A stretch of 64,000 nucleotides of DNA, taken from assembly GCA_014239555.1 (NCBI GenBank), contig JAAZYR010000003.1, positions 1 through 64,000 on the forward strand. The letters are read 5' to 3'. Origin of the DNA: Acidimicrobiales bacterium (GTDB lineage Bacteria > Actinomycetota > Acidimicrobiia > Acidimicrobiales > Poriferisodalaceae). The notes below the pieces were generated by a model. It made no database searches. It worked only from the letters and a program-made list of their open reading frames with translations, and had not been told where the DNA came from. The translations under genes and the position numbers were made by a program. Positions 1-64,000 of this stretch are shown piece by piece (within the stretch, counting starts at the first letter, position 1; each line of letters opens with the position of its first letter).

Positions 1-56
1 CCCATCGTTCCCACATTCACATGCGGCTTATTCCGCTCAAACTTCTCCTTCGACAC
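1..56 (-). CDS. tuf: Elongation factor Tu, amino-terminal fragment
   Basis: Only the first 18 codons are in the window; the gene runs off the left edge. The minus strand reads VSKEKFERNKPHVNVG, the hallmark amino terminus of EF-Tu, the GTPase that delivers aminoacyl-tRNA to the ribosome. The start is GTG with a purine-rich AGGAAAGG a few bases upstream. It lies directly downstream of tRNA-Thr and tRNA-Met on the same strand, so tRNAs and tuf are probably co-transcribed, as in the tufB operon of E. coli. The product is clear from the signature although the fragment is short. Confidence 0.88.
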   Translation of the reverse strand, partial: MSKEKFERNKPHVNVGTM

Positions 57-128
57 GGGCTTTCCTTTCCTGCAGTCAGCCCAACAATTTCTTGGGCCGA
101 GAATTCATAGCACCTTCATGCTGCTTAG

Positions 129-148
129 CCTCAGCCGGCTGGCTGAGG
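129..148 (-). other. Perfect hairpin between tRNA-Met and tuf
   Basis: An 8-bp perfect stem (CCTCAGCC / GGCTGAGG) with a 4-nt loop lies 4 nt beyond the tRNA-Met 3' end and about 70 nt ahead of tuf. No T-run follows on the minus strand. It could be a tRNA processing barrier or a partial terminator that lowers read-through into tuf. Its function is inferred from position only. Confidence 0.6.
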
Positions 149-152
149 GTTG

Positions 153-226
153 TAGCGGGACCGGGGTTCGAACCCGGGACCTCACGATTATGAGCCGTGC
201 GCTCTGACCAACTGAGCTATCCCGCC
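153..226 (-). tRNA. tRNA-Met(CAT)
   Basis: A complete cloverleaf on the minus strand: 7-bp acceptor with a G1-U72 wobble, D-loop with AGCTCAGTTGGTCAGAGC, anticodon loop CTCATAA, and T-arm GGTTCGAACCCC. The anticodon is CAT. Lack of a C1-A72 mismatch and of the three G-C pairs in the anticodon stem argues against initiator tRNA. Elongator Met is the first choice; a lysidine-modified Ile tRNA cannot be excluded by eye. CCA is not encoded. Confidence 0.9.
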
Positions 227-241
227 ATGCTCTTTCGAGCG

Positions 242-314
242 AGCCCCGTGCCGGAATCGAACCGGCGACACCAGCCTTACCATGGCTGTGCTCTACCGAC
301 TGAGCTAACGGGGC
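242..314 (-). tRNA. tRNA-Thr(GGT)
   Basis: A complete 73-nt cloverleaf: acceptor GCCCCGT / ACGGGGC, anticodon loop with GGT, T-arm GGTTCGATTCC. It lies 15 nt upstream of tRNA-Met on the same strand and is the first gene of the tRNA-tuf transcription unit. Confidence 0.95.
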
Positions 315-347
315 AACCATGAGCGGGCACACCCGCACAAACGTGAA

Positions 348-377
348 AGCATACGGATGATCTCCGAGGTTCCACAA
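348..377 (-). promoter_or_regulatory. Promoter of the tRNA-Thr / tRNA-Met / tuf unit
   Basis: On the minus strand a -35 TTGTGG (372-377) and a -10 TATGCT (348-353) are separated by 18 nt. The -10 box is about 33 nt upstream of the mature tRNA-Thr 5' end. It is back to back with the promoter of the GNAT gene. Confidence 0.55.
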
Positions 378-389
378 CCCCTAGACCAG

Positions 390-395
390 TACCTT
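390..395 (+). promoter_or_regulatory. -10 box of a leaderless promoter (GNAT gene)
   Basis: TACCTT fits TANNNT and ends 7 nt before the ATG of the acetyltransferase gene, which has no Shine-Dalgarno sequence. The spacing puts the transcription start at or next to the A of ATG. Confidence 0.5.
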
Positions 396-402
396 TGTTT
401 AT

Positions 403-900
403 ATGTGGATCCGGTTAGCCAAGCTTTCTGACGCCGCGGCGATCGCGGAGATCTACAACTATGAGGTCGTATCGGGAGTTGCGACCTTCGATTTGGTACC
501 TAAGTCTCTCGAGGAACAGCGAGATTGGCTGCGTGATCGCTCGGGGGCCCTTCCTTGCATCGTCGCAGTCGCGGATGACGAAGTAGTGGTGGGTTGGGCT
601 TGCCTTTCTAAGTACAGGGATCGTCCGGCTTATGGGACAAGCGTCGAAAATTCGATTTACGTCCATCCCGACCACCAGGGGAAAGGTGTTGGTGGCTTGT
701 TGATGGGTGATTTACTCGCACTTGCAGACGAACACGGATTTCATGCAACGTTTGCCCGAATCGCTGGCGAGAATCCAGCGTCGGTCGCTCTTCACGCTAA
801 ACACGGCTTTCAGTTGGTCGGGGTAGAAAGAGAAGTCGGTCGGAAATTCAATCGGTGGCTAGATATCACTGTGATGCAACGATTGACCCCAACAAGCTGA
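403..900 (+). CDS. GNAT family N-acetyltransferase, phosphinothricin/L-amino-acid acetyltransferase type
   Basis: A 165-residue single-domain acetyltransferase using acetyl-CoA. The amino terminus with IRLAKLSDAAAIAEIYN and the following stretch with VATFDL match the phosphinothricin acetyltransferase / MnaT (YncA) branch, which acetylates the amino group of methionine sulfone, methionine sulfoximine or related amino acids. The acetyl-CoA pyrophosphate loop is visible as HPDHQGKGVGGLL near residue 88, followed by ENPASVALHAKHGF. Length is normal for the branch. It is transcribed alone, apparently leaderless. The exact substrate cannot be read from sequence; it may be a detoxification enzyme. 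Confidence 0.85.
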   Translation: MWIRLAKLSDAAAIAEIYNYEVVSGVATFDLVPKSLEEQRDWLRDRSGALPCIVAVADDEVVVGWACLSKYRDRPAYGTSVENSIYVHPDHQGKGVGGLLMGDLLALADEHGFHATFARIAGENPASVALHAKHGFQLVGVEREVGRKFNRWLDITVMQRLTPTS

Positions 901-917
901 TCGCATATTTCAGTACT

Positions 918-1832
918 TTAGAAGTGCCACGGGAAGCGTTTGAAGTCCTGTTTACGTTTCTCGAGGAACGCATCGCGACCCTCAACAGCTTCCTCAGTTC
1001 CATAGGCTAAGCGGGTCGCTTCACCAGCAAAGACCTGTTGCCCGATGAGGCCGTCATCGGTGAGATTCAACGCGAACTTCGCCATTCGCTGAGCGGTCGG
1101 TGACTTCGAATTAATTTCTTCCGCCCATTCCAATGCCACGTTTTCGAGATCTTCGTGATTGACGACGGCGTTGACATCTCCCATAAGGAATCGTTGTTCG
1201 GCATCGTAAGTTCGTCCCAAGAAAAAGATTTCTCGTGCTTTCTTTTGCCCTATTTGTTTAGCGAGGTACGCCGACCCAAACCCGCCATCAAAGCTGGCTA
1301 CGTCAGTGTCGGTTTGCTTGAATCGAGCGTGTTCGCGACTTGCGATGGTCAAATCCGCCGTGACGTGGAGACTGTGCCCGCCGCCTGCGGCCCATCCTGG
1401 GACAACGCAGATCACAACCTTTGGCATCATGCGGATTAAACGTTGGCACTCAAGAATGTGCAGTCGCCCAACCTGCGCAGGGTCAATCGTTTCACTCGTT
1501 TCACCATCAGCATATTTGTATCCGTCTTTTCCACGGATCCGTTGATCCCCGCCTGAACAAAAGGACCACTGCCCGTCTTTAGTCGACGGTCCGTTACCAG
1601 TGAGAAGCACCACTCCCACGTCTGTGCTCATTCGGGCGTGGTCAAGAGCCTTGTACAGCTCGTCGACGGTGTTAGGCCGAAAGGCATTACGAATATCGGG
1701 TCGGTCAAAAGCTATGCGCACGGTCCCTTGGTCGACAGCACGGTGGTAGGTGATGTCTTGAAAGTCGAACCCGTCGAACTCGCTCCATTGCGAAGGGTCA
1801 AAGATGTCAGAAACATTCGGCAAATACGACAT
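918..1832 (-). CDS. menB: 1,4-dihydroxy-2-naphthoyl-CoA synthase
   Basis: A crotonase-fold enzyme of 304 residues that closes the second ring of the menaquinone headgroup, converting o-succinylbenzoyl-CoA to 1,4-dihydroxy-2-naphthoyl-CoA. The MenB-specific features are the FCSGGDQ oxyanion region after a flexible DGQWSF segment, PGWAAGGGHSLH, FKQTDTDVASFDGGFGSAYL, and the carboxy-terminal FLEKRKQDFKRFPWHF. A GGAG Shine-Dalgarno sequence stands 5 nt before the ATG. No other men gene is adjacent, so the pathway must be completed elsewhere. It ties the window to menaquinone, the likely electron carrier for the complex I and bc genes further on. Confidence 0.95.
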   Translation of the reverse strand: MSYLPNVSDIFDPSQWSEFDGFDFQDITYHRAVDQGTVRIAFDRPDIRNAFRPNTVDELYKALDHARMSTDVGVVLLTGNGPSTKDGQWSFCSGGDQRIRGKDGYKYADGETSETIDPAQVGRLHILECQRLIRMMPKVVICVVPGWAAGGGHSLHVTADLTIASREHARFKQTDTDVASFDGGFGSAYLAKQIGQKKAREIFFLGRTYDAEQRFLMGDVNAVVNHEDLENVALEWAEEINSKSPTAQRMAKFALNLTDDGLIGQQVFAGEATRLAYGTEEAVEGRDAFLEKRKQDFKRFPWHF

Positions 1833-1896
1833 TGGACTCCTGAACCGTTACGCGCCAACGGAACGTAGATTAGGGGCGTACGTTCGAGGGGGCATC

Positions 1897-2769
1897 ATGA
1901 AGTTTGGTCTGAGATATTGCAACACAGATAAATACGCCGTCAATACAGCCTTAGCAGTGGAATTGGTTCAGGCCGGTGAACAAGCCGGATTTGAATCTGC
2001 TTGGACTGTAGAGCACACAGTGATTCCATCAGGGTACGAGTCGGTTTATCCGTATAGCGAATCTGGGAAAATCGCGGGTGGGGCCGAAGATTTAGTTCTA
2101 CCTGATCCGTTGATTTGGATGGCTCATATGGCGGGAGCCACGAGCACGATCAATTTGGGTACCGCTGTTCTGATTCTGCCGCAACACTCGCCTGTAGTGT
2201 GCGCCGCTCAGATAGCAACCCTGGACTATATGTCCGGAGGGCGGGTCCTTTTAGGTATTGGTGTGGGCTGGCTCAAGGAAGAATTCGATGCCATTGGGGT
2301 TCCGTTCGAACGAAGAGGACCACGAACCGACGAATACGTAGCTGCTATGCGCGAATTGTGGGCCAATGATTGCGCCACCTTCCACGGGGAATTCGTTCAT
2401 TTCACAGATACCTATTGTCTTCCGCGGCCGGTGGGTGGCAACGTCCCCATTATCGTGGGCGGAGATACCGACTTCGCCGCTCGGCGAGCGGGGCGCCTGG
2501 GAGATGGGTACTTTCCCGCTCGGGACACACCCCAAGAGAGAATCGATCTGGCTCGCAGAACCGCTGAGGAATGTGGGAGAGATCCTGAGGCTCTTGAGAT
2601 CACAATGCCTATGCCCGCAGATCCTGATGACGTCCCGAAGATGAAGGCTCGCGGGGTGGATCGTCTTGTCGTCCCGGTCACAGATATGGCAGGTATGCCC
2701 ACATTGATTAACTCGCCCGAAACTGCTTTACGCTTCGGTGACATTATTGCGAAATACGCTGATCTCTAG
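1897..2769 (+). CDS. LLM-class F420-dependent oxidoreductase
   Basis: A 290-residue luciferase-like TIM-barrel protein of the class that usually binds coenzyme F420. Family marks are AWTVEHTVIP near the start, STINLGTAVLILPQHSP, TLDYMSGGRVLLGIGVGW, and VPIIVGG...AARRAGRLGDGYF. The open frame extends 31 codons further upstream, but the ATG at 1897 with GAGGGGG just before it gives the normal amino terminus (MKFGLRY). The upstream extension would overlap menB on the opposite strand. The substrate is unknown. The gene is single, between menB and the rhodanese gene. Confidence 0.85.
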   Translation: MKFGLRYCNTDKYAVNTALAVELVQAGEQAGFESAWTVEHTVIPSGYESVYPYSESGKIAGGAEDLVLPDPLIWMAHMAGATSTINLGTAVLILPQHSPVVCAAQIATLDYMSGGRVLLGIGVGWLKEEFDAIGVPFERRGPRTDEYVAAMRELWANDCATFHGEFVHFTDTYCLPRPVGGNVPIIVGGDTDFAARRAGRLGDGYFPARDTPQERIDLARRTAEECGRDPEALEITMPMPADPDDVPKMKARGVDRLVVPVTDMAGMPTLINSPETALRFGDIIAKYADL

Positions 2770-2771
2770 TT

Positions 2772-4019
2772 TTACGCCCATCCGGTGGATGTGAATTGAG
2801 CGAGATCATCGCGGTCGTATTGTTCGACTAGGGCGACTTCCCAATCTAGATATTCCTGCATTGCTTGTCGCGCTATGTGGGCGTCGCCCGGGTCGTATGG
2901 AAGCACCACTTGTGGGCTGTTCAGCGGTAGTTCGTTGTGGCCAGATTCAAACGGTCCGTCGCTCACACCTCCCTCCAAGACATAGGTTTCCCATCCCATT
3001 TCCAGCAACCATGATGCTGTCATTGTGGCTCGAGTGAAATCGTCATCCGCCAGCACTATGCGGGCGCCTCGAGTAATGACATATTCATCGGTGGCTTGTA
3101 CTAGTTGGCCTCCCGGAGCGTTGCGAAAATCGGGGAGGTGACCTCGTTCGTATTCGTCGGGGGTGCGTACGTCAAAAAGATGGAGGGTGCGTGACCGGTC
3201 GGATTGCCACGATTTCAGTGTCGCCCTGTTGATTCTCACGACATTAAAACGTTCCGCTACTTTCATTGCTGCAACTGATGCCTGCGTTCGACCCGCGGAG
3301 GTGGGGTCGGGGGCGGTAACAGCTTTACCGTGATCCAAAGTGAGGTCAGCGAGTTCCCACCCCATCGTTCCATTTTCTAATGCGATTACGTGGCCTGGAA
3401 CCCCAGCACGAACTAATGATTCTGTCCCGAGGATGCTCCGGGTACGTCCCGCGCAGTTGACCACGATGGTGGCGTCTTCGTCTACAAGATCGAATGCTCT
3501 ATGCACTAATTCACCACCGGGGCATGATCTTGCGGTGGGAATGCTCATTCGTCGAAATTCGCGTTCGGTTCGCGAGTCGAGGATCGTTAGTGGACGTTTC
3601 TCATTAATCCACTGATGTAGTTCTGTGGCCGACACGTGAGGAGTTTCGTAATGTCGTTCCACTAATTCACCAAAGAGTTTCGATGGGACATTAACTCCGG
3701 AGTACAGCTCGTATCCCTCTGCAACCCATGAGTGGATGCCTCCGTCTAACACGGAGACGTTCGTCCATCCGTTGGATCTGAGAATTCTGCGAAGGTCTTC
3801 GGCTTCGCCTCCGCCACTATCGGTTATTACGACGCGGGCCGAAAGCCTCGGAAGCAGGATGTGCCCCGCGTCGTGACCGTCGGCCGGCCTGATACTCCCT
3901 GCCCAAAGGAGGTGGCCTTTGCTGTAAGCGTCGTGGTCGCGAGCGTCGACTATGGCTAGTTCATGTTCATCGATTATGGAGTCGGCGAGTTCGGGTGCTG
4001 TGATCGCGTCCAGGCTCAC
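2772..4019 (-). CDS. Triple-rhodanese-domain sulfurtransferase-like protein
   Basis: 415 residues with three rhodanese-like domains at about 1-115, 120-235 and 250-370, plus a short tail. Each has the LxDxR-type start (AIVDARD, TILDSRT, LFDVRT) and a GH or SIP segment. Only the middle domain has a catalytic Cys, at about residue 189 in VVNCAGRTRS. At the same point domain 1 has ITDSGGGE and domain 3 has LADDDFTR, so both look inactive and may be structural or regulatory. The start codon overlaps the end of the cysteine-dioxygenase-like gene by 4 nt (ATGA), so the two are translationally coupled. The enzyme may take sulfane sulfur released from thiol breakdown; this is inferred from context. 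Confidence 0.85.
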   Translation of the reverse strand: MSLDAITAPELADSIIDEHELAIVDARDHDAYSKGHLLWAGSIRPADGHDAGHILLPRLSARVVITDSGGGEAEDLRRILRSNGWTNVSVLDGGIHSWVAEGYELYSGVNVPSKLFGELVERHYETPHVSATELHQWINEKRPLTILDSRTEREFRRMSIPTARSCPGGELVHRAFDLVDEDATIVVNCAGRTRSILGTESLVRAGVPGHVIALENGTMGWELADLTLDHGKAVTAPDPTSAGRTQASVAAMKVAERFNVVRINRATLKSWQSDRSRTLHLFDVRTPDEYERGHLPDFRNAPGGQLVQATDEYVITRGARIVLADDDFTRATMTASWLLEMGWETYVLEGGVSDGPFESGHNELPLNSPQVVLPYDPGDAHIARQAMQEYLDWEVALVEQYDRDDLAQFTSTGWA

Positions 4020-4588
4020 GGTCTGGCGTCAATGATTGGGAATTGCACTTTCATGGTTCGCCACTCCTGAACATGTTCGGCCCAGTAATTCCGAGCAGGC
4101 AGATCAAGAAGATCGTGGCCGTAACAATGAAAGTTGAGAGCTCCGCCTTGTACATGAATGGAATGAACATCGTCGGGGAGAAAAGCAATTCCCGTGTTGC
4201 GACGAATAGTGATTTTTTCTGAAACTTGGGGCGGGCCGCCTCCCGCGACGCTGTCATATCTGCAATTGGTTTCTTCGCCCTCTAGGCCGACGATGCAGGC
4301 CCAGGTGAGGTGATCATGAGGGGGAGCTTCAGTCGTGTCGTTGACAGATTGGATGTACAACGCCAGGCGATGGTCCGCGTCTTGGGACAGGAGGTACAGG
4401 GTGCTTCCGTCTTTGGAGTCGTCCGCGGGGAAGTCACTCCATGGAAATAGTTCTCGCAGTTCTGCTAACTCCAACAACCGGCGTCGGATGAGTTCGACGG
4501 CGTCTCGATCGATTCCGGCCGCGTCGATTGCTCGAATGTCAGTCATGGCGTCAGCGATTGCCGCAGTTCGTTCGATATTCTCAATCAT
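4016..4588 (-). CDS. Cysteine-dioxygenase-like cupin (thiol dioxygenase)
   Basis: 190 residues, close to the length of type I thiol dioxygenases. The cupin metal ligands are visible: PPHDHLTW gives the HxH pair near residue 93, and DDVHSIHVQGG with NFHCYGHDL gives the later histidines. Such enzymes oxidise cysteine or 3-mercaptopropionate to the sulfinic acid with O2 and one Fe(II). The gene overlaps the rhodanese gene downstream and is 23 nt after the enoyl-CoA hydratase gene, so the three probably form one operon. The acyl-CoA enzyme nearby makes a mercaptopropionate-type route conceivable, but the substrate is not settled by sequence. Confidence 0.8.
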   Translation of the reverse strand: MIENIERTAAIADAMTDIRAIDAAGIDRDAVELIRRRLLELAELRELFPWSDFPADDSKDGSTLYLLSQDADHRLALYIQSVNDTTEAPPHDHLTWACIVGLEGEETNCRYDSVAGGGPPQVSEKITIRRNTGIAFLPDDVHSIHVQGGALNFHCYGHDLLDLPARNYWAEHVQEWRTMKVQFPIIDARP

Positions 4589-4611
4589 TTTTTGTCACCA
4601 CCGGTCTCGAC

Positions 4612-5388
4612 TTAGCGTCCCTTCCATTGTGGAGGTCGCTTTTCGGCAAACGCAACAGGACCTTCGACATAGTCCTCGCTTTTGCTCATTTCTCTCACAG
4701 CTTCATATTTACCTTCGTGGGCCGCCCGCACCCCGGCATGATCTAGTCCCTGCATTGCGGCTTGTTTGGTGGCTCGTATCGACATTGGTGAACATTCCAA
4801 AATCATCTCCGCCCATCGGCGTGCCTCGCTTAGGGCTTCGCCTTCAGGCGTCACGGCCGTAACGAAACCCAACTCGTAGCCCTCTTGTGCAAGGACATGA
4901 CGACCAGTCAGCATCATGCCCATGGCGCGTTTAAGACCAATTTGTCGTGGAAGGCGGTGTACCCCAGCTGCTAGTGCCGCGAGCCCAACCTTGGGTTCGG
5001 GGAGTGCCATCCGCGCGTTCTCACTCGCGACGATCATGTCGCACGCCAGCGCTATTTCGAAGCCTCCACCCATCGCTACACCGTTGACTGCTGCGATCAC
5101 CGGTTTGTCGAGGTTCCAGCGTGATGTAAGGCCACCAAAGCCACTTGGAGGCATCGCTGATCGGTCTCCGCCTTCGGCCTGATAGCGCAGGTCATTGCCT
5201 GCGCTAAAAGCACGGTCACCGGCGCCAGTCACGATCGCGACCCAAAGGTCAGGGTCATTTTCGAACTCGTCGAAAAGTTCAGCCATTTCTGCATTCCCGG
5301 GAGGGTGCAGTGCGTTCATTCGTTCAGGTCGGTTGATGGTGACGGTAAATATCCGACCGTCGCGTTCCGCATAACAAGAGTCAGCCAT
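4612..5388 (-). CDS. Enoyl-CoA hydratase/isomerase family protein
   Basis: 258 residues, the normal length of a crotonase-fold hydratase. The oxyanion-hole segments AFSAGNDLR and NGVAMGGGFEIALACD are present, and both catalytic glutamates of true hydratases appear to be kept (GGGFE and LPEPKVGL). It adds water across the double bond of enoyl-CoA in beta-oxidation or amino-acid breakdown. It seems to be the first gene of an operon with the thiol dioxygenase and the rhodanese protein. The substrate cannot be read from sequence. Confidence 0.88.
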   Translation of the reverse strand: MADSCYAERDGRIFTVTINRPERMNALHPPGNAEMAELFDEFENDPDLWVAIVTGAGDRAFSAGNDLRYQAEGGDRSAMPPSGFGGLTSRWNLDKPVIAAVNGVAMGGGFEIALACDMIVASENARMALPEPKVGLAALAAGVHRLPRQIGLKRAMGMMLTGRHVLAQEGYELGFVTAVTPEGEALSEARRWAEMILECSPMSIRATKQAAMQGLDHAGVRAAHEGKYEAVREMSKSEDYVEGPVAFAEKRPPQWKGR

Positions 5389-5394
5389 AACCAG

Positions 5395-5400
5395 AAGTTA
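5395..5400 (-). promoter_or_regulatory. -10 box of a leaderless promoter (enoyl-CoA hydratase operon)
   Basis: TAACTT on the minus strand ends 6 nt before the ATG of the hydratase gene. No Shine-Dalgarno sequence is present, which fits a leaderless transcript. Confidence 0.5.
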
Positions 5401-5520
5401 GTCCGCAACTCTTTGTGGTCGCCCAAACTTCGCTCGTAAGGCGGGTTGAAATCTTGGAGTGCCCCGTTAACTCGACCCTCGAGGTCAGATCTCCCCTATG
5501 CCGTTCTTTCTTGAGCGCGA

Positions 5521-5552
5521 CAAACAGCGAGCCCTGCAGGACTCGCCGTTTG
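5521..5552 (-). terminator. Inverted repeat just downstream of tRNA-Tyr
   Basis: Arms CAAAC-A-GCGAG and CTCGC-C-GTTTG flank a CCTGCAGG palindrome, giving a nearly continuous hairpin that starts right after the encoded CCA of tRNA-Tyr. There is no T-run, so it may be a GC-type terminator or a 3' processing signal. Confidence 0.5.
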
Positions 5553-5638
5553 TGGTGGGCCGGGGAGGATTCGAACCTCCGTAGGTGTGAACCGACGGGT
5601 TTACAGCCCGTTCCCTTTGGCCGCTCGGGCACCGACCC
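5553..5638 (-). tRNA. tRNA-Tyr(GTA)
   Basis: A class II tRNA with a long variable arm. Acceptor GGGTCGG / CCGGCCC, anticodon loop CTGTAAA with GTA, and T-arm GGTTCGAATCC are clear. The 3' CCA is encoded, unlike in the tRNA-Met and tRNA-Thr genes at the left end. Confidence 0.95.
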
Positions 5639-5648
5639 AACGGCCGAT

Positions 5649-5677
5649 ACGATATCGGTTCGCTTACGCTGCCCCAA
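5649..5677 (-). promoter_or_regulatory. tRNA-Tyr promoter
   Basis: On the minus strand TTGGGG (672-677) and TATCGT (649-654) are separated by 17 nt. The -10 box ends 10 nt before the mature tRNA 5' end. Confidence 0.5.
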
Positions 5678-5722
5678 GGAGAGCCGATCGTGAATGCGGT
5701 ACCGGAGAACCCCGCAGGTATG

Positions 5723-5728
5723 TATATT
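5723..5728 (+). promoter_or_regulatory. -10 box of a leaderless promoter (yajQ)
   Basis: TATATT ends 7 nt before the ATG of yajQ, which lacks a Shine-Dalgarno sequence. This also supports the shorter yajQ start. Confidence 0.55.
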
Positions 5729-5735
5729 GCCCCGC

Positions 5736-6224
5736 ATGCCTTCGTTCGACGTGGTTTCTCAAATCGACATGCAGGAAGTTCGTAATGCGGTGGATCAAGC
5801 CGCTCGGGAGGTCAGCACACGTTACGACTTCAAAAACACGGGTTCCGCAGTAACTCTGAGCGACACCGAAATAGCTCTGGTGAGTAATAACGAAGATCGT
5901 TTGAATGCTCTGAGACAGGTTGTTGAAGAAAAACTTGTGAAACGCAAGGTCAGTCTCAAAGCGGTTAGTTATGGCGACGTCGAAGAGGCATCGGGTGCGA
6001 CTGTGCGACAGCTCGCTGCTCTTGAGGCAGGTATTAGTTCCGACAAAGCTAAAGAGTTAAACAAATTCATCAAGGGTTTAGGGGTTAAAGGTGTGCAGTC
6101 TCAAACCCAGGGCGACCAGCTGCGCGTGATGTCGAAGAAACGAGATCACCTACAAACGGTGATCAGTGAACTTAAAGAAGCCGACTTCGATATCCCGCTC
6201 CAGTTTGAAAATTTTCGGGACTGA
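5736..6224 (+). CDS. yajQ: YajQ family nucleotide/c-di-GMP-binding protein
   Basis: 162 residues beginning MPSFDVVSQIDMQEVRNAVD, the standard YajQ amino terminus, with STRYDFKNT, AGISSDKAKELNKFIK and VKGVQSQTQGDQLRV further on. YajQ proteins bind nucleotides and in some bacteria cyclic di-GMP, and are proposed to act with transcription factors. The frame is open 14 codons further upstream, but the ATG at 5736 gives the family length and is placed correctly behind a -10 box. It converges with htpX, one base apart. Confidence 0.92.
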   Translation: MPSFDVVSQIDMQEVRNAVDQAAREVSTRYDFKNTGSAVTLSDTEIALVSNNEDRLNALRQVVEEKLVKRKVSLKAVSYGDVEEASGATVRQLAALEAGISSDKAKELNKFIKGLGVKGVQSQTQGDQLRVMSKKRDHLQTVISELKEADFDIPLQFENFRD

Positions 6225-6225
6225 T

Positions 6226-7080
6226 TTAAAGAACTTCCTGCCAGCTGCCGTCGCGCAAGCGAGCTATTCGTTTGTCCATGGGTGGGTGAGTGGTGAAAAG
6301 GTTGCGAAATGCCATCTTCCGTCCGGCTAATGGATTTGCTATGTACATCTGAGCCTGGTTGGCGTTGGCAAGACTGGGAATTGCTCGGCTTGCCACATCG
6401 AGTTTTTCAAGGGCCGCAGCTAAGGGTTCACCGTCGCCAATCATCCGCGCGGCAGTGCGATCAGCCTGAAATTCTCGACTACGGCTGATGGCCATTTGGA
6501 GCAACGCTGCGGCGATTGGAGCCACGATGATTAGAAGCAGGTCAACCAGCGGGTTACGATTTCGGTCGCGATTACCCCCACCAAAAATCATGGCGAATTG
6601 TGCCATGTAGGCAACGAAGCTGATGGCCATTGCAATAGCTGCGGCAACCGAACCGATGAGGATGTCCCGGTTCTTTATGTGAGCCATTTCGTGGGCGAGT
6701 ACACCTCGAATCTGATCCCATGAAAGATGTTGGATGAGGCCTTCAGTGATGCAGACAGCAGCATTTGCTGGGTTACGTCCAGTGGCGAACGCATTCGGTT
6801 GTGGGTCGGGACTGACATAGATGCGGGGCATTGGCTGGCCCGATAACTCAGACAACTCGCTCATGATCGATCGGTATTGAGGTAGCTGGCCTTCTTCCAC
6901 TTCGACCGCGCGGGCAGATCGAATTGCGAGCTTGTCGCTCATCCAGTAGCTGCCGCCCACCATGGCGAGCGCCAAAAATAAACCAATGGTCAACCCTCCT
7001 GGACCCCAGAAACTAGAGATGAACATGATGAGTGCCCCCATGGAGGCGAGCAACATCGTGGTTTTGAGGGTGTTTTTCAT
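6226..7080 (-). CDS. htpX: Membrane zinc metalloprotease HtpX
   Basis: 284 residues of the M48B family, which cuts misfolded membrane proteins. Two amino-terminal membrane segments (about 7-25 and 28-48), the zinc motif VLAHEMAHIKNRD near residue 143, a further hydrophobic pair around 155-205, and the third ligand in SREFQADR are visible. Length is normal. A GGAGGG Shine-Dalgarno sequence precedes the ATG. Transcribed alone. Confidence 0.95.
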   Translation of the reverse strand: MKNTLKTTMLLASMGALIMFISSFWGPGGLTIGLFLALAMVGGSYWMSDKLAIRSARAVEVEEGQLPQYRSIMSELSELSGQPMPRIYVSPDPQPNAFATGRNPANAAVCITEGLIQHLSWDQIRGVLAHEMAHIKNRDILIGSVAAAIAMAISFVAYMAQFAMIFGGGNRDRNRNPLVDLLLIIVAPIAAALLQMAISRSREFQADRTAARMIGDGEPLAAALEKLDVASRAIPSLANANQAQMYIANPLAGRKMAFRNLFTTHPPMDKRIARLRDGSWQEVL

Positions 7081-7159
7081 CGGGTTTCCCTCCGTGGTCG
7101 GCGCTTACCCCTAAACGTATCGGCTTCGACCGTCACTATCTCAGCACCGACATCGTGTT

Positions 7160-7651
7160 TTAGTGCGGGTGATAACCGCTTTCAATGAAGAGGGTAGGGA
7201 CTTCTTGGGTTCGGTACATGCGCACATTACGCATGTCATCATCGATCGCGAGAATTGGATTGAAACCTTGGTGACGAAGGGTCTGAGTTTCGTCACGTTT
7301 AAACCCTGGTGATGTTTGAAAATCGCCTAGTGGACGCATGATCAGAAGGTCGTATCTGATCCGGTTGTGCTCCAGCCAGTCCAACGTAGGTTTTTGAATC
7401 CAGGTGGGGCGTGAGGTCAACAACACGATGGTCAAATCCGAAGCAAGAAGTTCGACCAGGATTTTACTTTCTTCGAAAACTCCATCTCCTCCGCACTCCG
7501 CGAAGAACCCGTCCCAGTCGCGCCAAGGTGGGTCGAGGAAATGTTGTCGGTGGCCGGCGTCGGCGAGCACTCCGTCAATGTCCACGATTACACAATCCCC
7601 TGGTTGTCCGGGGGTGTGCTTCCATTGCCAATGGTGGGGGGTGGAACTCAT
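7160..7651 (-). CDS. HAD-family phosphatase, polynucleotide-kinase 3'-phosphatase type
   Basis: 163 residues with HAD motif I in VIVDIDGVLAD, motif II in LLTSRP, and the acidic motif in ILAIDDDMRNVRMY. The arrangement resembles the phosphatase domain of phage T4-type polynucleotide kinase and stand-alone actinobacterial relatives; the kinase half is absent. The target could be a 3'-phosphorylated nucleic acid or a small phosphoester. It lies 17 nt downstream of acs on the same strand and may be co-transcribed. Confidence 0.7.
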   Translation of the reverse strand: MSSTPHHWQWKHTPGQPGDCVIVDIDGVLADAGHRQHFLDPPWRDWDGFFAECGGDGVFEESKILVELLASDLTIVLLTSRPTWIQKPTLDWLEHNRIRYDLLIMRPLGDFQTSPGFKRDETQTLRHQGFNPILAIDDDMRNVRMYRTQEVPTLFIESGYHPH

Positions 7652-7668
7652 GTAGTTAGTGGCAGAGG

Positions 7669-9660
7669 TCAGTCCTCCTGCGGTGCCTCTGCTGCGCGAA
7701 GCCGGATCTCGTCAACGACGGTGGCGTCGGCAAGGGTGGTTGTGTCCCCAAGCGTTCGCCCTTCGGCAACATCTCGAAGAAGTCGTCGCATAATTTTACC
7801 TGAGCGTGTTTTGGGCAAGTCGGGGACTAAAACTACGACTTTGGGTCGAGCAATCGCTCCGAGTTTTGTAGCGACGTGTTGTCTGATTTCCTCCCGTAAT
7901 TCATCACTCGGCTCGTTTCCTCCCCGCAAGATGCAATAGCCCACGATCGCCTGACCGGTGGTGTCGTCGGTGGCGCCAACTACTGCTGCTTCTGCTACTG
8001 ACGAGTGATCAACGAGCGCTGACTCAACCTCGGTCGTGGAAATTCGATGGCCAGAGACATTCATGACATCGTCGACTCGACCGAGAAGCCACAAATAGCC
8101 GTCGTCATCAATTTTTGCGCCATCGCCAGCGAAATAACGTCCAGGGTATTCGGACCAATAAGTTTCTTTATAACGATCCGGATCGCCCCAGATTCCGCGA
8201 AGCATGGCGGGCCAAGGTTCGGTAATAGTCAAATAGCCTCCACCCTTTTCGACCTTATTACCTTTGTCGTCGACAACTTCTACAACGACGCCAGGAATTG
8301 CATGGGTAGCAGATCCTGGTTTGGTGGTGGTGACGCCTGGCATCGGGGTGATCATGTGGCCACCAGTTTCGGTCTGCCACCATGTGTCAACAATGGGGCA
8401 TTGTTCACTACCAATGTGCTTGTGGTACCACATCCAAGCTTCTGGGTTGATGGGTTCCCCAACTGTGCCCAGAACTCTAAGACTTGATAAGTCGTGGCCC
8501 TCCAGCTCCTCAGCACCCCATTTCATGAACGTCCGAATAGCGGTAGGGGCCGTGTAGAGCTGTGTCACGCCGTAACGCTGGACTATGTCCCACAGACGGT
8601 CTTTGGGCCATTCTGCTCGATCGCCTTTGCGGAATTCTGGGCGGGGTGTATCCGGCGTTCCTTCGTACATAACGGAGGTGGCACCATTAGCGAGAGGGCC
8701 GTAGACGATGTAGCTATGTCCTGTCACCCACCCAATATCGGCGGCGCACCAATAAATGTCTGATTCTGGTTGCAGGTCAAAGATGTATTTGTGGGTGAAG
8801 GCCACTTGGGTGAGATAGCCACCCGTCGTGTGCATTATTCCCTTTGGCTTTGCAGTTGTACCTGAGGTGTACAAAAGGTAAAGCAGATCTTCACTTTCAA
8901 GTTGTTCTGGCGGACAGTCTGGCGACGCCGTTTCCATCAGGTCGTGGTACCAGTGATCAACTGTTTCGTTCCATTCGACGTCTTGGCCGGTGCGGCGAAC
9001 CACGACGACGTTCTCAATAGTTGATGTGGCAGAAACCGACGCGTCTGCTGTGTCTTTAAGGGGAAAGTGATCGCCTCGCCGATAGCCGCCATCCGCGGTG
9101 ATCAAGACTTTTGCGCTTGCATCGTCAATTCGGTCTGAAAGGGAGTCAGCGGAGAAGCCGCCGAAGACGATGGAGTGGGGGGCACCTATTCTCGAGCAGG
9201 CAAGCATCGCCACAGGAAGCTCAAGGATCATCGGCATGTAAATGCAAACGCGATCACCTTTTTCGACCCCTAGGTCTTTGAGAACATTTGAGAATTTTGA
9301 TACTTCTTCGAGAAGTTCGCTATAGGTAATAGTTCTTGTATCTCCAGGCTCGCCTTCCCAATGGAATGCGACCTTGTCTCCTCGGCCTGCTTCGACATGT
9401 CGATCAAGACAGTTGTACGAGACGTTTAGTTTTCCTTCTACGAACCACTTTGCAAAAGGCAGATCCCATTCAAGGACCGTTTCGAAGTCGTCGAACCAGG
9501 TGACTAGTTCTCGTGCTTGACGAGCCCAAAAACCCAGCCGATCAGCTTCGGCTTCTTCGTACAAACTTCGATCGGCGATGATGGCATTCGCTTGAAAGTG
9601 ATCCGAAGGCGGGAACGTACGTTCCTCAACGTAGTAGTCCTCAATCGTTGGTTCGGACAT
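7669..9660 (-). CDS. acs: Acetyl-CoA synthetase (AMP-forming)
   Basis: 663 residues, typical for Acs. It activates acetate with ATP and CoA. The P-loop-like [18 protein letters not shown], the core TWWQTETGG, the hinge region [17 protein letters not shown] and the carboxy-terminal [11 protein letters not shown] with the acetylation-sensitive lysine are all present. A GAGGGGG Shine-Dalgarno sequence precedes the ATG. It may share transcripts with the phosphatase gene downstream. It gives acetate entry into central metabolism. Confidence 0.96.
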
Positions 9661-9750
9661 CTGAATCCCCCTCTGTGGAAGGCACCCCGGCTTGGGTTCG
9701 ACAGGGTGCGAGCCTAGCTCCTGACCGGCTTTAGTTCGGAAGTGGAGGGT

Positions 9751-10782
9751 TCACTCCCCCACCTGCCATTCGGCGACAAGAAATGCTCCGAGTCCTTCAC
9801 GGTCAGTCAGCGCAGCTGCTTCTTCAAGCACAGCTCTAGCTCCTAACGCCTCTGAATCCGGGGCCGCTGCCGCGTCGTACCATTTTTCACGCGCCCATTC
9901 GGTCATGGCGTGAAGACCTTGTGAGAGAAGCCAATCGCGCTGAGCGACAATTTTGGGAGAACCTGGCAGTTGATCGAACGCAACATCACATGTGATGTCG
10001 CGACTACCGGCTTCTGTATAGGGATTGCCGGCTCGGTGATGTTCGCTGTACGTGCGTATCCATTCGCCAGATGGTCGTTCTACGAAATCTTTTGTTTGTT
10101 GCAGGCCGTAGTCAAAGAGAAGCACTCTGCCGCGATCGAGGAGATTCAACGCTCGGTTTACCCAGACCGCAGCTTTTAGGTGCAGCGGTAGACAGGTTCC
10201 CAACGGGGCATTTGGAACGAGAAGCGATGCCATGTTCTGTGCGTTTTGGGGAGCGTGCTGCCATTCTTCGCGGCCATTGTTTACGTACAGCTCTGACCAA
10301 CCGGTTCGGGTTTTTTGAACGACGCGCGGTGGAAGGTTGTCGAGAAGTTCATTAGCTAGAACTACTCCAGTGAAGGGTCCTACGGGCAAATCTTTCACGG
10401 TGGTTAGTGGGGCCTCTTCTGCTTCTAAAAAACATGTGGCAGCAACGATGTCAAAGGCGTGGGAGCGTTGAACTTCGGATCGTTCCACCATGACGTAACG
10501 AAGAGCGCTGCTGCATTCTTGAACCGAAAGAAAAATATCTCTGCATAATGTTCCGCGACCCGATCCTGCTTCGATCACTATGAACGGGTCGGGGCGATCA
10601 AGCTCCTGCCACACTTGGTCTAGGTACGCTGCGACGCACCCGCCGAAGAGGGTGCTGGTCTCGGGTGAAGTAATAAAATCGCCTGCAGTTTCGCCGGCTT
10701 GTCCCCCTTGTGTGTAGAAGCCCTGTGGTCCGTACAGGGCTTCCTCGACGAATCGATCGAATCGCATCATTGGCCGGTTCAT
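9751..10782 (-). CDS. SAM-dependent methyltransferase of the MidA / NDUFAF7 family
   Basis: 343 residues. The amino terminus RPMMRFDRFVEEALYGPQGFYT and GDFITSPETSTLFGGCVA, followed by the SAM loop VIEAGSGRGTL, mark the MidA/NDUFAF7 family. In mitochondria NDUFAF7 methylates an arginine of the NuoD homologue (NDUFS2) during complex I assembly. Here the gene lies directly after the EFG-less nuo operon, with its start 25 nt past the nuoN stop. The frame is open 21 codons upstream into nuoN; I prefer the ATG at 10782 because it fits the family start. A role on NuoD is inferred from family and position. Confidence 0.85.
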   Translation of the reverse strand: MNRPMMRFDRFVEEALYGPQGFYTQGGQAGETAGDFITSPETSTLFGGCVAAYLDQVWQELDRPDPFIVIEAGSGRGTLCRDIFLSVQECSSALRYVMVERSEVQRSHAFDIVAATCFLEAEEAPLTTVKDLPVGPFTGVVLANELLDNLPPRVVQKTRTGWSELYVNNGREEWQHAPQNAQNMASLLVPNAPLGTCLPLHLKAAVWVNRALNLLDRGRVLLFDYGLQQTKDFVERPSGEWIRTYSEHHRAGNPYTEAGSRDITCDVAFDQLPGSPKIVAQRDWLLSQGLHAMTEWAREKWYDAAAAPDSEALGARAVLEEAAALTDREGLGAFLVAEWQVGE

Positions 10783-10807
10783 TTTTCCGGCTTTGGTCCC
10801 TAGTGCC

Positions 10808-12298
10808 TTATCCGCCCAAGGCGGACAACACGGAAACCTCGCCAAAGTGACCTACCAGGCCAGGTAATACCCCAAAAGCCATAGTGGCAAGGAGTGTGAC
10901 CGTTAGTGCGGCGCCTATGGCCCCAGTCACCACGATTGGTTGTTCGTCACCCTCGGCTGCTGGTTGGAACCACATTTGCATCAGTACTCGCGCGTAATAC
11001 GCAAACGCGATCACGGTATTAACTGCCACGATGACCCCGAGGGCTGCTGCCCATCCTCCGCCCGCATCTAGCAGCGCTCGAAACAGGCCGAATTTGGCGA
11101 ACCAACCGCCTGCTGGCGGGATGCCTGCTAATGCTGCGAGGAAGATAGTCATTGCCACTGCGAGACCAGGCGCATACTGGAACAATCCCGCGTAGCTGTC
11201 GATTTCGCCGGACCGGGTTTTGCGGGCTACGGCCAACACGACGGTGAAGGCTCCTAGATTCATGAACGCATAGATGGCAAGGTAAATGACAACTGCTTCA
11301 ATTGCGCGTGCTGGAGCATCAGCAGCAACGGCGAACGGAACCAACATAAATCCGCCCTGGGCGATACCTGAGTATGCGAGGAGTCGAACGATGTTGGTTT
11401 GGCGGAGCGCGATTAGGTTGCCGACAGTCATTGTCAGCGCCGAAATCAACCAGAAGAACGGCTGAACTACGTCATCTCGACCAAGAAAGGCAACAAACAC
11501 GAGTTGGATTAGCGCAACCATCCCGGCTGCCTTCGACGCGACGGCTAGGAACGCGGTAACTGGTGTTGGAGCTCCCTCATATGTGTCGGGGGCCCATGTG
11601 TGGAAGGGAACTGCCGAAACCTTGAAGGCAAATCCGATCAACACAAAGAGAATGCCCAAAATGGCAATGGAGTTGGAAGGCCCTGATCCCAATTCTTGGG
11701 CGATGGTGTCGAAGTTGGTGGAGCCTGTTAAGCCGTAAACGAGAGACATCCCGTAGAGCATCACGGCTGACGCAAAAACCCCCATCAGGTAGTACTTGAG
11801 GCCCGCTTCGTTGGAACGCGAACCTCCCTTACGCCAAGCGGCCAGCATGTACGCGGGGATCGAAAGGAGTTCGAGGGCGACGAACACGCTGATTAAGTCC
11901 CGTGAACTACTCATCATCACCATGCCAAGCAGTGATGTGAGCATCAAGGTGTAGTACTCATTTTCGTAATAATCGCCGTCGCGGATGTAATCGACTGACA
12001 TCAACACGACGACGTACCCCGATATGAGGAATAGAGCCTTGAGTACGAGTGAGAAATCGTCGACGACGTAGGCGCCGCCGAACATCGAGCGTTCCGTGCC
12101 ATCAACCGCCAGGGTCAAAATGGGAATGAGGGTGGCCAACAAACCCATTCCAGCCAACGTCGGCATTGCTCGTTTGGACCGGTCGTCCCAGATGATGTCA
12201 ACGAGGGTGATAAGTGTCCCGACCGCAAGCAGGGTTAACTCGGGTGCCAGGGCATGCCAGTCAAGCGACGGCCGAGTGAAGGCGAGCAGGACATCCAT
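10808..12298 (-). CDS. nuoN: NADH-quinone oxidoreductase subunit N, cluster 1
   Basis: 496 residues, antiporter-like proton-pumping subunit with about 14 membrane segments. The key glutamate is in FVALELLSIPAYML and the lysine-bearing AGLKYYLMG follows. FHTWAPDTYEGAPTPVTAFL and the later KAAG segment are typical of NuoN. It is the last subunit gene of the 11-gene cluster. A second, divergent nuoN lies in cluster 2. Confidence 0.94.
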   Translation of the reverse strand: MDVLLAFTRPSLDWHALAPELTLLAVGTLITLVDIIWDDRSKRAMPTLAGMGLLATLIPILTLAVDGTERSMFGGAYVVDDFSLVLKALFLISGYVVVLMSVDYIRDGDYYENEYYTLMLTSLLGMVMMSSSRDLISVFVALELLSIPAYMLAAWRKGGSRSNEAGLKYYLMGVFASAVMLYGMSLVYGLTGSTNFDTIAQELGSGPSNSIAILGILFVLIGFAFKVSAVPFHTWAPDTYEGAPTPVTAFLAVASKAAGMVALIQLVFVAFLGRDDVVQPFFWLISALTMTVGNLIALRQTNIVRLLAYSGIAQGGFMLVPFAVAADAPARAIEAVVIYLAIYAFMNLGAFTVVLAVARKTRSGEIDSYAGLFQYAPGLAVAMTIFLAALAGIPPAGGWFAKFGLFRALLDAGGGWAAALGVIVAVNTVIAFAYYARVLMQMWFQPAAEGDEQPIVVTGAIGAALTVTLLATMAFGVLPGLVGHFGEVSVLSALGG

Positions 12299-12300
12299 GA

Positions 12301-13863
12301 TCAGCGGCCGGTCGCAATCGCTTCAACGCTGGCGGTGATCCCGGTGACGACGTCGTCAGTCACATTGAATATCAGGTTGGGCCAAATACCAAACAGGAGG
12401 ATGCCTACCAGGAATGGTGTCCAAGCGATCCATTCAAATCGGTTGACATCATCTATTTCATAGTCAGCGAATTCTTCTGGTGGCTCACCGAAGGCGGTGC
12501 GTTGATATAGCCACAGTAGGTATCCCGCTGCGAGCACGGTACCCAACGCGGCAATGACCATATATGTCCGGAACGTTTCTTCTGGCAGACCAGCCCCAGG
12601 GTTATATGCGGAAAGAATCGCTGGGAACTCACCCCAAAAACCAGCGAGTCCAGGTAGGCCCAGGGACGCCATAGAGGCGAACCCAAGGATCCAACCCATC
12701 CGTGGTACCGATTTGAGGAGACCTCCGAGGCGAGAAATCTCCAAAGTATGGAATCGTTCTTTCACTGAACCAGCGACGAAAAAGAGCATCCCTGTGATTA
12801 GCCCATGCGCAATCATGCCGAAGACTGCTGCGTTGATTCCGAAGTCAGTCAATGTTGATATACCAAGCATCACGAAACCCATGTGCGCGACGGAAGAGAA
12901 CGCTATGAGACGTTTCATGTCTGTTTGAGCGAGGCACGCTAGTGCGCCATAGATGATGCCGATCACTGCGAGGAGCCCTATCCAGGGAGCCCAGGCAATA
13001 GCACCTTCAGGCAGGAACGGTATAGCTATGCGAACGAAGCCGTAGGTGCCCAACTTGAGGAGCACTGCAGCAAGGATGACAGATCCAACCGTGGGGGCTT
13101 GAGTATGCGCATCCGGTAGCCATGTATGGAACGGGAACATTGGCACTTTGATACCGAAACCCATGAAGAGGCCGGCGAATATCCATACCTGAGTGCTCTT
13201 TACGATTCCTACACCTGCAACGTCACTGAGAACTCTCATATCGAAGGTGTGGAGCAACTCACCTGACGAGTCTTTCGAAAGGAAGAAAAGAGCCAGGAAA
13301 CTGATGATCATCAGAGCTGAACCAAACAACGTGTATAAGAAGAATTTCAACGATGCGTAGCGACGCTCTTCTCCGCCCCAGACACCAATGAGGAAGTACA
13401 TGGGGAGTAGAACGACTTCAAAGAACACGAAGAAAAGAATCATGTCTTGGGAGACGAAGGTGCCATTCATACCGGTCGACAGGATCAGCAAGAGGATGAA
13501 AAATGCTTTGGTGTTTCCCGGTTCGGGGACGTGGTTCCAGCTATAGATGAGACACAGTGGCACTACTACCAGTGACAGGAGCAGCAAAGGCAACGAAAGC
13601 CCGTCAAGGCCAACGATATATCGACTGTTGATTACATCAATCCAGCCTTTGTCGACAACGAATTGAAGATTGCCGGCGGCGCCGTAATCAAATTGGAACG
13701 CTAAGTAGACCCCCACCGCAAGCGCTGCAAGCGATGAGCCAAGAGCGACCAGCTTCATCTCTGCTTCGTAGGCTTTGGGTATCACCATCATGACCAGTGC
13801 GCCTACCAAGGGCAGGAACACGGCCAGGCTCAAGACCCAAGTATCAAATCCTGTGGCTTCCAC
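12301..13863 (-). CDS. nuoM: NADH-quinone oxidoreductase subunit M, cluster 1
   Basis: 520 residues, proton-pumping membrane subunit. The conserved glutamate is in FFVFFEVVLLPMYFLIGVWG, with SLKFFLYTLFGS after it and FPFHTWLPDAHTQAPT in the middle. It stands 2 nt before nuoN and 10 nt after nuoL, so the three are one message. Confidence 0.95.
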   Translation of the reverse strand: MEATGFDTWVLSLAVFLPLVGALVMMVIPKAYEAEMKLVALGSSLAALAVGVYLAFQFDYGAAGNLQFVVDKGWIDVINSRYIVGLDGLSLPLLLLSLVVVPLCLIYSWNHVPEPGNTKAFFILLLILSTGMNGTFVSQDMILFFVFFEVVLLPMYFLIGVWGGEERRYASLKFFLYTLFGSALMIISFLALFFLSKDSSGELLHTFDMRVLSDVAGVGIVKSTQVWIFAGLFMGFGIKVPMFPFHTWLPDAHTQAPTVGSVILAAVLLKLGTYGFVRIAIPFLPEGAIAWAPWIGLLAVIGIIYGALACLAQTDMKRLIAFSSVAHMGFVMLGISTLTDFGINAAVFGMIAHGLITGMLFFVAGSVKERFHTLEISRLGGLLKSVPRMGWILGFASMASLGLPGLAGFWGEFPAILSAYNPGAGLPEETFRTYMVIAALGTVLAAGYLLWLYQRTAFGEPPEEFADYEIDDVNRFEWIAWTPFLVGILLFGIWPNLIFNVTDDVVTGITASVEAIATGR

Positions 13864-13873
13864 TGTGCTGCTC

Positions 13874-16063
13874 CTATACGACGATCACGAAGACTATGGC
13901 TAGTACTGCTGCTGATCCGAACAGCAGCTGGCCGTAGTTCTGGACTTTTCCGGACTGGATAACGCGCAGACCCTCTCCAGAGGAATCAGCGCCACGCGCG
14001 GCAGCATTGACAGACCCGTCAATGACGCCTTGGTCAACCCACTTGTAGATCCACCGTCCGGTATCTCGAGCAGTCTCGCCTGCTTTATCAACTGCTCGGT
14101 CTAGGACATTTTGGTTGACACGGTTCGCCCAGTTAGCGATGGGGCGTTTAACTGTTTTGACGATCACATCGTTGTAGAGATGGTCGAGGTAATACTTGTT
14201 TTCTAGGAAGGTGTAACCGTTTTTGGCGTAACTGTTGCGTTCGGTCAGACCATGAAGGCCGATACGACGCCAGTAATAGAGGTACGTAACAAGAATGCCC
14301 GACACAGCCAACGCTAAACCGACCAGAGCCATGTTGAGCGACGGATCTGGATGCGAGATCCCTAATCCACTTAAGTACACAGAGGGTTCGGCGTAAGTTT
14401 GGATTCGATGAGCGAGCCCTTCTAATCCGAAGGGTTCAAGTACTGGGCCTGGCAAGTTAAATACGCCGCCAAGAACTGCCATGCCTGCAAGTATCCACAG
14501 CGGTACGGTCATCATTTTCGGTGATTCGTGAGGTTGCCCATGACCTCTGAATTCACCGTGGAATGTGTACCAAATGACGCGGGTCATGTACGCCGCGGTC
14601 ATGAAAGCAACTGCGCATCCAAATATAAGCATTAAGGGGTAACTATTTTTTTGGCCTACGAGCGACCCGAGCAGGATTTCGTCTTTCGACCAGAATCCTG
14701 CAAAGGGGAAGATCCCTGCTAACGCCAGCGAAGCGATAACAAAGGTTCGATAGGTGTGGGGCATAGCTTTCTTAAGCCCACCCATCTTTCGCATATCAAA
14801 CGTGTGATGGGCGGCGTGGCTGACTGATCCCGCCCCTAAGAACAAACAAGCTTTAAAGAAAGCGTGGGTGAATAAGTGGAATATTGCCGCGGTCCATGCG
14901 CCTACGCCGAGGGCCATCACCATGTAGCCAAGTTGAGAAACTGTCGAGTAGGCCAACACTTTTTTGATATCCCATTGGGCGAACGCAAGTCCGGCACCAA
15001 TGAGGGCGGTGAACCCTCCGATAAAGGCCATGAGGTTGATTGAGCTAGTGCCGATCGACAAGCCTTCGTAAAACACGGGGTAGAGGCGGGCGATCATATA
15101 GACACCCGCTACAACCATCGTGGCGGCGTGGATAAGAGCGGACACTGGGGTGGGACCGGCCATCGCGTCAGGTAGCCACGTGTGGAGCGGAAACTGACCC
15201 GACTTCGATGCAACCGCCGCCATTAAACAACAGGCAGCGACAAGAAGCGCGAGGTGATGGGCTCCGGGATCCGCCGATATGAGGGTATTAATGGCATCGA
15301 TATCGAAGGTTTGGAAAGTGCCCCAAAGAACAATCATCCCGACGAGAAGTCCTATATCTCCGACGCGATTAGTTAGGAATGCTTTTAGAGCTGCGTCCGT
15401 GTTTGGCTTCTCCTCCCACCAATGTCCAATGAGGACAAACGAACACACGCCGACGAGTTCCCATCCAACGATTAGTTGAACAATGTTCTGCGCCATTACA
15501 AAGAACAACATGGCTGCGGTGAAGAGGCTCAAGAAGGCGTAGTAATGGACGTATCGGCGGTCGTCCTTTACATATTCAGTTGAGTAGATGTGGACGAGGA
15601 GGGAGATAGAGGCCACGACTATTAACAGCAAAACTGTTAGGCCGTCGACAAGGGTGCCAACCGCAAATTCGATTCCCCCGTTGGACCACCATTGAGAAAA
15701 GGTTGAAATCACTGGGCCTATCAGAGGACTGGAATGACCTCCCCCATGCTCACCGCCCGAATGGTCTGTGGACACCACCGCCAGATCAGCGTCATGGTCG
15801 TCCCCATGATCAGCGTCATGGTCGTCCCCATGATCACCGCCATGGGTCGCCATCTCAACGATTGCGTCAGGTGATGGATTCTCTACCCGCTGTGTCCATT
15901 GAAAAGCTGCTACTGCTGATAGGACCCATACGAGGCCGAGGGCCGTGATTCCGACGATGTGAACGCGGTTGGCTCCGATGAACCGTTTGCCGAAAAAAAG
16001 AATTACGACAAAAGAAATAGCCGGTACAAGAGGAATTAGGAAGGCATTTTCTAACATCCACAT
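13874..16063 (-). CDS. nuoL: NADH-quinone oxidoreductase subunit L, cluster 1, with His/Asp-rich insert
   Basis: 729 residues, clearly longer than the usual 610-650. Core features are present: VGWELVGVCSFVLIGHWW, FLTNRVGDIGLL, LHTWLPDAMAGPTPVSALIH, and the long carboxy-terminal arm. The extra length comes from a His/Asp-rich loop near residues 73-112 (HGDDHDAD twice, then SGGEHGGGH) and a longer tail with amphipathic helices. The loop sits between membrane segments and could bind metal. The paralogue in cluster 2 has no such loop. Confidence 0.94.
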   Translation of the reverse strand: MWMLENAFLIPLVPAISFVVILFFGKRFIGANRVHIVGITALGLVWVLSAVAAFQWTQRVENPSPDAIVEMATHGGDHGDDHDADHGDDHDADLAVVSTDHSGGEHGGGHSSPLIGPVISTFSQWWSNGGIEFAVGTLVDGLTVLLLIVVASISLLVHIYSTEYVKDDRRYVHYYAFLSLFTAAMLFFVMAQNIVQLIVGWELVGVCSFVLIGHWWEEKPNTDAALKAFLTNRVGDIGLLVGMIVLWGTFQTFDIDAINTLISADPGAHHLALLVAACCLMAAVASKSGQFPLHTWLPDAMAGPTPVSALIHAATMVVAGVYMIARLYPVFYEGLSIGTSSINLMAFIGGFTALIGAGLAFAQWDIKKVLAYSTVSQLGYMVMALGVGAWTAAIFHLFTHAFFKACLFLGAGSVSHAAHHTFDMRKMGGLKKAMPHTYRTFVIASLALAGIFPFAGFWSKDEILLGSLVGQKNSYPLMLIFGCAVAFMTAAYMTRVIWYTFHGEFRGHGQPHESPKMMTVPLWILAGMAVLGGVFNLPGPVLEPFGLEGLAHRIQTYAEPSVYLSGLGISHPDPSLNMALVGLALAVSGILVTYLYYWRRIGLHGLTERNSYAKNGYTFLENKYYLDHLYNDVIVKTVKRPIANWANRVNQNVLDRAVDKAGETARDTGRWIYKWVDQGVIDGSVNAAARGADSSGEGLRVIQSGKVQNYGQLLFGSAAVLAIVFVIVV
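15784..15831. repeat. Two tandem 24-bp units inside nuoL
   Basis: The unit at 15784-15807 is repeated exactly at 15808-15831 and partly again after that. In the nuoL frame each unit encodes HGDDHDAD. Exact duplication suggests recent slippage, so copy number may vary between strains. Confidence 0.9.
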
Positions 16064-16072
16064 AGTGCTGCC

Positions 16073-16372
16073 CTATCCCCGCATCAAATCGAAGTCTTCG
16101 ACATCGATACTCGTTCGGTTGCGATAAAGAAGTAGGACGATGGCAAGACCCACGCCAACTTCCGCAGCCGCGACTGCAATGACGAAGAGCGCGAAAACTT
16201 GTCCCGATACGACACCGTGTTGAACGCCGAAGACCACCAGATTGATATTGACAGCATTGAGCATCAGCTCAATAGACATCAGCACCATCACGCCATTTCG
16301 TCGCGCAAGTACTCCGTAAACGCCGACAGAAAACAACAAAGCGCCGAGTATCAAGAACTGGTTGAGCAGCAC
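16073..16372 (-). CDS. nuoK: NADH-quinone oxidoreductase subunit K, cluster 1
   Basis: 99 residues with three membrane helices. [21 protein letters not shown] holds one conserved membrane glutamate and [19 protein letters not shown] the second. Normal length. Between nuoJ and nuoL, 1 and 9 nt apart. Confidence 0.95.
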
Positions 16373-16373
16373 G

Positions 16374-16868
16374 TCAGTCCTTCCTCGCTAGGACGATCGC
16401 CCCGATAAGAGCAGCTAATAAGAGCACCGATATCGCCTCGAAGGGGATGATATAAGTGGAAAACACTTCATCGGAGACATCCGCCGTGCGAAAAATTGGC
16501 CCGTCAGTTACGAGACGATCCGACCCGAAATGATCCATCAGCGAACAGATGGTTACGCCTCCGAGAAGAACAGACACCACCGCCGCTATGGGCCATTGAG
16601 CTCCAGTCATTTCCATGACGTTGCCTAAGGGCGCCTTAGTAAGCATGATGCCGAACAAGAAGAGGACCATCACCGCCCCGATGTAAACCAGGACTTGGGT
16701 GGTGGCCACAAACTCGGCGGTGAGAAGAATATAGAGGGCCCCAAGTCCGCCAAGAACTGCGACCAGGTACAGGGCTGCGTGAACAATGTTGCGCGTAGTA
16801 ACCATCCGCAACGCGGAAACAATAACTATTGCCGCGATGATCCCAAAGAAAATGTTCTGCGCAACCAT
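16374..16868 (-). CDS. nuoJ: NADH-quinone oxidoreductase subunit J, cluster 1
   Basis: 164 residues with five predicted membrane helices. [24 protein letters not shown] and [19 protein letters not shown] are the standard NuoJ segments. Operon position between nuoI and nuoK confirms it. Confidence 0.94.
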
Positions 16869-16874
16869 GCAGCC

Positions 16875-17414
16875 TTACCTTGGAACCTTTCTGACTTTTT
16901 GTTCTGAACCTGTTTCGTATTCAAGGAAGTCAGGGACAGTGTCCATCCATTCGCCTAAGCGGTCTTTGTCGTGGAGCAAGTCGGCAATCCGAGGTTCGCT
17001 GTATTCGTACTCGGGTGTCCAGAACAGGGCATCGAAAGGACAGACGTCCACGCATATCCCGCAATACATGCAAAGGGCGTAATCGATGTCGAACCGGTCA
17101 ACCATATTGACCGTTCGCGCTTTGCCTCCAGCGCGTCGCGGTGGCGCTTTGACTTTGTGACCTTCGATGTAAATGCACCAATCCGGGCAGGATCGCGAAC
17201 AAAGCATGCACGCCGTGCAATTTTCCTCGTGAAGCGCGATTACTCCACGAGCGCGATCGGGAGGCGCTTCTTTTTCGTGTGGGTATTGGACGGTAACGGC
17301 GCCTTTCTGAGGGGCCGGTATTAATGTTTTCCATCCGCGCTTGGGGAAAAGGGTTCTCCCTGCAGTTCGGAGGGTCACACCTAAACCCTTGATGAGACCT
17401 GGAAGTTGCGGCAT
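16875..17414 (-). CDS. nuoI: NADH-quinone oxidoreductase subunit I, cluster 1
   Basis: 179 residues, carrying two [4Fe-4S] clusters that pass electrons towards NuoB. Motifs [12 protein letters not shown] and [12 protein letters not shown] are intact. With NuoE, F and G missing from this cluster, NuoI is the first recognisable electron carrier of the complex, so an external donor such as ferredoxin would have to dock here. The stop of nuoI and the neighbouring genes are tightly packed. Confidence 0.94.
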
Positions 17415-18439
17415 TAGAAGACCACCTTAAATATTCCGGTGAGCACGATATTCGCGAGAGCCAGAGGAATTAATACTTTCCAGGCGAATTTTTGGAGTTG
17501 GTCCTCACGCAGCCTCGGGTAGGTGAAGCGAACCCAGAAAATGAAGAAAGCAATTAAGAGAATTTTGGCGAGCATTACACCAGGACCGAGAATGTTTAGC
17601 AGCTTGTCGTCTACGTCAAAGCCGGGAATCCACCATCCTCCCAAGAACATGACAGACGCAAGGGCCGAAAAGGCGAAAGCGGTTCCGAACTCCGCCATAA
17701 AGAACAACAAAAACCTGAACCCGGTGTATTCGATGTGGAACCCGCCCACAAGTTCCGTTTCAGCGACGGGCATGTCGAACGGAGTTTGAGTGAGTTCGGC
17801 CTGTGCCGCGATCATGAAAATGAGAAAAGCGAGAAATTGAGTAAGGATGAATGGGTTTCCGATTGCCCCAAATCCGAAAATTTCACCTGTGGCTTGTGCT
17901 TCAACAATCCCTTGCAGGTTCAGGGTTTCTGCCTGAACAACCACACCCATGACGGCCAGAATGAGCGGGAGTTCATACGCAATTAACTGTCCCGCAGCAC
18001 GCAACCCGCCTAGAAGGGCGTATTTGTTTGCCGATGCCCATCCAGCCATCAAAATGCCGAGTACTGACAGCGATGAAACTGCCATTGCATAGAAAACGCC
18101 TGTGTCGAGATTTTGCACAACGGCGTCGGGACCGACGGGAAGGACCACGTAGAGCAAGAACGTTGACGCCAGCACCACGATCGGAGCCATTCGAAAAACG
18201 CGTCGGTCCGCTTGAGCTGGGTGGATGTCTTCCTTTTGGAGAAATTTGATCGCCTCCGCTATCAGCTGAAGCGAGCCGTAGGGGCCTGTGTCATTAGGTC
18301 CAAGACGACTTTGCATGAAAGCCATCATCTTGAAAAGGAAGAGGTACACAAGAATTAGCGAAGTAGCCGGAATTACCGCTAAGGCTAAACCGAGTTTTAT
18401 GGCGGTTTCTTGCCAGTACGGGAGAGCGAGAAGCGACAT
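17414..18439 (-). CDS. nuoH: NADH-quinone oxidoreductase subunit H, cluster 1
   Basis: 341 residues, eight-helix subunit that forms the quinone chamber with NuoB and Nuo[37 protein letters not shown] and [18 protein letters not shown] are the family landmarks. The acidic loop reads VAETELV where cluster 2 has EAEQELV, so one acidic residue is missing. ATG at 18439 overlaps the nuoD stop as TGATG; a GTG one codon upstream is possible. Confidence 0.94.
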
Positions 18440-19611
18440 CACCGGTCGATGTCCCCCAAAATGAAGTACAGGGAACCCAGAATGGTTATGACATCAGGCA
18501 CGTACACGCCCTTCATCACCCACGGAACCACAGAGATGTTATTGAAGCTAGGCGTGCGGATTTTGACTCGGAACGGCCCTAAGTCGCCTTTGCTGACGAT
18601 GTAATAACCCATTTCTCCGAGCGGATTTTCCGTCGAGATATAGGCCTCACCAGCAGGTACTTTGATGATTCTTGGCACCTTGGCCATGATCGGGCCGCTG
18701 GGGATTCCGTCAAGCAGTTGGTCAACAATTCGCGTCGCTTCGCGTGTTTCTTGTAAACGAACCCAATAACGGGCAAACGAATCCCCATCAGGATGCGTCC
18801 ACACCCGCCAATCGATCTGATCCCAAGCGAGACCGGGATTGGCGTCTCGGCGGAGGTCCCAATCGACTCCGCTGGCCCGAAGGTTTGCACCGGAAAGACC
18901 GTGTCCAAGAGCTACATCGGCGGGGATGACACCAACACCGCGGCACCGAGCTTGGAAGATCTCGTTGCCAACCAACAGGTCTTCCATTTCATCGCAGAAA
19001 GTCCGCATTTTGACCATCACGGAGCGAGTCTCGTCAACCCAACCCTTGGGAATGTCGTCCTTGAGCCCACCGATTCGGTCGAAATTCGGATGGAAACGGC
19101 CACCAGTTACTTCTTCGATTTGGTTCAGAACCCGCTCGCGGTCTCGGAACGCGAAGAAAACGGGAGTAAGTGCACCAATTTGGACTCCCATATCACCTAA
19201 GAAAAGCGAGAGATTAGCAATTCGGCTGAGTTCGAAAAGGATTGTGCGAATCCATTGGGCTCGAGGCGGAGCCTCTACTTCCATTAGCCGTTCTGCCGCA
19301 AGAATGAAGGGAACTTCATTTGCGAAACTACCGAGCCAGTCAATTCGATTAATGAGGGTGGTGCATTGGGGGTATGTGCGTACTTCGCACAGTTTTTCGT
19401 AGCCGCGGTGCATGTAACCCATGATGGGCTCAGCGACGATTATCTGTTCCCCATCCAACCGGCAGGCGATACGCAGCGTCCCGTGAGTCGCTGGGTGTTG
19501 CGGTCCGATATTCAGGGTCATGTCGCCCGTGTCGAGCTCCACGTTTACGCGCGCATCGGCGGCTTGGGCAGCCACATAGGCCATTTGTTCGCGATCGGAG
19601 GTAGCTGTCAT
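18439..19611 (-). CDS. nuoD: NADH-quinone oxidoreductase subunit D, cluster 1 (variant quinone site)
   Basis: 390 residues. NIGPQHPATHGTLRI holds the conserved histidine loop, followed by GYMHRGYEKLCEVRTYPQ. At the place where complex I has the quinone-binding tyrosine (DYL or DYV; Tyr87 in Thermus Nqo4, Tyr108 in bovine NDUFS2) this protein reads INRIDWLGSFANE, with Trp. The cluster 2 paralogue keeps Tyr (TRMDYASP). The hydrogenase-type nickel-binding cysteines are absent. The protein would form the quinone site with NuoB and NuoH. Confidence 0.94.
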   Translation of the reverse strand: MTATSDREQMAYVAAQAADARVNVELDTGDMTLNIGPQHPATHGTLRIACRLDGEQIIVAEPIMGYMHRGYEKLCEVRTYPQCTTLINRIDWLGSFANEVPFILAAERLMEVEAPPRAQWIRTILFELSRIANLSLFLGDMGVQIGALTPVFFAFRDRERVLNQIEEVTGGRFHPNFDRIGGLKDDIPKGWVDETRSVMVKMRTFCDEMEDLLVGNEIFQARCRGVGVIPADVALGHGLSGANLRASGVDWDLRRDANPGLAWDQIDWRVWTHPDGDSFARYWVRLQETREATRIVDQLLDGIPSGPIMAKVPRIIKVPAGEAYISTENPLGEMGYYIVSKGDLGPFRVKIRTPSFNNISVVPWVMKGVYVPDVITILGSLYFILGDIDR

Positions 19612-20309
19612 GCTCCACCCTCTTCGGCCTCGAAGGCAGCCATAACTTCAGCTTCGAGTTGAGCTTCCAGGTGTTCCGGGATTTCTTCGATATCGACAAC
19701 TCCTGGCCACGGCTTTACCTGGCGAGCCAGCAATGGAAAATCTTTTCTGAGGGGATGACCTTCAAAGTCAGTTGGTAGATACAAAGGGTGCAATGTCGGG
19801 TGCCCGTGAAACGTAATGCCGAACATTTCGTGGGTTTCGCGTTCGTGCCAGTCGGCGCCAGGGAACACGTCACGAAGGGTATCGACGGTCATATCTTCGC
19901 CAAGATCAGCTTTGATAAGCAGCCCCAGTTGACGATCAAGCGAATACAACTGCATCAATAATTGGAACCGGGTGTCGCCGCCCGCGTAACCAGTGGAGGC
20001 ATCAAGTTCGACTGGCTCATCATCTTCTTCGTCGAGCCCTGCGTCGAACTCAGTGTCCTCATACCGACCTTCTGGCGCGATATGCCAATCAATTGCCGAA
20101 AGAAAGCCAAAGTATGCGAAACCAGCGGCCTTGGCAGCTCGTGCTGCGTCCTGCCAGTTCTGGGCGCGTACTCGCAACCAAAGATCCTCGTGGGGACGTA
20201 GATGGGAGTCGACGAGTATTTCACCCAGACTTTCGGAAAGCCGAGCTAGCAAACCCTCTCTCTCTTCGTCCGAAGGTGGAATTTCTTCAGGGGTCGGTTG
20301 GTCACCCAT
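19608..20309 (-). CDS. nuoC: NADH-quinone oxidoreductase subunit C, cluster 1
   Basis: 233 residues, 30 kDa peripheral subunit. The signature DWHERETHEMFGITFHGHPTLHPLYLP and the following [12 protein letters not shown] are present. It has an acidic insert near residues 80-110 (LDEEDDEPVELD) and an acidic amino and carboxy terminus, longer than the 171-residue cluster 2 copy. It overlaps nuoD by 4 nt. Confidence 0.94.
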   Translation of the reverse strand: MGDQPTPEEIPPSDEEREGLLARLSESLGEILVDSHLRPHEDLWLRVRAQNWQDAARAAKAAGFAYFGFLSAIDWHIAPEGRYEDTEFDAGLDEEDDEPVELDASTGYAGGDTRFQLLMQLYSLDRQLGLLIKADLGEDMTVDTLRDVFPGADWHERETHEMFGITFHGHPTLHPLYLPTDFEGHPLRKDFPLLARQVKPWPGVVDIEEIPEHLEAQLEAEVMAAFEAEEGGA

Positions 20310-20312
20310 TAG

Positions 20313-20816
20313 TCAACCCTCCACCACTATGGGCTCGCCCCGCCATTTTTCGGTGATGTCCTCGGCCTGGATTCGTTCTTGTAACAGCACTATCCCTTCG
20401 AGCAATGCTTCGGGCCGGGGCGGGCACCCTGGGACGTAGACATCGACAGGGATCACTTGATCAACACCTTTCGTCACCGAATAGCTATCCCAGTAGGGTC
20501 CCCCACAGTTCGCACATGAACCCATAGAAATCACATATTTGGGCTCTGGCATCTGCTCATAAAGGCGACGAATTACCGGCGCCATTTTGTCGGTAACAGT
20601 TCCTGAAATTACGACCAGGTCAGCTTGTCTAGGGCTAGCTGGGAAAGGGATTACGCCTAGACGCATCACGTCGTAGCGAGGTGATCCAAATGCCGCTCCC
20701 ATTTCGATGGCGCAGCAGGCCAAGCCCCACTGGTAAACCCATAATGAACGCGCACGCCCAAAGTTGAGTAACCAACTGAGGGGTTTTGGCATTTTGCCTT
20801 TTTCGATGAGTCCCAT
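20313..20816 (-). CDS. nuoB: NADH-quinone oxidoreductase subunit B, cluster 1
   Basis: 167 residues, binding the last [4Fe-4S] cluster (N2). All four ligands are visible: the adjacent pair in [18 protein letters not shown], and VPGCPPRPE. This shows the electron path to quinone is intact in the EFG-less complex. Confidence 0.95.
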
Positions 20817-20830
20817 TTAGACAGCCTTCC

Positions 20831-21196
20831 TCAGACCCATCGCAGAACACCCTTGCGCCAGGCGTAGAACAGGCCGAGCACAAGGATGAAAATAAAGATG
20901 GCCATTTCGATGAGTCCGAACGCTCCATAGACCTCTAGTCGGGTCGCCCACGGGAAGATGAACACTGCTTCCACGTCGAAAAGAACGAACAAAACAGCAA
21001 AGACGTAATACCGAATCTGACTTTGGGCCCAGTCTCCCCCGACCGGATCTACACCACTTTCGTAGGCCATCAGCTTTTGTGTGGTTGGTCGTTGTGGACG
21101 AAGAATCCGTGCGATCGTAAGCATCGCCCCGGCCATAGCTATAGCCGCAACACCAAAGATGGCGACGGTCAGGTAGCTCCGCAGTAGTTCCGACAC
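20831..21196 (-). CDS. nuoA: NADH-quinone oxidoreductase subunit A, cluster 1
   Basis: 121 residues with three membrane helices. The family block reads YESGVDPVGG...RYYVFAVLFVLFDVEAVFIFPWA. The usual YECG is YESG, so the loop cysteine (the one linked to the active/deactive switch in mitochondrial ND3) is Ser. Cluster 2 NuoA keeps Cys. The start is GTG without a Shine-Dalgarno sequence, 8 nt after a -10 box. First gene of the 11-gene cluster. Confidence 0.93.
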   Translation of the reverse strand: MSELLRSYLTVAIFGVAAIAMAGAMLTIARILRPQRPTTQKLMAYESGVDPVGGDWAQSQIRYYVFAVLFVLFDVEAVFIFPWATRLEVYGAFGLIEMAIFIFILVLGLFYAWRKGVLRWV

Positions 21197-21204
21197 GATG
21201 AGCG

Positions 21205-21234
21205 AGGCTAGCTAGGGGTTTCCGGGCTTTCCAA
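21205..21234 (-). promoter_or_regulatory. Promoter of the EFG-less nuo cluster
   Basis: On the minus strand -35 TTGGAA (21229-21234) and -10 TAGCCT (21205-21210) are 18 nt apart. The -10 box ends 8 nt before the GTG of nuoA, so the message would be leaderless or nearly so. The -35 overlaps the T-tail of the terminator of the previous operon. Confidence 0.5.
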
Positions 21235-21264
21235 AACCCAGCGCGGTGCCTCGTTCCGCGGGTT
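21233..21264 (-). terminator. Terminator after the 14-gene nuo operon
   Basis: On the minus strand a hairpin with arms AACCC-GCGG and CCGC-GC-T-GGGTT (21235-21264) is followed by a short TTTT. It lies between nuoN of cluster 2 and nuoA of cluster 1 and separates the two operons. Confidence 0.55.
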
Positions 21265-21377
21265 CCGGACGTAGAGAAAGCTACCGTGCCGCAGCGACAA
21301 AAGACGTGATTCTTCGACACGATTTTTGATTCTCGGAGTAGAAGCTTCGAGCGCTTGGTTGCGAGCGTTAAACAATG

Positions 21378-22868
21378 TCATCCTCGAATCAACACCGGCA
21401 CTGCATTCTCAGCGAATTCGATAAGGAATTGGGGCACAATCCCTATGAGGAGTGTGAAGCCAACGGTCCCGATTATGACGATGGCCACGGTCCAATGCAA
21501 CGTCGGGGATGGCCCTTCGGTCCCATCGTCAACTACGTACATAGTCATCACGATTCGCAAGTACATAAAGGCGCCGATCACAGCACTAACCATTGCGACC
21601 GCCGCCAACAAATAGCTGCCATGTTCGACGGCAGCCGCTATGACCTGGAACTTTCCTACGAACCCCGAAGTGAGCGGAATCCCAGCCTGAGCTAGTAACA
21701 GGATTGTGAAAGCCATGGCCAACACCGGCCGGCTGCGCCCCAACCCCACATATCGGTCAAGAGGGTGTTCTCCGTCCGCGCCCATCGCTCCAATGATGGC
21801 GAAGCTGCCTAGAACCATGAACGTGTAGGTAAACAGATAAAAGAGCGCTGCTGAAGTGCCGTGTTCAGCAGTTGACTGCACCGCCACTAGAACGTATCCG
21901 GCATGGCTAATTGACGAAAACGCCAACATACGTTTCACATCGGTTTGCAAAATCGCCATTACGGCACCGATGACCAATGTAAGAAATGCGAGGACTGCAA
22001 CGACCGGAGACCAATCAGCATTGTGAGTGCTAAATGCACCGAAAAAGACTCGCAGGAAGGCAGCAAAGCCTGCAGCTTTAGCGATCGATGCCATCCATGC
22101 CGTTACCGGACTTGGGGCTCCTTGGTAAACATCTGGAGCCCAGAAGTGGAATGGGGCGGCCGCGACTTTGAAGGAGAATCCAACCAGAAGCAGCGCCATA
22201 CCCGCCATCAACAAGTGTTGGTCTCGGAATACCACTACGCCGAGGTAGTCGCGTACGTGTACCAAATTGGTGGACCCCGTGCTGCCGTAGATCAGAGCTA
22301 TCCCATAGAGCAGGAAGGTTGAGCTAAACGCTCCTAGTACGAAGTATTTCATTGCCGATTCGCGAGCTTCTGGGCGACGAGCGTGCATCGCGATCATGAC
22401 GTAAAGCCCGATCGATAATGCCTCTAGTCCTAGGAACATAACTATGAGGTCATTTGCGGAAGCCATGACAATGGCGCCTGCTGCCGAGCACAGAAGAAGG
22501 GCGTGAAATTCTGGAGGGTCAATGCCTTCGCGGTCGAGGTAGCTATGAGCGATTAGAGCAGTGGCGACCAGCGCAGTCAGAGTCAATATTGTGAAAAAGA
22601 TGCTGAAACCGTCTACTCCCAACGCTGACGCGATGGAAGCCGATGGACCTTTGGTTTGCACGTCGTTCCACAAACCAAGAGCCACGATGTAAGCAGTTAC
22701 CGCCGCGCACAGAGTCGTTACTGTGGCGAAACCGCTCGAGGTTCGTTGGGGCGCTAGGGCACTGACGAGCAAAATGAGGAGAGCTGCACCCAAAAGGATC
22801 ATCTGGGGCAGCAAAGCCCACCAATCGATGGAGGGTCCAACGAAGACCAATAAAGAAAGGTCACTCAT
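21378..22868 (-). CDS. nuoN: NADH-quinone oxidoreductase subunit N, cluster 2
   Basis: 496 residues, antiporter-like proton pump. The glutamate is in FLGLEALSIGLYVMIAM, followed by SAMKYFVLGAFSS and FHFWAPDVYQGAPSPVTAWM. Same length as the cluster 1 copy but clearly divergent. ATG overlaps the nuoM stop (TGATG). Last gene of the 14-gene operon. Confidence 0.94.
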   Translation of the reverse strand: MSDLSLLVFVGPSIDWWALLPQMILLGAALLILLVSALAPQRTSSGFATVTTLCAAVTAYIVALGLWNDVQTKGPSASIASALGVDGFSIFFTILTLTALVATALIAHSYLDREGIDPPEFHALLLCSAAGAIVMASANDLIVMFLGLEALSIGLYVMIAMHARRPEARESAMKYFVLGAFSSTFLLYGIALIYGSTGSTNLVHVRDYLGVVVFRDQHLLMAGMALLLVGFSFKVAAAPFHFWAPDVYQGAPSPVTAWMASIAKAAGFAAFLRVFFGAFSTHNADWSPVVAVLAFLTLVIGAVMAILQTDVKRMLAFSSISHAGYVLVAVQSTAEHGTSAALFYLFTYTFMVLGSFAIIGAMGADGEHPLDRYVGLGRSRPVLAMAFTILLLAQAGIPLTSGFVGKFQVIAAAVEHGSYLLAAVAMVSAVIGAFMYLRIVMTMYVVDDGTEGPSPTLHWTVAIVIIGTVGFTLLIGIVPQFLIEFAENAVPVLIRG

Positions 22869-24445
22869 CAGTGGTCGTCTCCGTTGAGTTGATCGTGATC
22901 CACGATCACTGGAGCTGCCGGGTCGGGGCGTTCATAATCCGAATGGTTTTCAATGTGAGCAATTAGGCCGTTGACCGCGGGTTCCATTCGCTCAAGTAAC
23001 GGCTTCGGATATATGCCGAGAAACACAATCCCCACCACGAATGGGGCGAGAATTAGGCCTTCTCTCATTGTCAAGTCGGGAGTCGCCTCGTCGGTAGCGG
23101 TTGGTTCACCATGGAAGACCCGCTGATACGCCCACAGAAGATAGAGGGCGGCAAGAATGACCCCGGTGGCCGCGATGATGGTCCACCATTGACGGGTTTC
23201 ATAGGAACCAATTAACACCAAAAATTCGCCGACGAACCCGTTTAGCCCAGGAACACCGATAGACGAGAGCATCACTATGGTGAAGAAGCCAGCGAAGATG
23301 GGGGCAGCGGATTGGATCCCACTGAGTTCGTCAATGGCACGTGTCTTCCGTCGCTCATAAAGCATGCCAACGAGCAAGAAGAGGGCCCCGGTCGACAGAC
23401 CGTGGTTAACCATCTGGAGTATTCCGCCCTCCAGGCTTTGTGTCGTGAAAGCGAAGATACCTAGAACAATGAAGCCCATATGGGCTACCGAAGAATAGGC
23501 CACGAGCCGTTTAAGGTCTTTTTGCATGGTCGCGACGATGGCGCCATAAATGACTCCTATCACCCCCAGGGTCGCCAAGGTGGGCGCGGACCAGACTGAT
23601 GCTTCCGGGAAAAGGTAGAGACCGAAACGCAGCAGCCCGTAGGTACCTAGTTTCAACATCACCGCAGCTAGCACGACTGATCCCGCTGTCGGTGCCTGCG
23701 TGTGCGCGTCGGGAAGCCACGTATGCAGCGGGAAAATCGGCACCTTGATAGCAAATCCGAGCGCGAACGCTAGGAAGCAAAGGCGCGCCGTGTTGGTTGA
23801 TAAGGCTTGGCGTTGTGCGAGCTCAATGACGTTAAATGTGATGCCTTGCTCACCGGCGCTTAAAATCGCGACGCTGACAATAGCGACAAGCATCAGGGCA
23901 GAACCCGCCATCGTGTACAGGAAGAATTTGGTGGCTGCGTAACGGCGACCCTCGTAGCCCCAGCCAGCGATCAGCATGTACATCGGGACTAGCACAATCT
24001 CGAACATGACGAAAAATAAGAAGAGGTCAAGTGCTAAGAACGCGCCAAGTGAACCGGCCTGCAACAACAACAACCAAGCCGTGTAGGGCTTCGGGTCATG
24101 GTGTGGATCTACCGCTAAAAGCACGATCGGGGTGATCAGGCCGGTTAGAACGACCAACCAAAGGGAGATGCCGTCTACGCCTACGTGCCAGTTGATACCC
24201 AGGGCCGGAATCCAAGATTGGATTGACTCGAACTGGAATCCGGCGTCATGGCTTGAGAACTGCGCCATCATATAGAGCGACATAGCCGCGGCGATTGAGG
24301 CAAAGATTGCGCCGATCGGTCGCATCATTTCAGGTCTGCTGTTAGGCAACAGCACTACAACGAGAGCGCCTATCACCGGAACGATAATCATGGCGTTTAG
24401 CACCGGGAACGACGATGCACTTTGCGAGGCGAGGAGTTCGATCAC
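22868..24445 (-). CDS. nuoM: NADH-quinone oxidoreductase subunit M, cluster 2
   Basis: 525 residues. Conserved FFVMFEIVLVPMYMLIAGWG with the pump glutamate, TKFFLYTMAGS, and FPLHTWLPDAHTQAPTAG. An ATG at 24460 is in frame, but GTG at 24445 has GGGGA 8 nt upstream and overlaps the nuoL stop as GTGA, so I take it as the start. The tail is acidic and His-rich. Confidence 0.94.
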   Translation of the reverse strand: MIELLASQSASSFPVLNAMIIVPVIGALVVVLLPNSRPEMMRPIGAIFASIAAAMSLYMMAQFSSHDAGFQFESIQSWIPALGINWHVGVDGISLWLVVLTGLITPIVLLAVDPHHDPKPYTAWLLLLQAGSLGAFLALDLFLFFVMFEIVLVPMYMLIAGWGYEGRRYAATKFFLYTMAGSALMLVAIVSVAILSAGEQGITFNVIELAQRQALSTNTARLCFLAFALGFAIKVPIFPLHTWLPDAHTQAPTAGSVVLAAVMLKLGTYGLLRFGLYLFPEASVWSAPTLATLGVIGVIYGAIVATMQKDLKRLVAYSSVAHMGFIVLGIFAFTTQSLEGGILQMVNHGLSTGALFLLVGMLYERRKTRAIDELSGIQSAAPIFAGFFTIVMLSSIGVPGLNGFVGEFLVLIGSYETRQWWTIIAATGVILAALYLLWAYQRVFHGEPTATDEATPDLTMREGLILAPFVVGIVFLGIYPKPLLERMEPAVNGLIAHIENHSDYERPDPAAPVIVDHDQLNGDDH

Positions 24446-26319
24446 AGCAACATTCCCCATGCGAGGAAGGCAACGATCGCGAGAGCGCCTAGCGCTACTC
24501 CGACCGCGTAGTTGCGGATATATCCCGACTGCGCTGGCCGGATTAGCTGACCTAGCCTCACGGTCAGTTTGCCGATTGTGTCAACGGTGCCGTCGACGAC
24601 TCGTTCGTCAATGTCGGCCGCCCCCTGGAAGCCGGAGGTTCCGATTCCATCAACGACGCGAGCATATGTGGAGTCAACGTACATAGCGTTCTCAAGAAAA
24701 TCGGGTTCGAGACGATCCGTTGAAATCCGTCTGGTTTGCCAACTCAGAACAGCAAGCGCGATTCCTGCGATGCCGGCACACACAGAGATCAGTGCTAACG
24801 CAACCTTGGTGATGGTGCCGGATGAGAAGTGGTGTGGGTCATTGAAGATTGGCTCCAGAAAATGTTCGAGGACAAGCCAATCTTTCACTAACGGCAGGTT
24901 TATAGCGCCCCCCACTATCGCGGCTCCAGCGAGTACACAAAGTGGGGTGGTCATTGTCCACGAGGATTCATGCGGGTGCGCGTCTTCGTCCCATCGTTGA
25001 TCACCAAAGAACACCAAGATGACTTGTCTGCTCATGTAGTAAGCGGTGAGCAGTGCGGTGATGAGTCCGACTATCCAAAGAAGAGGACCAATATTTTTTT
25101 GTTCCCAGGCTGCTAGCAAGATTTCGTCCTTCGACCAGAAACCTGCGAACGGTGGAACGCCTGCAATAGCAAGCCACCCAACAATGAATGTGGCGGCGGT
25201 TATTGGCATAGCCAAACGCAACGCACCCATTTTCCGCATGTCTTGTTCGTCACCCATTCCGTGGATGACCGAACCAGAACCAAGAAACAAAAGCGCCTTG
25301 AAGAATGCGTGTGTTATTACATGAAAGATCGCGGCAACGTACGCTCCTGACCCGATCGCCAAGAACATGTATCCAAGTTGGCTGATGGTCGAATAGGCGA
25401 GCACTTTTTTGATGTCGTGTTGAGCTACTGCGCATAGGGCAGCAAAAAGAGCTGTTGCCGCGCCAACTACAGCAATCACAATTAAGGCATCGTCTGTAAG
25501 GACGTTGTTCATGCGCACCAGGAGATACACGCCGGAGGTAACCATCGTCGCGGCGTGAACCATTGCCGAAACTGGAGTCGGACCTTCCATGGCGTCGGGC
25601 AGCCAGACATATAACGGTAACTGGGCTGACTTACCTGCAGCGGCAACGAATAACAGTAGGGAGACAGCTGTTCCAGTAGCCGCTGTCATTGCAGGGGAAT
25701 TAGCAATTTCGGTGTAGGTAACAGTGCCTAATGCCGACCAGATGGCAAAGGTTGCCACCATGAAGCCCCAGTCACCCACACGGTTGGTAACGAACGCTTT
25801 TTTACCAGCGGTCGCTGCACTCTCTCGGTGGTGCCAAAACGAAATCAGAAGATACGAGCAAGCTCCGACGCCTTCCCATCCAAGGAAAGTGACTACCAAG
25901 TTGTTGCCAAAGACAAGTACCAGCATCGAGAAGAGAAAGAGGTTTAGGTACAGGAAGAATTTTGAATACTTTGGATCTCCATGCATATAGCCAATGGAAT
26001 AGAGGTGGATCAGAGCTCCGACACCGCTAACAAAAAGCGCCATTGTTACTGATAGCGGGTCAACTAGAAAGCCGGCCTCTACGTGAAGGGATCCAGCGGG
26101 CAGCCACTCGAAAAGAACGAGTTCGTAGGAACGTTCGCCACTATGGCTATCGCGACCCAGCAACCCAGCGAAAACCACCAAAGTCATCAGGAACGAGGCG
26201 CCTGCAGCGGCGGTCGCAATCCACCCGGCACGAGGTTCTCCTAGCAGTTTCCCCGCGAGGAGTAGCACGACGAACCCAAACAAAGGCAAGGCGGGGATAA
26301 GCCAAACTAGTTCGACCAC
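24442..26319 (-). CDS. nuoL: NADH-quinone oxidoreductase subunit L, cluster 2
   Basis: 625 residues, normal for NuoL. FLGWEGVGACSYLLISFWHH, FVTNRVGDWGFM, LYVWLPDAMEGPTPVSAMVH, and the carboxy-terminal lateral helix region are present. GTG start with AGGGGTGAT just upstream. It lacks the His/Asp insert of the cluster 1 copy. Confidence 0.95.
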   Translation of the reverse strand: MVELVWLIPALPLFGFVVLLLAGKLLGEPRAGWIATAAAGASFLMTLVVFAGLLGRDSHSGERSYELVLFEWLPAGSLHVEAGFLVDPLSVTMALFVSGVGALIHLYSIGYMHGDPKYSKFFLYLNLFLFSMLVLVFGNNLVVTFLGWEGVGACSYLLISFWHHRESAATAGKKAFVTNRVGDWGFMVATFAIWSALGTVTYTEIANSPAMTAATGTAVSLLLFVAAAGKSAQLPLYVWLPDAMEGPTPVSAMVHAATMVTSGVYLLVRMNNVLTDDALIVIAVVGAATALFAALCAVAQHDIKKVLAYSTISQLGYMFLAIGSGAYVAAIFHVITHAFFKALLFLGSGSVIHGMGDEQDMRKMGALRLAMPITAATFIVGWLAIAGVPPFAGFWSKDEILLAAWEQKNIGPLLWIVGLITALLTAYYMSRQVILVFFGDQRWDEDAHPHESSWTMTTPLCVLAGAAIVGGAINLPLVKDWLVLEHFLEPIFNDPHHFSSGTITKVALALISVCAGIAGIALAVLSWQTRRISTDRLEPDFLENAMYVDSTYARVVDGIGTSGFQGAADIDERVVDGTVDTIGKLTVRLGQLIRPAQSGYIRNYAVGVALGALAIVAFLAWGMLL

Positions 26320-26322
26320 CCA

Positions 26323-26628
26323 TCACCCCTTTAACAACGAAAGATCGTCGGCCGTTGCGCCGGGTTGACGGCGAAGAATAGCTACGACCAGCCCTAAACC
26401 AACTACTACTTCAGCAGCGGCGACGACCAAAACGAAGAACACGACTGTTTGCCCACCGACGTCACCAAGCGTTCGGGAGAAGGCTACAAAGCTCAGATTG
26501 ACACCATTGAGCATTAATTCAACACACATGAGCATCACGAGTGGATTTCGACGTATTAGCAAGCCAGTGCCGCCGATTATGAAAAGCAAAGCTCCTAGAA
26601 CTAGGTACCAACCAGTGGTGATTTCCAT
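26323..26628 (-). CDS. nuoK: NADH-quinone oxidoreductase subunit K, cluster 2
   Basis: 101 residues, three membrane helices. [23 protein letters not shown] and [20 protein letters not shown] hold the two buried glutamates. Coupled to nuoJ by overlap of one base. Confidence 0.95.
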
Positions 26629-27182
26629 CAGCCATCACCTCCATCTCCGGCAGTTACGACGTCGGTCACTGTCGGTTTGCGAACTAGGACTACTGCTCCG
26701 ATTACGGCAATCACAAGTAGGAGAGAAGTCAGTTCGAAGGCATAGACGTAGTCAGAAAACAGTGAACGGGCCAGAAGTCGCGCATCGTCAGTACCTCCAA
26801 GGGCGCCGCCCATAGCTTCAGCTCCCGTGACGGGCTCTCCGACCATAACTATTAGTGCCACGACGATGGTTAGCGAACCAGCTGCAAACAATAGAGCGGC
26901 CCATTTCTGGATGGGTAGGAACGACATTTCAAGGTTCTGCGCCCGGTCAACTCCGAGCAACATAATGACGAAAAGAAAAAGAACGACGATCGCGCCTGCA
27001 TAAACAATCACTTGGACCGCCGCAAGGAAGTGCGCTTCTTGGGCGACAAATTGGACAGCTATCCCAAAGAGAGTCATCACCAGCATCAGCGCTGAGTGGA
27101 CCGGATTGCGAGCAAGCACCACACCCAAGGCCCCTGTGAGACAGATAAGGGCAGCAACAATGAAGACAAGCGTGTCGACCAT
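26628..27182 (-). CDS. nuoJ: NADH-quinone oxidoreductase subunit J, cluster 2
   Basis: 184 residues. [22 protein letters not shown] and [21 protein letters not shown] are typical. Start overlaps the nuoI stop as TAATG. The tail is Asp/Gly rich. Confidence 0.94.
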
Positions 27183-27838
27183 TAGTGGTGATTCCCTGAG
27201 TCGGCGCTTGGGTATTGGTCCTCAGATGAGTCAGCTTCGTCGCGAACGTCGGATATGTACTGCCCTATCTCTGGGTCTCGAACGCCGTAGCCAAGTTCGC
27301 TGCTCCAACTAATGCGGTTTTGATAATCGGGGTTTCCCGATGAAGCCGTCGCTCGCATCCAACCGGAGGTGCCTAGGTCATCTCCGTCGTGCCAAAGCTC
27401 CCAGGGTTGACGTCGTGGTCGACCTTCATCATCGACGACCAATTCGTCTTTTGTGTAGATGGCGTCCGACCGATTGGTGAAACTGAATTCAAACAGGTTG
27501 GATTCGGTGATGGCTTCCGTGGGGCAAGCTTCAACGCATAGATCGCAGTGGATGCAGCGGAGATAGTTGATCTCATAGACGTACCCGTAACGCTCCCCTG
27601 GCGAGACCGGAGCTGTCTCGGGGTTGTCGGCACCGCGGACATATATGCATTTGGCAGGGCATACACCTGCGCAGAGTTCACAGCCAATGCATTTTTCCAT
27701 GCCGTCCTCATAGCGGTTGAGGACGTGCCGGCCATGGAAACGGGCTGGCTTTGGTCGCTTTTCTTTGGGGTACTCAGTGGTGACCCTTTCTTCGAAAAGC
27801 TTTAAAAATGTGACCTTGAAACCGTCGAGATAGCCCAT
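27182..27838 (-). CDS. nuoI: NADH-quinone oxidoreductase subunit I, cluster 2
   Basis: 218 residues, with two [4Fe-4S] motifs, [12 protein letters not shown] and [12 protein letters not shown]. After the second motif (PTEAITES, then [17 protein letters not shown]) it has a tail of about 70 residues, acidic and His-ended, that is longer than in most NuoI proteins. It bridges NuoG and NuoB. Confidence 0.94.
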
Positions 27839-29031
27839 TACACCTCCTCCAGTTCTTCCTGATATGCGCGGTCTCCAGCTCGTAATGCCGCGACGAGAAG
27901 GGACGCTCCTATTGTTAGAGCAATGACTGCTGCTCCGTAGGTCACGACCCAGTTCCAGTCATAGGTAGCGCGCAGCTCTTTGAGGCTGATGAACATCAGC
28001 CAGAAGAGAATAAGTGGGATTAACAGCTTCCAACCCAGATGCATTAATTGGTCGTAGCGAAGTCTTGGAAGAGTCGCTCGCAGCCACACGAACACGAAGA
28101 GGAACGCGAGCACCTTGAGTAGGAACCAAATGGTGGGCCAGAACCAAGTCATTCCGAAGAAGATGGGGCCAGCAGGGCCGCCAAAGAAAAGAGTGACCAT
28201 GATTGCGGACATGGTGATGACGTTCATGAACTCGGCGAGAAAGAACAACGCGAAACGAATCGATGAATACTCGGTGTGGAATCCTCCGACGAGTTCTTGC
28301 TCGGCTTCTACCAGATCGAATGGCGGCCGATTGAGTTCCGCAGTCGCGGCGATGAAGAAAACGATAAAGGGGACGATTCCCGATGAGACGAGGAACCAGC
28401 GCGTAATTCCACCAGATTGAGCGGCAACGATGCCATGGGTCGACAAGGTCCCTGCGAGCACCACAACGACGACGGTGGCCATGCCTAGTGCTGCCTCATA
28501 AGAAATAGCTTGTGCCGAGGCGCGGACCGACCCAATGAGCGGGTACTTAGAACCAGAGGCCCATCCGGCGAGCATCACTCCGTAAACAGCTATCGATGAC
28601 ATCGCCAGCAAGAAAAGAATGCCAATCGGTGGGTCGGCTACTTGAAGATAGGTCTCTCGTCCGAAGATGGTGACGGTTCCAGAGGAGCCGTCGCCGAACG
28701 AACCACCTATGGGTACGACGGCGAACGCCAGAAAGGCTGTGACCGCTGAGATGTAAGGCGCCAGCCGAAAGACAAGCGGATCGGCGTTTTCGGGTCGAAG
28801 GTCCTCTTTGAAAAAGAATTTCACTCCGTCGGCGAAGGTTTGGAGTAGGCCCCAGGGCCCAGCCACATTCGGACCGATCCGATTTTGCATGTCCGAGATG
28901 AGTTTCCGTTCAAACCAAACCATAAACATGGTGGCGACGAGCAGGAAGGTAAATGCAACAACAACTTTGAGGGCCATGATGCCGACGTCAGTGAGGTCAA
29001 CACCGTCAAGGTAAAGGGGGTCGCCGGTCAC
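27838..29031 (-). CDS. nuoH: NADH-quinone oxidoreductase subunit H, cluster 2
   Basis: 397 residues. [41 protein letters not shown] and [20 protein letters not shown] mark NuoH, the quinone-chamber subunit. It overlaps the nuoG stop by 4 nt. The carboxy terminus carries an extra membrane helix and a charged tail. Confidence 0.95.
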
Positions 29032-31463
29032 AGGGTTTCAATCCGAATGTCGTTGACGAGTGCTGTGGCGTCAATAAATCGGTTGGCTCCGCCTCCGGGT
29101 TGATTGAACGGGAGTACTGCGGTACCTCGCAGGATGGTGTCGTCTGCAACGGCGAGGAGTGTTTCAGTTGTTCGGGTTGAGATAACTCGAACAGCGGTTC
29201 CGCTTGAGACTCCTAACCGTTGGAGGTCACCTGGATGCACTTTTAAGGTTGGCTCTTCGGCTAGGTCACGTAATGAGGGGCTGTGGCTGATACCAGTTCC
29301 GGCATCCCATAGTTTCCGGCCGCTGACGAGTCGCAATCCGTAGCCGTCGACAACGGGTGGTTCTTGTGGCGTAGGCAACGTCGGTTTTACCGAGCTTCCT
29401 TGGATGAGGATGCCTTCATGAGCGTCGGGTCCACAGATTCGTTCAATGGTCACGCCCGCGTGGCTTGGCGCAACTTGCTCAATTTCGCACCAAATTTCTT
29501 CTCGCGAACCAATACCTAGGTCACCGCCCAAACGCCATGCCAACTCGGCGGCAATCATCCAATCATCGCGTGTTGAGCCCGGCGGAGTGATTTTTTGGGC
29601 GAGACGACTGACCCGGCCCTCGATGTTTGTAGTGGTGCCGCCCTGCTCGCCGTATGCGGTGCTTGGCATAACTACGTCAGCATGGCTCACCGATTCAGTG
29701 ACGAAGTTGTCGATTGCTATAACCGTTTTTACGTGCCGGAAACCTTCCACGGCGAGATTGCGATCAGGGAAGTCGCGGAGAGGGTCGGCGCCAAGCAAAA
29801 TGAGGGTGTCAAGTTGGCCAACCGCTGCTGCTTGGAGCATTGCTGTCGTATCCAACCCAGCTTTTTCAGGGAGGGTTTGCCATAGATTCATCAAGGGTTC
29901 GCTTGGGTCGTCAATGGTTGTTCGTCCCGGAAGGATCCCCGGAGCGAGCCCCATGTCTAAGGCGCCGCGCACGTTCCCTCGTCGTAGCGCAGGCAAGAAT
30001 GTGGCATGGGGAAGCCGGTCGCGAATGACTGAAGCGACTTCCAAAGCGGGGGTTGCTGATTCGGCCATAGATGCGCGCCCAAGTACCGCGACTACAGACC
30101 CATCTCGAAGTTGATCGGCGAGTGGATCGTCGCTTTCCAAAAGGGCAACCAACGTCTTTGCTGCCTCGCCAGATCGACAGCGGATGGAGCGTTGTGCGTG
30201 GGGTTCAGTTCCTGTTGCGATTGACCCTATTTCTACGATTCTGGTCTGTCCTTTAGTGGCAGCTACGCGAAGGCGCAGATGCAATATCGGGAGCTCTTCT
30301 TTGAGATCGGGACCGACAATGAGAACTGTGTCCGCTTCGCAGGCGTCTGCAATAGTTGCTGTTGGAAGCCCCAATACAAGGTCAGCGGGTAGTCCGTCCC
30401 CTAGTTGCGCGTCGACGTTGTCAGTTCCAATGATGGAGCGGGCCAGTTTTGCCCATGCGTAGGCGTCTTCATTGGTCAGTCTCGATCCACCGATTATTCC
30501 GACGCGTTGTGGACCTGCCTGCTCTATGGCTTCGGCCGCCCGAGCCAGAGCCGAACCCCAATCAGTGCCGAGCAATTGATTTTCGTCATGATTATCTCGA
30601 ATGAGTGGGGTTACTAGTCGATCACCGCTGTTAACAGCCTCGTAGTCGAACCGTCCTTTGTCACACAGCCATCCATGGTTCACGGACTCAACGTCGACTC
30701 CTAGATACCGCACGAGTTGATTGCGCGAAGATTCCACGCCGACGCGACAGCCCACAGCGCAAGTCGTGCATGTTGATTCCACTTGTTCGAGATCCCAAGG
30801 CCGCGCCTTGAATCGGTATGGCGCGGCGGTAAGTGCTCCCACTGGGCAAATTTGAACGGTGTTGCCTGAAAAATAGGAACTGAAAGGTTCGTCGGGAAAA
30901 GTCAATATCTGCGTGGAGTTGCCACGTTCTGTGAATTGTATTAGTGGGTCTCCCGCAATCTCGTCGGCAAATCTGGTGCAGCGATCGCACAGGATGCAAC
31001 GTTCTCTATCGAGATGAACTAGATCTGAGACCGGAATTGGTTTTTCGTAATGCCGTTTCTCTTCGACAAATCGTGATTCGCCGGGGCCATAGGCCATGGT
31101 CTGATCTTGGAGGGGGCATTCGCCACCCTTATCGCACACCGGGCAGTCGAGCGGGTGATTCACAAGCAGGAATTCAAGGATGCCTTCCTGAGCTCGTTTA
31201 GTGTCCTCCGACTGAGTATCTACAACCATTCCTTCCGCAACAGGGACCATGCAAGATGGCTGCAGCATCGGCCCACGTCCTGTATCAACGTCGACAAGGC
31301 ACATCCTGCACATGCCCACGGATGACATACGTTCGTGGTAGCAAAATCGAGGGATATGAACCCCTGCTCGGTCTGCCGCGGCGATAAGCATTTCACCAGG
31401 GCGCGCCTCGAATTCGGTGCCATTTATGGTGACGGTGACTTCGTTTGGTGGCACATCAGACAT
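29028..31463 (-). CDS. nuoG: NADH-quinone oxidoreductase subunit G, cluster 2
   Basis: 811 residues. Amino-terminal 2Fe-2S domain (FCYHERMSSVGMCRMCLVDV), then CPVCDKGGECPLQDQ, the [4Fe-4S] set CILCDRCTRF, a molybdopterin-type CTTCAVGCRVGVE motif, and a long molybdopterin-oxidoreductase-like body. The ATG at 31463 has GAGGTGG 6 nt upstream and overlaps the nuoF stop by 8 nt; a start 5 codons earlier is less likely. Present only in this cluster. Confidence 0.95.
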   Translation of the reverse strand: MSDVPPNEVTVTINGTEFEARPGEMLIAAADRAGVHIPRFCYHERMSSVGMCRMCLVDVDTGRGPMLQPSCMVPVAEGMVVDTQSEDTKRAQEGILEFLLVNHPLDCPVCDKGGECPLQDQTMAYGPGESRFVEEKRHYEKPIPVSDLVHLDRERCILCDRCTRFADEIAGDPLIQFTERGNSTQILTFPDEPFSSYFSGNTVQICPVGALTAAPYRFKARPWDLEQVESTCTTCAVGCRVGVESSRNQLVRYLGVDVESVNHGWLCDKGRFDYEAVNSGDRLVTPLIRDNHDENQLLGTDWGSALARAAEAIEQAGPQRVGIIGGSRLTNEDAYAWAKLARSIIGTDNVDAQLGDGLPADLVLGLPTATIADACEADTVLIVGPDLKEELPILHLRLRVAATKGQTRIVEIGSIATGTEPHAQRSIRCRSGEAAKTLVALLESDDPLADQLRDGSVVAVLGRASMAESATPALEVASVIRDRLPHATFLPALRRGNVRGALDMGLAPGILPGRTTIDDPSEPLMNLWQTLPEKAGLDTTAMLQAAAVGQLDTLILLGADPLRDFPDRNLAVEGFRHVKTVIAIDNFVTESVSHADVVMPSTAYGEQGGTTTNIEGRVSRLAQKITPPGSTRDDWMIAAELAWRLGGDLGIGSREEIWCEIEQVAPSHAGVTIERICGPDAHEGILIQGSSVKPTLPTPQEPPVVDGYGLRLVSGRKLWDAGTGISHSPSLRDLAEEPTLKVHPGDLQRLGVSSGTAVRVISTRTTETLLAVADDTILRGTAVLPFNQPGGGANRFIDATALVNDIRIETL

Positions 31464-32868
31464 CAACGGCCACCTCAATCATGGTTCGATTGTTATTACC
31501 CGCTACTTTTTCCTCAAACTCTTCTCTGAACAGCGTGAGCGCGGAATGAATCGGGGCGAAAGCCGAGGGCCCAACGAAACAAATTGTTGTCATGCGATAT
31601 GGGAAGGGAACTGCTTCGATTCCTCTAGATGGAACCGCGGCGTGGGGAAAGTCACCGGGGCAGATTGTTTCACCGACCTCGAGAAGTAAATCGAGATCAC
31701 GAGGGGTTCCGCGACCATCGACTATGCGTCGAAGTATCTGTTCGAGCCAGGTACCACCTTCACGACAAGGAACACACTTGCCACATGACTCATGCGCATA
31801 GAACTTGGTGAGGGTGAGAGCGGCTGCAGCAACGTCGGTGGTTTCATCCATCACGATGACCGCACCTGATCCAAGCATTGATCCCTCAGGTCCTATTTGG
31901 CTTCCCTCAAAAGGTAAGTCCAGCTGGGCGGGGGTAAACCACGGCGCGGAACCTCCGCCCGGTACGAAAGCTTTAAGTTGATTCCCGTCGCGAATTCCAC
32001 CGCACATTTCTTCGCTGTACAAAAGATCGCGAAAAGTAGTGGTCCCATTAACAATTTCGTATACGCCGGGTCGTTGTACGTGACCGCTGACGGCAACCAT
32101 TCGGGTTCCTGGCGAGCTTTCTGTACCGATAGCTGTGAAAGCGTCAGCACCGTGATCGAGAATCCACGGGAGATTCGCCAACGTTTCAACGTTATTCACG
32201 ATTGTCGGTTGACCGTACAGGCCAACCGATGCAGGGAAGTACGGCGGTTTTAGTCGGGGCATTCCCCGGTTTCCTTCGAGGCTTTCGATAAGCGCCGTTT
32301 CCTCACCCACTACGTAAGCGCCAGCACCCCAATGCAAAATTATGTCGACTGAGAATTCTGTGTCGAGAATGTTCTTGCCAATGTAACCAGCGGAGTAGGC
32401 ATCATTGAGCGCTCTTGCCACCCGTTCTTGAGCGACGACCATTTCCCCGCGGATATACAAGAAGCATTGGCTGAGACCCACTGCGTAACAGGCGATGAGG
32501 CAACCTTCGATAAGTTGATGTGGGTCGAGTTCCATTAGGAGTCTGTCTTTATAGGTTCCCGGTTCTGATTCGTCTCCGTTTACGACGAGGTAGCGAGGCC
32601 AGACTCCGGGGGGGCAAAATCCCCACTTCACTCCAGCAGGAAAGCCGGCGCCTCCGCGCCCAAGCAAAGTTGCGTCTCGAACCTCGCTATGGACCTCTTC
32701 GGGTGTCCGTTGGAGTGCCTTACGAAGACCTTGATACCCACCTGTGGCCTCGTATCTCTCCAAGGTGTATGAGTCTTCGTAGTCAAATCGGGCAGTAACG
32801 ATCCGTGGGGTGTCATTAGCGATAAATCCAGGGGCGTGGGGAATAGGGGTTCCACTAATACCGGTCAT
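31456..32868 (-). CDS. nuoF: NADH-quinone oxidoreductase subunit F, cluster 2
   Basis: 470 residues, the FMN- and NADH-binding subunit. GRGGAGFPAGVKWGF and VVNGDESEPGTYKDR form the nucleotide and flavin sites, and ESCGKCVPCREGG with ETICPGD the N3 [4Fe-4S] cluster. Its presence makes cluster 2 a true NADH dehydrogenase. Confidence 0.96.
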   Translation of the reverse strand: MTGISGTPIPHAPGFIANDTPRIVTARFDYEDSYTLERYEATGGYQGLRKALQRTPEEVHSEVRDATLLGRGGAGFPAGVKWGFCPPGVWPRYLVVNGDESEPGTYKDRLLMELDPHQLIEGCLIACYAVGLSQCFLYIRGEMVVAQERVARALNDAYSAGYIGKNILDTEFSVDIILHWGAGAYVVGEETALIESLEGNRGMPRLKPPYFPASVGLYGQPTIVNNVETLANLPWILDHGADAFTAIGTESSPGTRMVAVSGHVQRPGVYEIVNGTTTFRDLLYSEEMCGGIRDGNQLKAFVPGGGSAPWFTPAQLDLPFEGSQIGPEGSMLGSGAVIVMDETTDVAAAALTLTKFYAHESCGKCVPCREGGTWLEQILRRIVDGRGTPRDLDLLLEVGETICPGDFPHAAVPSRGIEAVPFPYRMTTICFVGPSAFAPIHSALTLFREEFEEKVAGNNNRTMIEVAVDV

Positions 32869-33476
32869 TGGTCAGATCCCTGGTCGTGCATCCAAGCTGG
32901 GGCCGATGTGACATTTTCTGGGGCAACCGTTCCTACAAAGCGATCTTCGGGTATGTGTTGTCGGACTTGGGATAGCACGCCGTGATCGGGCACGTCGTGG
33001 TCCGTTGAGGAAAGCTCATCAACGATCGAATCGAATTGGTCTGGAGTAACTCGGTATCGGTGCCGGTAGTTGACCTGCAGACACGGTGCCTCCGTGCACG
33101 CGGCCTGGCACTCTGCCCCTTCGATCGTGAACATCCCGTCGGCTGTCGTACCACCAGCTTTCACACCCAAACGTCGTTCGGCATGTTCTAGTAGTTCTTC
33201 CGCCCCCATAAGGGCACACGACATCGTGGTGCAGACGTTGATGACGTATTTCCCTACGCGACGTCGTTTGAACATTTCATAGAACGAGCACGTGCCCAGT
33301 ACTTCTGCGCTGGTCGTACCCACTAGTTCTGCTATCTCGACCATTGCATCGTCAGAAATCCAGCCGTCTTGCTCCTGAGCTAGGTGCAACAAAGGGATCA
33401 TGGCTGACCGTGGTTTGGGATAGCGCTTGATGATTATTTCAGCAAGTTCCAAGTTTTCTTCGCTAAAAAATTTCAT
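32865..33476 (-). CDS. nuoE: NADH-quinone oxidoreductase subunit E, cluster 2
   Basis: 203 residues, thioredoxin-like 2Fe-2S subunit. The four ligands are in VCTTMSC and ECQAAC. The start of the protein (IIKRYPKPRSAMIPLLHLAQEQDGW is the family pattern) is normal. It overlaps nuoF and nuoD by 4 nt each. Confidence 0.95.
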   Translation of the reverse strand: MKFFSEENLELAEIIIKRYPKPRSAMIPLLHLAQEQDGWISDDAMVEIAELVGTTSAEVLGTCSFYEMFKRRRVGKYVINVCTTMSCALMGAEELLEHAERRLGVKAGGTTADGMFTIEGAECQAACTEAPCLQVNYRHRYRVTPDQFDSIVDELSSTDHDVPDHGVLSQVRQHIPEDRFVGTVAPENVTSAPAWMHDQGSDQ

Positions 33477-34729
33477 CGGTCAACCTCCCCCATGATCGGG
33501 TCGATCGATGAGATAACAGCGATGGCATCGGCGAGGAGGCCACCGTGCATCATGTGTGGAAGGGTTTGCAGATTCGCAAAAGAGGGCGCTCGGATGTGCA
33601 TTCGCTGCGGTGTGGGTCCCCCATCGGAAACCAAATAGCACCCAAGTTCACCTCGGGGTGATTCCACTGCCGTGTACACCTCACCCGGCGGTACCTTGAA
33701 GCCTTCGGTAAAGATCTTGAAATGGTGGATGAGTGCTTCCATTGACTCGTTGATACGTGCTCGCGGTGGCGGAGTGACTTTACGATCCTCAACGCGATAT
33801 GGGCCCTCAGGCATCAGTTCTAAACACTGTTCGACGATTCGCATTGATTCCCGTATTTCATTGAGTCGTATCGCGTAGCGGTCGAAAGTATCGCCGTACG
33901 TCCCCACCACGATGTCGAACTCAACTTGGTCATATGCCAGATAAGGCATCGCTCGTCGGAGATCCCAGGCAAAGCCGGTGGAACGTAGCACTGGTCCAGT
34001 CGCACCGAGAGCCAGGGCTTCGTCTGTGGTGATGATGCCGATCCCTTGTGTGCGTTCACGCCAGATCGGTTGACCGGTCATGAGCACATCGAACTGTTCG
34101 AGGCGTTCGGGGAGGATTTCCAGTATGCGTTCGACGTCTTGTCGCCACCCGTCGGGAAGGTCTACTGCGACTCCTCCGGGTCGGATGTAGTTGTGGTTCA
34201 TACGAAGGCCTGTCACCTTCTCGAAAAAACGAAGTATTTCTTCTCGTTCACGCCAGCCGTAGATCATCATTCCGACGGCACCTAAGTCCATGCCATTCGT
34301 CGCCAAGAAAAGAAGATGCGACGACATGCGGTTTAGCTCGCACATGAGCATGCGGATCCATGTGGCCCGGTCAGGAAGTTCGATTTCGAGCAGGGCTTCT
34401 ACAGCTAAAGAAAAAGTTAATTCGGTGAACAGCGGAGACGCGTAGTCCATTCGCGTGACGTTGGTCGGCCCCTGCAAGAACGTGAGGTCTTCCGCAGTCT
34501 TTTCCATCCCGGTGTGCAAGTAACCGATGATTGGCTTCGAACGCAGAACCGTCTCCCCTTGCAACTCCAGGGTCACTCGCAAAACTCCGTGGGTTGATGG
34601 GTGCTGAGGGCCCATGTTGATAATCATTCGTTCGTCGTCGGGGTCGACAACAGACGCTCGTTCTTCTGCTTCGCTCTCAGACATTCTGAGAACAGCATCA
34701 CGATTTCGGAGGTGGTCCAGCTTGGTCAT
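33473..34729 (-). CDS. nuoD: NADH-quinone oxidoreductase subunit D, cluster 2
   Basis: 418 residues. NMGPQHPSTHGVLRV and GYLHTGMEKTAE are standard. The quinone-site tyrosine is kept in VTRMDYASPLFTE, in contrast to cluster 1. Overlaps nuoC and nuoE by 4 nt. Confidence 0.95.
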   Translation of the reverse strand: MTKLDHLRNRDAVLRMSESEAEERASVVDPDDERMIINMGPQHPSTHGVLRVTLELQGETVLRSKPIIGYLHTGMEKTAEDLTFLQGPTNVTRMDYASPLFTELTFSLAVEALLEIELPDRATWIRMLMCELNRMSSHLLFLATNGMDLGAVGMMIYGWREREEILRFFEKVTGLRMNHNYIRPGGVAVDLPDGWRQDVERILEILPERLEQFDVLMTGQPIWRERTQGIGIITTDEALALGATGPVLRSTGFAWDLRRAMPYLAYDQVEFDIVVGTYGDTFDRYAIRLNEIRESMRIVEQCLELMPEGPYRVEDRKVTPPPRARINESMEALIHHFKIFTEGFKVPPGEVYTAVESPRGELGCYLVSDGGPTPQRMHIRAPSFANLQTLPHMMHGGLLADAIAVISSIDPIMGEVDR

Positions 34730-35241
34730 CGACCCTCAACTGTCTTGAATTGGACCGGGATTCTGCCCATCGCGTAATCTTTCCGCAGCGGGTGGCCTTC
34801 CCATCCATCTGGAAGCAAAATCGGAGTTGGGTCGGGGTGGCCTTGGAAGCAGACACCGAACATGTCGTTTGTTTCTCGTTCCATCGCTTCGGCACCGGGG
34901 TGAACGTCGCTGATCGTCGTGACCACCGGGTCCGACTCTGGTACCTGCACTCTGATCCGAAGCCGTCGTGGTGTGTGGACGTCTAAAAGGTTGACAATCA
35001 ACTCGAAGCGTTCGGGCTCAATTGTCATCGGCAACACCCGAGTCGCGTTTCCCAAGTGATCCGCACCGCACAGATCTACACAAACGTCGTAGCCCTCTCC
35101 GACCAAAAGTTGGATTAGGTCGTGGTAGCTATCCCTAGAGGGGTGAAGGACTGTTTGCCCTTTGCTCTCTGTAACGGCGACGTCGTAGAGTTTTTTTACA
35201 GTTTCCGTCGTGTCATCGACTGGGGGCGGCGACTCACTCAT
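34726..35241 (-). CDS. nuoC: NADH-quinone oxidoreductase subunit C, cluster 2
   Basis: 171 residues. Signature [29 protein letters not shown] and [11 protein letters not shown] are present. Shorter than the cluster 1 copy, without its acidic insert. Overlaps nuoB by 8 nt. Confidence 0.94.
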
Positions 35242-35854
35242 AAAGACTTCCAGTCCGAATGATGACCGGTTCGGGTTGGGCGTCGGGTGCGTGTTCAGGT
35301 CCGAGCGCTATCTCCGCTCCTCTGCCAGTTGCGTCTCGCCGTTGGGTGAGCTCACCGGTGCGAATTTTTTCATGTAGAGCGAGAATTGCGTGGAGCAGCG
35401 TTTCTGGACCCGGAGGGCAGCCCGGTGCATATATATCGACTGGGACAACTTGGTCGACACCTTGGACAATTGCGTAATTGTTAAACATGCCTCCGCTTGA
35501 CGCGCATACGCCCATGCTGATCACCCACTTGGGTTCCATCATTTGGTCGTATATTTGACGCAGTACTGGGGCCATTTTTTGGCTTACTCGACCCGCGACG
35601 ATCATCAAATCAGCTTGCCGTGGTGATGCGCGGAAAGTTTCCATTCCGTAACGTGCCATGTCGTAATGGGCGGTTGCGGTAGCCATCATCTCGATCGCAC
35701 AGCATGCGAGACCGAACGTGGCGGGCATCAAACTTCGGCGACGTGCCCATTTCACCAGTTCTTCAATGGGAGCGGTGATGATGTTGTGTCCAAGCCCGGC
35801 GAGTCCGTCATCGCCAATACCGAGCTTATGTTTGATCTCGGACAGGTCAGCCAT
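35234..35854 (-). CDS. nuoB: NADH-quinone oxidoreductase subunit B, cluster 2
   Basis: 206 residues. N2 cluster ligands: [18 protein letters not shown] and [10 protein letters not shown]. The amino terminus and the carboxy tail are longer than in the cluster 1 copy. One-base overlap with nuoA. Confidence 0.95.
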
Positions 35855-36330
35855 TACGCCTCCTCTGGATCGTTCGCGCCAACGTCGAGATCAAGTCGCC
35901 CCTCAAGGCCAACTTTGCGAATCGTCGAGTTAGTAGTCCGTTCGGGGCTAGTCGCTGGTGTTAGCAGTCGACGTCCCGGACCCCAGTTGAGGCCACCCTT
36001 TGCAAGTTCGTAGACAAAAGAGAGGAAAAAAATGCCGGCAAAGATCGTCATTGCTACAAGACCAAAGAGTCCTAGTTCGTCGTTCGCCACTGCCCACGGG
36101 TAGAGAAAAATGATCTCGATATCGAACATGATGAAAAGCATCGCTACTAGGTAAAACTTGACTGGGAACCGCTCGGGTATAGCTACTTGGTCCGTAATCC
36201 CGCATTCGTAGGGGGATCTTTTCGCGAGCGTAGGGCGTTCAGGGGCCAGTAGCCGAGAAGCGACGATGCTCAATAGAACGAACAGGACCCCAAGTATCCC
36301 AAGGGTCAGAACAGGGAGATACTGCTCCAT
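35854..36330 (-). CDS. nuoA: NADH-quinone oxidoreductase subunit A, cluster 2
   Basis: 158 residues. The block [22 protein letters not shown] keeps the loop cysteine, and [15 protein letters not shown] follows. A hydrophilic tail of about 45 residues is extra. A GGGGAG Shine-Dalgarno sequence stands 7 nt before the ATG. Only 24 nt separate it from the last gene of the bc operon, so read-through is likely. Confidence 0.94.
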
Positions 36331-36354
36331 CTCAATTCTCCCCTTCCCTTTGAT

Positions 36355-37173
36355 TCAGCTTCCTGCCGCTTCCCGTATGGCCCATACAGCTTGATCCCGC
36401 CGGTGCAGGTGGTAGCACCCTAAACCAAACACCAAGCCCGAGAAGATCGCTACGAGCGCGGGGCGAAGCCGTAAATTTCCTTGGTCACGAACCATAACGA
36501 CGGTGTAGATAGGCGCTGCTTCGTCAAGTTCGGCAATCGGTAAGGCAACTTTGCCGTCGTCTCCCAGTTTGTTGGGGTCAACGTCTAGTGAGGGCTTGTA
36601 GGGCTGCAGTTGAACTGCGGCATAATGGGGGCGCCCTCGGCTGGGAATAAAGTATTGAGTTATCGTATTGTCGGGAATGCCAAGGGGGCGATAGCGTTCG
36701 CCGCCTACGCGCATCACTCGGTGCACTTGGTAGTCGGTCGCTGCACTGAAAAGGCATGTATTAACGGCTTCTAAACGGCGAGGATCCAGGTCGTTACAGA
36801 CAACCGCGGCGTCAGCCGTTGCTTGGGCATCAGCTTCAATAACGACCTTCCAGCCTGCTTCGGGAGAGGCCGTAATGTCGTTGCCTAATTCTTGGACCAA
36901 ATCGATCGGCACAGCGTCGGGGTTTGTGCTGACGTGGGTGACCTCCCAGGCAGGGCCGTGACCCACCCATCCGATCCCGAAGAACCACCAGACAATTCCC
37001 ATTATCAAGGTCCAGCCCCAAAATCCTGTCCATGCGACTAAGAACCCAAGTCTGACCCCGAGGTTGGTTGCTAACAACAGATACACCGAGCCGCAAAGGA
37101 CTAGCACGGAGAGGAGAACTGCTAAGTAGCCAGTGAGGATCGGGTCCCAGCCGACTAGGGCCATAAGACTCAT
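36355..37173 (-). CDS. Unknown membrane protein at the end of the bc complex operon
   Basis: 272 residues; I do not recognise a family. Two membrane segments lie near residues 12-35 and 40-70 and a third near 237-255, with about 165 residues between them that should be extracytoplasmic. That part has two cysteines (VVCNDLD, NTCLFSA), possibly a disulfide, and a stretch VQLQPYKPSLDVDPNKLGDDG that resembles the periplasmic segment of some cytochrome oxidase accessory proteins only in composition. It overlaps the diheme cytochrome gene by 4 nt, so it is made with the bc complex. It may be an extra subunit or assembly factor. Confidence 0.75.
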   Translation of the reverse strand: MSLMALVGWDPILTGYLAVLLSVLVLCGSVYLLLATNLGVRLGFLVAWTGFWGWTLIMGIVWWFFGIGWVGHGPAWEVTHVSTNPDAVPIDLVQELGNDITASPEAGWKVVIEADAQATADAAVVCNDLDPRRLEAVNTCLFSAATDYQVHRVMRVGGERYRPLGIPDNTITQYFIPSRGRPHYAAVQLQPYKPSLDVDPNKLGDDGKVALPIAELDEAAPIYTVVMVRDQGNLRLRPALVAIFSGLVFGLGCYHLHRRDQAVWAIREAAGS

Positions 37174-38282
37174 TTGTCGTCCTTCGTTCTATGCAGTTCG
37201 GTGAACTGAACGGTGGATTGCTCGGCAGGATCAAGGCTGCGTTCGTATTCTGAGATCGCGCGGATTTCTTCTTCCGAAAGCACTCGCCCAAAGCCCGGCA
37301 TTCCGTAGTTCCCTAACCTGGCGAAGTCACCGTACGCAACGTTGTCAGCAGCGCCGGTGGTAATGAATGAAATTTGATCTTCGATGTCGGGGAATAGCCG
37401 CTCGAGGCTCACCACGTTCAATGCAGGCCCGTAGCGGCCCGATCCGGCTGGACCCGGTACCACGTCAACTTCACCACCATTGTTAGGCAACTGAGCGGCT
37501 CCACGTGCTGGCCAGCGTGGGGTGTGACACCGAGCACAATGAAGTTCGAAAAGTACTTGACCCTCCGTTTTTTCGGGGTGGGCGGTCATCGCTATTTCTT
37601 TGGCCGAAAGAGCTCTGTCGCGCGCTGCTTCATCGGAGATCCGTTCTCGCCAGAGCCAAGCGATGATGTTGTCAACTTCTTGGGCCGTTAATGGTCCGCC
37701 GCCGGGTAGGCCCCATGCGGGCATGACCCCGCGCCCATAATTCAGGATTTGTCGTACTTCATCAACCTCATCGAGGTTTTCGGCGTCGGTGTCAAAGCGG
37801 GCGAAAACTGTGTCTAAGGCGGGCGCGCGCCACGTTGTCTTGACGATGTATGTGTCTTCATCGCTGAACTGGTTCCCTATATCAAGAACTACTGGGGCGT
37901 AATTGGCCCCACCTAAATCAGCTCCGTGGCAAACCACACATTCCAATTCTTCTGCAAGCCGTTCGCCGGCCGCTGCTGCTCGTTCGCCGAACCCTTGCTC
38001 GGCCCCGGAGCGCCTTCCACCTTCGCGCAACCAATAGATCGGTAGCGCCAATGCAATGATTAAAAGCATCAGAACGCCGAAAGCTTGGACTCGTTCTAAA
38101 CGAGATCCTTCGAGAACTTCATCATCTGGTAGAGACCCGCGATTGGCGGCGAGTTCAATTTCGCTACCAACCTCAGATTTGCTTCGACGAATGTTAACGA
38201 AGACATAGATCGCCCAGCCAACAACCACGATGGACAACAGAACCATGGCGATCGAACGCTCGGTGGTCGCAGCATAAATCAC
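37170..38282 (-). CDS. Diheme membrane-anchored cytochrome c of the bc complex
   Basis: 370 residues. A membrane anchor near residues 13-30 and another near 68-85 are followed by two cytochrome c domains with heme motifs CVVCH and CARCH. Methionine ligands are plausible in YGRGVMPAWG and YGMPGFG. The layout matches QcrC-type diheme cytochromes that replace cytochrome c1 in actinobacterial bc complexes. It follows the Rieske gene and overlaps the unknown membrane gene. GTG start. Confidence 0.88.
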   Translation of the reverse strand: MIYAATTERSIAMVLLSIVVVGWAIYVFVNIRRSKSEVGSEIELAANRGSLPDDEVLEGSRLERVQAFGVLMLLIIALALPIYWLREGGRRSGAEQGFGERAAAAGERLAEELECVVCHGADLGGANYAPVVLDIGNQFSDEDTYIVKTTWRAPALDTVFARFDTDAENLDEVDEVRQILNYGRGVMPAWGLPGGGPLTAQEVDNIIAWLWRERISDEAARDRALSAKEIAMTAHPEKTEGQVLFELHCARCHTPRWPARGAAQLPNNGGEVDVVPGPAGSGRYGPALNVVSLERLFPDIEDQISFITTGAADNVAYGDFARLGNYGMPGFGRVLSEEEIRAISEYERSLDPAEQSTVQFTELHRTKDDK

Positions 38283-38337
38283 GGATTATTTACTCCTGCC
38301 ACGGTCAGCGCGGATTGGGAAATAAGGAAAGTATTCA

Positions 38338-39189
38338 TCAGGCGCAGTGGGGCCCTTCTAGACCTTGGCCCGTGGTATCGGTGCCGATAGGGGGGCCTAG
38401 GGAAGGGCTACCGGTGTCAATGATGACTTTGTCTCCATCGATGATCACCGGGAATCGGTCCATGCCTCTCGGCGCTGGGCCTGCCTTTTTCTCCCCAACT
38501 CGGTTGTATTGGGAGCCATGGCAGGGGCACTCAAACCACTGCGATGTCGAACATGACGGAACTTTGCAGCCGAGATGGGGGCATTTTTGCCACAACGCTA
38601 CGTACCCCATCTTGATGCCTTGCAACACGGTTCCCGAGTAAACGGCTTCGGCGGCTTGTTGTGTTGCAGAGTCCATCGGGTAGGGCTGGAGGTATGTCTG
38701 AGCTTCCGAGAAATAGGAGAAGCTGACAGCCGGGGATGAAGACGCGATGACGTCGTTTACTGAGGAGATAGTCCCTATCTTCACCTTGGAGCCAAACCCT
38801 TTTGTGGGGCGTGGCCAGAGAAATGCGATGTTGGCGGCACCGAATGTCGACAATCCCATAGTCATAAGTGTTATCGACGCGCGATTTAGGAACTGGCGTC
38901 GGGTGACCCCAACTTCCTCAGGGTCGGGCGGGGTCCAGACCTCTGGCATTGTCGGTTCAGGCACCGCTACTTCCGCGCTCACTCGGGCAAGAGCTACCGA
39001 TCGTTCAAGTTCGCGCGCCTCATCACTGACTGGCGGAGCGGACATGGTTTGCGAGTCTCGTTTGCGGGTTTCACGTGACAGATGCCCTAACCCCTGAGCG
39101 TCGCGGCGACGCAGAGACGTGAATCCGACGACCGCCGCGAGGACGACGAGCACTGGAATAGCTATCGCGATGACCATACCGCTTGACAC
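38338..39189 (-). CDS. Rieske 2Fe-2S protein of the bc complex
   Basis: 283 residues. A membrane segment near the start (VIAIAIPVLVVLAAVVGF), a cytoplasmic stretch, then VTRRQFLNRASI before a second hydrophobic segment, which looks like a twin-arginine signal-anchor. The Rieske ligands are CPHLGC and CPCHGSQYN. The frame opens earlier inside the upstream gene; the GTG at 39189 with GAGGAG 7 nt before it is the better start. It carries electrons from quinol to the diheme cytochrome. Confidence 0.92.
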   Translation of the reverse strand: MSSGMVIAIAIPVLVVLAAVVGFTSLRRRDAQGLGHLSRETRKRDSQTMSAPPVSDEARELERSVALARVSAEVAVPEPTMPEVWTPPDPEEVGVTRRQFLNRASITLMTMGLSTFGAANIAFLWPRPTKGFGSKVKIGTISSVNDVIASSSPAVSFSYFSEAQTYLQPYPMDSATQQAAEAVYSGTVLQGIKMGYVALWQKCPHLGCKVPSCSTSQWFECPCHGSQYNRVGEKKAGPAPRGMDRFPVIIDGDKVIIDTGSPSLGPPIGTDTTGQGLEGPHCA

Positions 39190-39200
39190 AGCGCCGCTCC

Positions 39201-39920
39201 TCAGAGGTGAAAGATCCCGTGGAGGCCGGTGTCCCACGGATAGGTGAAGTTGAAACCTTGGCCTCTAAAGAACGAGCCAATTATGACAAGCACTGCCCAG
39301 AACATGAGATGGATGGTCTGGATTGAGATCGCGAACTTGCGATCCTCTGGTGCATTAGAAGGATTACGGTCAATGTAGGGAGCGAATGCCAACAACACCA
39401 ACACAATGCCTGGGATGGTGACCCCCGCAATCATCGGGTCGAACATCGTCAATAATTCTTGCAGCCCCAAAAAATACCAGGGTGCTTTAGAGGGATTGGG
39501 CGTTGCGTTGTGGTTTGCTAACTCAAGTAGCGGGGCATTGATGAAGATGGAGAAAAGCGTGACGAATGCCGTTATAAAAAGCGCGGACGTGAATTCTGCT
39601 GCGAGAAGGTGCGGCCATACGTGGACTTTGTCACCTGGGTTAGCTTTAACGTCCTGAATTGAACCTGATTTTACGACGGTCAGTAGTCGATGGGTGTTAC
39701 CGCTCGGACCGGCCATCGCTGGGGGTGCAATGGTTGCTACGCCCCCGCCTGAAGGTGCCGCTGCTCCGCCCTGTTGGCTTTGCTCTAATAGTGAACGAGG
39801 GATGGTTTCGCCATCGTCATCTGAAGTTTCGGCACTGGACGCAGCAGGAGTGACGTCGCCGTCGGCCTTTGCCTTCGCTTCTTGGCTTCTTTTTAAAAGA
39901 TGTTCAGGGATTTCGGTCAT
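39201..39920 (-). CDS. Cytochrome b subunit-IV-like carboxy-terminal subunit with cytoplasmic extension
   Basis: 239 residues. The last 150 residues have three membrane helices and KAPWYFLGLQELL, the equivalent of the PEWY loop of the quinol oxidation site. The first 85 residues are hydrophilic and Ala/Ser/Gly rich and begin MTEIPEHLLKRSQEAK, with a second copy-like segment ETIPRSLLEQSQ near 45. The same motif opens the monoheme cytochrome c on the other strand. I use the ATG at 39920; the earlier open frame would overlap cytochrome b. Confidence 0.9.
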   Translation of the reverse strand: MTEIPEHLLKRSQEAKAKADGDVTPAASSAETSDDDGETIPRSLLEQSQQGGAAAPSGGGVATIAPPAMAGPSGNTHRLLTVVKSGSIQDVKANPGDKVHVWPHLLAAEFTSALFITAFVTLFSIFINAPLLELANHNATPNPSKAPWYFLGLQELLTMFDPMIAGVTIPGIVLVLLAFAPYIDRNPSNAPEDRKFAISIQTIHLMFWAVLVIIGSFFRGQGFNFTYPWDTGLHGIFHL

Positions 39921-39942
39921 GGACCTGCTCGTACTCCTCGAC

Positions 39943-40737
39943 CTAGAGCGGACCGGAGATGCCGCCGTCTTTGCGAACTCTCCAAAAGTGAATCGCCAAG
40001 AATATGACGAGGACAAAGGGAAGCATCAAAACGTGCAAGACGTACCAACGCAGCAATGTTTCAGCGCCGATCTGTTTGCCTCCCAAAAGGACAAACCGCA
40101 CTTGGTCTCCGAACACGGGGGTAAAGCCCATCATGTTGGTACCCACCGTTACCGCCCACAGGGACAACTGATCCCATGGAAGGAGATACCCGGTAAACGA
40201 CAGCAACAGGGTGAGTTTGAGGAGCATGACTCCGATCACCCAGTTGAATTCGCGCGGTGCTTTGTAAGCCCCGTGGTAAAAAACCCGGGCCATGTGTAAG
40301 AAGACAGAAAGCACCATGAGGTGCGCACCCCATCTATGCATATTCCGCACAAGCAGGCCGAAACTAACCTGCGTATGTAATGACTCGATGTCACTCCACG
40401 CAGCGGCGGCGGTGGGGCGATAGAAGAACATCAGGAATATGCCAGTAATTGTCAGCAAAATAAATAGAAAGAAACTCAATCCACCTAGACAGAGTGTGTA
40501 GCTGACCTTTACGGCGTGGCGCTTTACCTTCACAGGGTGGAGGTGGTAGAGCACGCTGTTCATCACGACGTAAGAACGATTTCTGGGGCTGTCCGTATAA
40601 CCCTTCCTAAAGATGGAGCCTGGGCGAAAGACTGAGGTCCAGAACTGACTCGCTTGCATCCAGTCAGCTGCAGCGGTTGCGCCTTGTTGCAGTTTCTCTG
40701 GTAGCGACTGGTTTGACTTTTCTATTGAGTTAGCCAT
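39943..40737 (-). CDS. Cytochrome b6-like subunit of the bc complex
   Basis: 264 residues. Four core membrane helices. The two heme pairs are seen as NMHRWGAHLMVLSVFLHMARVF and RWYVLHVLMLPFVLVIFLAIHFW. GYLLPWDQ is the standard helix D loop. The split into a b6-like and a subunit-IV-like gene is of the b6f type, unlike the fused QcrB of mycobacteria. About 70 hydrophilic residues precede the first helix. Confidence 0.93.
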   Translation of the reverse strand: MANSIEKSNQSLPEKLQQGATAAADWMQASQFWTSVFRPGSIFRKGYTDSPRNRSYVVMNSVLYHLHPVKVKRHAVKVSYTLCLGGLSFFLFILLTITGIFLMFFYRPTAAAAWSDIESLHTQVSFGLLVRNMHRWGAHLMVLSVFLHMARVFYHGAYKAPREFNWVIGVMLLKLTLLLSFTGYLLPWDQLSLWAVTVGTNMMGFTPVFGDQVRFVLLGGKQIGAETLLRWYVLHVLMLPFVLVIFLAIHFWRVRKDGGISGPL

Positions 40738-40755
40738 TGGGGGTTCGTCTAATCC

Positions 40756-41172
40756 TCAGAGTCGCATGCCGTAGGCGTAGCCGTGGGTGTGGGTACGGCT
40801 GTGAGTATCCCCTTCAGCCGGTGGGTTGTCGACCACTTTGCCGAGTGTGATGACGCCGGTGGGGCATCGGTCAACGCACAGAGCGCAGCGAGTACACACA
40901 TCGTCATCGATGATGAAGATTGCGTTATCAGTCGGGTCAAGGCCAGGGAGATCGGCGTCGATTGCCTCATCGATTGCCTCGACCGCTATGTAATGTATGC
41001 ATTTCCAGGGACAAATATCGACGCATCCTTCACATTGGATGCATTCGGACTGATCGATATTGATGAATTGTTTGGGCTTAACCGCCGCCGCTAAGTAATC
41101 CGCATCGACTGTTTGTAATACGTAGTCGTCAACAAATCGAGGCATTGGCGGATTTGCTTCTGTCTTGGCCAT
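40756..41172 (-). CDS. 2[4Fe-4S] ferredoxin in the bc operon
   Basis: 138 residues with CIQCEGCVDICP and CTRCALCVDRCP and a spacer of about 30 residues between them. No membrane segment and no signal, so it should be cytoplasmic. It lies between the first gene of the operon and cytochrome b, with 1 and 18 nt gaps. A ferredoxin is not a usual bc subunit; it could deliver electrons to the complex, or be the donor of the EFG-less complex I. This is inferred from position. Confidence 0.9.
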   Translation of the reverse strand: MAKTEANPPMPRFVDDYVLQTVDADYLAAAVKPKQFINIDQSECIQCEGCVDICPWKCIHYIAVEAIDEAIDADLPGLDPTDNAIFIIDDDVCTRCALCVDRCPTGVITLGKVVDNPPAEGDTHSRTHTHGYAYGMRL

Positions 41173-41173
41173 G

Positions 41174-41611
41174 TCAGTTGCCCTTCATTAGTGGGCGACC
41201 GAAATCAGAGATGGGCTCAGCAACAACTTTTTTCTGGTCTCTCTTCTGCCACCACATCCAGAGGAAAGGCAGTCCGGCAAGAACAACGATGTGTTCAATC
41301 ACGACGACAATGTCCGAAACTTTTTTCAGATCCATGCGCATTGGCGGGAAAGTGATGGGGCTCCCGCCAATAAATTGGCCTTCGGTGAAGAGCATGCGCT
41401 CGACAGACCAGCCCCATTCGTTGTCGGTTAAACGCACCCATCGGTCCGGGACGACGCCGAACGCCATAAGGAGGAGCATGAATACGAATGCTGCTCCGAG
41501 CATCGCTTCGCCCCAGGAAGTGGGGCGATCAATGGGTCTGCGTTTCCCGTACGCGATGATGGCGTAGACCATAAGAGCTGTGATCAGGATTGATGTCACA
41601 AGTGCGACCAC
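41174..41611 (-). CDS. Unknown membrane protein, first gene of the bc operon
   Basis: 145 residues; no family recognised. Membrane segments near residues 2-20, 35-55 and 98-118, with a loop of about 40 residues (VVPDRWVRLTDNEWGW ...) between the second and third and a Lys/Arg-rich end. The start is GTG with GGAGG 4 nt upstream. It is translated ahead of the ferredoxin, one base apart, and is probably part of the bc complex or its assembly. Confidence 0.75.
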   Translation of the reverse strand: MVALVTSILITALMVYAIIAYGKRRPIDRPTSWGEAMLGAAFVFMLLLMAFGVVPDRWVRLTDNEWGWSVERMLFTEGQFIGGSPITFPPMRMDLKKVSDIVVVIEHIVVLAGLPFLWMWWQKRDQKKVVAEPISDFGRPLMKGN

Positions 41612-41644
41612 TAGTCCTCCTGTCTGGTACGTACTGCCGGTGCG

Positions 41645-41682
41645 TTCTAAACGAATGAGGTGAGACCTTTACAAGGTTCACC
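41645..41682 (-). promoter_or_regulatory. Promoter of the bc operon with overlapping dyad
   Basis: On the minus strand TTGTAA (41669-41674) and TTAGAA (41645-41650) are 18 nt apart. A dyad, GGTGAGACC and GGTTCACC (arms 41659-41667 and 41675-41682), brackets the -35 box, so a dimeric regulator bound here would cover it. The dyad is seen; the regulator is unknown. Confidence 0.45.
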
Positions 41683-41696
41683 CTATGTAGACCCAA

Positions 41697-41721
41697 GGTA
41701 TGAATCTACGGTCAAATCTAC
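41697..41721. repeat. Tandem 12-13 bp repeat in the divergent control region
   Basis: GGTATGAATCTAC is followed at once by GGTCAAATCTAC. They share GGT and AATCTAC at fixed places. Position between two divergent respiratory units suggests a binding site for a regulator. The rest of the 390-nt gap (to 42001) shows a run of eight T at about 41837 and no gene that I can support. Confidence 0.5.
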
Positions 41722-42001
41722 CCGAGCGACGCCCGGATCGTTCGACGTTCTACCACGCTTCGACGACGGATTCGTAACTCAAGAACGCCCTATATGGTGG
41801 CATCCGCGTGTCCACAATGCCGAACCCAAACGAGGATTTTTTTTAAGAACTTCAATCTCGGCCAAACTTAAGCAAAAACTGTCTGCCAAACTTGGTCCTC
41901 TAACCTCACAACGGCCTATCTTTGTTGAGCGCACCTACCTTGTTCTTTAACAGCACAACCTGCGATGCGGGGCACCATGTTGGTACCTCGCGGAGGACCC
42001 A

Positions 42002-42775
42002 GTGACCGAAGTTCCTGAATACCTATTCGAGCGTTCACGTCAGAGACGTATCGACCTTGGTCTGCTCGATGACGATGGCAGCGGCGGTGCTCCCGCCGCG
42101 AGTGGAGCTTCAGAGGGCGCGGCACTAGCTAGCTCGGGGCCGAGCAGCGCCGATGTGATCGCTGCGGCGAAAGCCGACGCGAAACTTGAAATCCAAACGG
42201 AGTCTGGGATTGAACCGGTTTGGGTTTCGGCGGCACGGAGCCGGACCAGGATCCCGATGTGGGCACTTCCTGTCATGTTTTTCCTACCTTTGTGGGCGTT
42301 CGTGTATGTCAAGCTCACTGAACCACCCCCTGAGCCAGTGACTGCCATCACTGAGGGCGCTGCTACTTACGCGGCGCGTTGTGCAAGTTGCCACGGTGGA
42401 GCGGGCGCAGGGAGCGAGGGCGGCGGCGTCGGGCGTCCCCTTTACAACGGCGAAGTCTTGCTGACCTTCCCCAAACTTGGGACCGACATGTTGTATTGGC
42501 TTGAGGTCGGCTCTGAAGGTATCGGGATTGGTAACGCCTACGGCGCTACTGATCGGCCCGGAGGGGCTCACATTTCTGGTGAGACCGGAGCCAATATGCC
42601 AGGTTTTGGTGGGCCATTGAGCGAGTACAAGATCTATTCAGTCGCTCGATATATCCGCGAAGTGTTGAGCGAAGAACAAATCAGCGATGAAGAAATCGCT
42701 GCACGTGACGCCGAGTGGGAAGATCTTGGAGGCGGCAAGGACCTCGGTGGCGGGGGCCATAGCGGCGGTCACTAG
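42002..42775 (+). CDS. Membrane-anchored monoheme cytochrome c
   Basis: 257 residues. A hydrophilic start MTEVPEYLFERSRQRR, then about 60 Ala/Ser-rich residues, a single membrane segment (WALPVMFFLPLWAFVYVKL) near 82-103, and a cytochrome c domain outside with heme motif CASCH and a Met ligand in ANMPGFGG. The amino-terminal motif matches that of the subunit-IV-like protein of the bc complex. GTG start with GGAGG. It is divergent from the bc operon and may carry electrons from it to a terminal oxidase that is not in this window. Confidence 0.88.
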   Translation: MTEVPEYLFERSRQRRIDLGLLDDDGSGGAPAASGASEGAALASSGPSSADVIAAAKADAKLEIQTESGIEPVWVSAARSRTRIPMWALPVMFFLPLWAFVYVKLTEPPPEPVTAITEGAATYAARCASCHGGAGAGSEGGGVGRPLYNGEVLLTFPKLGTDMLYWLEVGSEGIGIGNAYGATDRPGGAHISGETGANMPGFGGPLSEYKIYSVARYIREVLSEEQISDEEIAARDAEWEDLGGGKDLGGGGHSGGH

Positions 42776-42845
42776 TCCGAAGTTCCGTTAGGACATCCTG
42801 AAAAATTTCTTCGCGGCGGCTCGCGAAGTCGGAGGACAAGCGCCT

Positions 42846-44111
42846 ATGTCGATGCGTCTCTCGACCGAAGTTCTGGTTATCGGCGCCGGTCCCGCGGGTA
42901 GCGCAGCAGCTCATTGGGCGGCTCAGGCAGGGCACATGGTCGTGGTGCTCGAAAAGGAAACAATGCCCCGCGAGCGCGTCTGCGGTGACGCGCTTACACC
43001 CAAAGCCGTCGGCCACTTACATGACATGGGGCTCGGTGCCATATGCGATGAGTTTCACCAACACAATGGGTTGCGTATGACTGCGCATGGCCGCAGTATC
43101 GAACTTAGATGGCCGACCGATCATGACCATCCCAGTCACGGTTTAGTTATTCGACGCAGCACGCTTGATCATCTGTTACTTGAGCACGCCACAACAACGG
43201 GGGCTCAGGTCTGGACGGGAGTGGAGGTCCTCGATCCCATCATCGAACACGGACATCTCCGTGGTTGTCGGGCTTTCGGTTCAGGTAACGGCACCGGGCC
43301 TCAAGGCGAAATCGAAGTTCGCGCGCGCTTTGTTGTCATCGCTGACGGGCCTCTTTCCTCTTTTGGGCGTGCGCTGGGCACTGCCCGCACCCGGACCTAC
43401 GCGCAAGGGGTAGCGATGCGCGGATATTTCCCGAGCATTCATCATGACGACGATGTCATCGAATCGGTCTTCGATTTACGTGACAACACGGGGGAACAAC
43501 TCCCAGGTTATGGCTGGGTATTTCCGGTGGGAGACGGAACGGTTAACGCTGGGGTCGGTTTGTTAAGCCATCACCATGGGAATGACCCTCGGTCCATGCG
43601 GGAATTATTCGATCAGTGGATCGGTCAGATTCCCGAGTATTGGGGAATCGCTTCAGAAGATATGGAGAGCGAGCCCAAAGGCGGGCGTCTCCCTATGGGG
43701 GCTTCGGTCCGTCCTAGGTCGGGCCCCAACTGGGTGGTTGTCGGAGACGCAGCTGGCAGCGTCAACCCTTTTAACGGCGATGGGATCGAACCAGCTTTGA
43801 GTAACGGGCGTTTGGCTGCAACCGTTATCAGTGACGCCATCCACAGTGGAGATGGTTTGGAGTTGCGCCAATATGAAAAGCAATTGGTGTCAAAATATGA
43901 CCACTACTACCGGCTTGGCCGGTTAGTTACTAAGGCCCTCGGTAGGCCAGGGTTGATGCGGCGACTCACGCTGCTCGGGATTCAATCGCGAGTGCTCACG
44001 GAGTTGGTAATGCGAATCTCCACAAATCTGGTCAACAACGATGCCGGTGGGACCGAGTCGGTATATGAAATTGGGAAGGTTATAGCTCGACTTGTCCCAG
44101 ACCGCGACTAA
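42846..44111 (+). CDS. Geranylgeranyl-reductase-family FAD protein, possible menaquinone reductase
   Basis: 421 residues. FAD-binding VLVIGAGPAGSAAAHWAAQAG at the start, RERVCGDALTPKAVGHL, and the second FAD motif VVVGDAAGSVNPFNGDGIEPAL. The family saturates isoprenoid double bonds; actinobacterial members such as MenJ reduce one isoprene unit of the menaquinone tail. A GGAGGAC Shine-Dalgarno sequence precedes the ATG. It lies 70 nt after the cytochrome c gene and is probably co-transcribed with it, which supports a quinone-linked role, but archaeal-type lipid or chlorophyll roles exist in the family. Confidence 0.82.
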   Translation: MSMRLSTEVLVIGAGPAGSAAAHWAAQAGHMVVVLEKETMPRERVCGDALTPKAVGHLHDMGLGAICDEFHQHNGLRMTAHGRSIELRWPTDHDHPSHGLVIRRSTLDHLLLEHATTTGAQVWTGVEVLDPIIEHGHLRGCRAFGSGNGTGPQGEIEVRARFVVIADGPLSSFGRALGTARTRTYAQGVAMRGYFPSIHHDDDVIESVFDLRDNTGEQLPGYGWVFPVGDGTVNAGVGLLSHHHGNDPRSMRELFDQWIGQIPEYWGIASEDMESEPKGGRLPMGASVRPRSGPNWVVVGDAAGSVNPFNGDGIEPALSNGRLAATVISDAIHSGDGLELRQYEKQLVSKYDHYYRLGRLVTKALGRPGLMRRLTLLGIQSRVLTELVMRISTNLVNNDAGGTESVYEIGKVIARLVPDRD

Positions 44112-44147
44112 CGGATTTGTGGCGTGGCCGTGTAGAGAATTTGGGTA

Positions 44148-45410
44148 TCAAAGAGAAGCTGCGCTTTCGGCTGCGGCACCAATGACAGTGTCAACGACAT
44201 CTTCTGTATGAGCTAGCCCAACAAATAGCGCCTCATATGCTCCGGGTGCCATTGCTACGCCACGGTCAAGCATCTCGTGAAAGAAGCGGGCGTAAGCTTT
44301 TTCGTCGGTTGTTCGGGCTTCGTCATATTGAGTGGGAGCATTGTCTCCGAGGAAAAGGCCGAGAAGTGACCCCACACGTGGAGCTATTGCTGGCAGGCCA
44401 GCGTCGTTCAAAACCTTTTCGATGCCGGCGCCCAGTCGTTCGGTCATGGCGTAGAGCTTCTGATAGGCCGCTGAATCCAAAAGTTGTAAGGCCGCGCGGC
44501 CTGCCGCGGTTGCGAGCGGATTACCTGAAAGCGTCCCTGCTTGGTAGACAGGCCCGACGGGGGCGAGCGTGCTCATTATTTCTTGAGATCCTCCGAAAGC
44601 TCCGATTGGGAGCCCCCCTCCAATGACTTTGCCGAAACAAGCAATGTCAGGAGTCACTCCAAACCATTCGGATGCCCCGCCGCGGGCAAGGCGGAATCCG
44701 GTAATCACTTCATCGAAGATCAGCAGGGCTCCGGCGGCGTCGCAGGCTGAACGCAATTGAGGTAGGAATCCCTCCAGTGGTGCGATGAGACCCATATTTG
44801 CCGCCACTGGCTCCACGATTACGCACGCATGGTCTTGGGTGATTTCGGGCACTGCGTTGTACGGGGCGACGACGGTGTCCGCGACGGCGGAGGAGGGAAC
44901 GCCTGCCGAACCCGACAAACCCAGGGTGGCGACACCACTTCCGCCTGCCGCGAGAAGCGTGTCAGCGTGACCGTGGTAACAACCAGCAAACTTGATTACG
45001 CGGTTCCTGCCGGTGTGGCCGCGGGCGAGCCGGATAGCACTCATAGTTGCTTCGGTCCCGCTATTCACAAGTCGCAGCTGTTCAATACCAGGGACGCGGC
45101 TTACGATTTCTTCCGCTAACGATATCTCTCCGGGGGTGGGCGCTCCGAAAGAAGTTCCCAAAGCGGCTGCTTTCTGAATAGCTTCTGTGACTTGGGGATG
45201 AGCATGACCTGCTATCACCGCTCCGTAAGACTGAACTAGATCGATGTATTCGCGTCCTTCGGCGTCGTACACATGGGCCCCTTCTCCCCGAACTACGAAG
45301 TAGGGGTCGCCACCAACAGCTTGGAACGCCCTCACCGGCGAATTCACCCCCCCAGGGATGAGTGCCTGAGCATCACGAAAAAGCTGGCGGTTGGTTTGTG
45401 AACCCAACAT
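44148..45410 (-). CDS. hemL: Glutamate-1-semialdehyde 2,1-aminomutase
   Basis: 420 residues, PLP enzyme that makes 5-aminolevulinate. FRDAQALIPGGVNSPVRAF at the start, the conserved EPVAANMG, FDEVITGFR, and the PLP-lysine in CFGKVIGGGLPIGAFGG. I use the ATG at 45410 (MLGSQTNRQLF) with GGAG upstream; the frame is open 13 codons further. It is downstream of hemA, hemC and hemD on the same strand. hemA and hemL together show the C5 route. Confidence 0.95.
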   Translation of the reverse strand: MLGSQTNRQLFRDAQALIPGGVNSPVRAFQAVGGDPYFVVRGEGAHVYDAEGREYIDLVQSYGAVIAGHAHPQVTEAIQKAAALGTSFGAPTPGEISLAEEIVSRVPGIEQLRLVNSGTEATMSAIRLARGHTGRNRVIKFAGCYHGHADTLLAAGGSGVATLGLSGSAGVPSSAVADTVVAPYNAVPEITQDHACVIVEPVAANMGLIAPLEGFLPQLRSACDAAGALLIFDEVITGFRLARGGASEWFGVTPDIACFGKVIGGGLPIGAFGGSQEIMSTLAPVGPVYQAGTLSGNPLATAAGRAALQLLDSAAYQKLYAMTERLGAGIEKVLNDAGLPAIAPRVGSLLGLFLGDNAPTQYDEARTTDEKAYARFFHEMLDRGVAMAPGAYEALFVGLAHTEDVVDTVIGAAAESAASL

Positions 45411-45482
45411 GTTCTCCGATCGTCTCAGATGCGTTAGGTGTTGTTGCATCCTACGACTAGCTACGGCAAGGCGATGGTGGAG

Positions 45483-46151
45483 TTAAATCTGGCCAAACAA
45501 TACGTCGAGCAACGCGTCGGGCGGCATCTCATCCAGCGTTTCCAACCGGGCATATGCACCAGAAAAGTCGAGTGATGTAACTAACGGATTTGGCACCACC
45601 ACAGTTCTTATGCCTGCCGCTAACGCCGCTTTCAGTCCGTTAGGGCTGTCTTCCACTACAGCGGCCGCAGTCGCTTCTACTCCCAACAGTTTGAGGGCGT
45701 GGAGGAAGACGTCGGGAGCGGGTTTAGCGACCTCACCTACATCGTCACGGCACACGATGTATGAGAATTTTTCGTACAGCCCGACTCGTTTGAGATGCTG
45801 ATCTACCCACGCGTGAGGCGAGCTAGATCCGATAGCTGTAGCAATCCCTCGACATGCCGCGGCGTCAAGAAGCTCTGTCACGCCAGGAAGGACTGGTTGG
45901 TTTTCTGTCATCTCATTTTTTATCCGCTGACGCGTTTCCATAATCAGGTCCTGATCTAAGACCTGCCCGACGCGGTTTTCCAGTTCTTGTACCCAACTTT
46001 GTTTCCGGTCGGTTCCCATCCCTGCAAGCCACCAGTCCATCGGGAGCTCAACGCCGTAATCTGCCCAGATCTGCGCAGTTGATTGACATGCCGGGGTCTC
46101 TGTGTCCAGGACGGTCCCATCGAAGTCAAGAATCAGCGCGTGGGAACTCAT
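45483..46151 (-). CDS. HAD-superfamily phosphatase, beta-phosphoglucomutase/phosphoglycolate phosphatase type
   Basis: 222 residues. Motif I in LILDFDGTVLDTE, a helical cap, motif II in AIGSSSPHAWV, motif III and IV in VAKPAPDVFLHAL and VVEDSPNGLKAALAAG. It overlaps the hemD end by 4 nt, so it is made with the heme enzymes. Substrate unknown. In many actinobacteria hemB stands near this place; hemB is not in the window. Confidence 0.82.
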   Translation of the reverse strand: MSSHALILDFDGTVLDTETPACQSTAQIWADYGVELPMDWWLAGMGTDRKQSWVQELENRVGQVLDQDLIMETRQRIKNEMTENQPVLPGVTELLDAAACRGIATAIGSSSPHAWVDQHLKRVGLYEKFSYIVCRDDVGEVAKPAPDVFLHALKLLGVEATAAAVVEDSPNGLKAALAAGIRTVVVPNPLVTSLDFSGAYARLETLDEMPPDALLDVLFGQI

Positions 46152-46906
46152 CTTTGGCCCGCCGCTAACGCCACGGCCTGGACAAGTCCGTCTACTGATC
46201 GTTCTTCCGCAACAAATGTCACGCTGACACCTAGGCGCTCACATTCTCGAGCCGTCGTCTCACCAATAACCACTACCTTCGCAGCGCTCCTACCACCAGT
46301 TTGTTTCAAGTGTCCATCCACTGCTGATGGCGATGCAAAAGTGACCACATCTGCATCAATGGCTTCGGAAACTAAATCATGGTTAAGTGACGGACACACC
46401 GTTCGATATGCAGCTACGCCATCAACTTGCCATCCTCTGGCTCGAAGTCCGTCAATAAGATCCGTTCGACCGTCCGATGCCATGGGGATTAGAACACGAT
46501 CATCGGGTTTCGGGTTTGGAAAAGCTTTGGCTAACGAAACCCCGTCGTGACGCACCGGTATTAGATCGGGTTCTCGTCCCATCTCTAAAGCGACCTTTGC
46601 TGCTGTTGTCGGCCCCACTACCGCAATCTGAAGATGCGAGAACCTTTTAAGAACTCCTCGTCGTGCGCCTCGAGCCATTAACGCCGCCACTGAGTTAGTT
46701 GAAGTGAATGCAACCCATGAGAACCGTTCCAAGCGGATGAGGGCATCATCCAACGGCTGTCCTCCGTCTAATGGAGGCACTACCGCTATTGCGGGCGCAG
46801 CGACAACCTTCGCACCGGCATCAGACAAGGCTTCGATCAGACCCGAGCTTTGGTGCGAGGCACGGGTTACCACCACAGACTTTCCTTCAAGCAGCTGAAA
46901 GCTCAA
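46148..46906 (-). CDS. hemD: Uroporphyrinogen-III synthase
   Basis: 252 residues, poorly conserved family. LEGKSVVVTRASHQSSGLIEAL, WVAFTSTNSVAALM, VVGPTTAAKVALEMG, VVTFASPSAVDGHL and VVIGETTARECERLG follow the order seen in HemD. It closes the tetrapyrrole ring. Position after hemC with a 4-nt overlap makes the call firm. Confidence 0.92.
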   Translation of the reverse strand: MSFQLLEGKSVVVTRASHQSSGLIEALSDAGAKVVAAPAIAVVPPLDGGQPLDDALIRLERFSWVAFTSTNSVAALMARGARRGVLKRFSHLQIAVVGPTTAAKVALEMGREPDLIPVRHDGVSLAKAFPNPKPDDRVLIPMASDGRTDLIDGLRARGWQVDGVAAYRTVCPSLNHDLVSEAIDADVVTFASPSAVDGHLKQTGGRSAAKVVVIGETTARECERLGVSVTFVAEERSVDGLVQAVALAAGQR

Positions 46907-47799
46907 GAGCTGGCTCCGTTGATCGATAGGAGGGCGCGTCCGCCCTTGGCTAGAAGTTCCTCAGCGACAGCTTTCCCCAAAGCATCAGCGTCCTCACCCC
47001 GTTTCTGGGTGCGCAACACAGTGGTGCCATCTCTCGCGGCAAGCACGGCAGCAAGTTGGATAATCCCTTCTTCCAGATACGCATAAGCTCCGACCGGTAA
47101 CTCACATCCGCCACCCAGTTCCGCTAAGAACGCCCGTTCAGCTTCGACACAACGTCTTGTCGCGTCATCGGATATCCCCAGCAGTTGTTCGTTGATGGCC
47201 AGGTCGTCATCACGACACTCCAACGCAATAGCACCCTGGCCTACTTGAGGGATCATTTCTTCAACACTGAAGACCTCCGCTGCAGAACCGGTAAACCCAA
47301 GGCGCTGTAACGCCGCCATTGCAACAATTACCGCGTCAACATCGTCACGTTCTGCGACGGCGATGCGTGTTTCCATATTGCCTCGCAGCCCCGTGAATTT
47401 CAGATCTGGTCTCATATGCGCGAGTTGGGCTTGTCGCCGAGCCGAACCAGTCGCGATTCTCGCTCCCTTCGGTAGCTGGCTGAGATTCATCCCTATCAGC
47501 GCGTCACGAGGGTCACCTCTTTCCAAAAAACCGGCGAGATTGAGACCGGCAGTAGGGGACGACATCAAATCTTTCGCGCTATGCACCGCAAGGTCAGCTT
47601 TACCCTCTAGGACCGCCAGTTGCACTTCTTTGACGAAAACACCACGCCCCGCCATTTCTCGGATTTGCCGTGTCCGGTCTTGGTCGCCTTCGGTCGCTAC
47701 CATCAAAAATTCGACATCAACGGCGCTCGACGCTAAACGATTAGCAACAGCCTCTGCTTGCCAGCGCGCCAAAGGACTCGATCGTGTCGCAATGATCAC
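46903..47799 (-). CDS. hemC: Hydroxymethylbilane synthase (porphobilinogen deaminase)
   Basis: 298 residues. ATRSSPLARWQAEAV at the start, HSAKDLMSSPTAGL, ATGSARRQAQL, and the cofactor-binding cysteine in LGGGCELPVGAYA. GTG start. Builds the linear tetrapyrrole from four porphobilinogens. Twelve nt after hemA. Confidence 0.95.
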   Translation of the reverse strand: MIIATRSSPLARWQAEAVANRLASSAVDVEFLMVATEGDQDRTRQIREMAGRGVFVKEVQLAVLEGKADLAVHSAKDLMSSPTAGLNLAGFLERGDPRDALIGMNLSQLPKGARIATGSARRQAQLAHMRPDLKFTGLRGNMETRIAVAERDDVDAVIVAMAALQRLGFTGSAAEVFSVEEMIPQVGQGAIALECRDDDLAINEQLLGISDDATRRCVEAERAFLAELGGGCELPVGAYAYLEEGIIQLAAVLAARDGTTVLRTQKRGEDADALGKAVAEELLAKGGRALLSINGASS

Positions 47800-47811
47800 G
47801 GAGACCCTCGC

Positions 47812-49068
47812 TCAAAGGTCAAAGAGGTCGCGAACCGAGTCTGCAAGACGGTCACCCTTTGCTGATCCTGCGGCGTCTTTCAAGGCAGCCGTGGGTTCGT
47901 GAAGAAGCTTGGCCACAAGACCACGGGTGAACTGATCAAGAGAAGCACGATCTGAATCCGAGTAACCGGCCTTTCGTGCAAACTTGTCTACTTCTTGGAG
48001 CCGCTTTGCTTCAACCGCTCCTCGCATCGACGCTATGAGCGGAGCTACTTCCCGAGCAGATCGAACGTCAGCGAACCGTTTTGCCTCAGACTCAACTATC
48101 AGTTCAACGGTCTCCACCTCATTTGCACGTTCCATCCGACCGTTAGCGGCGAAGCTGGACAGATCGTCCATATCGAGAAGGGTGACTCCATCGATTTGAG
48201 CTACCTCAGGGTCGATATCTCGGGGCATTGCGATATCGACAATGAGCAACGGCTCACCTGCTCGTCGCGCAATGACCTCGGCGATGGAAGTGTTGTCAAG
48301 AATTACTTCTGTAGCTCCAGTGGACGTCATCAACACGTCGACGTCGCCCAACGTTTCACCCAAGTTTTCAAGCGGTATCGAGGAACCATCGATTCGCGCA
48401 GCTAACGCATCAGCTTTGGAGGTCGTGCGATTGGCTACATAAACATGATCGGGTCCGGCGGCGGCCAGAGCAACAATCATCCCTTCCCCCATTTCCCCTG
48501 CTCCAACGACGAGCACTGTTCGACCGATCAAGCTTCCGAAATGTTCTGTCGCCATCAAAACGGCGGCGTGAGAAACTGACGCTGTGTGTCGGCCGATCGA
48601 ACTTTCGTTACGCGCACGCTTGCCTGTTTCTACCGCGTGACGAAAGAGAAGGTTCAGAACCGCTCCAGAGGTGCTTTCAAGGCGTGCTGTTTCCCATGAG
48701 GTTTTTATTTGGCCTTGGATTTCGGACTCACCCAGTACCGCCGAATCAAGTCCCGATGCCACCGAAAAAAGATGCTTTACGGCATCGTCGTCATAATGCA
48801 CGTACAAACAATCGGATATGTCTTCGGGCGCCACAAAAGCGGACTCTGCAAAAAAGTCACGTACTTCGGCATACGCTGCATGGAATTTTTCTGCAACAAC
48901 GTAAGCCTCGGTCCGATTACAGGTCGACACGATGACGGCTTCACTGATGTGATCGCGTTGACTGAGCCCCGCCAGGTTTTTTGGGAGATCGTCCGCGCTA
49001 ATGACGGACTTCTCCAATAGCTCCAGCGGAGCACTCCGGTGATTCAAACCAATAACGACGATGGACAA
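47812..49068 (-). CDS. hemA: Glutamyl-tRNA reductase
   Basis: 418 residues. GLNHRSAPLELLEKSV, the catalytic cysteine in IVSTCNRTEAYVV, SVASGLDSAVLGESEIQGQIK, and the NADPH site VVGAGEMGEGM are present. The start appears to be TTG. It starts the heme gene group and commits glutamyl-tRNA to tetrapyrroles, needed here for the many cytochromes. Confidence 0.95.
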   Translation of the reverse strand: MSIVVIGLNHRSAPLELLEKSVISADDLPKNLAGLSQRDHISEAVIVSTCNRTEAYVVAEKFHAAYAEVRDFFAESAFVAPEDISDCLYVHYDDDAVKHLFSVASGLDSAVLGESEIQGQIKTSWETARLESTSGAVLNLLFRHAVETGKRARNESSIGRHTASVSHAAVLMATEHFGSLIGRTVLVVGAGEMGEGMIVALAAAGPDHVYVANRTTSKADALAARIDGSSIPLENLGETLGDVDVLMTSTGATEVILDNTSIAEVIARRAGEPLLIVDIAMPRDIDPEVAQIDGVTLLDMDDLSSFAANGRMERANEVETVELIVESEAKRFADVRSAREVAPLIASMRGAVEAKRLQEVDKFARKAGYSDSDRASLDQFTRGLVAKLLHEPTAALKDAAGSAKGDRLADSVRDLFDL

Positions 49069-49179
49069 GAGCCGACCAAATCGATCAAGAAAACGTGCAC
49101 GGTCAGTCTCTCAGCAACAACCCCCGGTTTCCACTCTGCAAGTCGCTCAATACCAGATTTTGTCGCATCAAAAGATGAG

Positions 49180-49269
49180 TTAGAAGGAGATGAAAAGTAG
49201 TTGGATCGTAGCCGCTGCGAATATCAGCATCAGTAAACCAGCGAGTACGAGCGTGGTACCCGGTCTCAA
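49180..49269 (-). CDS. 29-residue single-span membrane peptide
   Basis: A TTG overlaps the stop of the adenosyltransferase gene as TTGA and opens a frame of 29 codons. The product starts with Arg-Pro-Gly and is otherwise one hydrophobic span (TLVLAGLLMLIFAAATIQLL, then FISF). The tight overlap and the clean membrane helix with one positive charge at the start suggest a real, translationally coupled micro-protein. No family is recognised. The remaining 110 nt up to hemA show nothing clear. Confidence 0.45.
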   Translation of the reverse strand: MRPGTTLVLAGLLMLIFAAATIQLLFISF

Positions 49270-50066
49270 GTTGCTTCCCTAATTGTGACTTCAGCGCCGA
49301 CGTCTAATCCTGCAGGTACTAGACCTTCGTCTCGTCCGGTGGCAACAGAAAGCAACCCGTACTCATCATCGACGAGCGCCAACTGGCCTGGGTTCACATC
49401 GACTGGGCGTTGAAGCCGGACGACTCTTTTTTCTTCACCGAACTCGAGAATAAATACATCGCCCTTATCGGAAATAGTGTCGCGGTCTATGTTGAGTTGT
49501 GCGGCACCTCGACGGCCTCGACCTATTACTTCAGCAGATATCGAACCGTCCTCTTCAAGGCGCGACACGGGGACAAGCGATGGAAGCAACAAATTTGGGT
49601 CGATGCTGTCGCCCAGTTTTTCAATGGATTGACCCGCTGCTAAGTGCCCAGAAACCGGGCCAATCACGTCGCGCGCTGGATGTTGAACACCGGGTGACAT
49701 GACATGGAACTCCGCATTTGTTAGCTGTACAGCGCGGTCAGCGCCCCCAACAACAGCAACGGCAGCACCTAGTAGTCCGTTGTCAGGGCCAACTAGCACG
49801 GCTTGACCGTCGCCAACCTCCACTGCGATCGCGGGGCGGTCTAGAACTGAACCCACCGATGCGAGGACCAGCCCTGACGCAAGATATGGCACGCTACGAG
49901 CAAGCATCAGGGAGCCAGCGCGGACATCGCCCGGGTGGATGTCGTGGCATAGATCTATCACTAAGGACCCGGGAGTCAGATCACGCAAAATGGAGTGCAG
50001 TACTCCCACGGATTCGTCAGAGGTACCTAGATCAGTCAGGCAGGTAATGGTGTCAAACCGTGTCAT
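49266..50066 (-). CDS. SAM hydroxide adenosyltransferase-like protein (DUF62)
   Basis: 266 residues. CLTDLGTSDESVGVLHSIL, VIDLCHDIHPGDVRAGSLML and VLVGPDNGLLGAAV follow the plan of the family that splits S-adenosylmethionine with water into adenosine and methionine. The usual DFG..D start and the VVDPGVGT block are altered (TDLGTSDESVG; ASVGSVLD), so activity is uncertain. Three nt after proC, in one operon. Confidence 0.78.
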   Translation of the reverse strand: MTRFDTITCLTDLGTSDESVGVLHSILRDLTPGSLVIDLCHDIHPGDVRAGSLMLARSVPYLASGLVLASVGSVLDRPAIAVEVGDGQAVLVGPDNGLLGAAVAVVGGADRAVQLTNAEFHVMSPGVQHPARDVIGPVSGHLAAGQSIEKLGDSIDPNLLLPSLVPVSRLEEDGSISAEVIGRGRRGAAQLNIDRDTISDKGDVFILEFGEEKRVVRLQRPVDVNPGQLALVDDEYGLLSVATGRDEGLVPAGLDVGAEVTIREAT

Positions 50067-50069
50067 GGG

Positions 50070-50852
50070 TCAGGTTCGACCTAGTTCCTGAGAACGCGTA
50101 GTCGCCGCCTCGATTGCCGCCGCGAATGCTGCCCTCAATCCATGTTGTTCGAGCTCGCGGAGCCCCGCAGCCGTTGTACCGCCGGGTGAGGTGACATCAG
50201 CCCGCAGCTCAGCCGGAGGTCTTCCTTCACAGAGCAAAGTTGCGGCTCCCAGGATGGTCTGTACCGCTAATTCGGTGGCCACGACTCGACTCAAACCTGT
50301 TAAGACGCCGGCATCAATCATGGCTTCGGCCACGAGAAAAATATACGCGGGCCCTGATCCCGATAAGCCCGTTACGGCATCAATCAGTTTTTCGTCGGTT
50401 CGGACCACAGTTCCTACGGCGCCGAGAATTCCTTCTGCCCACGCGAGATCTTCGAGATTTGCGGCTCCATTACCGCAGATAGCAGCTGCGCCCTGCCCAA
50501 CCAACGCAGGAGTATTTGGCATGGCTCGCACAACAGGCAACAAACCCCCTGTCGCGTCGTCGAGAGTCGCAAGGGTCACCCCTGCCGCGATGGACAACAG
50601 ACGCTCAGTACCTTTTTCGGCAGCTTGACGGGCCACAGTCGGAACTGAGTCCGGTTTGGTAGCGAGAATCGTTCCACTTGCGGGCTCAATTTCGGTGGTG
50701 ACGCGCACCCCGTAGGTTTCAGCCAGTTCTTTCCGGCGAGGCTCCAGCGGTTCGACGACCACGATGCTTTCCGCGTCGCGACCATGCCGTATCAGTCCAC
50801 CGAGCAAAGCTGCGCCCATTTTCCCACCGCCGATAATCAGCAGTTCAGCCAT
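50070..50852 (-). CDS. proC: Pyrroline-5-carboxylate reductase
   Basis: 260 residues, last step of proline synthesis. IIGGGKMGAALLGGLI is the NADPH site, VVRAMPNTPALVGQG and GLSGSGPAYIFLVAEAMIDAGV the substrate region, and TSPGGTTAAGLREL the end. The frame opens 10 codons earlier, but the ATG at 50852 gives the usual MAELLIIGGG and is positioned 7 nt after a -10 box. Confidence 0.94.
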   Translation of the reverse strand: MAELLIIGGGKMGAALLGGLIRHGRDAESIVVVEPLEPRRKELAETYGVRVTTEIEPASGTILATKPDSVPTVARQAAEKGTERLLSIAAGVTLATLDDATGGLLPVVRAMPNTPALVGQGAAAICGNGAANLEDLAWAEGILGAVGTVVRTDEKLIDAVTGLSGSGPAYIFLVAEAMIDAGVLTGLSRVVATELAVQTILGAATLLCEGRPPAELRADVTSPGGTTAAGLRELEQHGLRAAFAAAIEAATTRSQELGRT

Positions 50853-50859
50853 GGGGTCC

Positions 50860-50865
50860 ACGGTA
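50860..50865 (-). promoter_or_regulatory. -10 box of a leaderless promoter (proC)
   Basis: TACCGT on the minus strand ends 7 nt before the chosen ATG of proC. It supports the shorter start and a promoter inside the mshA-proC gene row. Confidence 0.45.
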
Positions 50866-50896
50866 CCGGTCGACTTAGTCAAGACCTTGGCTCCAT

Positions 50897-51382
50897 TTAA
50901 TGTGAGTCATCTTGAGGGTTGTTCTTTAGGCGATCTGAGAATCCAATTCGTAACGCCGCCGACCAGTGACGTTCCACGAATTCCCATATCGACCCGAGGA
51001 TTTGATCGAGTTCATGTTCGTCCACGGCATGGAACGGAAGTTCACCCGTCAGAAAAATTGCTTCCTCTGGTCCAATACCGAACTGAGCTCCAACGAGTTC
51101 ATAATTGCGACGGAGCAACAACTCGAAGAGTTTCTCTCTGTTGTTTTCGGGCGATGGGAGGAAGTAGGTCTCATATTTCAGTGTTCGTTGTCCAAGTGTG
51201 AGCCATACCGTGCTGACATCGCGAGCCTCTCCTTCGAGGCGGACATACCAACGACGTGGGATTTCGACATCGCGGACAACTTCACGCAGAATCGGTAATT
51301 CCTGTTTCTGTGTGTCAAGCCATTTGTCAATCAGTTGTTCAAGCGCGTCTAACTCGTCCTGAGTCGCCGCTTCATGGGTCAC
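50897..51382 (-). CDS. YbjN-domain protein downstream of mshA
   Basis: 161 residues. The central part (IPRRWYVRLEGEARDVSTVW, then LKYETYFLPSPENNREKLFELLLRRN and AQFGIGPEEAIFLTGELP) has the YbjN / type III secretion chaperone-like fold pattern. In many actinobacteria, including Mycobacterium, such a gene directly follows mshA. It overlaps mshA by 4 nt here. Function is unknown. Confidence 0.82.
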   Translation of the reverse strand: MTHEAATQDELDALEQLIDKWLDTQKQELPILREVVRDVEIPRRWYVRLEGEARDVSTVWLTLGQRTLKYETYFLPSPENNREKLFELLLRRNYELVGAQFGIGPEEAIFLTGELPFHAVDEHELDQILGSIWEFVERHWSAALRIGFSDRLKNNPQDDSH

Positions 51383-52626
51383 ACGCAGGTAACCAATTCA
51401 CGTGACATTAAGCGACGAAACACCTCAATCGCCCCACTCGCACCAGCGTCCCAGCTATGGAGAGCAGCTCGTTCAACTCCGCGGGTCCCCATGTCATGCC
51501 GCATTTCTGGCGCGCTTAGCAATTTGTCGACGGCGGCGGCGAAAAGCTTATGATCCCGCTCATCCACAAGCAGACCGGTCACATCGTCGAGCACATTGTC
51601 TCGCAGCCCCCCTACGTCGCTGGCTACGACAGGGACGCCACAAGCAGCGGCTTCCAGAGCGACGAGACCAAAGGATTCTGAACGACTGGGGACAAGGCAG
51701 ACATCTGCCGCTCGGTAATAATTCGGCAGTAAATGGTGTGGCTGGGGTTCGACAAAGATAATTCGGTCACTGAGGCCATGCCGTTTGACACGAGCCATTA
51801 AGTCTTCATGGGTCTCGAGGCCTTGGTGTCCTGAGAGCCCTCCAACGACGACCAATCGGGCATCGCGGTGTTGGCTTGCAGCAAGAGCATCAATCGCTAG
51901 ATCCAACCCCTTGAGAGCTTGGATGCGACCAACGAAGAGCAGAATTGGGTAATCACCCAAACCAATTGCTTTTCGAGCAGAGTGAGATGAGCCGGGGCTA
52001 AAGAGAGTGTGGTCGACTCCGGGCGTCAGAATTTCGATGCGGTCGCGCCTGATCTCGTAAAACGAATCAAGTTGATCTGCTTCGACCTTTCCTGACGCGA
52101 AGACAGCGTCTGCACATCCAATGACAGCGTCTTCGGCTCGGATTCGGTCCTCTGGTTCCGCGTCACCACTGAAACTCTTTATTCGGCCGAGGGTGTGGAA
52201 CGTGACCGCAAGAGGTACATCGAACCGATGTTTGAGGTGATGCCCGGCTACCCCCGATAGCCAATAATGGGCATGGATGGCGTCAACGGGCCGACGTTCA
52301 AGGCGGTCGGCGACTCCTTGGGTCCAAAGGTCCACCACTGCCGGAAGATCACCTTTTAGAAGGCCCAATGGCCCTGCTTCAATCTGGATGATGTTTACAC
52401 CAGGTTCGATTTCGACAATTTCTGGGTGCTCTCGTTTAGTTCTTCGCACATAAACGTCGCAGTCAATACCTTGATTAGCCATCGAATTAGCTAGTTCCCG
52501 GACATAAATGTTCAGTCCGCCACTATCTCCAACCCCTGCCTGATCTAGTGGCGAGGTGTGCATAGACAACACACCTATTTTTCGGATACCGCCATCAGTT
52601 GAGTCGGTGGCGTCGGTGCTTGTCAC
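51379..52626 (-). CDS. mshA: D-inositol-3-phosphate glycosyltransferase (mycothiol synthesis)
   Basis: 415 residues, GT4 family. It joins N-acetylglucosamine from UDP to inositol phosphate in the first step of mycothiol. MHTSPLDQAGVGDSGGLNIY, HAHYWLSGVAGHHL, FVGRIQALKGLDLAIDAL, and PSRSESFGLVALEAAACGVP are the MshA landmarks. GTG start behind a -10 box. Followed by the YbjN gene. Other GT4 enzymes share much of this, but the neighbour supports MshA. Confidence 0.88.
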   Translation of the reverse strand: MTSTDATDSTDGGIRKIGVLSMHTSPLDQAGVGDSGGLNIYVRELANSMANQGIDCDVYVRRTKREHPEIVEIEPGVNIIQIEAGPLGLLKGDLPAVVDLWTQGVADRLERRPVDAIHAHYWLSGVAGHHLKHRFDVPLAVTFHTLGRIKSFSGDAEPEDRIRAEDAVIGCADAVFASGKVEADQLDSFYEIRRDRIEILTPGVDHTLFSPGSSHSARKAIGLGDYPILLFVGRIQALKGLDLAIDALAASQHRDARLVVVGGLSGHQGLETHEDLMARVKRHGLSDRIIFVEPQPHHLLPNYYRAADVCLVPSRSESFGLVALEAAACGVPVVASDVGGLRDNVLDDVTGLLVDERDHKLFAAAVDKLLSAPEMRHDMGTRGVERAALHSWDAGASGAIEVFRRLMSRELVTCV

Positions 52627-52634
52627 GAAGGACC

Positions 52635-52640
52635 AAGGTA
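52635..52640 (-). promoter_or_regulatory. -10 box of a probable leaderless promoter (mshA)
   Basis: TACCTT on the minus strand ends 8 nt before the GTG of mshA, and no Shine-Dalgarno sequence is seen. Spacing is one base longer than at most such sites here. Confidence 0.4.
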
Positions 52641-52686
52641 GTCAATGAATTCGGTCACTCCACTCAGTTCTGACTTTGTCCGTTAA

Positions 52687-53433
52687 TCAAATGAATAAAA
52701 CGTTGTTCGCCAACACCCAAAGGGGCGTCACTAAAAAGTACGATGAGAACCTTTTTAGATCCCGATCGTCGTCCGTGGAAACCAGGCCCATGACGATCCG
52801 ACCAAGAGGTATTGCTACGACAACTAATAGCGCGAATGGCCAGAACCACCTCGGTGAGATCGGCGACGCTGAGATTTGGATAGACGTCCACAGAATCGCC
52901 AACGCCCCGATAATTCCGAAGAATGGGGCCAGATGTCGTCGCGACCGATCACGCATTCCTAATCCAAGGCCCAAATCGTGCACGAAGACCAAACTGAGAA
53001 GCAGCCCCGCGCAACTCGAGTCGCGGAACGCCAACACCGTCAAACTCGCAGCTGTCAAGCTCGCCGGCAACCACGCAACCATCACCCTCAGCGCGTGTCC
53101 GAACACCAGGTTTTTCCTCTTATTGCCTATCGCTGCTATCACGGGGGTCGACACAAACGCGGCTGCTGTGACAACCCCAACGAGTCGGAAGTCGTTGACT
53201 AGCCCACTTAGCGCAACCAAAAGCAGCAGGGAGACTGCTGGCGTGCGTTCGGAAATAGAGTTTCCTGAAGCCCGCCAAGAAACAGCGAGCGCAGCAAGTA
53301 TCAAGACCACGCCAAAGGTTGATGGGTTGACTTGCAACCCAGTCATGAGAGTGCAGTAGCCGATGAACCCCCACATCAGTGACCGATGTGGGGTCCCGTA
53401 GACCATTACAAATCTGTCGGGCAAACCTCTCAT
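52687..53433 (-). CDS. Unknown polytopic membrane protein
   Basis: 248 residues with about seven hydrophobic segments and no family that I recognise. The frame opens 29 codons upstream inside the MoaD-like gene, but that part is Arg-rich and unlikely; the ATG at 53433 overlaps the MoaD-like stop as TAATG and gives a clean start MRGLPDRFVMVYGTPHRS. Features of note are VHDLGLGLGMRDRSRRH in a loop and a short charged STDDDRDLKRF near the end. Confidence 0.72.
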   Translation of the reverse strand: MRGLPDRFVMVYGTPHRSLMWGFIGYCTLMTGLQVNPSTFGVVLILAALAVSWRASGNSISERTPAVSLLLLVALSGLVNDFRLVGVVTAAAFVSTPVIAAIGNKRKNLVFGHALRVMVAWLPASLTAASLTVLAFRDSSCAGLLLSLVFVHDLGLGLGMRDRSRRHLAPFFGIIGALAILWTSIQISASPISPRWFWPFALLVVVAIPLGRIVMGLVSTDDDRDLKRFSSYFLVTPLWVLANNVLFI

Positions 53434-53675
53434 TAACCGCCCGAAACTGGAGGCAGCACCGCTACCTCGTCGCCATCTGAGATCTCGGCGTCTCCCTCCA
53501 CGGGATCTCCGTTCAGCCATACGCGGCTTATAGCCAAGATCTGCGAAAACTCGTTTCCAAAGTCACTCTGGGCTATTGAAAGTATTTCGCTAACCGTGGA
53601 AGCGTCGTAGAGGGTTGTGCTCACTCCTGCCGCTTCGCGGGCACTAGCGAACAGCCGAAGAGTCACCGCTGCCAT
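53433..53675 (-). CDS. MoaD/ThiS-like sulfur-carrier protein
   Basis: 80 residues with the beta-grasp pattern: VTLRLFASAREAAGVST, WLNGDP, DGDEVAVLPPVSGG, ending in the Gly-Gly that is thiocarboxylated in MoaD, the small subunit of molybdopterin synthase. No other molybdopterin gene is next to it, so a role with another sulfur-transfer partner is possible. Probably leaderless; it overlaps the membrane protein gene. Confidence 0.85.
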   Translation of the reverse strand: MAAVTLRLFASAREAAGVSTTLYDASTVSEILSIAQSDFGNEFSQILAISRVWLNGDPVEGDAEISDGDEVAVLPPVSGG

Positions 53676-53681
53676 TCCTGG

Positions 53682-53687
53682 ATCCTA
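53682..53687 (-). promoter_or_regulatory. -10 box of a leaderless promoter (MoaD-like gene)
   Basis: TAGGAT on the minus strand ends 6 nt before the ATG, and there is no Shine-Dalgarno sequence in the gap. Confidence 0.5.
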
Positions 53688-53760
53688 CCTGCGCTTGCTG
53701 TGGAGCTTTGGCGACAACCGGGTACGTTCTTCGAGGTAGCAATACGAGAAGAGGTTTTGG

Positions 53761-54345
53761 GTGGAAATACTTGCTCTTCGACATGGCCAGTCAGAGTGGA
53801 ACGCCGAAGGACGCTGGCAAGGCCAAGCTGACTCCCCACTTACTGCTTTAGGAGAGCAACAGGCGTTAGTCGCAGCTACTCAATTACTAAAAAGTGGCGA
53901 GATTTTTGACACAATCGCATCGAGTGATCTGCAGCGGGCTCAGCGCACTGCGGAGATCATTGCCGAGATTGTCGGCGATGGAGTTGTTGAACTTCGGGCG
54001 GAATTCAGGGAACGCGCGGCGGGTGGTTGGCAGGGCCTAACGCGTTCAGAAATTGAAACGCTTTCGCCTGGCGCCATCGAGCAACAACGATGGCCGGAGG
54101 GGTATGAGTCAGACCAATCGGTAATCGGCAGGGTGATACCTGCGATACGCGAGTTAGCGAAAACTAGTGACCGTCTTTTAATTGTTGCTCACTCTGGGCT
54201 GATTCGCGCATTGGACCGAGCTTCAAACGCTCCTCCCGCGTCAATCCCTAACCTCTCAGGACGGCGGTATCACTTCAACAAACAATTGTTGCCAGGTGAA
54301 ATTGTCAGCTTTTCGACGGATTCCACCGGTCACGGGATCGAGTAA
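53761..54345 (+). CDS. Histidine phosphatase family protein (phosphoglycerate-mutase-like)
   Basis: 194 residues. The catalytic LALRHGQSEWNAEGRWQG with the phospho-histidine, then SDLQRAQRTAEII, EFRERAAGGWQG, and the second histidine in IVAHSGLIRAL. A phosphatase of the GpmB/CobC type. GTG start with AGAGG upstream. In Mycobacterium a phosphoglycerate mutase lies just after mshA and its YbjN partner; here the gene is close by but on the other strand. Confidence 0.87.
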   Translation: MEILALRHGQSEWNAEGRWQGQADSPLTALGEQQALVAATQLLKSGEIFDTIASSDLQRAQRTAEIIAEIVGDGVVELRAEFRERAAGGWQGLTRSEIETLSPGAIEQQRWPEGYESDQSVIGRVIPAIRELAKTSDRLLIVAHSGLIRALDRASNAPPASIPNLSGRRYHFNKQLLPGEIVSFSTDSTGHGIE

Positions 54346-54361
54346 CAGATCGCTGCCGGCG

Positions 54362-54571
54362 CTAGAGCTCTACTTGGCTTACCCAGGCTGCGGCCGTACC
54401 GGGGTCCGTGTCGTCAGCCAGGGCTCGCAAGGTCGCTTCAACTTTCGAAAACTCAACTTCAAGGTCATCTAGCTGGGTTTCACTCAACGAAGTTCGAGCT
54501 TGCACAACATTTTTGTCTTCGTTACTCACGAAAACGAGTTTAGGTTCAGATCTGACTGTCGTATTGGACAC
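54362..54571 (-). CDS. Small acidic protein of unknown function
   Basis: 69 residues, with a helix-forming acidic centre (LSETQLDDLEVEFSKVEATLRAL). GTG start; the sequence AAAGAT ends 7 nt before it, in line with the leaderless pattern of neighbours although the first T is missing. No family recognised. It converges with the histidine phosphatase gene. Confidence 0.5.
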   Translation of the reverse strand: MSNTTVRSEPKLVFVSNEDKNVVQARTSLSETQLDDLEVEFSKVEATLRALADDTDPGTAAAWVSQVEL

Positions 54572-54624
54572 GGCGACGATCTTTTTACGGGATCAGAATG
54601 CTTTGGATCCAGTGGCATCCGCAT

Positions 54625-55575
54625 TTAGCTTTTGGTGATGCGATCCAATGCGGCTGCGGCTGTGTCCACGTCGATCTGGTCTAAACCAATAAGAACTAGA
54701 GCCTGAAAAGGCCCTCCGCTTGACTCTTCGATAGACCATCGGCGACCTACGACTTCTAGGTGATAGCGACTTCCATGTTGGTCATCGAACCAGCCTTTAG
54801 CTCGCAGAAGTTGATGACCTGGTTGTTCGAGTACGTTCCCCAGCTGTATTGGATCCCATGGGCCTGCGGGGTTTATGACCGTGGATACGAAATTGAAATT
54901 ACTGAAGTTCTCAGAACTCGTTAACGAGACTCCTCTGTCGCTGGCACCACACAGCACCTTCACATCAATCTGACCGCTTTCCGCGGAAAGAATCCTGCTA
55001 CCTGGAGCTGCCTCTGCAACCAAGTCGTGGGTTGCTTGGCGGGTGTCCTCGTTTACAAGGTCGATTTTCGACAGGACAACAAGGTGGGCTGCCTGGAGTT
55101 GTCTGTGCAGTAAAGATGCAGTGTGATGATTGCCTAATTGCTCTTCGAGCGACCTCGAATCAGCTACCGCCACAATGCCGTCAAGATGACAACCATTTGT
55201 TCCATGAATTGTCTGAGCAACGCTGATCGGGTCCGCGACACCGCTGGCTTCGATAATGACGGCGTCATAATCACCACTTCGGGCCAACATTTCCAATTGG
55301 TCGGATAAATCATCGGCTAATACGCAACACACACAACCGTTGGCTAGGGAAAGACTGTTGGAAGTTTCGGCAGCAACGAGATGAGCATCGACTTCGATTT
55401 CGCCCACATCGTTCACGACAGCTGCAATCTTCAAGCCCTCGGGGTGTTGCAGTGCATGGCGAAGGATGGTGGTTTTTCCACTCCCCAAAAATCCAGTTAA
55501 GAGTGTGACAGCCAGATCCGCTTGTACTTTGCTCTTTTCTTGATTGTGGTGCCGGGACGCGTTCAGGGTCGACAC
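54625..55575 (-). CDS. G3E-family GTPase (CobW/ZNG1-type metal chaperone)
   Basis: 316 residues. Walker A in LLTGFLGSGKTTILRHAL, the metal-binding GCVCC, the EASGVADP switch, the SKIDLV guanine motif, and a CobW carboxy-terminal domain. Members hand zinc or cobalt to client enzymes. The frame is open far upstream into the amidohydrolase gene. I choose the GTG at 55575 with GGAG 7 nt upstream; a GTG at 55632 that overlaps the upstream gene is an alternative. The adjacent amidohydrolase is likely to need metal and might be a client; this is inferred. Confidence 0.87.
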   Translation of the reverse strand: MSTLNASRHHNQEKSKVQADLAVTLLTGFLGSGKTTILRHALQHPEGLKIAAVVNDVGEIEVDAHLVAAETSNSLSLANGCVCCVLADDLSDQLEMLARSGDYDAVIIEASGVADPISVAQTIHGTNGCHLDGIVAVADSRSLEEQLGNHHTASLLHRQLQAAHLVVLSKIDLVNEDTRQATHDLVAEAAPGSRILSAESGQIDVKVLCGASDRGVSLTSSENFSNFNFVSTVINPAGPWDPIQLGNVLEQPGHQLLRAKGWFDDQHGSRYHLEVVGRRWSIEESSGGPFQALVLIGLDQIDVDTAAAALDRITKS

Positions 55576-55615
55576 GACTCGACTCCAGGCGGAATCGAGT
55601 TCGTCGAACCGGAAC

Positions 55616-57277
55616 TCAATTGGTGGACTCACCGGCAAGCACAGTGTCGTGCACCTCAATATCTTTGAGATGTTCTGGGTGGACTTGGTATGGGTCGTCA
55701 TCCAACACAGTGAAGTCCGCGTGTTTCCCAACCTCGATAGACCCAAGGCGGTCGTCTCGATTCAAAATATATGCAGCATCGATAGTGATCGCCCGAAGAG
55801 CGCTGTCAACAGAAATTCTTTCACCAGGTGCGAGCACTGTTTCTCCGTCACTACCTATTCGATTTACCGCACACCAAGCGGCCAGCAACGGTGAGAGTGG
55901 GGTGACAACAAGATTGAAATCACTGTGAAGGGCGAAAGGAACGCGCGCTCGTTCTAAGGAGCCGAGTCGTGCCGTTGCTTCGCTGCGGTCAGGGCCGAAC
56001 CCGTGGTCACTGTGAAGTTGAGCGCGAAAGTGAACAAAGTAAATATTGACTGACGCCTGCCCCCCTAGAGCAGCGAGTCGTCTCGCCTGCGATGGCGAAG
56101 AGATGCAGTAATGCTCAATCGTGAAACGGTGATCGAACCTGGGATGTATCCGTTGCAGAGCTTCCAGTGTGTCCAAGGTCATATCCACTGTTCGGTCCCC
56201 GTTGGCGTGCGAGTGAATTTGCACTCCAGCTCTCCAAAACGGGAGCATCCGTTCCACCATATTTTCCCATGGGATCTCGCCAGTATGCGCGGTGTCTTCG
56301 TCCAAGTAACCGGGCTCGTTCATCACCAGAGTCATGGACGGGTAAGAGCCATCGTTCACGTATTTAATACCGTGAGTATTAAGTCGCTCATCTCCTTGTC
56401 GCCTCTTAGCAGCGAGAAACTCCAGCATGTCGTCGCCAAATTCTCTAACAAGCTTGGGTTCAAAAGGAATCATGAACATCCGCAGGGGCAGTGTGCCTTC
56501 CGACATTGCCCTCGCGTGATCTTCCCATTCTGGTTCAAAACCATCAGCGAGCCCCCATATCAAGTCTGCTGTGGTGGTAACACCTGCAGCTTTCGCCACA
56601 GCGCCCATACGGTCAATCGCCGCGCGTCCTGAGTCTGGGCCATAGATCATGTCTGCCACGGGTCGAGTGGCTCGTGCTGTGGCTTCAGTCTCTACAAACC
56701 ACCCGTTAAGACGCCCGTCTGGATACCGACCGATCCCATGACCGACCGAGTCTTCGTCAACACCGATGAGTTCCAACATTGGCGAGTTGGCGTAAATGAT
56801 GTGAGGTGCATACGCGATGACCCATATAGGAACGACATCACTAATTTGGTCAAGCATGTCTCGGTCTAGATGCCCTGATTGGCTGGCTGGGTCATACCCC
56901 CACGCAGTAATAGGTATTTCAGGGTTTGAGTGTTCGGCGGTCAACGCGCGAAGTTGGTTGAGTACTGCGTCTCGAGTAGGTAGTCCCTTTCTCAAGCCCT
57001 CCGGGGCAGCCGACTCGATCGGGCCAACATATTCCAGCCCCATGTAGGTACCACTTAGCCGAAGATGCGTGTGCGGGTCGATGAAGCCAGGCATCAGGAT
57101 CTTCTCGCGGTAACGATCGTCTATTGAGTAGGGATAGCGACGCAACCATGGCTCCATTGATTCGACAGAACCCACAGACACAATTCGCCCGTCCGCGACT
57201 GCCACGGCAGATGCATCGGGACGTCCTTGATCCATAGTGTGAATGTGTTCGGCTGTATAGACGGTTATGTGTTCCAT
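55616..57277 (-). CDS. Amidohydrolase family protein, YtcJ type
   Basis: 553 residues. The metal-binding GFIDPHTHLRLSG near residue 65, IHSHANGDRTVDMTLDTLE, FTIEHYCIS and the late HSDFNLVVTPLSPL, followed by a small beta domain with IEVGKHADFTVLDDDP. This is the order in exo-type amidohydrolases such as YtcJ and NfdA. GGGGGC precedes the ATG. Substrate unknown. Confidence 0.88.
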   Translation of the reverse strand: MEHITVYTAEHIHTMDQGRPDASAVAVADGRIVSVGSVESMEPWLRRYPYSIDDRYREKILMPGFIDPHTHLRLSGTYMGLEYVGPIESAAPEGLRKGLPTRDAVLNQLRALTAEHSNPEIPITAWGYDPASQSGHLDRDMLDQISDVVPIWVIAYAPHIIYANSPMLELIGVDEDSVGHGIGRYPDGRLNGWFVETEATARATRPVADMIYGPDSGRAAIDRMGAVAKAAGVTTTADLIWGLADGFEPEWEDHARAMSEGTLPLRMFMIPFEPKLVREFGDDMLEFLAAKRRQGDERLNTHGIKYVNDGSYPSMTLVMNEPGYLDEDTAHTGEIPWENMVERMLPFWRAGVQIHSHANGDRTVDMTLDTLEALQRIHPRFDHRFTIEHYCISSPSQARRLAALGGQASVNIYFVHFRAQLHSDHGFGPDRSEATARLGSLERARVPFALHSDFNLVVTPLSPLLAAWCAVNRIGSDGETVLAPGERISVDSALRAITIDAAYILNRDDRLGSIEVGKHADFTVLDDDPYQVHPEHLKDIEVHDTVLAGESTN

Positions 57278-57437
57278 AGGAGCCCCCAGATCGCCGTTCG
57301 TACCGTATCCCTCTCAGCTCTCAGGTTTCACGACACTCCATTCGTAGCGCTGGGCAACTTGGTGAGACTCTCATTACACGGGCTAAGTGCAACCGGATAG
57401 CGAAGACCCACTTGGGACTTGAATCCATTTGGCGTCA

Positions 57438-57443
57438 TACAAT
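57438..57443 (+). promoter_or_regulatory. -10 box of a leaderless promoter (small Cys-rich gene)
   Basis: TACAAT, one base from consensus, ends 7 nt before the GTG of the small ORF, which has no Shine-Dalgarno sequence. The 160 nt between this and the amidohydrolase start show nothing else clear. Confidence 0.5.
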
Positions 57444-57450
57444 CGTTTTC

Positions 57451-57657
57451 GTGGAAGAGGTTGAGTGCACAGCTCTCGAGAACGACTGGGATTCCCCTCC
57501 TAATCCGTTGATGCACCCGCCTTGTCTGTGCCCCAAATGCAAGGTTGATCCCCTCGAGCTAGAACTTGAACCCAACCGTCTACGAGCAAGCGGCATGCGC
57601 CAGCGCCCCTTGGTCGAAGCAGTAGAACTAGGCAACGAGGGACAAAACGTTTTATGA
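57451..57657 (+). CDS. Small Cys-motif protein of unknown function
   Basis: 68 residues, acidic, with HPPCLCPKC in the middle, a possible zinc or iron site (three cysteines in CxCxxC, one upstream Cys). The GTG start is exactly where a leaderless message would begin. An in-frame start 13 codons earlier lies within the promoter and is unlikely. It overlaps the end of the cupin gene by 6 nt, tail to tail. No family recognised; reality rests on promoter position and composition. Confidence 0.45.
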   Translation: MEEVECTALENDWDSPPNPLMHPPCLCPKCKVDPLELELEPNRLRASGMRQRPLVEAVELGNEGQNVL

Positions 57658-58290
57658 CTGCTCGCGCCACTCAGCCACTATTGCGCGATACTCAGTTCGG
57701 CCCGGGTTCGAAATAGTGAAATTAGATCGAGGCGATTGCCATATGGCATCGCCAGCGGAACACGACATCAGAGTTTGGTTGTGCAGTTCGTCTTCTACTA
57801 ACACGACGGCGGCTTCCAACACAATGGTGAGGCTATAGAAGTCGTAGCTGATCGGGCCGGTTGTTTGTTCGGGCTGAATCCCTAGACGGTAGACACGCAG
57901 TCGATCATGTTCTTTTTGAACGGAATGACAAGGAACGTCGAGGGGCAACGATGCTGACACCGGCGGCGCTGCTTTCAGTTCGGCCCCAATCATTCGGGCA
58001 TCACTCGATCCGATGTTGCAAACGCGATGGATGAGCGGCTCAGAAAGATGGGCACGCAAGAAAGCTCCTCCAGCGATTATTTGTGCCGTTGAGCTTTCGA
58101 GCTCGCCAAGAGTTCGATCTTGCACTGAGCTATCGGCGATCATTACGTAAAAAGTGTCAACGCAGTGGCGGTGGTACAACGTCTGATCACCTTCGGGGAT
58201 CAAAACGTCGTATAGCCGTATGTAGTCGTTCTCGAAACGGTGTCTGTGTCGAGGTTCGTCTCGAACCTCGACATATTCGTCATGTCCCAT
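57652..58290 (-). CDS. Two-part cupin-like protein
   Basis: 212 residues with two cupin-like halves. The first has HRHRFENDYIRLYDVLIPEG and LYHRHCVDTFYVMI, typical of metal-binding cupins; the second half (YDFYSLTIVLEAAVVLVEDE, SAGDAIWQSP) has lost most histidines. Function unknown. Proteins of this type often bind small acids or metals. Confidence 0.68.
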   Translation of the reverse strand: MGHDEYVEVRDEPRHRHRFENDYIRLYDVLIPEGDQTLYHRHCVDTFYVMIADSSVQDRTLGELESSTAQIIAGGAFLRAHLSEPLIHRVCNIGSSDARMIGAELKAAPPVSASLPLDVPCHSVQKEHDRLRVYRLGIQPEQTTGPISYDFYSLTIVLEAAVVLVEDELHNQTLMSCSAGDAIWQSPRSNFTISNPGRTEYRAIVAEWREQS

Positions 58291-58468
58291 GTGTTGCGCA
58301 CCTTCGTTGGAAATCTCCCTGTGCCATCTTTATTCACCCTCCCGCCCAAGAGTCGGACCTGCACTTGTTAGCGAGCTCGATTAGCAACGTTCACCCTGTT
58401 TGCTACGAGAACTGAAAATCATGATGACAGAGGTTGATTATCCGGAGGACCTAGTACAGGCACACCGG

Positions 58469-58474
58469 TACGAT
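58469..58474 (+). promoter_or_regulatory. Possible tRNA-Lys -10 box
   Basis: TACGAT ends 6 nt before the mature tRNA-Lys 5' end, so transcription might begin at the tRNA itself. No good -35 is seen. The rest of 58291-58480 shows nothing clear. Confidence 0.3.
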
Positions 58475-58480
58475 GTTGGC

Positions 58481-58553
58481 GGGCCGCTAGCTCATCGGGT
58501 AGAGCAGGGGACTTTTAATCCCAAGGTGCCGGGTTCGAGCCCCGGGCGGCCTA
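58481..58553 (+). tRNA. tRNA-Lys(TTT)
   Basis: A complete 73-nt cloverleaf: acceptor GGGCCGC / GCGGCCT with a G1-U72 wobble, D-arm AGCTCATCGGGTAGAGC, anticodon loop CTTTTAA with TTT, T-arm GGGTTCGAGCCCC. CCA is not encoded. Confidence 0.94.
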
Positions 58554-58556
58554 CTT

Positions 58557-59033
58557 TCATCGGACAATTGATGCCAATCGAGCGGCAGTCAATAATACGA
58601 AATCTTCCCAACCAATCGAGATATCAAGTCCCCGTTTTCCTCCGCTGCAATAGATGCGATCGAGGCCGCATGCCGAGCTGTCAATCACTGTTGGGAGTTC
58701 GGTGCGCGTACCTAAAGGGCTGATTCCGCCTCGCACGTAACCTGTAACACGCTCCGCTCTGTGAGGAGCTGCCATCACTGCTTTCTTTTGTCCCAGGGCC
58801 GCGGCCGCAGCTTTAAGTTTGAGGATTCGGGGAACCGGCAAAACCGCCAATGCGTAGCGAGAGTCCATCGTTGCTCCGATATCGATTACCAGCGTCTTAA
58901 ATACGTGCGCTGGTGGAACGTCCAGTGCTTCAGCAGCTTCTACTCCGTATTTTTGATTGTCAGGATCATGCTCATACGGGTGAACCCCGATCTTAATTCC
59001 TGCTGCAACCGCTGCTTCGATTGCCGGTGTCAT
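58557..59033 (-). CDS. ybaK: Cys-tRNA(Pro)/Cys-tRNA(Cys) deacylase YbaK
   Basis: 158 residues, a stand-alone editing domain that removes wrong amino acids from tRNA. FKTLVIDI, VLPVPRILKLKAAAAALGQKKA with the key lysine region, YVRGGISPLGTR and DSSACGLDRIYCSGGKRGL match YbaK. An AGGAAG Shine-Dalgarno sequence lies inside the end of the preceding small gene. Confidence 0.93.
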   Translation of the reverse strand: MTPAIEAAVAAGIKIGVHPYEHDPDNQKYGVEAAEALDVPPAHVFKTLVIDIGATMDSRYALAVLPVPRILKLKAAAAALGQKKAVMAAPHRAERVTGYVRGGISPLGTRTELPTVIDSSACGLDRIYCSGGKRGLDISIGWEDFVLLTAARLASIVR

Positions 59034-59039
59034 GGCGGT

Positions 59040-59309
59040 TCAACTTCCTGGCGAACTTTGTTCATCGACGAGTTGAAGATTATTGCGTCGACGCACCCAA
59101 TATTCGTGATCAACTTCGTCGGCCTCGTGACGGCGGCGACGTAGCCTCGCAATTGCCGCATACCGGCGTGCTTGTGTTTGCTTTTGATTTTGTCGGCTCA
59201 TCCGTTCGTGATTCATTTCGCGTATGCAGGTTTGGATTTTGAGACGCCCAAAATCATTCGCGTCGTTTTCTGGCAGCGGATTTAGCTCAAAAAGAGTAGG
59301 GGTCTCCAT
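59040..59309 (-). CDS. Small Arg-rich protein of unknown function
   Basis: 89 residues from ATG (METPTLFELNPLPENDAND), or 91 from a GTG two codons earlier. The middle is a basic helix (RYAAIARLRRRRHEADEVD). It stands between dut and ybaK on the same strand with gaps of 42 and 6 nt, and its end holds the ribosome site of ybaK, so it is probably a translated gene of that operon. No family recognised; nucleic-acid binding is possible from charge. Confidence 0.5.
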   Translation of the reverse strand: METPTLFELNPLPENDANDFGRLKIQTCIREMNHERMSRQNQKQTQARRYAAIARLRRRRHEADEVDHEYWVRRRNNLQLVDEQSSPGS

Positions 59310-59351
59310 CCACACGACAATCGCAACGGGGTGGGACAGTGAATTTGAATG

Positions 59352-59789
59352 TCAACGTCCAGAATGCCCAAATCCTCCCTGGCCTCTTTCAGTTTCATCG
59401 AGTTCGTCTGCTTCTTCCCATACGACCTCTTCGACGCTCTTGATGACTAACTGTGCGATGCGGTCGCCGCGCCGAACTTCATATGGTTCACTCGAATCAG
59501 TATTGATCAAAAGGACCTTCAGCTCGTCGCGATAACCGCTATCGATAAGGCCGGGGGTATTCAAACACGTCACACCGTGACGAAGAGCAAGACCACTGCG
59601 GGGTTGAACGAACCCTGCGTATCCACGGGGTATAGCAATAGCGATACCAGTTCCGATCAAAGCTCTTCCCCCACCTGGGGCGAGGGTCACATTTTCGTTA
59701 GCGACTAAATCTGCTCCGGCGTCGCCAGGTTTGGCGTAACTAGGCAAGGCGAGGTCGGAATCGAGACGTTGGACTGGGATGGCAACCAC
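59352..59789 (-). CDS. dut: dUTP diphosphatase
   Basis: 145 residues, trimeric dUTPase. All five motifs are seen: DAGADL, PRSGLALRHG, NTPGLIDSGYRDELKV, RGDRIAQLVI and RGQGGFGHSGR. It removes dUTP and supplies dUMP. GTG start, probably leaderless. The fifth motif usually reads RGxGGFGSTG; the change of ST to HS is small. Confidence 0.95.
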   Translation of the reverse strand: MVAIPVQRLDSDLALPSYAKPGDAGADLVANENVTLAPGGGRALIGTGIAIAIPRGYAGFVQPRSGLALRHGVTCLNTPGLIDSGYRDELKVLLINTDSSEPYEVRRGDRIAQLVIKSVEEVVWEEADELDETERGQGGFGHSGR

Positions 59790-59795
59790 ACCGCG

Positions 59796-59801
59796 ACTTT
59801 A
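59796..59801 (-). promoter_or_regulatory. -10 box of a leaderless promoter (dut)
   Basis: TAAAGT on the minus strand ends 6 nt before the GTG of dut. The promoters of dut and orn are divergent within about 70 nt. Confidence 0.5.
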
Positions 59802-59852
59802 GGCACAGTTCGTCGTTACTGCAGGCACCCCGTTTATTAGCCTCCCCCGGCC

Positions 59853-59858
59853 TACCAT
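59853..59858 (+). promoter_or_regulatory. -10 box of a leaderless promoter (orn)
   Basis: TACCAT ends 6 nt before the ATG of orn, and no Shine-Dalgarno sequence is present. Confidence 0.5.
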
Positions 59859-59864
59859 GATCCC

Positions 59865-60413
59865 ATGCTTGTTTGGATGGACCTTGAGATGACCGGGCTT
59901 GAACCTGATCGCCACGTCATCGTCGAGATCGCCACGATCATCACCGACGACGACCTCGTAATCGTCGCTGAAGGTCCTGATTTGGTGATTCATGCCAACG
60001 AAGCACAACTTGCGGAAATGGACGATTTTGTAGTTGACATGCACACTAAATCTGGGCTTCTCGGGTTGATCGAGGTTTCCTCGGTGACCCTAGAAGAGGC
60101 TGCCCAACAAACGCTTGATTTTGTAACACAGCACATAAAGAAAGCTCGGTCTGTCCCCCTTTGTGGCAATTCGATCGGCACTGATCGCCGGTTCCTTGCT
60201 GCCTATATGCCAGCAATCGAGAACTACCTTCACTACAGATCAGTAGATGTTTCGACGATTAAAGAACTAGCGCGTCGATGGAACCCTGAGGTACTTAAGA
60301 GTGTCCCTCAGAAACAAACGAGCCATAGAGCGTTAGACGACATTCGCGAAAGCATCACAGAGCTTAAGCATTATCGGGAACATTTTTTTAAGATGCCTCA
60401 AGAATCGAACTAA
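59865..60413 (+). CDS. orn: Oligoribonuclease
   Basis: 182 residues, DEDDh 3'-5' exonuclease that clears 2-5 nt RNAs and pGpG. WMDLEMTGLEPDRHVIVEIA holds the first acidic pair, GNSIGTDRRFLAAYMP the next, and SHRALDDIRESI the last with the histidine. Normal length. With yajQ in the window it is a second protein with possible links to cyclic di-GMP turnover. Confidence 0.96.
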   Translation: MLVWMDLEMTGLEPDRHVIVEIATIITDDDLVIVAEGPDLVIHANEAQLAEMDDFVVDMHTKSGLLGLIEVSSVTLEEAAQQTLDFVTQHIKKARSVPLCGNSIGTDRRFLAAYMPAIENYLHYRSVDVSTIKELARRWNPEVLKSVPQKQTSHRALDDIRESITELKHYREHFFKMPQESN

Positions 60414-60428
60414 AATTAGATAACACGA

Positions 60429-60434
60429 TAGGCT
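60429..60434 (+). promoter_or_regulatory. -10 box of a leaderless promoter (MBL hydrolase)
   Basis: TAGGCT ends 7 nt before the ATG; no Shine-Dalgarno sequence in the gap. It would give the hydrolase its own message although orn ends only 28 nt upstream. Confidence 0.45.
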
Positions 60435-60441
60435 CACCCGA

Positions 60442-61530
60442 ATGGATCGCCCACTACGTGAGGAGCAGCGCCCTCCGGAGGACGGGATCGTAGAGTTAGC
60501 CCCAAATGTCCGTCGGCTTCAATTGCCGATGTCCATGCCGGGTTTAGGACATGTGAACTGCTACATCCTCGACGACGAACGCGGTGCTGCGCTAGTAGAC
60601 CCTGGCTTACCGGGGCCTGCAAACTGGAAAGCTCTCATGAAGGGCTTGAAACAAGCAGATGTCCCTCCTGAACGAGTGCATTCGGTGGTGGTTACCCATA
60701 GCCACCCTGACCATTTTGGAGCGGCAGGACATTTCCACGAAAAATATGGGTGCGAAATTATTACTCACCGAAATTTTCGGATGTGGTGGAACCTAGAAGA
60801 GGAAGATGACGAGCCACTTCACAACGTTTCAGATGTGAACGAGAACGCCGGATTGCGCGATGACCCATTATTTGCCGAAATAAGCCCCGGACCTAAAGGG
60901 CCTACTCCTTGGGGTGGTGAACGTTTCAAAATGCCTTGGCATCGCCAACTGGGTTACACCATGATGCGAAAGGGATGGGGAGGGTCGTGGTTCTCGACTC
61001 CCAAACCTACGCAGCGTATTGAGGACGCTGACCGGATCAATCTCGCGCGTAGAGAGTTTGTCGCCGTTCACACCCCAGGTCACACAACCGATCATCTCTG
61101 TCTTTACGACCCTGAGGGCGGGTTGATGCTCTGTGGGGATCACGTCTTGCCGACCATCACACCACACATATCAGGGTTTGGTCCTGCCGCTGATCCGCTC
61201 CAAGACTTCTTCGTTAGCCTTGACCGCGTGGCTGATTTTGAAGGTATCGAGCTCGGATTACCAGCCCACGGGCAACCGTTCACCAATTTGCCCGAACGCG
61301 TTGAAGACATCAAACGTCACCACGAGGAACGGCTCAATCTGTTACGCGAAGCCTCGGACAAACTGGGAAAAGCCTCGGTTCACAAATATATGAAAGAACT
61401 TTTTCAACAACGTTCTTGGGGACCTATGGCCGAGTCCGAAACCTTTGCGCATCTGGAACACCTTCGACGAATAGGCGAAACTGACGCCGAGCGAGCGCCG
61501 AGCGGTGTGTTGGAGTATTCCTTTCACTAA
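60442..61530 (+). CDS. Metallo-beta-lactamase-fold hydrolase
   Basis: 362 residues. The metal motif is VVVTHSHPDHFGAAGHFH, with further ligands in VHTPGHTTDHLCLYDP and CGDHVLP, and a late GLPAHGQPF. A carboxy-terminal helical part (RHHEERLNLLREASDKLG) resembles the winged-helix extension of LACTB2-like members. Substrate unknown; members include thioesterases, lactonases and nucleases. Confidence 0.85.
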   Translation: MDRPLREEQRPPEDGIVELAPNVRRLQLPMSMPGLGHVNCYILDDERGAALVDPGLPGPANWKALMKGLKQADVPPERVHSVVVTHSHPDHFGAAGHFHEKYGCEIITHRNFRMWWNLEEEDDEPLHNVSDVNENAGLRDDPLFAEISPGPKGPTPWGGERFKMPWHRQLGYTMMRKGWGGSWFSTPKPTQRIEDADRINLARREFVAVHTPGHTTDHLCLYDPEGGLMLCGDHVLPTITPHISGFGPAADPLQDFFVSLDRVADFEGIELGLPAHGQPFTNLPERVEDIKRHHEERLNLLREASDKLGKASVHKYMKELFQQRSWGPMAESETFAHLEHLRRIGETDAERAPSGVLEYSFH

Positions 61531-61630
61531 GAACACCCATCTCCGATTGAGTTTCGCTCAACGTGGAAGCGCTCTTCGGGACGGTTACCCTCATCTGTTG
61601 CATTGTTTGTGCATGTTCAGGTTTATTCGT

Positions 61631-61660
61631 TTGACCTGGTCTGTGTACTTGTGATGGCAT
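61631..61660 (+). promoter_or_regulatory. Candidate whiB7 promoter
   Basis: TTGACC (61631-61636) and TGGCAT (61655-61660) are 18 nt apart. The -10 is poor, but the -35 is good and an AT-rich TTTATTCG lies just upstream, the place where WhiB7 with its AT-hook acts in mycobacteria. Transcription from here would give a leader of about 350 nt before whiB7. The 100 nt from 61531 to here show no gene. Confidence 0.35.
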
Positions 61661-61788
61661 TAACACCGCTCAACCCACGTAGGCAAGAGCCAACCAAGAT
61701 CATGCGAACTTCTCTCCCATCAAGCTGGACATCTTCTTCGGATATGTCGCCGCGCGCTCGTTGTACCAGCGTCGCACCTAGCTCACGC

Positions 61789-61890
61789 ATGTCGACATGG
61801 CTCAATAACGGCTTCGCTTCTGTGCCAACCGGAACTTATTTCACCGGTATCAAGCATCAGACGGGGCGGCCTTCGGAGGAGCAAATGTAG
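61789..61890 (+). CDS. Candidate leader peptide ORF (uORF) of whiB7
   Basis: A frame that ends with TAG at 61888-61890 runs through the 5' strand of the competing helix. The last in-frame ATG is at 61789, giving 33 residues; earlier ATGs at 61702 and 61744 would give 62 and 48. None has a clear Shine-Dalgarno sequence, so the start is unsettled. Codons 26-30 cover the helix strand, so translation to the stop would block it. No protein family; the role would be regulatory through the act of translation. Confidence 0.35.
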   Translation: MSTWLNNGFASVPTGTYFTGIKHQTGRPSEEQM

Positions 61891-61929
61891 CTGTAGAAAG
61901 CACATTTCAAAATCCACCGAAAGGCCGCC
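61865..61929 (+). promoter_or_regulatory. Antiterminator helix of the whiB7 leader
   Basis: GGCGGCCTTCGG (61865-61876) pairs with CCGAAAGGCCGCC (61917-61929): twelve base pairs with one bulged A. The 40-nt interior has a small hairpin (AAATGT 61883-61888 with ACATTT 61902-61907). The 3' strand contains most of the 5' arm of the terminator, so the two structures exclude each other. A further hairpin, ACCGG / CCGGT at 61828-61848, lies upstream. Confidence 0.75.
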
Positions 61930-61955
61930 GGTTATCCGGCGGCTTTTGTGCTTTT
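61920..61955 (+). terminator. Intrinsic terminator in the whiB7 leader
   Basis: GCCGCCGG (61924-61931), loop TTAT, CCGGCGGC (61936-61943): eight perfect G-C pairs. Three flanking A-T pairs and one G-U pair extend the stem, and the tail is TTTTGTGCTTTT. It ends about 60 nt before the whiB7 ATG and 390 nt after the hydrolase gene, so it is placed as an attenuator of whiB7 and not as a simple terminator of the upstream gene. Confidence 0.85.
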
Positions 61956-62013
61956 GGAACCACGAAAGAAACCGACCTCTATCTAGTAATCAGAAACAAT
62001 CACGGAGAATCCA

Positions 62014-62343
62014 ATGCTTGAGCTTCTAATTGAAACAGACGACGAATGGAACGTCGCTGGTCGCTGCAATGACAACAATGGAACTTTGACCCACCTGTTC
62101 TTTTCCGATGACATAGGCCACCAAGCAAGAGCGAAGGCGATGTGTGCGAAGTGCCCCGTAAGTGTTGAGTGTCTCGACGCGGCAATTACGCGCCGAGAGT
62201 TGTGGGGTATTTGGGGCGGCGAACTCATCGAAAATGGGCGCATCGTTTTAGGCAAGCGAGGACGAGGGCGTCCCCCCAAGACCCCACGGCCGTTGGTTGC
62301 CGTCGATGAAGTTCCGGTACCACCGGAGCTCATCCCGGCTTAG
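62014..62343 (+). CDS. whiB7: WhiB7-type iron-sulfur transcriptional regulator
   Basis: 109 residues. The four cluster cysteines are in AGRCND, then CAKCPVSVEC. After them comes LWGIWGGELIENGRIV, the turn that binds the sigma factor, and KRGRGRPPK, an AT-hook. The whole carboxy half matches the WhiB7 pattern (WGVWGGE, IV, KRPRGRPRK in Mycobacterium). WhiB7 activates intrinsic drug-resistance genes and itself when ribosomes are inhibited or redox changes. About 25 Pro-rich residues after the AT-hook are extra. A GGAGA Shine-Dalgarno sequence precedes the ATG, and a terminator-antiterminator leader lies upstream. Confidence 0.92.
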   Translation: MLELLIETDDEWNVAGRCNDNNGTLTHLFFSDDIGHQARAKAMCAKCPVSVECLDAAITRRELWGIWGGELIENGRIVLGKRGRGRPPKTPRPLVAVDEVPVPPELIPA

Positions 62344-62458
62344 CCGAGCGAAGGAGAAGCAACCCCTACTTCTCTCTGCCGACAGACCACTGGCACGATT
62401 CCCGCTGAGGGCCTCCGAAACGGCCGCCCAACAGCATTCGAATCATCAGCTCGGTCGA

Positions 62459-62488
62459 GGAGCCCCCAGGCCAATGCCTGGGGGCTCC
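62459..62488 (+). terminator. Terminator hairpin after whiB7
   Basis: A 13-bp perfect stem (GGAGCCCCCAGGC / GCCTGGGGGCTCC) with loop CAAT. There is no T-run, as is common for strong hairpins in actinobacteria. It separates whiB7 from tlpA; the other 170 nt of the gap show nothing clear. Confidence 0.75.
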
Positions 62489-62546
62489 AACGCGATCCCG
62501 ATACGGTGACCAAAACCAACTGTGACATCCAACCCGTGAGAGTGAC

Positions 62547-63086
62547 ATGCCCAACCAGTGGAGACGACCTTTAATTGGTGCACTCGCCATTTACGTCGTT
62601 GCTGCGTCAGTGTTCCTAGTGACAGGTAGGGGAGGCTCCCAAGACCAGCTCGAACCAAAAAACACAGGACAAACATTTAACCAAGGTCTGTATTCGTTGG
62701 AGTTCACGACATTAGACGGGGTAAAAACTTCTTTTGCCGACTACGCAGGGGCCCCACTTATTGTCAATTTTTTTGCCTCCTGGTGCACCCCATGTGTCAA
62801 AGAGATGCCCGATTTCCAGCAGCTATACGAACGTCACGGTGAACGGTTCCAAATACTTGGACTTGCTGTTGAGGGCCAGCGTCCAGCACGTCAAATTGTT
62901 GAGTTAACAGGCGTTACATACCCCGTAGGGTTGGACGACAGTGACCTCCTAGTAGAACTCGGCGGGGTGGCAATGCCAACTACCGTCTTTATCTCAAAAC
63001 AAGGTGAGCTCCTCGAAAGCCACAGTGGCGTACTCACTTATTCAAATCTGATCTCTCGTACAGAAAAACTTTTTAGTAATGAATGA
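62547..63086 (+). CDS. TlpA/ResA-like thioredoxin, membrane-anchored
   Basis: 179 residues. An uncleaved-looking amino-terminal membrane segment (LIGALAIYVVAASVFLVTG), then a thioredoxin domain with FFASWCTPCVKEMPDF and the cis-proline in AMPTTVFI. It acts outside the membrane to reduce apocytochrome c cysteines or other thiols. It overlaps the ccdA-like gene by 8 nt, which supplies electrons to it. Confidence 0.9.
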   Translation: MPNQWRRPLIGALAIYVVAASVFLVTGRGGSQDQLEPKNTGQTFNQGLYSLEFTTLDGVKTSFADYAGAPLIVNFFASWCTPCVKEMPDFQQLYERHGERFQILGLAVEGQRPARQIVELTGVTYPVGLDDSDLLVELGGVAMPTTVFISKQGELLESHSGVLTYSNLISRTEKLFSNE

Positions 63087-63936
63087 CGTCAACCTGGCTT
63101 TCGCCTTTACCGCAGGCATCGTCGCCACCATCAACCCTTGTGGCTTTGCGATGCTCCCTGCATACCTCTCCTACTTTCTGGGCATTGAGGCAAACTCCGA
63201 TGGGACTCGAGGGGCAAGCATTGCTCGCGCACTCACCACAGGGTCCACTGTTTCTCTGGGATTCTTGATGGTCTTTGGAGTCGCCGGCGTATTAATTTCG
63301 GCGGGTCTGACGGCTATCCGAGAAGTAATTCCTTGGGTCGCCGTTGCAGTAGGCCTGGCCTTGGTGATTTTAGGCACCGCCGTAACTGCTGGTAAACGTA
63401 TCGACTTAGCGATGCCAAAATTCCAAAGGGGGACTGGGAGCAAAGACCTGCGGTCTCTGCTCCTTTTTGGTGTTTCTTACGCTGTGGCATCAATCTCGTG
63501 CGGGCTTCCCACCTTTATCGTCGTGGTTTCCACCTCAGTTAACGGTTTCCGCTCTGGGTTGCTTGCGTTCCTCACTTATGCCTTAGGCATGGCGATCACA
63601 TTGCTCTCGTTGACCGTAAGTTTGGCCTTAGCGCGCTCTTCTTTCCTTGAAAAATTACGCTCCCTGGTTCGGTTCGTTGATCGAGCGTCCGGATTGTTAA
63701 TGGTTCTAGCTGGCATTTATCTAGTCATGTACTGGCTAACTGAACGCGCTGGCAGTCGAACAAATTGGTTCATCGACGCGATCGAAAACTGGAGCGCGAA
63801 TCTAAGTAACACGATCACTGATCTAGGAGGGGTACGCACCGGGGTTCTTCTTAGTGTGGTCCTAGCCCTTGGCCTCATCGTCTGGTTGATTCAATTTGAG
63901 CCTGCGTCATCAGATAGCTCACCTGAGAGACTGTAA
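63079..63936 (+). CDS. ccdA: CcdA-like thiol-disulfide transporter (cytochrome c biogenesis)
   Basis: 285 residues with about seven membrane helices. The two redox cysteines are in TINPCGFAMLPAYLSYFLG (first helix) and SISCGLPTFIVVV (fourth helix). It passes electrons from cytoplasmic thioredoxin across the membrane. With the TlpA-like gene it forms the reducing arm of cytochrome c maturation, in keeping with the c-type cytochromes in this window. An extra helix and short tail follow the core. Confidence 0.9.
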   Translation: MNDVNLAFAFTAGIVATINPCGFAMLPAYLSYFLGIEANSDGTRGASIARALTTGSTVSLGFLMVFGVAGVLISAGLTAIREVIPWVAVAVGLALVILGTAVTAGKRIDLAMPKFQRGTGSKDLRSLLLFGVSYAVASISCGLPTFIVVVSTSVNGFRSGLLAFLTYALGMAITLLSLTVSLALARSSFLEKLRSLVRFVDRASGLLMVLAGIYLVMYWLTERAGSRTNWFIDAIENWSANLSNTITDLGGVRTGVLLSVVLALGLIVWLIQFEPASSDSSPERL

Positions 63937-63938
63937 AG

Positions 63939-64000
63939 ATGGCGTTGCACCTGGGCGATCACGACTTGTTACAAACAGAGCACCCTTTCCGATCCCTGCT
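63939..64000 (+). CDS. Start of an unidentified gene, cut by the window edge
   Basis: An ATG two bases after the ccdA stop opens a frame to the window edge (MALHLGDHDLLQTEHPFRSL). Too short to identify. By analogy with other actinobacteria a further cytochrome c maturation gene such as resB could follow, but the residues do not show it. Confidence 0.35.
   Translation, partial: MALHLGDHDLLQTEHPFRSL

Follow-up and report, generated by a model that had tools for sequence, protein, structure and literature searches.

The window analysed here is a stretch of 64,000 nucleotides from an Acidimicrobiales bacterium, in which a gene cluster for a cytochrome bc complex is followed by the operon of complex I. 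Between the two lies a gene for a membrane protein of 272 aa. The genes and features of this region are:

41174..41611, minus strand: unnamed membrane protein of 145 aa, first gene of the cluster
40756..41172, minus strand: two-cluster 4Fe-4S ferredoxin, conserved in the cluster
39943..40737, minus strand: split cytochrome b6, ExtP-like (PF00033; NF040969 with 303.6 bits, cut-off 290)
39201..40016, minus strand: subunit IV, petD/ExtQ-like (PF00032; NF040970 below its cut-off)
38338..39237, minus strand: Rieske iron-sulphur subunit (PF00355)
37170..38282, minus strand: diheme cytochrome c with a membrane anchor, part of the bc complex and constant neighbour on the upstream side (PF13442/PF00034, two stretches)
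37170..37173, minus strand: ATGA overlap between the stop codon of the cytochrome c gene and the start codon of the gene in question
36355..37173, minus strand: the gene in question, a 272-aa three-helix membrane protein with ATG start and without a family name
35854..36330, minus strand: nuoA, with which the complex I operon begins after a gap of 24 nt (PF00507)

The earlier note on this DNA had described the gene without giving its strand; the ORF lies at 36355-37173 of the minus strand. It overlaps the diheme cytochrome c ORF (37170-38282) by exactly 4 nt (ATGA) and ends exactly 24 nt before the start of nuoA at 36330, so both distances reported before are right to the nucleotide. In pairwise comparisons with near relatives, the dN/dS of the gene is 0.093 (vs L039) and 0.099 (vs L041), and 4 other comparisons had no usable dS (1 with N, 3 with saturated dS). 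The ORF is a real gene under purifying selection and more than a product of chance. A search of the 24-nt gap for terminator-like sites found none, so that read-through of transcription from this gene into the nuo genes is plausible.

Some other genes of the region deserve description. The ferredoxin gene (40756-41172) stands between those of the 145-aa protein and b6, a place that is kept across classes of Actinomycetota, and it would be unusual for a bc complex to have a ferredoxin of its own. The 145-aa membrane protein had no Pfam match above cut-off; it is conserved with the bc cluster in the class and more weakly outside. A gene for a membrane-anchored monoheme cytochrome c (42002-42775, plus strand) diverges from the bc cluster, and 11 of 22 loci of the class, all of them from the window's own order, have a homologue at this divergent position. 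Near the bc cluster, at 44148-49068 on the minus strand, are genes which we take by eye, from their motifs, to be hemL, hemD, hemC and hemA; a convergent gene, presumably hemL-like by eye, follows the cluster in several loci of other classes and of other orders of the class. The gene at 63079-63936 (plus strand) presumably codes, again by eye, for a CcdA-like membrane protein, possibly a part of cytochrome c maturation.

Hydropathy gives the 272-aa protein three helices, at about residues 17-35, 43-61 and 238-256, and leaves about 165 residues beyond the membrane between helices 2 and 3, which bears out the three helices and the large external domain of the earlier description. The parts of the protein, with its two external cysteines, are:

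37069..37125, minus strand: helix 1, residues 17-35, from hydropathy
36991..37047, minus strand: helix 2, residues 43-61, from hydropathy
36466..36966, minus strand: external (extracytoplasmic) domain, residues 70-236, the least conserved part
36796..36798, minus strand: C126, first cysteine of a probable family-specific disulphide
36754..36756, minus strand: C140, second cysteine of the probable family-specific disulphide
36406..36462, minus strand: helix 3, residues 238-256, from hydropathy

To compare relatives, we used 119 distinct sequences from 164 matches, after identical sequences, those containing X and those under 200 aa were dropped. Among these, 108 have three helices, 10 have four and 1 has two. 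The loop between helices 1 and 2 carries a conserved TNxGxRxG motif and a net positive charge, and it is probably cytoplasmic. Since this loop (mean K+R 1.16 across the relatives) and the C terminus (3.85) are more basic than the N terminus (0.70), the charges suggest that the N terminus and the external domain are probably outside, and the loop and the C terminus inside. Helix 3 is preceded by R229-D230-x-G232 and followed by H257-R-R-D. Within the external domain, alignment columns 77-228 amount to 104-249 residues among the relatives. Structure prediction had been proposed as a check, and AlphaFold2 did give models, which were too weak for use: the mean pLDDT was 51.6 for the whole protein with 20 close sequences and 48.8 for the external domain alone, because only close sequences entered. 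Foldseek with the first of them, the low-confidence model of the whole protein, found nothing at E<=0.001 (best 0.19).

Matches to the protein at E<=0.001 were found in 53 of 61 near genomes, in 273 of 394 genomes of the class and, with profile A1, in 107 of 396 genomes of the phylum. The contig scan of close relatives gave 21 loci, each with a title that names Acidimicrobiales, Acidimicrobiaceae, Candidatus Microthrix or another actinobacterial MAG, and the plasmids searched had no match. The survey covered Actinomycetota genomes, this one contig scan and plasmids, and the range of the protein may be wider. For the window protein, no Pfam family was found at E<=1, and there was no match in NCBIfam or PHROGs. 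Pfam searches with 15 members of profile A1 gave weak and inconsistent matches only (best E 0.12), and profiles A1 and A4 had no meaningful match among PDB sequences (best E 0.18 and 0.23). No profile of a known oxidase or bc assembly family in Pfam or NCBIfam matched above cut-off, which agrees, together with the PDB sequences, with the earlier view that the large external region is unlike known bc subunits. It does not look like cytochrome f either, having no CxxCH and no apocytochrome f match in Pfam at the limits used. The 145-aa membrane protein of the cluster resembles the 272-aa protein in outline, but profile comparison (E 0.055-0.093, probability at most 1%) led us to reject homology between the two. 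The literature searched, which mostly did not extend to subscription papers, yielded no description of the protein.

A lineage-specific addition appeared inside the external domain of 3 of 32 relatives from other classes (L145, L166 and L156), where the Pfam family Biotin_lipoyl matched with 26.3-29.2 bits (cut-off 22.1). NCBIfam searches with 10 distant relatives likewise gave nothing except the lipoyl-type matches of L145. These relatives with a Biotin_lipoyl-type barrel, from two families of other classes, are located at:

L145, 6846-7925
L156, 5686-6810
L166, 5260-6342

By eye, the lysine to be modified is replaced by glycine, and the addition therefore appears to be a structural barrel. 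Nothing of this kind occurs in the window protein.

The conservation of the protein is concentrated in its membrane part. The columns conserved in at least 85% of the 119 sequences are G15, G28, L34, N37, G39, R41, G43, G53, W62, G68, G71, P74, W76, D230, G232, F249 and L256, and all of them sit in helices 1-2, just past helix 2 or around helix 3 (G39 100%, W62 99%, G232 99%, W76 96%). Mean pairwise identity is 0.455 in helices 1-2 and 0.394 in helix 3, against 0.229 in the external domain. The best-conserved histidine is H257 (73%), the best cysteine C27 (50%), and methionine reaches 66%; no heme or Fe-S ligand is conserved as a core redox subunit would require. A conserved metal or heme ligand is thus unlikely, and the protein is probably not redox active, because no His, Cys or Met is near-invariant.

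The two external cysteines had been regarded as distinctive, and their conservation had been suggested as a check. It turned out that they are not conserved: C126 and C140 are always found as a pair, never one alone, and the 29 of 119 relatives that have them all belong to the window's own family. Of the 119 external domains, 68 have no cysteine and 51 have exactly two; after clustering at 60% identity, the counts are 43 of 65 and 22 of 65. In the other 22 relatives the pairs fall into ten further positional classes. As there are always 0 or 2 cysteines at shifting positions, the pairs read as structural disulphides that were gained and lost, without a conserved active site, and this pattern supports the extracytoplasmic place of the external domain. 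Two more cysteines of the window protein, C27 and C253, lie within helices 1 and 3.

The position of the gene beside the bc genes is nearly invariant. It comes directly after the diheme cytochrome c gene in all 22 loci that were read from the class, as the tight linkage claimed in the earlier note would have it. As a rule the order runs from the 145-aa membrane protein through ferredoxin, b6, subunit IV, Rieske and cytochrome c to the 272-aa gene, and the departures from it are missing members at contig ends, one locus in which no ferredoxin was found (L089) and one in which no subunit IV was found (L096). A wider set has 38 usable loci, 37 of which contain the gene; the remaining one (L174) is from a genome that lacks it. 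In 36 of these 37 loci the gene directly follows cytochrome c, and at the last (L146) the contig starts inside the gene.

For the phylum, we compared the presence of the gene with that of b6 of the split, ExtP type, which was accepted at 284 bits or more (112 genomes), a threshold set by the score gap below 284; 104 genomes exceed the NCBI cut-off of 290. Of 396 genomes, 107 have the gene and 112 the b6, with 103 containing both, 4 the gene only, 9 b6 only and 280 neither (Fisher p about 1e-78, uncorrected for the relatedness of genomes). Most of the genes (91 of 107) share contig and strand with b6 and lie 2284-4060 nt downstream of it, and the two of the 16 separated cases that were read (G140 and G077) are contig breaks inside the cluster. 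The 13 exceptions were inspected. In four b6-only genomes (G484, G611, G636 and G705) a deeper profile found the gene after cytochrome c, which raises the count to 107 of the 112 b6 genomes. The clusters of the other five are cut or gapped: in G499, G600 and G616 the contig stops short of the gene's place, in G563 a run of N stands at this place, and in G539 the cluster breaks off after petD. A search of these five whole genomes with the window protein gave a best E of 0.22. Among the genomes with the gene only, the b6 ORF of G449 and G745 is partial or broken, and contig ends cut the clusters of G522 and G737. As expected of a bc component, the gene shares its locus with the core bc genes even in distant lineages, and it is present with the complex and absent without it.

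The link to complex I is much narrower. The next gene is nuoA in 15 of 22 class loci, and nuoA is absent at that place in the other 7 (L086, L089, L090 and L095-L098). In a further locus of the class from the wider set (L158), nuoA lies within 300 nt after the gene, and in the 31 loci of other classes (L137-L156, L164-L173 and L176), with lengths of 4-14 kb, no nuo gene was found. The conserved nuo linkage that a complex I subunit should show is therefore missing, and the earlier view that the protein goes with both complexes alike is not supported. The nuo adjacency is a class-level arrangement, because the bc link persists in the loci of other classes without nuoA. The partner of the 272-aa protein is the bc complex and not complex I.

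Considering the co-distribution and the fixed place, we regard it as very probable that the protein is part of, or devoted to, this bc complex. Its role within this frame is most reasonably a lineage-specific accessory, non-redox subunit of the actinobacterial split-b (b6/subunit IV) bc complex, a reading that we consider likely. The main rival is a factor dedicated to the assembly or maturation of this complex and not retained in the finished enzyme; it might, for instance, keep apocytochrome c in place while heme is attached, or insert the head of the Rieske protein. Such a factor would have the same linkage to the bc genes, and linkage alone does not separate it from a subunit. The poor conservation of the external domain would suit it too, as would some neighbours: the gene directly after the bc cluster of L149 and L154 is, as we take it by eye from its motifs, ResA/TlpA-like, with a presumably ResB-like gene further on in L149, and presumed ResA- and CcdA-like genes come after a scaffold gap in L179. 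The ResA/ResB-like neighbours of L149 and L154 fit a maturation role as well. However, no assembly family matches the protein, the lack of the external cysteine pair in 68 of 119 relatives argues against a thiol factor, and the membrane segments are the best conserved ones, which is what packing as a subunit would lead one to expect. The conserved membrane part and the want of an enzyme-like site lead us to prefer a subunit, and we consider an assembly factor rather unlikely.

A linker that holds the bc complex and complex I together as a supercomplex could be imagined from the 24 nt before nuoA here and from the 15 class loci with nuoA next, but nuoA is not next in 7 of 22 class loci and in 31 of 31 from other classes, and the adjacency to cytochrome c stays throughout (in L146 the contig starts at the gene). 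These nuoA-free loci rule out a Nuo linker as the general role, and such a linker is very improbable. It is more improbable still that the protein itself transfers electrons through heme or thiols, using the two external cysteines or His257. H257 at the end of helix 3 occurs in 73% of the relatives, but it is lost in other classes; the window protein has no CxxCH; and the cysteine pairs shift position and are missing from the external domain of the 68 relatives, by which a disulphide or thiol redox role is ruled out. There is also a bolder reading, in which the conserved 7-gene set makes a distinct bc complex that also exchanges electrons with a cytoplasmic ferredoxin. Here the 272-aa protein, without heme, would serve as a docking module above the heads of the Rieske protein and cytochrome c and do the scaffold job of cytochrome f, with the diheme cytochrome c as the electron part. 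It cites the lipoyl-like barrel gained in one branch, a fold that cytochrome f carries, and we consider it improbable.

As an accessory subunit, the protein could work as follows. The hairpin of helix 1, loop and helix 2 would pack, together with helix 3, against cytochrome b/subunit IV or the anchor of cytochrome c. The variable external domain may then cover the heads of cytochrome c and the Rieske protein, as its topology suggests, and might steady these heads or form a docking surface towards the oxidase. The protein would carry no electrons itself. As the bc and nuo operons are joined in this class, complex I would probably be co-transcribed, and the protein would still be no part of it.

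Complex III has a three-subunit core with lineage-specific extras, which are known mainly from mitochondria and mycobacteria. The accessory subunits of the mycobacterial III-IV supercomplex (LpqE, PRSAF1, CtaI and CtaJ) likewise add membrane or external parts without redox function to a bc complex of actinobacteria; unlike that supercomplex, the complex of the window is of the split-b type, and no PDB chain gave a meaningful match. In the bc operon of Thermus, the unnamed membrane protein FbcX adjoins the cytochrome c gene, a likeness to the 272-aa protein in genomic place only and at the level of description; a literature search for the word fbcX found no paper.

With b6 (NF040969 over cut-off), subunit IV and Rieske, the cluster of the window is of the same kind as the b6f-like, split-b bc complexes. 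The available text of PMC3578206 reports split cytochrome b in many non-phototrophic bacteria and an operon of three genes, whereas the cluster here adds a constant ferredoxin, two unnamed membrane proteins and a diheme cytochrome c. The extHIJKLMNOPQS cluster of Geobacter encodes a Rieske protein (ExtO), a cytochrome b (ExtP) and a membrane protein (ExtQ), and two neighbours of the gene in the window have the ExtP and ExtQ profiles as their best NCBIfam matches. The available text of its description (PMC5877670) names no counterpart of the 272-aa protein and gives multiheme cytochromes where the window cluster has a diheme one.

In conclusion, an unnamed membrane protein goes hand in hand with a b6f-like bc complex in several actinobacterial lineages, including marine Acidimicrobiia, and the cluster of this complex also carries a ferredoxin gene. 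The protein is a concrete target for purification and cryo-EM, and a gene family without a Pfam or NCBIfam name is given a functional context.
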